Shown: positions 1 to 24,242 of the stretch, one piece after another | How positions within the stretch are numbered: the stretch's first letter is position 1 | How the letters are laid out: each line of letters starts with the position of its first letter | Made by a program: the position numbers and the translations under genes | Origin: a virus | IMG/VR virus record: IMGVR_UViG_3300027856_000027 | Location: 1 to 24,242 of that record | Direction: 5' to 3' (one strand) | DNA length: 24,242 bases | The notes under the pieces: model-generated | Database searches by the model: none | What the model saw: the letters and a program-made list of their open reading frames with translations, nothing else | What the model was told of the DNA's origin: nothing

Positions 1-203
1 TAGCTATTGATAACGTAATGGGTAGAACTAATATACAGGTTCACTCAGGAAACTATACGAGCCAGATTCAAGGCTGCATTTTAGTTGGAGACTCGGTTAG
101 GTTTTTAAACGATGATGGCGTGCCAGATGTAACCAACAGCAAGAATACACTGAAAAAGCTGCTATCTATGCTAGAGGATAGTTTTAGGGTAGATATTGAT
201 TAA
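1..203 (+). CDS. DUF5675 family protein, carboxy-terminal part (partial at window edge)
   Basis: The reading frame is open from the left edge and stops with TAA at 201-203, so only the last 66 or so residues are present and the true start lies outside. The visible segment carries the pattern HSGN (codons 42-53), then GCILVG (codons 72-89), then DVTNS and a leucine-rich end, which is the hallmark ending of DUF5675 proteins. These are common in phages and have no firmly established function. The His followed about 11 residues later by Gly-Cys superficially resembles the catalytic His/Cys arrangement of YkuD-type L,D-transpeptidases, but that is inference. The family usually shows TEGC where this copy has IQGC. 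It is the only plus-strand gene at this end and converges on the tailspike operon. Family membership is fairly sure; function is not known. Confidence 0.82.
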   Translation, partial: AIDNVMGRTNIQVHSGNYTSQIQGCILVGDSVRFLNDDGVPDVTNSKNTLKKLLSMLEDSFRVDID

Positions 204-372
204 GAGTTGTTCATCACCTAAATTCCACGCTCTAACTGTTACTGTATTGCTGGCTGATGCCCACAAAAAAAACTGAATTAGAGCTTAAAAAAATGCCGCA
301 ATAGCAAGGAGGAGCTAGAGCGGCTAATATTGTATATTTACATATTTAAGAGCTAAAGACAAGGAAGTCTGC
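204..372. other. Intergenic stretch between the DUF5675 gene and the terminator
   Basis: About 170 bases with no convincing gene on either strand. It contains a strong Shine-Dalgarno-like AAGGAGG at about 305-311 on the plus strand, but no usable start codon opens more than a handful of codons behind it (a TTG near 328 gives only eight). It may be the remnant of a lost small gene or the leader of a very short peptide. Confidence 0.4.
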
Positions 373-373
373 G

Positions 374-405
374 CCCGTAGTTACTCCAATTGCTACGGGT
401 TTTTT
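374..405 (+). terminator. Rho-independent terminator after the DUF5675 gene
   Basis: A perfect 7-bp stem, CCCGTAG (374-380) pairing with CTACGGG (393-399), with a 12-base loop, is followed directly by six T residues (400-405). The T-tract lies only on the plus-strand side, so it ends transcription coming from the DUF5675 gene. On the minus strand the stem is followed by GCGCAGAC, so it should stop late transcription poorly. Confidence 0.85.
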
Positions 406-407
406 AC

Positions 408-2729
408 TTAAATGTAAGTATCTACTTTCACCCTAAACGTTAGAGATGCTAAATCAATAGCAACACCAGTAGGATTGAACGCCCTTACAGTAACAGTGTT
501 CGCAGCAGACACGAAGCCTGTAAACATCATAGATCCAATACCAGCCGATGGCGGCACAACTATCACCGCATCAAGCGACTTAACGCCAGTTAGAGTTATG
601 GTTAAGTCTGCGTGAGTTCCAGCAGGTACGCTTGGAAAATCTAAAGTAGCATCAACAGTGAGTACGCTACCTTGAGTTTTAACGTCCACATTGAGCGTTT
701 GAGATACATCACCCTTAAAAGCGTTATCACTAATAATATAGCTTACCACGTTTGGACCAAACTCTAATCCGTAGTCTGTGCTTGATGTCGTAAATGGTAT
801 TGTGACGGCTGTATTTTGCTTGATGGTTATATCTGTAGATTCTTCGATATAGATACCACTAGCATTTGTTGTCACCCCTGCGTTGTAAATATCATTATTT
901 GAAAACCTAACCGATTCCATGTCAGTACCGTTAATTCCATCGTTACCGCTTCTAACTATAATATTGCTATCAATTTTAGAGTTGACTATCGATGTTAAGC
1001 TTATTCCATAAGAGCCAACATCCGTAATTATATTACCTCTAATATTAACAAAAGCGACATCATCAAAAATCGTAGAAGAGACAGCCCCAGCAAAAGGTGG
1101 AACGACTATTCCAGCACCAGAAGTTATATTGCTAATAATATTGCCTTCTACGTCCGTAGCTGTGTAAGGGTACGATTCTTTTAAGTCGCCCTTCCTTAAA
1201 AATATCCCTGCTGAACTCGTGGCATTACCTGTGATTATATTACCTTTGATAACGTTGTTGTCACCGTTAGCATCCACAACAATACCAATGTCATTATTAT
1301 ACAATGTATTTAACGCTATTTTGTATCCTGTTGAACTAAGGCAGAATATACCCCATACAGCACCTTCTACAGTGTTATCTACAATGGAGCAACCATCACA
1401 CTCTGAGTCTGGGAATATACCTGCACCAACACCACTAAAATTATTACTTACGTAATTCTTATTTATTTTTGTATTGGTCTGGTCAGCCATTGCTATGCCG
1501 TTCCCGCCATAAGAGTCAATAATACAATCAGTAACAATCCCTTTATCTCCGCCTACAGAAGTCCCTGTGGCTGTCCTTGGCCCAGTACCGACTAGGATTC
1601 CATGCCATACAGTTTGATTTACTTTTACGTTTTCTATTCTTGGATTTTCACAGCCAGCCAAATACACTCCGTTGGAGTATCGGTTATTAGCGTCTTGTAT
1701 TGATGTAATAAAAATATTTTGATCAACGCCCTGTGTTAGTGCTGGCGATATACCCACGTTAAGAAATTCTTCGCCTATCCCTCCTGCCGCCATAGGCACG
1801 TTGCTGGTGATAGTGTAAACGGTGTTATGAGTAGGGTCTACTTCATATCCATTAAAAGAGCCTGTTACTCTACGCATGAACTGGAACTGCTCCCCAATAT
1901 ACATTTGCGTCAGAGGGAACACGCCAGAGTTGGCTTGTACATTTAACGCATCAAAGTTAAGTAATGAGTCACCTGTTGAAGCGGTTGTTTTCGTTTTATA
2001 GAACGATGCTTGGCCTATATTTACTATAGAATTATCCGTTGCCTCCGCTACCAAAGTCGGCGTAAATGTGATACCTGCCATCGCATTACCCGCCGCCGTA
2101 ACAAAGTTTGTTATAGTGTAGATAGTAGAATCTCCATCGACAGTAAAAGTATTACCGCCCCCGACAGAGCCAGCCAGCGTAGCAGCATCAACATCAATAG
2201 AGCTTGAGCCTATCGGCTTTGTTCCATTAACTAAAGCGCCGCTATTTGCTGTTATTCCCGGCTTGGGTGCGTGCCTTGAAAAGAACCCGCCTCTATCTGC
2301 ATTATGCTGAACAGTAATATCTTTTACTGTAAAGTCGCTCCCGGAAATTGACTCGATGATATTTTGCCTCTGTACGCTATCAGCGAGCTTTAACGTACCT
2401 GCCCCTTCTATAGTAACATTTACCAAGTCCCTATTTGTTCCGTCAATCTTTATTGCTTCCGTCAATTCAAAAACACCGTAAGGAAGATAGTGAACAGAAT
2501 TAGACCCTGCTGTATCTATGCTTGATTGTATATTTGATATATCTATAACTTGCTTTGTAACTGGATTAGCAAAAAACCCATTTACAGGTATAGCGCTACC
2601 GTAATTAGTTGCATTTACCGTGTATAGCGTACCGTTAAGGCTTAACTGGGTGTTAATTCTCGGCTTGCTCGCCTGTAAACCTGATAAGGTAGCGAATACA
2701 CCACCTGTTACTCCGTTACTCATACTCAT
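408..2729 (-). CDS. Tailspike-like protein with parallel beta-helix
   Basis: A 773-residue surface protein, probably a trimeric receptor-binding or polysaccharide-degrading spike. Residues 60-140 look like the entry to a beta-helix (VIDISNIQSSID, then VTIEGAGTLKL). Residues 350-675 hold repeated right-handed beta-helix rungs rich in N-x-I, GI and G-N-I-I patterns (NNVIKGNIIT, VNIRGNIIT, SKIDSNII). Two related beta modules interrupt the start of the helix (about 159-239 and 265-343), each with a YTIT strand. The last 80 residues (from VDATLDFPSVPAG) resemble a beta-rich end domain common in phage structural proteins. Unlike the preceding spike it lacks a recognisable virion-anchoring first domain. 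The start ATG at 2729 lies 3 bases after the upstream spike's stop, with GAGGA overlapping that stop as ribosome binding site. ATG at 2723 is an alternative. Enzymatic activity cannot be assigned. Confidence 0.85.
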   Translation of the reverse strand: MSMSNGVTGGVFATLSGLQASKPRINTQLSLNGTLYTVNATNYGSAIPVNGFFANPVTKQVIDISNIQSSIDTAGSNSVHYLPYGVFELTEAIKIDGTNRDLVNVTIEGAGTLKLADSVQRQNIIESISGSDFTVKDITVQHNADRGGFFSRHAPKPGITANSGALVNGTKPIGSSSIDVDAATLAGSVGGGNTFTVDGDSTIYTITNFVTAAGNAMAGITFTPTLVAEATDNSIVNIGQASFYKTKTTASTGDSLLNFDALNVQANSGVFPLTQMYIGEQFQFMRRVTGSFNGYEVDPTHNTVYTITSNVPMAAGGIGEEFLNVGISPALTQGVDQNIFITSIQDANNRYSNGVYLAGCENPRIENVKVNQTVWHGILVGTGPRTATGTSVGGDKGIVTDCIIDSYGGNGIAMADQTNTKINKNYVSNNFSGVGAGIFPDSECDGCSIVDNTVEGAVWGIFCLSSTGYKIALNTLYNNDIGIVVDANGDNNVIKGNIITGNATSSAGIFLRKGDLKESYPYTATDVEGNIISNITSGAGIVVPPFAGAVSSTIFDDVAFVNIRGNIITDVGSYGISLTSIVNSKIDSNIIVRSGNDGINGTDMESVRFSNNDIYNAGVTTNASGIYIEESTDITIKQNTAVTIPFTTSSTDYGLEFGPNVVSYIISDNAFKGDVSQTLNVDVKTQGSVLTVDATLDFPSVPAGTHADLTITLTGVKSLDAVIVVPPSAGIGSMMFTGFVSAANTVTVRAFNPTGVAIDLASLTFRVKVDTYI

Positions 2730-2732
2730 TTT

Positions 2733-4976
2733 TTATTCCTCATACGTCACGAGTGTTCTAAAGCCAACTTGTTTTTGAAATATTTCAACGTTAAAGTCTG
2801 GGTTGTCGCCTATGGATGTGACAGACCTTGCGAATCTAAATACACCAGTCGCAGAAAGATTGACTCTTGCTATGTACTCAACTCCAGCAGTTACAGACAG
2901 TGGAGAATCTGGATCTTCAAAAGTAACACTTCCTACCGTTGCTCCTGAAATATCTTGAATAACATACACCGGCGCAGTTGTAAATGTAGCGCTCACCTTG
3001 CTTGTGTAAGATATAAATATAACAGCGTTATCTGATGAAAAGCCTGATAATGGTTCGGTTGATATATCTGTAAAATTATCCAAACCAAACAAACTAAACT
3101 GTGATTTTTTAACGTACCTATCACCGATATAAACATTTGATAAAGAATCTTTAGCAGAATTAACAATATCAATATTTGTGTTTAATGTAGTGATTCCGTC
3201 ATCAAAGTAAAAGTTATAATCAACAACTGAAGGAACGTTATAGCCATGCCTTGAATTAACAGAAGAAAAGTTTATTTCTTCCGCTGTACTGTCACCGTAA
3301 ACACTCATAATATTACCAATAGGCGCATTTACTTGTACGTTTTGACTGATTTGATGATAAACACCAGATTGATAGACACTAAAGTCATCAGCTCCAGTTA
3401 TCCCTTGGATGGTGAAATTCACCCCTTGATCTGCTAGCACTCCTGAGCCGTCACTAACTCGTTGTGATTGAGTCCAGTTATTTTCGTTATAACCGCCAAA
3501 AAAAGAAACTTGAGCGCCGCCGCCTTTTATCATGGTTCCTGTTTGCCATGCGGATTGTGAAATCCCGCCATGCCATTCAAGAGAGACAAAATTCCCTACA
3601 TTGGCAGTATTGTCAACGAATCGGTTATGCCAGTAACGTTCCGCTGAACACCCGAACATATATAAAGCATTTATAGGTCCCTCGCTGCCATCAATCCACC
3701 AACCGTATGAAGGAACAGGATCATTAAGACCTAGAGGCGCGTGCCTGTCTGCTGCTTGCCTAGCGTAACAGTTATAAAAACTAGGGTTGAATGATTGCAG
3801 GATATGGAAAGCGTACCGCTGAGCAATAGAGAAAACATTTTCCATCGAGCAAGATTCAAACCAATTACGGATTTTTATCCCAGTGTCGTTTCGCTGGCCG
3901 TTGCCTGACAAGTTGAAGTTTTTCAGGCTCATGTTTTTATATGTGTAAGCATCTAAAAACTCAATGACAACAATATCATTTTGGGAGCGTAAAACTGTAC
4001 TGTTTCCTGCTCCTGTTACCGTAAAGCCAATAACGCCAGAGCCAGTAGACTTATTCACCTGATGAGTACTGTAAAAGTGCGCTTCTTTGCCATCTAACGA
4101 AAGGTTAATGCCGTTATCAGCGCAATATGTTAACGCCTCCTGTAGTGCTGTATCATCAAAACCAGCCGCGCCCTCGTCTAAGAATTTAGCGCCAGCTTGA
4201 GCAAGTGTTACAGTGTTATTTTTAGGGATTAGCTGCGCGAAAAGACCCGTCGCAGTTAAGGGAATAAAATCTATCTGACTGAATACTCCTGACTGTATTG
4301 TGACTACTTTGTAAGTCGCTGAGCCGCCATCATTTAAAGAATGATAACCCTCTGTATCAAATATATCTCCAACCACAAGATCTTGATTTGATTTAGCATC
4401 AGTAAGCGAGTTAAAAACTTTTTTACCCTGCACTGTGATACCGCTTATAGCCACTATAGCGCCGTAAATCACAAATACTTGCTCGTTACCCGTAAAGGCC
4501 ACTGTTACTGTAATGTTTCCGTTTGCAGGGTCGTAAATGAAGTCTTCACCCTCTTCCTGCGTGTCGCCATCAATAACAAGGACTAAGCCGTTAGGTGCTG
4601 CTGGTACGTTTAATAACACTTGCCCACTAGTTACTGAAAACGATAAGTAGTTTACATTCTGCTCGAATCCGTCACCAAATGGATTTATGCTTTCAGCGAC
4701 TCTTAACGCGTTGATAGTGTCGTTAGCGTCTGCCTCTGCTGCTGTGGGGAATAAAAAAGCATCGTAAGTTTGGTTTATAAATGGTATAAACAAAGTATTA
4801 CCGTCAGTTGTAGGAAATCCATCAACATCAAGCTCTGCTTTTGCTAGTGTAGTATCGCCGCTTGAGTCAATTGACATAGCTATCGGCGTTGTTGTTTCTG
4901 GCTTGTAAAACTTTAAATACCAGCCATCTTGTTCGTCGTACTGCGGGATTATTCCTGCTATTGGTGCGTATGCCAT
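2733..4976 (-). CDS. Tailspike with head-binding/adaptor domain and pectate-lyase-like beta-helix
   Basis: A 747-residue tailspike. Residues 1-105 match the anchor domain shared by many podovirus tailspikes (GWYLKFY, then TTTPIAM, LAKAELDVDGFP, and YDAFLFPT near 71-78). Residues 106-180 form a small beta domain (VLVIDGDTQEEGEDF). Residues 185-250 hold a linker module with VVGDIFDTEGYHSLNDGG, typical before phage lyase domains. Residues 255 onward (AGAKFLDEGAAGFDDTALQEAL) start a pectate-lyase-3-like beta-helix with a WFESCSMENVF rung and an aromatic-rich groove region. The C-terminus is beta-rich. It probably sits on the tail and binds or depolymerises a surface glycan; the substrate is unknown. 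It follows the 46-residue gene by 9 bases, with AAGGA overlapping that gene's stop as ribosome binding site. Confidence 0.92.
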   Translation of the reverse strand: MAYAPIAGIIPQYDEQDGWYLKFYKPETTTPIAMSIDSSGDTTLAKAELDVDGFPTTDGNTLFIPFINQTYDAFLFPTAAEADANDTINALRVAESINPFGDGFEQNVNYLSFSVTSGQVLLNVPAAPNGLVLVIDGDTQEEGEDFIYDPANGNITVTVAFTGNEQVFVIYGAIVAISGITVQGKKVFNSLTDAKSNQDLVVGDIFDTEGYHSLNDGGSATYKVVTIQSGVFSQIDFIPLTATGLFAQLIPKNNTVTLAQAGAKFLDEGAAGFDDTALQEALTYCADNGINLSLDGKEAHFYSTHQVNKSTGSGVIGFTVTGAGNSTVLRSQNDIVVIEFLDAYTYKNMSLKNFNLSGNGQRNDTGIKIRNWFESCSMENVFSIAQRYAFHILQSFNPSFYNCYARQAADRHAPLGLNDPVPSYGWWIDGSEGPINALYMFGCSAERYWHNRFVDNTANVGNFVSLEWHGGISQSAWQTGTMIKGGGAQVSFFGGYNENNWTQSQRVSDGSGVLADQGVNFTIQGITGADDFSVYQSGVYHQISQNVQVNAPIGNIMSVYGDSTAEEINFSSVNSRHGYNVPSVVDYNFYFDDGITTLNTNIDIVNSAKDSLSNVYIGDRYVKKSQFSLFGLDNFTDISTEPLSGFSSDNAVIFISYTSKVSATFTTAPVYVIQDISGATVGSVTFEDPDSPLSVTAGVEYIARVNLSATGVFRFARSVTSIGDNPDFNVEIFQKQVGFRTLVTYEE

Positions 4977-4985
4977 TTTGATTCC

Positions 4986-5126
4986 TTACATTGAATTTAT
5001 TGCGTTTAAAGATAAAATAATAGCAAGCGCTAAGGAAATAAAACCAAAAAGCTTTGATACTCTAGGGAATGATTCCTTAGCTAAATACCATATCGCAGGC
5101 GGTGTAAATAAAGTTAATAATATCAT
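4986..5126 (-). CDS. Small membrane protein, 46 residues, between ejection and tailspike genes
   Basis: A short gene with ATG at 5126-5124 and TAA at 4988-4986. Its ATG overlaps the stop of the 607-residue gene in an ATGA arrangement, and AAGGA sits 8 bases upstream, both strong signs of coupled translation. The product begins MILLTLFTPPAIWYLAKESF and has a second hydrophobic stretch (about 28-42, FGFISLALAIILSL), so two short membrane segments separated by a basic turn (PRVSK) are likely. It has no recognisable family. The position next to the ejection proteins and before the spikes suggests an accessory role in injection or release, but that is inference. It fills almost all of the 146-base gap between its neighbours. 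Confidence 0.75.
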   Translation of the reverse strand: MILLTLFTPPAIWYLAKESFPRVSKLFGFISLALAIILSLNAINSM

Positions 5127-6946
5127 TCTTTTTTTCCTTGACTAGCTAGTGCTTTATAAGCTCGTAATTTTTGATTAAAATCCGGTGTAGATAAATTTTT
5201 TATTCTATCTCTAATGCCTAGTCCAACTTGAACTTCGAGAGGTACGCCAGCGGCTGCATCTGCAGCAACATCAATTAAATTACCTTTTAGCGCGTTTGGT
5301 TTTGCTAGTTTGAATGAGTTCGATATATTATTAGCCATCCAGCTTAGCGCCTCAATATCATCTTTATAGTTAACAGTAAAATCTCTGAGTACGCTATCTG
5401 TGTCTTTTATTAGTTTATTAATAACAACACCACTTGGCGCGTTAGATGTTATTCGCCTGGCTTTATTTCCTAGTATCTCACTAGATGCTGAGTCGAATAT
5501 ATCAATCTGGCTACCATCCAAGTCTTTTCCTGCTAACTTATTGAACGCTTTTTTAAGCCCGATGGTTTTACTGAAATCAATATTGGCTAATTCGTACGTA
5601 GTAGATTTTGAGTCTAATACATCATCTATGCCCCTAGATAAGTCAGTTAATAGTTTTTCTGAATCTGCGTCAATTTTTCCTGTTCCTAGCTCGTTATAAT
5701 CAATATTCTTTCTTATTGATTTTTTTAGGTTGTGAGCATCTTTAAACCCCTGCTTACTGTTTGATAATTTATTTACCAATTTAGTCATCTCTTCTTTGCT
5801 TCCGCCTGAGAAGTCAGACCGACTAAAATCAGGCGTTATCCATCCGTCATCACCTTTAGTGAAGGTCACGCCCATTTTATTTAGTTTAGTGGCAAAAACA
5901 TCTACAGGGGATGAAATATCAACCTCTACACCTTTTAATTTATCAGCAACATCTCCTATTCTTCTGCTGGCTCTTTTGTTTACGCGGTTAATGTCTTGCG
6001 CTCTATCTATTATAGCGTCTCCGACAACATCAATAGGGCTAAACTTCTGCTTAGTTAGCGGATTTTCCTTGCCAGCCTTAACGCCATCAAGCATTTTATT
6101 CACACGTTTTTTAGTGGCAGAGCTGGCGTTTTCCATGACAGAAATCACCTCTCTTGCTGACTCCTCGCCAAAGCTTTTCTCAAGCACTTTAAATGCTCTA
6201 TTGGTTGTCTTGTTGTTTATGATGTTTCCGCGAGAGGTTATCTCTTTTCCTATATTTTGCGTGTCTGGAGAGTCAGATAAAATACTTTCCGCTAACACCT
6301 TTCTAGCATCTTTAGGGTCTTTAAATGCTAGGTTTGGCAATGTTGTTTTTGGTCTAGTTAAAGCACCGACACCAATCATTTCACCAACCATTGCAGGAAT
6401 TGTTTTTATAAACGCACCGACTGCTGGACTGCCTGTCAAGTCAAACCCTTTATCAGCCGCTTTAGATGTGAATTCGTCAACAGACTCAATCATAGGCTTT
6501 AACGGCTCTAATTTATCAGCCATTTGCTGAATAGCCGCGTCCTCGTTAACACCCCGAGGTTCGTAAGTTAATATCTCTTTAACATTATTTAAAACCTGTA
6601 CAGGATCATTACTTGTTAATGGATTTAATAAATCAACGGTAGCTGTTAAGCCTCCTACAATCTCGCCAGCAATGCCACTACCAAGCTGTAAAGCGCCTTC
6701 AAAGCCGCCGATCAACTGATTGTTTAATTGCTGAGGTTCTAAGTCTTTAGCTGTTAATGGTTGCTCTGTAATGCTTTCTGTTACTGGTGCGGTGCTTTGT
6801 TCGGCGGGAGCTATCTCTTGCTCTGGCTGTTCATCAAACAAACCTTGAGACTTAGCGAAGTTCAATATTTGATCGTCTGTAGCCCCCTCTGGAGCTTCAA
6901 TCTGAAAGCTTTGCCCTGATGGTGACTGTATAGTAACAATAGGCAT
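5123..6946 (-). CDS. Internal virion/ejection-type protein, 607 residues
   Basis: A large protein following two other ejection-type genes. Residues 1-37 carry the I-x-APEGATDDQIL module common at the start of phage injection and structural proteins. Residues 38-70 are a Glu/Gln/Pro-rich linker. About residues 78-106 form a Gly-rich hydrophobic stretch (GGFEGALQLGSGIAGEIVGG) and 172-198 another (GAFIKTIPAMVGEMIGVGAL), both possibly membrane-interacting. The rest is helical, Lys/Asp/Asn-rich, and without a visible enzyme motif such as a lysozyme or transglycosylase. By position it parallels P22 gp16/gp20 or other podovirus internal proteins, but no specific homology is claimed. Its TAATG start overlaps the stop of the upstream 392-residue gene. 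Confidence is high for the gene, moderate for the role. Confidence 0.75.
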   Translation of the reverse strand: MPIVTIQSPSGQSFQIEAPEGATDDQILNFAKSQGLFDEQPEQEIAPAEQSTAPVTESITEQPLTAKDLEPQQLNNQLIGGFEGALQLGSGIAGEIVGGLTATVDLLNPLTSNDPVQVLNNVKEILTYEPRGVNEDAAIQQMADKLEPLKPMIESVDEFTSKAADKGFDLTGSPAVGAFIKTIPAMVGEMIGVGALTRPKTTLPNLAFKDPKDARKVLAESILSDSPDTQNIGKEITSRGNIINNKTTNRAFKVLEKSFGEESAREVISVMENASSATKKRVNKMLDGVKAGKENPLTKQKFSPIDVVGDAIIDRAQDINRVNKRASRRIGDVADKLKGVEVDISSPVDVFATKLNKMGVTFTKGDDGWITPDFSRSDFSGGSKEEMTKLVNKLSNSKQGFKDAHNLKKSIRKNIDYNELGTGKIDADSEKLLTDLSRGIDDVLDSKSTTYELANIDFSKTIGLKKAFNKLAGKDLDGSQIDIFDSASSEILGNKARRITSNAPSGVVINKLIKDTDSVLRDFTVNYKDDIEALSWMANNISNSFKLAKPNALKGNLIDVAADAAAGVPLEVQVGLGIRDRIKNLSTPDFNQKLRAYKALASQGKKE

Positions 6947-8124
6947 TATCTAACCACCTTAAATCCTGCGAATTCATCAACTGGAGCTTGCCCGAGTTGT
7001 AGTTTCTTCGCCTCAATATCTCTTTTCTTTTGCGCTATAAACGCATCTGTCTGTAGTATCTTTTGCTCTGGAGTTGCGTTTGGGTCGCCAAAAGTATTAG
7101 ATAGCCTTAACCCTTCCCCCTCCGTCATTGCACCGCCAAATGTTTGTTTGAGTAATGGTAATACCTGATTGTCAATAATCGCTATATATTTAACCCTAGC
7201 ATTTGCTCCCTTGGTCGATCCGAAGCCTGTTTCTTTTGCTATAGCATCAAAAAACCTGCCGCCATATGTACTGGTCGCGACACCAGCAAGCTCTTTAAGT
7301 CCATCCATAGCGGTTATTAACCCCGGAAGTCCAGCCTCAGCCCTTGCTAAGTCGTTCAGTACATCCCCTTTTTCTGTAGCTTCTTTTTCTGCTAACTTGA
7401 TCGCTTTAGTTATTTGAGGTTTAAATTTCTTTTGAGCTTGCAGTTTTGCTTCTTCTGTTGCTGTTGCTTTTTTACCCTCTGCATCAGCTATCGCTGTGGA
7501 TAAGTCATCATCTACTGCGATCCTTTCTGCTGCAGAAGTTGATACCTTCGCTATTCTTCCTAGCTTTCTAGCTGCTTCTTGTGCCTCTATTGTTGTCAGT
7601 TTAGGGTCGGCCTTAACAAGCCCTACTAAGTTTTCATGTTCTCGCTGCGAGACTGACTTAGAGCTAGATGCGGCAGGCATTAAAGTGTCGTTAATCTCTT
7701 GCGCTAATAAAGCCAATCCCTCTGGGGTCTGAGCTTGTAATATATCTTCATCAATTCCAGCGGTATCTACACCAGCACTTTGAAATTGTTGCTTTTGCCT
7801 TTGAAGCTCACCAACTAACGCTTGAGGATTATTTAACAATGGTCGTAAAGCATTAGCATAACTAGCCGCTATTTGTTGCGCTTGTTGTTGTTGATTAGAT
7901 AACTGAGTGCCTCCGCTTGCTGCAAATTCAGCTTGTTGCAAGTTAGCAGGTTGTTGAGCTTGTGCTAATTCAGTCTGTAACTGTAATAACTGATTTTGAA
8001 AAGGCGCTTGCTCTCTGCGCTGATTAAGTAAATCAACTTGCTGTAGGTTTTGTACGTTTTGCGCTACCCTTTGGCCTATATTTAAAGGCTTTCCGGCTAA
8101 AGCTATTCTTGAATCTATCGCCAT
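6946..8124 (-). CDS. Gln/Ala-rich ejection-type protein, 392 residues
   Basis: A probable DNA-ejection protein. Residues 18-115 are extremely rich in Gln, Leu and Ala (QNVQNLQQVDLLNQRR, LQLQTELAQAQQPANLQQ, SNQQQQAQQIAASYANALRPLL), with coiled-coil character. The middle is rich in Ala/Lys/Glu helices. The last 120 residues contain a more conserved block (TYGGRFFDAIAKETGFG, then LPLLKQTFGGAMTEGEGLRL) seen in podovirus DNA-transfer proteins. No signal peptide or catalytic motif is apparent. It overlaps both neighbours by TAATG junctions, so all three ejection genes should be made from one message, probably starting at the promoter at 8950-8977. Confidence 0.78.
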   Translation of the reverse strand: MAIDSRIALAGKPLNIGQRVAQNVQNLQQVDLLNQRREQAPFQNQLLQLQTELAQAQQPANLQQAEFAASGGTQLSNQQQQAQQIAASYANALRPLLNNPQALVGELQRQKQQFQSAGVDTAGIDEDILQAQTPEGLALLAQEINDTLMPAASSSKSVSQREHENLVGLVKADPKLTTIEAQEAARKLGRIAKVSTSAAERIAVDDDLSTAIADAEGKKATATEEAKLQAQKKFKPQITKAIKLAEKEATEKGDVLNDLARAEAGLPGLITAMDGLKELAGVATSTYGGRFFDAIAKETGFGSTKGANARVKYIAIIDNQVLPLLKQTFGGAMTEGEGLRLSNTFGDPNATPEQKILQTDAFIAQKKRDIEAKKLQLGQAPVDEFAGFKVVR

Positions 8125-8888
8125 TACACGCTACCTCCTGCCATGTTAAACCCTAAATTTGAAGTGTCAGGTGGTGTGGTGTTATTAGTTCCGAATAGAT
8201 TAGTAACATAATCTTGTACATCTTGATTGCCAGCTAATTTAGAGCCAATATCAAAAATATTACCTCTTCGTGCTGATGCTGCGTTCTCGCCTGCGATAGT
8301 TCCTGCTGCTTGTGTTGATCCACCACCAGTTATCAAGTCGGATATTTGTTGTGATGCGGTTTGTTCGACACCTACTTGCTGACCTGCAGTATTCTGCCCT
8401 ATATTTAATAGGTTTAGGATATCTTGTCGTTGCCTGTCAATTAGTGGTTGTGCTGCTAATGTTGCGTTATTTTGTAACTGCATCAACGTATCGCCAGCCG
8501 TTAATCTTCCTCTGGCTGCTGCGCTTTTATTTGTTTGTGTGTTTAGGTTGTCAAGACCTAGCTGAAACAAAGGGTTGTTTTGTGCGAATTGCGCCTGTGC
8601 GTTTGGATCGCCTAAAAAGCCAGCTAAATCTAAACCCTGCTGACCAACCTCCGCAAACGGAGTTAAAAAATCTTGTGATGCTTGAGCGCCTAAATCAACC
8701 CTATTTTGTGCGTCTTGAATAGCTGCCAATTGTTGCTTTGTTGCTCGCCTTGATGCTCGCTCGCCTTGACTACCGCCACCAGCAACAAGTCCGCCAATAG
8801 CTGCGCCTATAGCGCCGCCAACTGGACCACCTAAAGCTGCACCTGCTATTGGTGCTGCAATACCAGCTAAATTTTTTAAAAAACTCAT
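8124..8888 (-). CDS. Ejection-type protein with glycine-zipper first segment
   Basis: A 254-residue protein resembling podovirus DNA-transfer/internal proteins of the P22 gp7/gp14 kind. Residues 5-40 form a Gly/Ala-rich hydrophobic glycine-zipper stretch (AAPIAGAALGGPVGGAIGAA), suited to inserting into or crossing a membrane. The rest is Gln/Asn/Ala-rich helix with the motif NPLFQLGLDNLNTQTNKSAAARGRL, typical of phage proteins in this position. It is the first gene after a 90-base gap carrying a candidate promoter and has an AAAAGG ribosome binding site. It overlaps the next gene by a TAATG junction. The role is inferred from composition and order. Confidence 0.78.
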   Translation of the reverse strand: MSFLKNLAGIAAPIAGAALGGPVGGAIGAAIGGLVAGGGSQGERASRRATKQQLAAIQDAQNRVDLGAQASQDFLTPFAEVGQQGLDLAGFLGDPNAQAQFAQNNPLFQLGLDNLNTQTNKSAAARGRLTAGDTLMQLQNNATLAAQPLIDRQRQDILNLLNIGQNTAGQQVGVEQTASQQISDLITGGGSTQAAGTIAGENAASARRGNIFDIGSKLAGNQDVQDYVTNLFGTNNTTPPDTSNLGFNMAGGSV

Positions 8889-8949
8889 AAATAAAAACCT
8901 TTTTAGTTGTTATCTGCCATGAGTCCATAAAGGTTATTCAAGCAAATAT

Positions 8950-8977
8950 ATTATATCATTAATTTATAACATGTTAA
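8950..8977 (-). promoter_or_regulatory. Candidate sigma-70 promoter for the ejection/tailspike genes
   Basis: On the minus strand, TTAACA (8977-8972) and TATAAT (8955-8950) are separated by 16 bases. The -10 is perfect and the -35 differs from TTGACA at one position. The predicted start is near 8943, giving a leader of about 55 bases before the ATG at 8888. It lies in one of the few gaps of the late region. The AT-rich sequence raises the chance of a false hit. Confidence 0.55.
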
Positions 8978-8978
8978 A

Positions 8979-9320
8979 TCAAGTCTCTGTTTCTCGGCCA
9001 GATAGTGTAAAGTAAATACTATCTGGAGCGCTTGACTCTACATAAAGCTTGCCGCCGGGCGGGATAACTTGCCCGTCAATTCCTGCCCCTAAATCTATTT
9101 CGCCCCACACTACAATCCTGTACTTTATTTGCGGGTTATCTATACCCTCATCCTTTGGTACGATGTAAGCCCTGTAATACCTGTTTACAGTGCTAGTGTT
9201 TGTTGCTGTGAATGCGGTTATGATTGTGCCTCCGCCTCTTTCGGGCGATTGGTAAATCTCCTCTGGCTCATCAGCTATTGTATTTGCCGTCTTGCTAATT
9301 ATCTGTTTTGAAGTTGCCAT
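8979..9320 (-). CDS. Conserved phage structural-type protein, 113 residues
   Basis: A small protein predicted to be mostly beta strand, with a pattern seen in phage tail or connector clusters: TIITAFTATNTS (about 32-43), then RYYRAYIVP, GQVIPPGGKLYVESS (about 83-97) and a SGRET end. The N-terminal 25 residues look extended. I do not know its function. The order after the gp10-like gene suggests a tail or tail-accessory component. Its start ATG at 9320 overlaps the stop of the 434-residue gene (TAATG). It is the last gene before the promoter-bearing gap. Confidence 0.7.
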   Translation of the reverse strand: MATSKQIISKTANTIADEPEEIYQSPERGGGTIITAFTATNTSTVNRYYRAYIVPKDEGIDNPQIKYRIVVWGEIDLGAGIDGQVIPPGGKLYVESSAPDSIYFTLSGRETET

Positions 9321-10624
9321 TACCTTTGCTCCACAATGTAATAACTATCTATCTCGGCTGTCACGTTGGATGTTGATGTGTTGTTAGCCACTTCTAAATA
9401 GATATAATCATTCTGGTCTAGCGCTGTATTGATGTTTATCTCAAAAAAAGCCACATCTCGACCACCTACAAAACTATTTACTTGTCGCTGCTGAGTGAGT
9501 ATCACGTTAGCTGTTGATGTTGAATTGTCGAAATTCATTACCCGTAAAGCTAAAACATCATTCGCTGTTGAGTCTATAACAAACGATGCTATTATTTTGT
9601 ACTCTCTGGGCGTGTTGCCTAAATGCCTTAATTGTCCGGCGCTAGGGCTATCAAAGTGCTGTAATCCCTGCGTAGACCAACTGCCAGCGAGAAGTGCTAC
9701 AAATGTACTGGCGGCGCTTATGGTTGTGGTTGTTTCGGTTGACACGCCTATCGAGCCACCTTCAAAAGTATTCGGCATCCCGTTGTTATTTGACCATTTT
9801 GATGATAAATCACCAGCAGTCATATTAGGCGTTAAGTTCGTATCTGTAGCATCAAACACGCCACTTCGGGTTATAATGACACCATCAATTTCAACGGTTG
9901 ACGGATTTACGAACTGAGATGTATTAAAGTCAAAAAATGAAGCGCTTACTGGTAAGTCTATGTTCATGTTAGACCTAAACCTAGATGCCATAGAAAACCC
10001 AGATCCAGCTTTAAATAGCGAGTAAGCTCCATCGTCCAAGCTTCTTACTATAGATGTATCAATGAAAAAACCACCGAGCCATGCACCAGACAAAGTTAAC
10101 TCAGGTTTACCGCCAAACCTCCCAGTGCCAACCTCTAGGCCTTGCCTATATCCATTAATTTCGCCTAATGAAGTGCAATCGTTATAGTTAATACGGGCAA
10201 ATTCAAAAGCATCGAACCCTGTGGCTGATGTTAGGTCGTAAACTACAGAGCCCACCCCTGTTACTTCGATAGCGTAGTCTTTGCCGATTAAGTTACCCGA
10301 GCCACCAGAAGGAGACGTGAACATTGCATAATTAGGACTGCTAGAGGTTAATTTAGATAGATCGAAACTATACCCGGTTATAGTTAATCCTGTAGCTGGG
10401 ATTTCTATTGATTGGCTCCCCATATCAATAATGCCGTCAATAAAATACTGCTTAGAACTATCAAGTGTGCCAGCTAAATCAGATGCAGCTTTTACTATCA
10501 CTATATTATCTAAGTATTGCTCGTAAAGCTCAGCAAAATTAGATTTCACCTTCGTGAATGCATCGAAATAAGTATCGCCCTGCTTGGCGTTTGCTGCGCC
10601 TATATTTATAATTTCTTGAGCCAT
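9320..10624 (-). CDS. Tail-associated protein with virion-attachment motif, 434 residues
   Basis: Residues 4-35 carry a pattern (EIINIGAA, then QGDTYFDAFTKVKSNFAELYE) found at the start of many phage tail-fibre or needle-like proteins, where it is thought to mediate attachment. The middle (about 60-290) is beta-rich and looks like a short beta-helix or prism. The last 110 residues (KIIASFVIDSTANDVLALRV, then YIYLEVANNTS and AEIDSYYIVEQ) look like a jelly-roll-type end domain frequent in phage surface proteins. It may be a fibre, tail needle or minor spike; the sequence does not decide. The ATG at 10624 lies directly against the stop of the 97-residue gene. Confidence 0.75.
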   Translation of the reverse strand: MAQEIINIGAANAKQGDTYFDAFTKVKSNFAELYEQYLDNIVIVKAASDLAGTLDSSKQYFIDGIIDMGSQSIEIPATGLTITGYSFDLSKLTSSSPNYAMFTSPSGGSGNLIGKDYAIEVTGVGSVVYDLTSATGFDAFEFARINYNDCTSLGEINGYRQGLEVGTGRFGGKPELTLSGAWLGGFFIDTSIVRSLDDGAYSLFKAGSGFSMASRFRSNMNIDLPVSASFFDFNTSQFVNPSTVEIDGVIITRSGVFDATDTNLTPNMTAGDLSSKWSNNNGMPNTFEGGSIGVSTETTTTISAASTFVALLAGSWSTQGLQHFDSPSAGQLRHLGNTPREYKIIASFVIDSTANDVLALRVMNFDNSTSTANVILTQQRQVNSFVGGRDVAFFEININTALDQNDYIYLEVANNTSTSNVTAEIDSYYIVEQR

Positions 10625-10918
10625 TTAAACCTCTGTTTTATCTGTTGTTTGCTCAGCGCTATCAATTGTAAACCCTGTTGTGTCGATGGTTACAGGTATT
10701 CCGCTGCCTATTTGCTGCCTAATATCGAATAGCTTGGATAGTGTATGACCTATCGGCTCATTACTATTTGCCGTTGCAAAGTAATCCTCTCCTGCTCCCG
10801 TTCTTTTCCATAACTGAAAAACAATAAAGCGTAATTCTTTTAGAAAGTTAAACAAGCCGCTTTCTTTTATGTCTGGAAGCAACGCCTGTTCTGGCGGGTT
10901 TACACGATTAAAAGCCAT
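10625..10918 (-). CDS. Conserved small phage protein of the connector region, 97 residues
   Basis: The pattern NPPEQALLPDIKESGLFNFL, then LRFIVFQLWKRTGAGED, is one I associate with small proteins near podovirus tail genes, but no function is known to me. It is helical for the first 45 residues, then polar. The start ATG at 10918 overlaps the stop of the gp10-like gene by one base, and it directly abuts the 434-residue gene. Co-translation within the tail-assembly block is likely. Confidence 0.68.
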   Translation of the reverse strand: MAFNRVNPPEQALLPDIKESGLFNFLKELRFIVFQLWKRTGAGEDYFATANSNEPIGHTLSKLFDIRQQIGSGIPVTIDTTGFTIDSAEQTTDKTEV

Positions 10919-12333
10919 TATCTGCCTACCGTTTTAACGTCAATAGCTGCGCCTGATATGGCTAAAGGTACTGGGTCCGACAATGTAATTCTGAATACAA
11001 AGCTTTCTCCGCTTATAATTTGATATAGCTCGCACCTTAATGTGTGATCGCCTAATCTACCAAGCTCAACCCACGCAGAATGAGCGTATGACCTGCCACC
11101 GTCTACGGATGTTTCAATCATAACCCTTGGGTTTTCCCCTTGGCCTGTTATTAATCCAACTCCAGCTTCCACGAAAAGCTCTAGGCGGGACATTTTTATT
11201 CTTTGCCCTTTAATGCCTAACGATTCACCAGTAATGGTTCCTGTTATTCTTTCCCTGATAATAACATCAGAGTCTTGTGTATATGAGTCTAAGTCTAAAA
11301 CCAGCCATTTACCGCCGCTTGCAACATAGTTCTCGCCGTAAACGTTTATTGCGCTTGTTGCTGAATAAGCACTACTTAATGTTGTCGAGCTTAAATTAAA
11401 CCAACCTTGAGTACCTAAAGCGCTGTTTATCACATAAGTCCTATTGGCTGTCGGGAATGTTATCGCGTAGAAGTCCTGCCCTTGTATTGTTAATGTAAAA
11501 CCTATCGCATCGTCAATCTTGCCTGCTCGCTCCATAAAATTAGATAAAGAATCGTCGCTAACTTTTTCTTCTGAGTTTCCACGAATTCTATAGATTGATT
11601 TATCATCACCAAGCCAGTAAACATAATTATCTGTATTAGCTACTGAATGAATAGCAGCAAGACCTATATTCTTTTGTTGTCCATCAACTCTATCAATCGG
11701 CGGGCTACCTACTCCAGAGTTATACCACGGCTCTAATGTCTCAACTCCGAATCTATAAACAGTCTGGTTGAAAGGGTAATCTCTAACTAGGTTATCAGGA
11801 TTAGATTCCGCGCCTATCCCATCCAGGCCAGACACATCAAACGGGTCTCCCGTCGCAGACATAAAGCTCAAATATGGCGTTGTGTATATAAACTGATTAT
11901 TGATAATCCCGACAGATATAACACCAACTAAATTAATGTTAGTGTTTTCTTGAAAGTCATTGGTGCTAGCTGAATACACGTAAACTTTATCTGAGACTAT
12001 AACTAAATTATCCCCATCGTTTGCGAATATGCATCTATCTCCACCAGTTACAAAGCCTTTTTGCGCGTGCGAACCGCTTGAGTCCACTCTGTATAATGAG
12101 TTACCTACAACTCTATAGGCTATACCATTCATAACACAAGCGCCGCGTTCATTATCGCCTTGAACTTCGCTCCTTAGTATTTGACCGGGGAATGATTGCA
12201 AGCTAGTTTGGTCTTTGCTGTATTCATTAATTTGCAAATACATATTAGTAGTGCGCTGCGTTGATACAGGTCTGGACCTGTTCTCATGAGTGCCGCCAAC
12301 TACATTAAATGGTATTGTTTGGAATCTAGACAT
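10918..12333 (-). CDS. P22 gp10-like packaged-DNA stabilisation / head-closure protein
   Basis: A 471-residue protein matching the phage stabilisation family typified by P22 gp10, a tail hub that plugs the portal after packaging. The first segment (RFQTIPFNVVGGTHENRSRP, then TTNMYLQIN) has the family's usual N-terminal layout, close to P22 gp10 in length. The body is a series of beta-propeller-like strands (VMNGIAYRVVGNSLYRVDSSG, YVYWLGDDKSIYRI, FYAITFPTANRTYVINS). The last 150 residues form a beta domain with MSRLELFVEAGVG and MIETSVDGGRSY. It sits immediately after the adaptor gene, as expected for stepwise tail assembly, and overlaps it by one base. Confidence 0.88.
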   Translation of the reverse strand: MSRFQTIPFNVVGGTHENRSRPVSTQRTTNMYLQINEYSKDQTSLQSFPGQILRSEVQGDNERGACVMNGIAYRVVGNSLYRVDSSGSHAQKGFVTGGDRCIFANDGDNLVIVSDKVYVYSASTNDFQENTNINLVGVISVGIINNQFIYTTPYLSFMSATGDPFDVSGLDGIGAESNPDNLVRDYPFNQTVYRFGVETLEPWYNSGVGSPPIDRVDGQQKNIGLAAIHSVANTDNYVYWLGDDKSIYRIRGNSEEKVSDDSLSNFMERAGKIDDAIGFTLTIQGQDFYAITFPTANRTYVINSALGTQGWFNLSSTTLSSAYSATSAINVYGENYVASGGKWLVLDLDSYTQDSDVIIRERITGTITGESLGIKGQRIKMSRLELFVEAGVGLITGQGENPRVMIETSVDGGRSYAHSAWVELGRLGDHTLRCELYQIISGESFVFRITLSDPVPLAISGAAIDVKTVGR

Positions 12334-12956
12334 TAAGGTTTAGCTCCATTAATGCTCATTGACATCGACGGGCCGTATCTTGCTTTTTTATCTGACTTAT
12401 TAGCGCCCTTTATAGCGTCTTGGAATTTGCCAGCATACTTAATCGCATCTTCTGTGTCTTCTGACCACAAGAATAATTGATGTAAAACCCCATAAAGGTA
12501 GATATTAGGATAACCGAGCATCAAAGAGTTAGTTTGATTTGCCTCTGTTAACGGGTCTGGCTTTTTATAGTATTGTATTTGAATCGTATAAGCAGAGTCT
12601 GGGACTCTATCGAATTCTAGCTCAGTACCTACAACAGTAAAAAATCTAGGCTGGCCATTTGTTATCTGCCTAATTAATTGCTCTGGAGCTTGAAATACCA
12701 CGTCACAATAGCCGTTACCTGTTTCTAATTGAACGCTTCTAGCTTTTTCAAAATTAGGAGGTAGCGCTAAATATCTAGCGTCCGCTGATGCCGTAGAAAC
12801 CGTTTCTGTCTCTCTTATGCGTAATTGCGTTTGAGCGTTGTTAAACATTTCGTATTCAGCAAGCGCAATAAAGTCGGGGATTAAGTCTAATATATCTTTT
12901 CTGTGGCTCCACTTAATAATAGAACCCACTAAATCATCATAACTTGCTAGTGCCAT
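12333..12956 (-). CDS. Head-tail adaptor protein (SU10 adaptor-like)
   Basis: A 207-residue protein with the layout of phage head-tail adaptors that bind under the portal. The first 60 residues are helical (YDDLVGSIIKWSHR, then DFIALAEYEMFNN). Next comes the recognisable YLALPPNFEKARSVQLE block (about 67-83), a central beta region (FFTVVGTELEFDRVP, then YTIQIQYYKKPDPL) and a final helix region (YLYGVLHQLFLWSEDTEDA). It occupies the P22 gp4 slot between head proteins and the gp10-like protein, but does not look like the gp4 fold's usual sequence. Its start ATG at 12956 overlaps the stop of the preceding gene. Confidence is high for an adaptor role. Confidence 0.82.
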   Translation of the reverse strand: MALASYDDLVGSIIKWSHRKDILDLIPDFIALAEYEMFNNAQTQLRIRETETVSTASADARYLALPPNFEKARSVQLETGNGYCDVVFQAPEQLIRQITNGQPRFFTVVGTELEFDRVPDSAYTIQIQYYKKPDPLTEANQTNSLMLGYPNIYLYGVLHQLFLWSEDTEDAIKYAGKFQDAIKGANKSDKKARYGPSMSMSINGAKP

Positions 12957-13282
12957 TAGATAACGCCTTGTTTAGTTCTTAATTTATTCCACTCTGGAGA
13001 ATTTAACTTACTAAGTAAAAACTTTCTGTTTTGTACGTCTAAAGGGTTTGGGTTATCTGCCCCTTTAGCTTTTAGTTCTTCCGTCCACTGCACAATAACA
13101 ATAGGCGGGATAGATGCCATGCGATGCCAATCACCCTTAAAGCCTTGACCGTTAGTGTCCTCAAACTTTTTATTATGCTCTAAGAAAGGCTTAACGTCTT
13201 GGGTTTGATAAACTTTAATCTTGCCGTTATCGTCTTTAGAGTATTTCTCTATAATTCCAGTTTGTGCATCTATATCGTACAT
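12956..13282 (-). CDS. Conserved head-region protein, 108 residues
   Basis: The sequence has an N-terminal beta-like part (YDIDAQTGIIEKYSKDDNGK) and a helical C-terminal half with HRMASIPPIVIVQWTEEL (about 53-70) and NRKFLLSKLNSPEWNKLRT. The ASIP-x-x-V-x-x-QW block is common in small proteins that follow the capsid gene in podovirus head operons; their role is not established. Its ATG at 13282 directly follows the TAA of the 51-residue gene, and its stop overlaps the adaptor start. Completion or stabilisation of the head is a guess from position. Confidence 0.68.
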   Translation of the reverse strand: MYDIDAQTGIIEKYSKDDNGKIKVYQTQDVKPFLEHNKKFEDTNGQGFKGDWHRMASIPPIVIVQWTEELKAKGADNPNPLDVQNRKFLLSKLNSPEWNKLRTKQGVI

Positions 13283-13438
13283 TTAAACGGCCTTTGCTTT
13301 TTTGAAAATATCGTATTCTTTCTGTGAGCAAGTGAACTCTTCGCCTTTTTTAACCATGCCTTTATCGGTACAGAGGCTTTTAAGTGCTACTGCTTTTTTG
13401 CTGGTAGCTTTTTTTGGCTTTGCTTTTTCTTCTGTCAT
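13283..13438 (-). CDS. Lys-rich small head-region protein, 51 residues
   Basis: A short gene from ATG at 13438-13436 to TAA at 13285-13283, which abuts the next ATG. An AGGTGA ribosome binding site sits about 4 bases ahead of the start. The product starts MTEEKAKPKKATSKK, a strongly basic arm, and continues ALKSLCTDKGMVKKGEEFTC, resembling the small FluMu-like N-terminal module proteins of phage head operons. It has two cysteines and no membrane segment. The basic tail could bind DNA or the capsid interior. It fills the only large gap after the major capsid gene, and the codon spacing makes it a convincing gene. Confidence 0.75.
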   Translation of the reverse strand: MTEEKAKPKKATSKKAVALKSLCTDKGMVKKGEEFTCSQKEYDIFKKAKAV

Positions 13439-13458
13439 AAATCACCTGTAAAATTAAT

Positions 13459-13474
13459 GGGGAATCCTTTCCCC
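13459..13474 (-). terminator. Hairpin after the major capsid gene (attenuator or processing site)
   Basis: A perfect 6-bp GC-rich stem, GGGGAA (13459-13464) with TTCCCC (13469-13474), closes a 4-base loop 10 bases past the capsid stop on the minus strand. It is followed on that strand by ATTAATTTTA, a broken T-tract. It could be a leaky terminator or an RNA-end stabiliser that lets the capsid gene be expressed above downstream genes. Confidence 0.5.
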
Positions 13475-13483
13475 TGTATTGTT

Positions 13484-14440
13484 TTATGCTGTGAGATCAG
13501 CCACGATGCCGCTTGATTTTTCATTTTTAGCGGTAAGCGTATATTCAGAAAGTAATTGAACGCGATCTGAATCGCCCGTTTTAGCTAATGGCGTTTCTTG
13601 GAAATCAGCCAAGGTTGATAAGCACCACATATCCATCTGAAGAACAAGCATTGAGTCTTGAACTTGAAAACGGTTAGGAATGACAGCTAACGAGCCAAAA
13701 TCAGATACATAAATATCAATAGCTGTGTTAACTGTAGCTGCGTTACCGTCTACAGTACGCTGAGCCGCGCCTGCAGTGCCGCCATTAACGATGCTAGACA
13801 TAGCCTGTTTAATAGTAGAGCCAACCATGATAGTGTCCGGCTCGCCACCTTCATCCCAACATGAAGCAAGAACAGTTTTTAGTTGTGACTCAGCAAACGA
13901 GCGAGGAGTACCAGCAGTACGGGTATCACTACCATCGCCAGTAGGAGCAACGCCACTAGCACCAAGATCAACGTTAGTTGCTAACCATGATTCAATACCC
14001 GCAGCTTTACGCGCTACAGATTCAGATCCGGTTGCTTTTGCTTTATTAGCAAGAATAACCTTTTCCATATCTCGTTTAAGTTCTTTAGTTTTAAGCATGA
14101 CTTGATATTCCATCTCATCACCACGACCAGCACTTTGAACTTGTCGCTGCGTGCGTGTAACGCGAGGGACTTTATCAGAAATTTGCGTTTGATTATCTAA
14201 GCGCACGGTAGCTGTTGACGCTGTAGTTGTAGCGTCGTTGCCTTCAATTTGAGCGTTATTATCATCAGCCGCAGCTAAATCTTGAGTTTGCCATTCGTGT
14301 TTAGTTCCTGTAGCTGTATCACGAGCAATACCAGAAATAAACGGGGTTTGTGTTGGTGCAATATTATAAATATTATCGATTAAATCTTCACGATTACCTA
14401 TCGCATCGTATGTACTTACTGTATTAGCTGGAGTAGTCAT
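13484..14440 (-). CDS. Major capsid protein (DUF5309/SU10-like HK97 fold)
   Basis: A 318-residue capsid subunit. The first 45 residues (NTVSTYDAIGNREDLIDNIY, then PTQTPFISGIARD) and the following TKHEWQTQDL match the start of SU10-like/DUF5309 capsid proteins. The middle holds the long helix (EYQVMLKTKELKRDMEKVIL, about 92-111) followed by AAGIESWLATNV (about 127-138), a diagnostic turn in this family. The C-terminal half has FAESQLKTVLASCWDEGGEPD and the P-domain strands VSDFGSLAVIPNRF and DSMLVLQMDMWCLS. The length is normal for this group, with no obvious insertion domain. The scaffold gene lies just upstream with a 2-base gap. Confidence 0.92.
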   Translation of the reverse strand: MTTPANTVSTYDAIGNREDLIDNIYNIAPTQTPFISGIARDTATGTKHEWQTQDLAAADDNNAQIEGNDATTTASTATVRLDNQTQISDKVPRVTRTQRQVQSAGRGDEMEYQVMLKTKELKRDMEKVILANKAKATGSESVARKAAGIESWLATNVDLGASGVAPTGDGSDTRTAGTPRSFAESQLKTVLASCWDEGGEPDTIMVGSTIKQAMSSIVNGGTAGAAQRTVDGNAATVNTAIDIYVSDFGSLAVIPNRFQVQDSMLVLQMDMWCLSTLADFQETPLAKTGDSDRVQLLSEYTLTAKNEKSSGIVADLTA

Positions 14441-14442
14441 AA

Positions 14443-15399
14443 TTAATTACCTTTATTTTGTCGTTGAAGTTTACGTAGAAGCAAAAAGTCCTTGTCACTG
14501 CCTGTTTTATTAAATCGCTCTTGAACTTTTTTTATATCACTTACTAACGTTGCCTGCGCTTGCGCTTTTGGTTTTGTACTTACTGGAGCTTTTCGAACTC
14601 GCTTCTCAACTATCGCCTTTTTAATATTGGTAGCCTTAAATCGTGCCGCATCAATCACCGCTTGAGCCAATAAAGAGCTGGAATTAACCTTACTCACTTG
14701 CTCTTGCGTAAAGCCATTATCAGTGTAGTAATCAGTTAAAGCCTTCATATCGTTCTGATATGCTTCTGTCGCTTTACCGTCATTTAACCACTGAGGATTG
14801 GCCTTGATTAACTTGGCTTGCTCTTCTTGTACATTGACATTAGAAGTAGGCGTGGCATTTTTCTTGGCTTCCTTTAAAAGCTCTTTGCGCTTGCTTTGTT
14901 TCTCAATGTGTTCAATGTATTTCTCTGGCTCGTACTCTCGCATCTCTTGGATTTGCTCGTCAGATAATGACTCCTCACTTATCATCGCTTCTAATGTTAA
15001 TAGTTGCTCCGATAATTTAGATTGCTTACCTGCTAAAGCTTCGCGTTCAGCTTCAAATTCTTTTCTGCTGTCGGCTAATTCCTGAGTTTTACGAGTATAA
15101 TCAGCCTGCATTAAGCCGTTAGATTTCCACTCTTTAAGTTGGTCTGAGCTTACTTCTTCACCATCAAGTTCATAGTAAAGAAGGTCTGTTTCCTCGCTTT
15201 GAGTTTCTTCTTCCGTTGCTGATTCTTCAATTTCCGATGTAGATTCTTCATGAGTTACCCCTTCTGTTTCTACTTCTTCCATTGGAGCGCTATCTTCTAG
15301 CACATCGACCGCCTCAACAGGTAATGGTTGCTCGGTTGAGTCCGTACCTGCTCTAGCTTCTTTTCTTGCGTTTAAATAATTCTGTTCTGCTGTGTTCAT
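14443..15399 (-). CDS. Capsid scaffolding protein
   Basis: A 318-residue, highly charged helical protein lying between the portal region and the capsid gene, the usual scaffold position. Residues 24-72 are very acidic (Glu/Ser/Thr-rich). Residues 75-105 contain YYELDGEEVSSDQLKEWKSN and ADYTRKTQELAD, the marker block of phage scaffolds. A long coiled-coil region follows (about 105-185). A basic C-terminal end (KKAIVEKRVRKAPVSTKPKA, then LLLRKLQRQNKGN) is the likely coat-binding part. The start ATG at 15399 has an AAGGA 7 bases upstream. No protease domain is visible, so the scaffold is probably removed by release rather than self-cleavage; that is inference. Confidence 0.88.
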   Translation of the reverse strand: MNTAEQNYLNARKEARAGTDSTEQPLPVEAVDVLEDSAPMEEVETEGVTHEESTSEIEESATEEETQSEETDLLYYELDGEEVSSDQLKEWKSNGLMQADYTRKTQELADSRKEFEAEREALAGKQSKLSEQLLTLEAMISEESLSDEQIQEMREYEPEKYIEHIEKQSKRKELLKEAKKNATPTSNVNVQEEQAKLIKANPQWLNDGKATEAYQNDMKALTDYYTDNGFTQEQVSKVNSSSLLAQAVIDAARFKATNIKKAIVEKRVRKAPVSTKPKAQAQATLVSDIKKVQERFNKTGSDKDFLLLRKLQRQNKGN

Positions 15400-15423
15400 G
15401 TGAGTCCTTAATGGTTGTTCACG

Positions 15424-15711
15424 TTAAATTACATTTCTAAGGTGTTTCTTTGCTCTTTCCATTAAAGTTAAGTTGGCTGTCTTGCCATCCTTAATCGCTT
15501 TAGTGAATTTATCTAAAAACTTATTTAATACCTGTGATTGTTGCCACGCATCTAAACGCTCTTTATCGTCATCTAAACTAGTGCTCTCAAACTTGTTTAG
15601 TAAGTCACCACGCAGAGAGATGATAAACTCCTGTATTAATGGATCGTTAAGTAGCTGGTCTGCACGTTGAGCTTTTTGTATAGTGTTTTTTAAATCAGTT
15701 TCGCTTTTCAT
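15424..15711 (-). CDS. Small helical head protein between portal and scaffold, 95 residues
   Basis: An all-helical protein with ADQLLNDPLIQEFIISLRGD (about 17-36) followed by a charged stretch and a helix around LNKFLDKFTKAIKDGKTANL. This layout is typical of small proteins encoded between portal and scaffold in podovirus-like head operons; function is unknown to me. Its ATG at 15711 overlaps the stop of the portal gene by one base, suggesting coupled translation. Confidence 0.7.
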   Translation of the reverse strand: MKSETDLKNTIQKAQRADQLLNDPLIQEFIISLRGDLLNKFESTSLDDDKERLDAWQQSQVLNKFLDKFTKAIKDGKTANLTLMERAKKHLRNVI

Positions 15712-17783
15712 TAAACTAATGCCCCGTCAATATCTTTTTCACTGTCGATTTCTAACTTAGTTAAATCCACAGCTGTGTCGACTTGGTGCTGATTAGCGTC
15801 TTGAGCTGTTGAAATATTAAACTGTCTAATCTTCTCCGCTCTATCCGCTGTCTTTTGGTCAGAAGTGTCTTTGGCTACCATTAGCTTAGCTTGTGCTTCA
15901 ATAGTTTTACTTTCTGTAAACGCTTGTAATTGTCTTATTTGCTCAGACTGCATTTGCATAGCTTCTTGCATCTGTAAAACCATAGCGTTCAATTGTTCGT
16001 TATCAGCGCGTAGATTCTCATCTGGCTCAGCAGGATCATTAAACAGTCGCTCAGAACGATTAAAGCCTAGCCCGTCAGTTAATGCGGTTAGGTTTGAATA
16101 AATACCCTCTTCGTCAACTATCTTAGAGCCAGCAGCTTTTAATTGCTGCTGTATGGTGTAAATGCCTTGCCTAGCTTCGACTAACTGCTCATTACTTCCA
16201 GCACCTAAACCAACTTTCGATTCCACGTGATGATTGTATTTCCAGCTAGTAGGATTAACGGTTAATGCTTTACCTAATATACGAAACTCTGTCGCTGTAT
16301 CTTGGTATCGAGAAACTAACCAAGCAATGCCCTCATACAATTTACGCCATCCAGTTTCAGCATAGTTTCGGGCTATCAACTCTATCTTAGCTTGACCGTC
16401 ATCGCGTACACCTTCAAAACGTGTAGCTGTCTCTCTGCCTATAGCGTCAGAATCTAAACCTTGATTAGACAATAAAGCGCCAGTTGTTTGCGCTCTTGCT
16501 TGGTCTACATATTGAAGAACTTGTAATGTACGGTCGCCAATATAAGGAATAACGAGAGGCATAACAGCCTGTTGAGGCAATATGGTGGTATCATCTTCTA
16601 GCCTGACCAGTCCATTAGTGCGGACAGTTAACATATCATCTAAATCAACATCAGGATGAACGACATTACGGGGATTGTTGACCATGTAAATATTATCATT
16701 CATGCCGCGCTGCAAGGCTGTTTTCTGTCTTTGTGTTTCGTAAGTTATTTCTGCGCGACTTCTACCGATAGCTTTATGAGGCATTAGGATGGCTGACAAA
16801 GAGGCGTAAGGTACGTGGTTAAATAATTCGTTAACTAAAACCTTATTACCACTAGTCATGATATGTCGTCGCTCTGCTATCCCATCTCCGTCATAATCAA
16901 TCCTGACGTATAGGTCAGATATTTCTACTAACTGATTGGCCCAATCATTAATGGTTTCAGAGTCATTAGCACCGCCTTGGTCACGGTTACGGATAGCTTT
17001 TAAGTTGCTACTTCTGTTTGTATCATTGCCAATTGTAGGCAGTTGATCTACTAATTCACGACTAAAGCCGCGAGATAATAATTCGCCTCTTGTGCTTGAA
17101 TCTGTATCACCCACCAACTCAGCATCACCTAAGCTTGTAGCGTTACGAGTAATTCTAAAGCGTTCAGGCGGTACATTAATTATGCATACCTTTTTAGTCT
17201 CACGGGTTACTCTGAATTTAATATCAAAAGTTTGTTGTTCTGTCTCTGATTGCTCGGACACCTCAACCTTAACCCTGTCAACTTCTGCGCCTTGTATACT
17301 TTTTTGTATAGCAATTATTTCATTACCATCAACGCCAGTATACTCAACCTCTTCAACTTCTTTTTTGTCTTCGATAAAGTATTTAATAACGCCATTCTTC
17401 TGTATTTCTGCGTCCTTCATCCAGTTGTGAAGCGTTTGGAATGAGTCTGGCTGATTACGTATGATCCAGTTTACGTATTTAGTTTTTTCTTCTGCCTCTG
17501 CAATCTCAGCTTCATTATCAGTATTAGGTTGAAACTCTAATATATCGCCTGATCCTAAAAAGATACGCGCCAAGCTGGGCATATCTGATTCAACTACGTC
17601 AGCAATATCTGTTGAAACTACACTTGATTGGTTCGGGATAGCAGCAAAATCACCTGACTTTTCAGCTAAGTAACCTTTTAAATACTTTTCGTTTTCGCGT
17701 GAGAATTCGCCGCTGTATTCAGCCGCTTGGTTTTCCGCTTGAGATAGAATAGAGATTAACTCACTATCAGTCATTTTTGCCAT
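15711..17783 (-). CDS. Portal protein (P22-like)
   Basis: A 690-residue portal, close to P22 gp1 in length. Landmarks in order are a helical start (MTDSELISILSQAENQAAEY), TDIADVVESDMPSLARIF (about 57-74), the wing region with FRVTRETKKVCIINVPPERF, the clip/crown block DYDGDGIAERRHIMTSGNK (about 297-315), then NPRNVVHPDVDLDD and GLDSDAIGRETATRFEGV. A C-terminal Gln/Ala-rich coiled coil (about 590-690, LNAMVLQMQEAMQMQSEQ) may form a barrel like that of P22. The start ATG at 17783 has AAGGG 7 bases upstream and a promoter immediately before it. The gene is separated from terminase by a divergent plus-strand cassette. Confidence 0.92.
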   Translation of the reverse strand: MAKMTDSELISILSQAENQAAEYSGEFSRENEKYLKGYLAEKSGDFAAIPNQSSVVSTDIADVVESDMPSLARIFLGSGDILEFQPNTDNEAEIAEAEEKTKYVNWIIRNQPDSFQTLHNWMKDAEIQKNGVIKYFIEDKKEVEEVEYTGVDGNEIIAIQKSIQGAEVDRVKVEVSEQSETEQQTFDIKFRVTRETKKVCIINVPPERFRITRNATSLGDAELVGDTDSSTRGELLSRGFSRELVDQLPTIGNDTNRSSNLKAIRNRDQGGANDSETINDWANQLVEISDLYVRIDYDGDGIAERRHIMTSGNKVLVNELFNHVPYASLSAILMPHKAIGRSRAEITYETQRQKTALQRGMNDNIYMVNNPRNVVHPDVDLDDMLTVRTNGLVRLEDDTTILPQQAVMPLVIPYIGDRTLQVLQYVDQARAQTTGALLSNQGLDSDAIGRETATRFEGVRDDGQAKIELIARNYAETGWRKLYEGIAWLVSRYQDTATEFRILGKALTVNPTSWKYNHHVESKVGLGAGSNEQLVEARQGIYTIQQQLKAAGSKIVDEEGIYSNLTALTDGLGFNRSERLFNDPAEPDENLRADNEQLNAMVLQMQEAMQMQSEQIRQLQAFTESKTIEAQAKLMVAKDTSDQKTADRAEKIRQFNISTAQDANQHQVDTAVDLTKLEIDSEKDIDGALV

Positions 17784-17810
17784 TAGTGAACCCTTTAATT
17801 AGATTGTACT

Positions 17811-17839
17811 ATTATATCTTGTTTGCACAACCGTTTAAA
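17811..17839 (-). promoter_or_regulatory. Candidate sigma-70 promoter for the portal/head operon
   Basis: On the minus strand, TTTAAA (17839-17834) and a perfect TATAAT (17816-17811) are separated by 17 bases. Transcription would start near 17804, about 20 bases before the portal ATG, with the AAGGG ribosome binding site in between. The -35 is only 4 of 6. It overlaps the promoter facing the other way. Confidence 0.6.
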
Positions 17840-17850
17840 TGTGCGATAAT
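17823..17850 (+). promoter_or_regulatory. Candidate sigma-70 promoter for the antisense HTH/zinc-ribbon cassette
   Basis: TTGCAC (17823-17828) and GATAAT (17845-17850) are separated by 16 bases on the plus strand, each one or two bases off consensus. A start near 17857 would give a leader of about 28 bases to the ATG at 17885. Its elements interleave with those of the minus-strand portal promoter. Confidence 0.6.
17825..17844. promoter_or_regulatory. Inverted repeat, candidate operator between divergent promoters
   Basis: GCACA (17825-17829) and TGTGC (17840-17844) form a perfect inverted repeat with a 10-base spacer, so the half-sites are centred 15 bases apart, between one and one and a half helical turns. 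It spans the spacer of the plus-strand promoter and the -35 of the portal promoter, so a dimeric protein bound here would block both. The adjacent HTH-like gene product is the obvious candidate ligand. Confidence 0.5.
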
Positions 17851-17884
17851 CGTATATCGAATAGGCGGTTTACACTGGTACGTA

Positions 17885-18064
17885 ATGATAAAACACAACG
17901 CAACAAGAATACTAACAAGTAAAGGCTGGACTATTGAACAAGCTTGTTATAGGTGGGGTATGAGAATTTCCACCTATAACGCAAGATGCAATAATCCCGC
18001 ATTAGTTCAGCAATTGGAAGATATGTGCCGAGGATTAGAGGATAAATTAAATGAAAAAACTTAG
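17885..18064 (+). CDS. Small HTH-like protein, possible repressor, 59 residues
   Basis: A plus-strand gene amid minus-strand late genes. From ATG at 17885 the product reads MIKHNATRILTSKGWTIEQA and continues with CYRWGMRISTYNARC. A helix-turn-helix can be drawn over residues 15-33, with TIEQACYRWG as the first helix and ISTYNARCNN as the recognition helix. The short length and a C-terminal amphipathic helix (LVQQLEDMCRGLEDKL) fit a small dimeric regulator of Cro type, though no specific family is recognised. The reading frame is open further upstream to 17777, but that stretch would cover the promoter and portal start, so the ATG at 17885 is preferred. It has only a weak ribosome binding site. 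It overlaps the zinc-ribbon gene by 14 bases. Confidence 0.68.
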   Translation: MIKHNATRILTSKGWTIEQACYRWGMRISTYNARCNNPALVQQLEDMCRGLEDKLNEKT

Positions 18065-18224
18065 ATACTTTAAATGCACAGAAACTCAAGAGGTTTTTGA
18101 GAGGCTCGTTAGCGATGCACAGTTAAATGTTAAATGTAATTGCGGGGCTAATGCTTTAAAACAACTGTCAGCGCCTCGTTCGTTTGGCAATACCTTAGGT
18201 AAAAGCCCGTCTAGTAGGTATTAG
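18051..18224 (+). CDS. Zinc-ribbon-like small phage protein, 57 residues
   Basis: ATG at 18051 to TAG at 18224. The product begins MKKLRYFKCTETQEVFERLV, then has VKCNCGANALKQLSAP and ends with GKSPSSRY. The Y-F-x-C start, the FE-x-L-V block, the C-x-C-G knuckle and the LSAP tail are the layout of FmdB-like phage zinc-ribbon proteins, often found near terminase or portal genes. Only three cysteines (9, 29, 31) remain, so metal binding may be incomplete or use another ligand. It overlaps the upstream HTH-like gene by 14 bases (coupled translation) and its end overlaps the convergent end of the large terminase gene by 14 bases. Function is unknown. Confidence 0.75.
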   Translation: MKKLRYFKCTETQEVFERLVSDAQLNVKCNCGANALKQLSAPRSFGNTLGKSPSSRY

Positions 18225-19665
18225 TTTTTCCGTAGTTTAATTCCTTTCTGGCTCTTTTTGATGGTGGTGTAAACATTATCATCATTATAGAGTCAGCCAT
18301 ACCGGGGGAGTCAATCCCTTGGTTTTTCATTTCCTGCTTGTTCATTATCTGCTGTAATCCATTAGAGTTATTCTTTCTTGGTATACGACAAAGCTCAGAC
18401 CTTAAAGCAGGTAAGCTTTCAATGCCTTCACTATCAAAGCTTATCATTTCGTTTGGATCTACATATTCCCCTTTCACTACGCACCTATATGTGTTGTAAC
18501 ACCTATCAGCAAGCATAATGTAATGTTGCGCTCTGTTGTTCTTAAATACCTCAGCGTTAGTTAATTGATTTGCCTTGTCTCCATATCCTTTCTGGTAAAT
18601 CTTTTCCGCGTTATCTTGTCCTTTGCCTGATAAAGAGCCTTTAAACATTTGATACTTGGTATTAGTTCCATCAAAGTTATCAGATACTTGGCGCTTCAAT
18701 CCCGCACCCATTCCGTCGCCATCCCAGATAAACCAATCAGCTTTATGCTCTCTTGCTAAGTTAGTGGCCCAATCGCAACCCACGTCTATTTCACCAGAAT
18801 TCTTTTCTAGTACGTGCTGAACTATAGAGCCATGCCGCATAGCATAACCTTTGTTATCTTTCCCTGTGTCACTAGGGTCGTGCCCTGATATTCTAGCACC
18901 TAAAGGCTTGAATACTTCCTTTAGCTTGTCTAACTTGTGCGCATCAATACATGCGTCGAACCATTCAGTTTTAATAATTGAATCTTCGACCTCATCATTG
19001 AATTTACCCTCCCATATCCAGTCGTACTTAGCTCTAGATAAGTTTTCATAGTCCCATTGCCGCAATGTTTCTTGTTCAGCATTCCACCAAGGATTATCTC
19101 TCCAGTTAACCACGATAATTAGATGAAGTTCATCCTCATAATAGCCGTTGCGCTCTAACTCTTTTAAGTAAGGAACTATGAATCTTTGTGAAAATGGATC
19201 TGCGCTCGATTGAGGGTTAGCACTAAACCAACACTCAGCGCCGGGGTTTCTTAGTATAGTGGGAAGTAGCTTATCAATAGAGGCCTGGCTCATTGTCTGC
19301 GCTTCTTCAAACCAAGAGTATTTATATCCTTGTGCTGATTGAATGGAGTTGGGGTTTCTAGATGCGCCCTTATAGGTAGTTTGAGCGCCTTCTGGAGATA
19401 TTATCTTTTTCTCTTGAACATTCCAACCGTCAAGATTGAGCCTTTCATTTATTGAGCCTTCAAAAACCCTGTGGACTGAATCTGCTATTGAATCCTGAAA
19501 CTCACGCAAGCAATAAACATCAGCTTTCTCTGTTGCCATCTTAAAGGTTAAAGCGTCCCCGATACCTATAGACTTCCCAGAGCCACGACCACCAATAGCT
19601 ATTTTTAATTGTTTTGGCTTGGTAAGGAATGGCTCTAGCTTCTTATTTATTTTAAGAGTCGGCAT
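18211..19665 (-). CDS. Terminase large subunit (PBSX-like ATPase-nuclease)
   Basis: A 484-residue packaging motor that cuts and pumps DNA into the procapsid through the portal. Walker A is GGRGSGKS (residues 25-32). Walker B is YSWFEEAQ (116-123), with Glu120/Glu121 as the catalytic pair. The coupling motif is SANPQS (148-153). The C-terminal RNase-H-like nuclease has GHDPSDTGKDNKG (261-273) and WDGDGMGAG (314-322) as metal-binding aspartates. All key residues appear intact and the length is normal. It overlaps the small subunit gene by 14 bases. Its 3' end overlaps the opposite-strand zinc-ribbon gene, and the portal follows only after the antisense cassette. Confidence 0.95.
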   Translation of the reverse strand: MPTLKINKKLEPFLTKPKQLKIAIGGRGSGKSIGIGDALTFKMATEKADVYCLREFQDSIADSVHRVFEGSINERLNLDGWNVQEKKIISPEGAQTTYKGASRNPNSIQSAQGYKYSWFEEAQTMSQASIDKLLPTILRNPGAECWFSANPQSSADPFSQRFIVPYLKELERNGYYEDELHLIIVVNWRDNPWWNAEQETLRQWDYENLSRAKYDWIWEGKFNDEVEDSIIKTEWFDACIDAHKLDKLKEVFKPLGARISGHDPSDTGKDNKGYAMRHGSIVQHVLEKNSGEIDVGCDWATNLAREHKADWFIWDGDGMGAGLKRQVSDNFDGTNTKYQMFKGSLSGKGQDNAEKIYQKGYGDKANQLTNAEVFKNNRAQHYIMLADRCYNTYRCVVKGEYVDPNEMISFDSEGIESLPALRSELCRIPRKNNSNGLQQIMNKQEMKNQGIDSPGMADSIMMIMFTPPSKRARKELNYGKTNTY

Positions 19666-19954
19666 TAATAAACTCTACAGTCCATTTAGAATCTGTCTTG
19701 AATTCTTCGCCCTCTGCATTTTTAATCTCTACTGTTTTTTCGTCTGGTAGGTACTTTCTAAGTAGTGAAAGCCTGTGTGTTATAGCTCCGTTAAGCCTGC
19801 TTACTTCCACTTGCTCTAGAGGTATAGCCACGTTTTCAAGTTTTTCAATATTATCAATAATTTGGCGCACCTTGTTATTTTCACTAAGATAACGCCTTAA
19901 TTCTTCTTTATTAACCTCTCTGCGCTTATTGGCTGAGGTGGTTGATTTTGCCAT
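19652..19954 (-). CDS. Putative terminase small subunit
   Basis: A 100-residue helical protein immediately ahead of the large terminase and overlapping it by 14 bases. It has a basic N-terminus (NKRREVNKEELRRYLSENNK), a central helix with a long hydrophobic heptad pattern, and LSLLRKYLPDEKTVEI (about 67-82), a block typical of small terminases just before their end. It lacks an obvious helix-turn-helix, and it is shorter than usual. The AGAGGA ribosome binding site sits 9 bases before ATG 19954. The call rests mainly on position and the LRKYLPD motif. Confidence 0.7.
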   Translation of the reverse strand: MAKSTTSANKRREVNKEELRRYLSENNKVRQIIDNIEKLENVAIPLEQVEVSRLNGAITHRLSLLRKYLPDEKTVEIKNAEGEEFKTDSKWTVEFINADS

Positions 19955-19998
19955 TTTGTGAGTCCTCTCGGTTATTCACTTGTCATGTTATTAGCGGT

Positions 19999-20409
19999 TT
20001 ATGCTAATGTAAATGAACTTGTTGTAAAGTCTATTGTTAAAGTTTCGCCATCAGCTAATGCTAAGCTAGAGCCAAAATCGTAATAACACAACAAAGGGTC
20101 TGCTGGGCTTGTTGGTGTGTCGTTATAGATAATTATATACCTAAATGCTGCTACTGCGCCGCCTGATGCTGTTAATACTAAATCACCAAACAATTGTGCA
20201 AACGTTCCTGATGTTTGCCCTGAGCTAGCCGTAGTTAAGTTACGAGAGCTTAGGTTGGTATAAGATATCTCTGTTAAGTCAGCTAGTACAGTGTTAGTTG
20301 CTGCTGGTGAGGCTACCGTTAACGCCACAACGAATTGATCTGATGCGCAATTGTAAACGCCGTTCGCCATATCCTCGACTGTCTGATTGAATTTATTATA
20401 AGTTGCCAT
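19999..20409 (-). CDS. Phage tail/surface-type protein, 136 residues
   Basis: It starts with a pattern common in small phage structural proteins (MATYNKFNQTVEDMANGVYN), followed by FVVALTVASPAATNTVLADL and a beta-rich Thr/Ser/Gly-rich body ending in LTIDFTTSSFTLA. No membrane segment or enzyme motif is seen. It overlaps the stop of the 172-residue repeat gene by one base, so it belongs to the same surface-protein block just upstream of terminase. The function (head decoration, fibre or tail component) cannot be told from the sequence. Confidence 0.68.
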   Translation of the reverse strand: MATYNKFNQTVEDMANGVYNCASDQFVVALTVASPAATNTVLADLTEISYTNLSSRNLTTASSGQTSGTFAQLFGDLVLTASGGAVAAFRYIIIYNDTPTSPADPLLCYYDFGSSLALADGETLTIDFTTSSFTLA

Positions 20410-20927
20410 TATTTATCCGTCCAAATTGTTGTTACTGATGTTTGATTAGTCCAGCTAGTTGATACGGCTTCTTTATCAGTCCATACCTGACCGGGTAAAA
20501 TTATTTGTATATCAGAGCCGTTATAAGCATAAGTACCTGTTGAGGCAATTATAACACGATTACGGTTAAAGTTAATGCTCTGCCCTGAATAGCTATAACC
20601 CCCACTATCTGCCGATAATGTAAATGTTCCAGCAGGAGTATAAGTTAGTGTTACACTGGCCCCAGTATAAGAATAAACTCCCGACTCAGCGGTGAGAACA
20701 AAGCCCCTTAATAGATTTACGCTTGTACCTGTGTAGCTATAAGAACCGTTGTTAGCGCTTAGCATTCTTGCTGTGATTAAATTAGCATCAGTACCTAAAT
20801 ACGAATAAGTCCCGCTGCCCGCTACTAATGTATTGCCGCCAGAAGCATCCTCGCCAGCCCACCCAATACGAACAGCGCCTAGTCTGTAAGCACCTATCCT
20901 GTTAGCTCCCGTTTGAACTAAAGACAT
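20409..20927 (-). CDS. YSY-repeat surface protein, 172 residues
   Basis: The middle of this protein consists of five copies of an approximately 22-residue unit, L-x-A-x-S-G-x-Y-S-Y-x-G. The YSY (once YAY) triplets are at residues 41, 63, 85, 111 and 133, so the spacings are 22, 22, 26 and 22. Residues 1-27 form a Gly/Arg-rich start (GANRIGAYRLGAVRIGWAGE) of the kind found in phage fibre-like proteins. The end has three WT(D/N) motifs (149, 159, 169) spaced by ten residues. This is a beta-solenoid-like or stacked-strand architecture suited to a fibre or decoration protein. Similar glycine/tyrosine repeats occur in other phage structural genes. Function is unknown. Confidence 0.72.
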   Translation of the reverse strand: MSLVQTGANRIGAYRLGAVRIGWAGEDASGGNTLVAGSGTYSYLGTDANLITARMLSANNGSYSYTGTSVNLLRGFVLTAESGVYSYTGASVTLTYTPAGTFTLSADSGGYSYSGQSINFNRNRVIIASTGTYAYNGSDIQIILPGQVWTDKEAVSTSWTNQTSVTTIWTDK

Positions 20928-20929
20928 TA

Positions 20930-21424
20930 TTAAGCCTTGAAGTTGATCGAATTTATGTAATTAATATCACCAGAAACGTCAATCAGATCTTCAAAATACT
21001 GCCTGCGCCCTGACAGGTGGTTAGATATATTTTTAAATTCGTTTGTTTTAGAGATGGTTCTTTGTAACTGATCTTCTCTTGTTATGCCTCTGGATAACGC
21101 TATAGCATCAATGTTTGGGGTTTGTGATGTGTTATCAAGGATATAAGACTCAACCTCTAATCTTTGGTAAGGCCACGTATGGCGCTCAAAGCTAGGATAC
21201 CCCAGTTCTATCTCGATCATTAACAACTCAGATTGTCGCTTAATTCGATTCTTAGCTTCTTTTTTTGCTAAAGGTATAGGATCATAATTATCAATAAGCG
21301 CTTGAACTTCTTTATCAGGCTTGTCCGAATGCTGAATAGTGACTTTATTTCTATGTTCAATAGATATGCCATTTTCAGATAAAAACTCAATCAGTCCTTT
21401 ACCTTTCTCTTTCCAGTTTATCAT
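20930..21424 (-). CDS. Phage tail-region protein with helical middle, possible assembly chaperone
   Basis: A 164-residue, highly charged, mainly helical protein. The segment LIDNYDPIPLAKKEAKNRIK (about 43-62), followed by EIELGYPSFERHTWPYQRLE, is a pattern I associate with tail-region phage proteins of the DUF4376-like kind, some of which lie next to fibre genes. The N-terminus has FLSENGISIEHRNKVTIQH. A chaperone role is only inferred from the position between two fibre-like genes and from the charged helical composition. The start ATG overlaps the stop of the 288-residue gene (ATGA); its own stop is 2 bases before the repeat gene. Confidence 0.62.
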   Translation of the reverse strand: MINWKEKGKGLIEFLSENGISIEHRNKVTIQHSDKPDKEVQALIDNYDPIPLAKKEAKNRIKRQSELLMIEIELGYPSFERHTWPYQRLEVESYILDNTSQTPNIDAIALSRGITREDQLQRTISKTNEFKNISNHLSGRRQYFEDLIDVSGDINYINSINFKA

Positions 21425-22287
21425 TCCGCAAACCCCATATTAGGATAATTTTCAGCTCTAGAACTCATAGTTCCGATAGTCGGCAACACAGCCACACCAG
21501 CAGCCGGAGTCCCTAGCGTAAAGCCTTGGTACAAGCATCTTGCCCTACCATCTGCACCACTTCCAAGCCATGTTTTAGGGGAGCTAGTGTATGACACTGA
21601 TGATATAGACATAGTGGCATCTTCAAAAGCTAATCCCATGAAAAAATAATTAGGTAATCTCTGCGCTGATGTGCCACCTGTAACATTATTTGAAAAGTCT
21701 AAGGTTACATATCCCGTAGCGCTCATATCTATATCGTCAGACTCAAGGATAGGATCACCAACTGGCAACCCTGTATCGTAATCAACAAGGTATATCCCTG
21801 CCCTCATCACAGCGCCTGCACTTGCTGTTTCAACGTATACAGCCCATTTTGAGAACTCTGCTGGGCTTGTGTTTACAAAAGGAGTTAACCACAACTGTGT
21901 GCTTCTTTCTGTGTATGACGTTGCATTAACTATTGACTGCTCCCCGTAATACATAGCGTTTATCGCACCTGCAACTGCTGTTCCTTTCGGTCTATTTAAA
22001 ATAGTATCTGATTGACCTGCAAACACATATTTAGTGCCAGAAGCAAAACTAACTAAAGAATCAGAGTTAGAGCTTCTAATAACATTATCTCTAACAAGCA
22101 CATTTGAAGATGACAAATGCCCTATTCCATGCTCAAAATTTCCAGCTCTATCATCAATATAGTAAAAAATAGGAAAGCCAGTACTGTACTGACTGGAAAA
22201 TGTCCGTCCATCCTCACTAGCTCCGGCAAGCGTTATATCGCCCGCTCCTGTCGTGGCTGTTGTCTCTTGTACGTTAATAGCTAGCAT
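21421..22287 (-). CDS. Fibre-like tail protein, 288 residues
   Basis: It starts with VQETTATTGAGDITLAGA, then FPIFYYIDDRAGNFEHGIGH and NVIRSSNSDSLVSFASGTKY, the typical first domain of many phage tail-fibre and tail-surface proteins (about residues 5-90). The rest is beta-rich (QLWLTPFVNTSPAEFSKW, AVMRAGIYLVDYDTGLPVGD, PNYFFMGLAFEDATMSI), looking like a jelly-roll-type distal domain. I prefer ATG at 22287 with AAGGG 6 bases upstream; a GTG at 22290 is only 3 bases from the same site and so too close. It opens the block of four surface-like genes ahead of terminase, an unusual place for fibre genes. Confidence 0.72.
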   Translation of the reverse strand: MLAINVQETTATTGAGDITLAGASEDGRTFSSQYSTGFPIFYYIDDRAGNFEHGIGHLSSSNVLVRDNVIRSSNSDSLVSFASGTKYVFAGQSDTILNRPKGTAVAGAINAMYYGEQSIVNATSYTERSTQLWLTPFVNTSPAEFSKWAVYVETASAGAVMRAGIYLVDYDTGLPVGDPILESDDIDMSATGYVTLDFSNNVTGGTSAQRLPNYFFMGLAFEDATMSISSVSYTSSPKTWLGSGADGRARCLYQGFTLGTPAAGVAVLPTIGTMSSRAENYPNMGFAE

Positions 22288-22317
22288 CACTTACCCTTAA
22301 TTAAATCTTATGAATGA

Positions 22318-22593
22318 TCACTTTAAAAAGTTAAACCCTAAAAGAGACGATAGCGCAACTATAATAGCAAAACCCGCAGACGTCCCCCATTTATCAACTT
22401 TAGTATGCCAGCGTCTTAATCTAAAAAGTGGCTCTCTAGTGTCTTTAATGAACTGATCGAACTCTTCATTCTTTTTAGTTTGCTGCTTATCCCTTTCTTC
22501 ACGAGCAGCATCAATCTGCACTAGCTTGTCCACTGACTCAGCTATCTTGCTGACCTGTTGAATTAGTATTTTAATCTCCGTGGATTCGCTCAT
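22318..22593 (-). CDS. Small coiled-coil protein with C-terminal membrane anchor
   Basis: A 91-residue protein with a charged coiled coil (about 5-60, KILIQQVSKIAESVDKLVQ) and a single hydrophobic segment near the end (about 70-90, TSAGFAIIVALSSLLGFNFL). This layout is shared by the small XhlA-like phage membrane proteins that accompany holins. The topology suggests cytoplasmic coil and C-terminal anchor. It has only a poor ribosome binding site, and its ATG overlaps the end of the 82-residue gene, so expression may depend on translation of that gene. A lysis accessory role is inferred from size, topology and neighbours. Confidence 0.68.
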   Translation of the reverse strand: MSESTEIKILIQQVSKIAESVDKLVQIDAAREERDKQQTKKNEEFDQFIKDTREPLFRLRRWHTKVDKWGTSAGFAIIVALSSLLGFNFLK

Positions 22594-22819
22594 TTTCGCT
22601 GCTTTTAGTTTGTTTTTTAGTTACGACTAGTATAACAAATAAATGCAAGATTGTAATTAGTACGAATACTACTGCCAAAAACTCTAAAGAATGCGCCCAA
22701 ACCTCGCCCAATACGTTCCCATTCCAGTAATGTACTGATGAGATATAGATGAACAGATACAATGATAAGTAAGTAATTCTTGTAAAGAAACGAATAAGCT
22801 TCTTTGTTAATAATTGCAT
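22571..22819 (-). CDS. Possible two-helix holin overlapping another gene in a different frame
   Basis: An 82-residue frame with two membrane segments, about residues 16-32 (YLSLYLFIYISSVHYW) and 46-67 (LEFLAVVFVLITILHLFVIL), and a charged C-terminus (TKKQTKSSENERIHGD). That is the size and topology of class II holins, which make the inner-membrane pore in lysis. The ATG at 22819 has AGGGA 9 bases upstream. Most of it overlaps the 177-residue frame, read one base out of register. Its end overlaps the start of the 91-residue gene, suggesting coupled translation. It might be a genuine overlapping gene or a continuation by frameshift. No homologue is recognised. Confidence 0.52.
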   Translation of the reverse strand: MQLLTKKLIRFFTRITYLSLYLFIYISSVHYWNGNVLGEVWAHSLEFLAVVFVLITILHLFVILVVTKKQTKSSENERIHGD

Positions 22820-23150
22820 CGAACATCATCCCTGCGTTAAATAACGCTATAATACCACAAGCAATAATTGTTTTGAATTTCATATTTTTGCTTTCTGCGT
22901 ACCAAAAAAGACAACAGTATATTACAGCGATAACTAACGAGTACTGCCACTCACTAAGAGCGTCTAATGCATCTACGTTGCTCAATATCTCATCCAAAAA
23001 AAAGGCCGTGAAGAAACAGCCGTTTTTAATGTTTATAGTGGTAATGGCGTACAAAGCTATAAGTATATTACTTACGTTTTGTGCCGTCTCCACGCTTGCG
23101 CTTTGAAGTTCCCATAGTGTTAACACCTCTTGAATTGAAAGAAGTTCCAT
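22617..23150 (-). CDS. Multi-pass membrane protein, 177 residues
   Basis: A protein with four predicted membrane segments (about residues 25-42, 67-86, 92-112 and 120-142) and a short soluble end. It has a good start: ATG at 23150 with AAGGTGAT 6 bases upstream. The segments contain NILIALYAITTI, YSLVIAVIYCCLFWY and FKTIIACGIIALFNAGMMF. No family is recognised. The last third overlaps the 82-residue frame. The N-terminal portion is clearly coding by its ribosome binding site and hydrophobic pattern; the end after residue 145 is less certain if the real product shifts frame. Confidence 0.65.
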   Translation of the reverse strand: MELLSIQEVLTLWELQSASVETAQNVSNILIALYAITTINIKNGCFFTAFFLDEILSNVDALDALSEWQYSLVIAVIYCCLFWYAESKNMKFKTIIACGIIALFNAGMMFDAIINKEAYSFLYKNYLLIIVSVHLYLISTLLEWERIGRGLGAFFRVFGSSIRTNYNLAFICYTSRN

Positions 23151-23200
23151 TTTATCACCTTTTAAATCATTATTCCTGTCTAAATCTTTTCTCGTGCAAC

Positions 23201-23764
23201 TTAACTTTTAAAGGTTTTACTAGGTAAAAATATCGAATCCTCCGCACTAAGTCCTGATCTAAACCTTCTCGTTATCGTCGAGCCGGTAACGGTGCATTGG
23301 TCATGGCGGGACCACTCTGCCGGTGTCTTTATTTCATCTTTATATTTAATTGCTATAGATGTTGATCTTAAATACTGCTCCTTCTTACCTCTTCCGGTGT
23401 TACACGCATTACAAAGCGACCTTAAGTTATCGGGCTTGTTGTTTGTTACGTCCTCGTCAATATGGTCTATGTGGGTGGTGTATAAATCCCAATTACACTC
23501 CTTGCCGCACAGGGCGCAATCAGGGAGGTTATCACCAAAAACAGAGTACATAACAAACCGGTGCTCGTAAACATAACCATTTTTTTGGCTTAAAATATGA
23601 TCGGGCTCGTATATCGCTTGATAACCTTTAGGGTTAGTGTACCTGTAATTTCTTTTTCTTACTGTGTCGTAGGTTCCGTTTCTCATAAACCTAAAGTAAT
23701 GCATTTGACAGACATCGTCCTTAACATATGCAGAATCGTTATCACAACCATTAACCTTACACAT
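23201..23764 (-). CDS. HNH endonuclease with DNA-binding C-terminus
   Basis: A 187-residue nuclease. The N-terminus carries a small Cys/His cluster (C2, C7, C19, H22) often found in phage HNH proteins. The HNH core has CALC (83-86), THIDHID (97-103), the conserved Asn at 113 (PDNL) and LCNAC (117-121) as zinc-binding and catalytic parts. The last 40 residues (about 147-180, KTPAEWSRHDQCTVTGSTI, then RRFRSGLSAEDSI) resemble the DNA-binding repeat that follows such domains in homing endonucleases. It is a likely free-standing homing or mobile nuclease, or one that helps late DNA processing. It lies between the NinG-like gene and the membrane genes. Confidence 0.85.
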   Translation of the reverse strand: MCKVNGCDNDSAYVKDDVCQMHYFRFMRNGTYDTVRKRNYRYTNPKGYQAIYEPDHILSQKNGYVYEHRFVMYSVFGDNLPDCALCGKECNWDLYTTHIDHIDEDVTNNKPDNLRSLCNACNTGRGKKEQYLRSTSIAIKYKDEIKTPAEWSRHDQCTVTGSTITRRFRSGLSAEDSIFLPSKTFKS

Positions 23765-24178
23765 AAACCACCATTACAATCAAACTTCAATGCAATTATT
23801 ATAGCAGCTTTTTGAGCTCTATATTGAATTCTTTTCTCATTTGTTCGAGCTCCTTACCGGTAAACTTTTTAGGTCCCGTCTCTGATTCGCAATAATCTAT
23901 TATTTCTTGAGCTCCACTTTCTCCGAACCGGTCTTTTAGCCCTTGAATATAACCCCTGGTGTTCTTGTTTCCATAAATATTCCCACTGAGCCCCATATTG
24001 CAATACCGGTTACACTGTAAAAAAGTATTCTTTCTATCGTACCTTAAATTTCCTTGAGCCCCACGAGTCTTAAAGTGACCACAGCACCAATCCATATTTG
24101 GCTTACTGCAAGATATACACACCGGTTCAATTCCTCGAGACTTAAACCACTCGATCTCCTCTTTTACTCTTAACCGGT
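23557..24178. repeat. Cluster of ACCGGT palindromic hexamers
   Basis: Six ACCGGT hexamers are found at 23557, 23856, 23927, 24005, 24121 and 24173, and I found none in the preceding 23.5 kb. Two extend to perfect 10-base palindromes, TTACCGGTAA (23854-23863) and TAACCGGTTA (24171-24180). Related ACCGGC and GCCGGT forms lie at 24184, 23282 and 23319. The five in the NinG-like gene fall in all three codon positions, so codon choice alone does not explain them. Confidence 0.55.
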
Positions 24179-24242
24179 TAAATACCGGCTGAGTTAAGCT
24201 GTGCTGATACTTAACATCATTTAAATTAAACTCTTTCTTTTT
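23799..24242 (-). CDS. ninG: NinG-like recombination protein (partial, start outside window)
   Basis: The frame is open from the right edge to a stop at 23799, giving at least 147 residues; a start at the internal GTG 24122 would cut the domain. Upstream of that GTG the frame reads TQPVFNRL, then FKSRGIEPVCISC, the family's usual lead-in, so the gene continues outside. Hallmarks are C-x-x-C (VCISC), GHFKTRGAQGNLRYD, LQCNRYCN, LSGN and a C-terminal FTGKELEQMRKEF, all typical of lambda NinG, a nuclease-fold protein acting in phage recombination in place of host RuvC-like steps. It is the first gene of the visible minus-strand series. Confidence 0.9.
   Translation of the reverse strand, partial: KKKEFNLNDVKYQHSLTQPVFNRLRVKEEIEWFKSRGIEPVCISCSKPNMDWCCGHFKTRGAQGNLRYDRKNTFLQCNRYCNMGLSGNIYGNKNTRGYIQGLKDRFGESGAQEIIDYCESETGPKKFTGKELEQMRKEFNIELKKLL

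Follow-up and report, generated by a model that had tools for sequence, protein, structure and literature searches.

The window analysed here, which is the whole stretch of 24,242 nucleotides of the virus record IMGVR_UViG_3300027856_000027, carries every substantial gene between positions 408 and 24122 on the minus strand, with the exception of two short coding sequences of 59 and 57 amino acids. The initial annotation had placed this plus-strand pair exactly between the large terminase and portal genes of a minus-strand operon, and both the positions of the coding sequences and the portal and terL profiles confirmed this arrangement. The two coding sequences overlap by 14 nt, and the 57-aa gene overlaps the stop of terL in a tail-to-tail orientation. 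The features of the locus are as follows:

15714-17783, minus strand: portal gene of the SU10 type, left flank of the slot (PF23899, SU10_portal, 4e-145)
17811-17839, minus strand: predicted divergent head-operon promoter, TTTAAA-N17-TATAAT, for the portal and downstream head genes (consensus scan)
17822-17850, plus strand: predicted cassette promoter, TTTGCA-N17-GATAAT, equivalent to TTGCAC-N16-GATAAT (consensus scan)
17825-17844, no strand: GCACA-N10-TGTGC inverted repeat, present once and perfect in one of eight class A leaders
17838-17845, plus strand: candidate operator box 1, AATGTGCG, a direct repeat with box 2 at a lag of 22 bp
17860-17867, plus strand: candidate operator box 2, AATAGGCG, at the start of the transcribed leader, a direct repeat with box 1 at a lag of 22 bp
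17885-18064, plus strand: 59-aa HTH-like gene, putative class A regulator and first gene of the cassette (relatives, dN/dS, model)
18051-18224, plus strand: last gene of the cassette, encoding a degenerate FmdB-like zinc ribbon of 57 aa (relatives; under the family cut-offs)
18214-19665, minus strand: large terminase gene terL, right flank of the slot (PF04466, Terminase_3, 2e-26; phrog_2, 2e-38)

The GC content of the cassette was 0.375 compared to 0.404 in its neighbors, a difference to be read with the observation that 13.5% of segments of equal size were equally low. No Rfam families or tRNAs were detected in the window, and no named phage showed DNA similarity to it.

Relatives of the 59-aa protein, with 75-85% identity, occupy the same genomic place, and the median dN/dS of this gene within class A, the class to which the window belongs, was 0.10 (28 pairs). 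The corresponding value for the 57-aa gene was 0.16, obtained from only three pairs, two of which were saturated at synonymous sites. As judged from these substitution ratios, purifying selection is acting on both small genes. The 59-aa protein had no Pfam or NCBIfam match, and sequence profiles compared to solved structures returned matches at chance level only. Its AlphaFold2 model (pLDDT 81.6) contains helices at residues 5-13, 17-24, 28-35, and 38-49, and the best structural neighbor of the model was Aca1, although the match was weak (Z 4.7, rmsd 3.2 over 54 residues), followed by ImmR and other XRE-type regulators. The Foldseek E-values of these matches exceeded 0.2 and fall short of proving a fold; a deeper folding alignment, which left out two rows from named phage records, yielded a more confident model yet weaker Foldseek E-values than the first alignment. 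The designation HTH-like is thus retained on the strength of the predicted model and the weak XRE/Aca-type structural matches, while the protein families of Pfam and NCBIfam lend it no support, and we treat the assignment of the fold as a lead.

The 57-aa protein, previously described as zinc-ribbon-like, aligned with the FmdB-type zinc ribbon (TIGR02605, PF09723) over residues 7-42, with scores below the cut-offs of both models (17.4 vs. 34.4 bits for PF09723 and 17.8 vs. 31.3 bits for TIGR02605). Whereas the FmdB family has two cysteine pairs, the copy in the window has only three cysteines, at positions 9, 29, and 31, and a score of about half of the cut-off. The earlier description therefore holds as a weak FmdB-type similarity, and membership in the FmdB family itself was not supported, given the scores under the cut-offs and the missing cysteine pairs. 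Relatives of this gene were found in 36 of 80 portal loci, some of them in overlapping records, and were always antisense.

These 80 loci were retrieved by a search for related portal genes and derive mostly from metagenomic fragments, some of the records overlapping; records were merged only when the leader and HTH sequences were identical, and the counts were made without tree-based correction. The gap between terL and the portal gene was mostly 8-45 bp in loci lacking an island, the state seen in most of the distant relatives, and 254-2638 bp in the nearer relatives that carry an antisense island. On these comparative grounds, the locus of the window represents one allelic form of a slot for antisense accessory genes in phages with SU10-type portals, and further slots were found after the portal gene and before the scaffold gene. 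The HTH gene usually comes first in the island; the number of short cargo genes behind it ranges from none to several, and the last of them is often the 57-aa zinc-ribbon-like gene. Most of the cargo remained without assignment, the exceptions including DUF551- and DUF3310-type proteins. Defence-system models matched neither the two genes of the window nor six cargo proteins, no acr gene was recognised among the neighbors examined, and a homing-endonuclease cassette was discarded as an explanation since the cargo proteins examined had no such domain. A clear terminator closing the island was not found; the scan of the window detected no terminator-like site within 75 nt past the stop of the 57-aa gene and placed a terminator candidate at 18301-18323 on the plus strand, inside terL. 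Given the lack of a terminator-like site near this stop, antisense RNA running across the 3' end of terL is plausible.

The HTH-like genes constitute one alignable family represented by 47 distinct loci, in which at least four classes (A to D) could be distinguished, and pattern scans of bacterial genome contigs detected no relative of classes A and C. Each of the classes A to C has its own upstream motif that is absent from the other classes. In class A, TGCGATAATC lies in the cassette promoter of all eight leaders and in none of the 39 others; a motif of the TATAGTGTCA type occurs in seven of the eight class B leaders, and TACGATA in 13 of the 15 class C leaders, neither being present in any other leader. 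Because each motif is physically coupled to its HTH class, linkage explains much of this sorting. Class D genes come first in L050, L055, and L109 and are internal in other islands, and in four loci of the latter kind (L027, L035, L069, and L087) the leader still shows the class D spacing of 74-77 bp between promoter and start codon, indicating that the pairing reflects more than adjacency. In addition, a class B HTH gene in one locus (L039, positions 617-838, minus strand) is fused in frame to a C-terminal class A remnant (QQLEGMCNGLEDKLND), and this replacement scar, where a class B gene with its leader is joined to a class A tail, indicates that regulator and leader were replaced together.

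Overlapping divergent sigma-70-like promoters had been proposed upstream of the 59-aa gene, and both the plus- and the minus-strand promoter were found at the proposed place and are kept in the relatives, even though the number of promoter-like sites in the region, by consensus count, was near chance (15 found vs. 11.6 expected). The predicted cassette promoter has an extended -10 element, with TGC preceding GATAAT, while the island promoter predicted for class C reads TTGACT-N17-TACGAT. On the side of the head genes, TATAAT was located upstream of the portal gene in 24 of 35 island loci vs. 4 of 32 island-free loci (Fisher 4e-6, relatedness uncorrected), which supports the earlier proposal of a head promoter able to uncouple the head genes from the terminase. 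A general sigma-70 score separated the head promoters of the two groups only slightly (9.13 in islands vs. 8.64 in non-islands), and in this comparison the exact TATAAT, rather than the general score, was the informative feature of the island loci.

The position of this head -10 element relative to the regulator is fixed. It lies exactly 74 bp before the ATG of the HTH gene in all eight class A leaders and exactly 96 bp before the HTH start codon in all 20 class B and C leaders, so that one of these two spacings was observed in 28 of 28 leaders, compared to approximately seven of 28 expected with such a box at any distance. The spacing of 74 bp was seen again in L055, L069, L087, and L109, as well as in L148, which belongs to another lineage. 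The head -10 box was also found in islands that have no HTH gene and is, therefore, independent of that gene. When all islands are considered, the first start codon tends to lie 53-54, 74-77, or 96 bp from the head -10, the shortest of these distances occurring in several islands without an HTH gene; the steps of about 21-22 bp look as if operator units had been gained or lost.

The initial annotation had regarded the GCACA-N10-TGTGC inverted repeat as the operator of the HTH-like protein. The repeat is indeed present once at 17825-17844, and 0.01 occurrences of the exact pattern would be expected, although an inverted repeat with arms of 5+5 is not unusual once arm and spacing are left free. 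Across the eight distinct class A leaders, 5, 4, 4, 3, 2, 2, 1, and 0 of the five pairs were retained, and the repeat, perfect in one leader, did not withstand the comparison with relatives and was ruled out as an operator. Moreover, inverted repeats in classes A to C were not above those of column shuffles (p 0.28-0.90).

Direct repeats in the leaders, also tested by column shuffle, gave a different picture. The best lag was 22 bp in class A, weak when considered alone (p 0.14 over all lags), 21 bp for TATAGTGTCA in class B (p < 0.002), 22 bp for TKAACTACG in class C (p 0.002), and 21 bp in the class D1 leaders; when five leader groups were combined, the highest scores were z 3.3 at lag 21 and z 3.8 at lag 22. 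No direct repeat was detected in six leaders from HTH-less islands (p 0.98), and the 21-22 bp repeat was absent from the class D2 leaders. Box 1 of class A sits directly next to the island -10 and shares 2 bp with the head -35; because box 1 overlaps the promoter, part of the class A repeat is explained by promoter conservation. The candidate boxes cover the island promoter at its -10 element and around the transcription start, where the site of a self-repressor would be expected. Thus, self-control by the HTH-like protein, as formerly suggested, gains comparative support from upstream elements that are specific to each class and contain direct repeats in helical phase. In contrast, the repeats of classes B and C are clear of the core of the head promoter and lie at non-matching distances from it, and this variation in box position among classes is an argument against that promoter being directly controlled.

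The portal-proximal leaders of class D2 (L055, L087, and L027) contain a hairpin, CCGC..GCGG or CCGT..ACGG, a paired change that would fit an RNA element better than a DNA operator; inverted repeats in this class were slightly above shuffles (p 0.04).

The comparison of flanking genes points to transfer between phage lineages. Class C HTH proteins are 72-91% identical (most of them 83-91%) across lineages in which the flanking head genes do not align, and their slots include SU10-type portals, phrog_145 portals, the junction of minor-head and scaffold genes, and others. Between lineages, identity starts at the HTH gene and continues as far as the head -10 (about -96); beyond -110 it is at chance level. 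Since homology ends just past the head -10, what moves as a module is the regulator gene together with the predicted promoters of the island and, divergently, of the head operon. Similarity between class B and class C leaders is concentrated in two blocks, corresponding to the -10 of the head promoter and to about the -35 position. HTH relatives were also identified in the Vibrio phages 13VT501A (L184) and 1.052.A (L188), beside a Lar restriction-alleviation gene and a C5 DNA methylase; the accessory clusters with HTH relatives in named Vibrio phages also include a DndB-like gene and are not always antisense.

We consider it probable that the locus is a horizontally exchanged, Aca-like, self-repressing antisense cassette whose divergent promoter restarts the head operon. 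The comparison among relatives shows genes under selection, an antisense slot, class-specific leaders, a fixed promoter geometry, and transfer between lineages, and from this basis we infer DNA binding, repression, the order of events in time, a freeing of the head promoter, and what the cargo does. The core of the proposed module would be the HTH gene and approximately 105 bp upstream of it, a segment with the island promoter, the divergent promoter of the head operon, and operators formed by direct repeats that are separated by two helical turns. Host RNA polymerase would read the island and the HTH protein would build up, until the accumulated protein, at the direct-repeat operators, would repress its own operon. 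This shutdown would limit antisense transcription into terL and, with polymerase gone from the island promoter, would leave the overlapping head promoter free to restart the interrupted head operon. A counter-defence function of the cargo is a guess by association.

An alternative that we hold to be doubtful is that the module operates as a portable promoter switch, in which the divergent promoters compete and shutdown of the antisense side by the HTH protein releases or activates the head promoter, thereby timing capsid expression. The divergent promoters do overlap, the head promoter belongs to the mobile module, box 1 of class A reaches 2 bp into the head -35, and the invariant distances of 74 or 96 bp, which are 22 bp apart, could be the geometric trace of such a device. 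Shared descent could also preserve this spacing, however, and the head -10 persists in islands lacking the HTH gene, while the boxes of classes B and C stay clear of the core of the head promoter at distances that do not match. If the switch did operate, an accessory cassette would set the timing of capsid genes in whichever late operon it enters. It is unlikely, in our assessment, that the locus is a plain moron, that is, an accessory pair with a constitutive promoter of its own, expressed, for example, from a prophage, whose HTH-like protein acts elsewhere, on a host gene or a lysis-lysogeny switch of the phage, and leaves its own promoter uncontrolled. Insertion between genes that are adjacent in relatives and a freely varying cargo would be compatible with this explanation, as would the one relative in which an integrase-like and a LexA-like gene were seen by eye, whereas class-specific motifs, phased repeats over the promoter, and the joint exchange of HTH gene and leader are unexpected for an unregulated unit.

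Control at the RNA level, with the leader RNA or antisense RNA over terL as the main effect instead of DNA binding, seems very unlikely. The hairpins of class D2, with their paired change and inverted repeats slightly above shuffles, are in line with it, and so is an island read towards terL with no clear terminator; classes A to C lack such dyads, part of the conserved box sequence is located before the transcription start, and no Rfam match was found. Finally, that spurious open reading frames and AT-rich, promoter-like sequence came together by chance is hardly credible: a count of promoter-like sites near expectation and an unconserved inverted repeat would suit such a reading, which is refuted by conservation, considering dN/dS values of 0.07-0.16, many relatives at the same place, and a fixed geometry.

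Among described systems, the acr-aca operons are controlled by the autorepressors Aca1-Aca10, small HTH proteins of 60-79 aa in most families, which have a conserved inverted-repeat site inside the core promoter and are usually encoded downstream of the acr genes (PMC9410906). By analogy, the cassette shares with them a small HTH-like protein in an accessory phage operon, candidate class-specific sites in the core promoter, and a proposed logic of self-repression. Unlike them, the cassette usually has its HTH gene first and not after acr genes, shows direct rather than inverted repeats in classes A to C, contains no known acr, and is antisense with a divergent promoter for head genes; since the inverted repeat failed in relatives and no acr gene was recognised, we do not file the cassette as Aca. 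Small self-controlling repressor genes are also present in the late region of phage P22, where the immI region (mnt, arc, and ant) encodes the ribbon-helix-helix proteins Arc and Mnt, which control an antirepressor. Position and gene content differ between immI and the cassette.

Morons and regions of genomic plasticity are known from lambdoid and Mu-like phages (PMC4378225), and the cassette resembles them as an accessory unit with a promoter, here predicted, inserted between genes that are adjacent in relatives. It differs from them in its reversed orientation, its dedicated regulator family, and its putative restart promoter, as well as in having no clear terminator and a GC content that is slightly low. 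The accessory hotspots of P2 and P4, loci of approximately 1-5 kb that are flanked by two conserved phage genes and whose gene content turns over at a high rate (PMC9122126), are like the cassette slot and yet carry whole anti-phage systems, whereas the two genes of the window and the six cargo proteins examined had no match among defence models. No description of an antisense, regulator-led, promoter-restoring cassette was found in the open-licence literature, and by analogy the cassette is best read as a variant of the known moron or acr-aca kind. As such, it suggests how a reversed accessory operon may sit in an essential late operon without silencing it, with the putative restart promoter and its own regulator travelling together from one phage to an unrelated one. 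Genes of the small HTH family could serve as a marker for candidate counter-defence genes, as the aca genes did, and the classes of this family offer a natural set of putative regulator-operator pairs of constant geometry that are open to direct testing.

Some additional observations concern individual loci. In L137 (4001-5550), a class C HTH gene is followed by a D12 DNA adenine methyltransferase gene and one unassigned gene, all antisense, and this cassette sits between head genes of a different phage. L076 carries a double island on the minus strand, with a lone zinc-ribbon gene at the terL-portal junction (5765-5932) and an HTH-led island after the portal gene (8228-9361). The contig G002, which includes L020 and L021, has an integrase-like gene at 16029-16628 (minus strand) and a LexA-like gene at 20794-21000 (plus strand), both judged by eye, and at least one relative may, therefore, be temperate. 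In the window itself, a late protein of 172 aa encoded at 20412-20927 (minus strand) shows several similar repeats by eye and a borderline lipocalin-like match.
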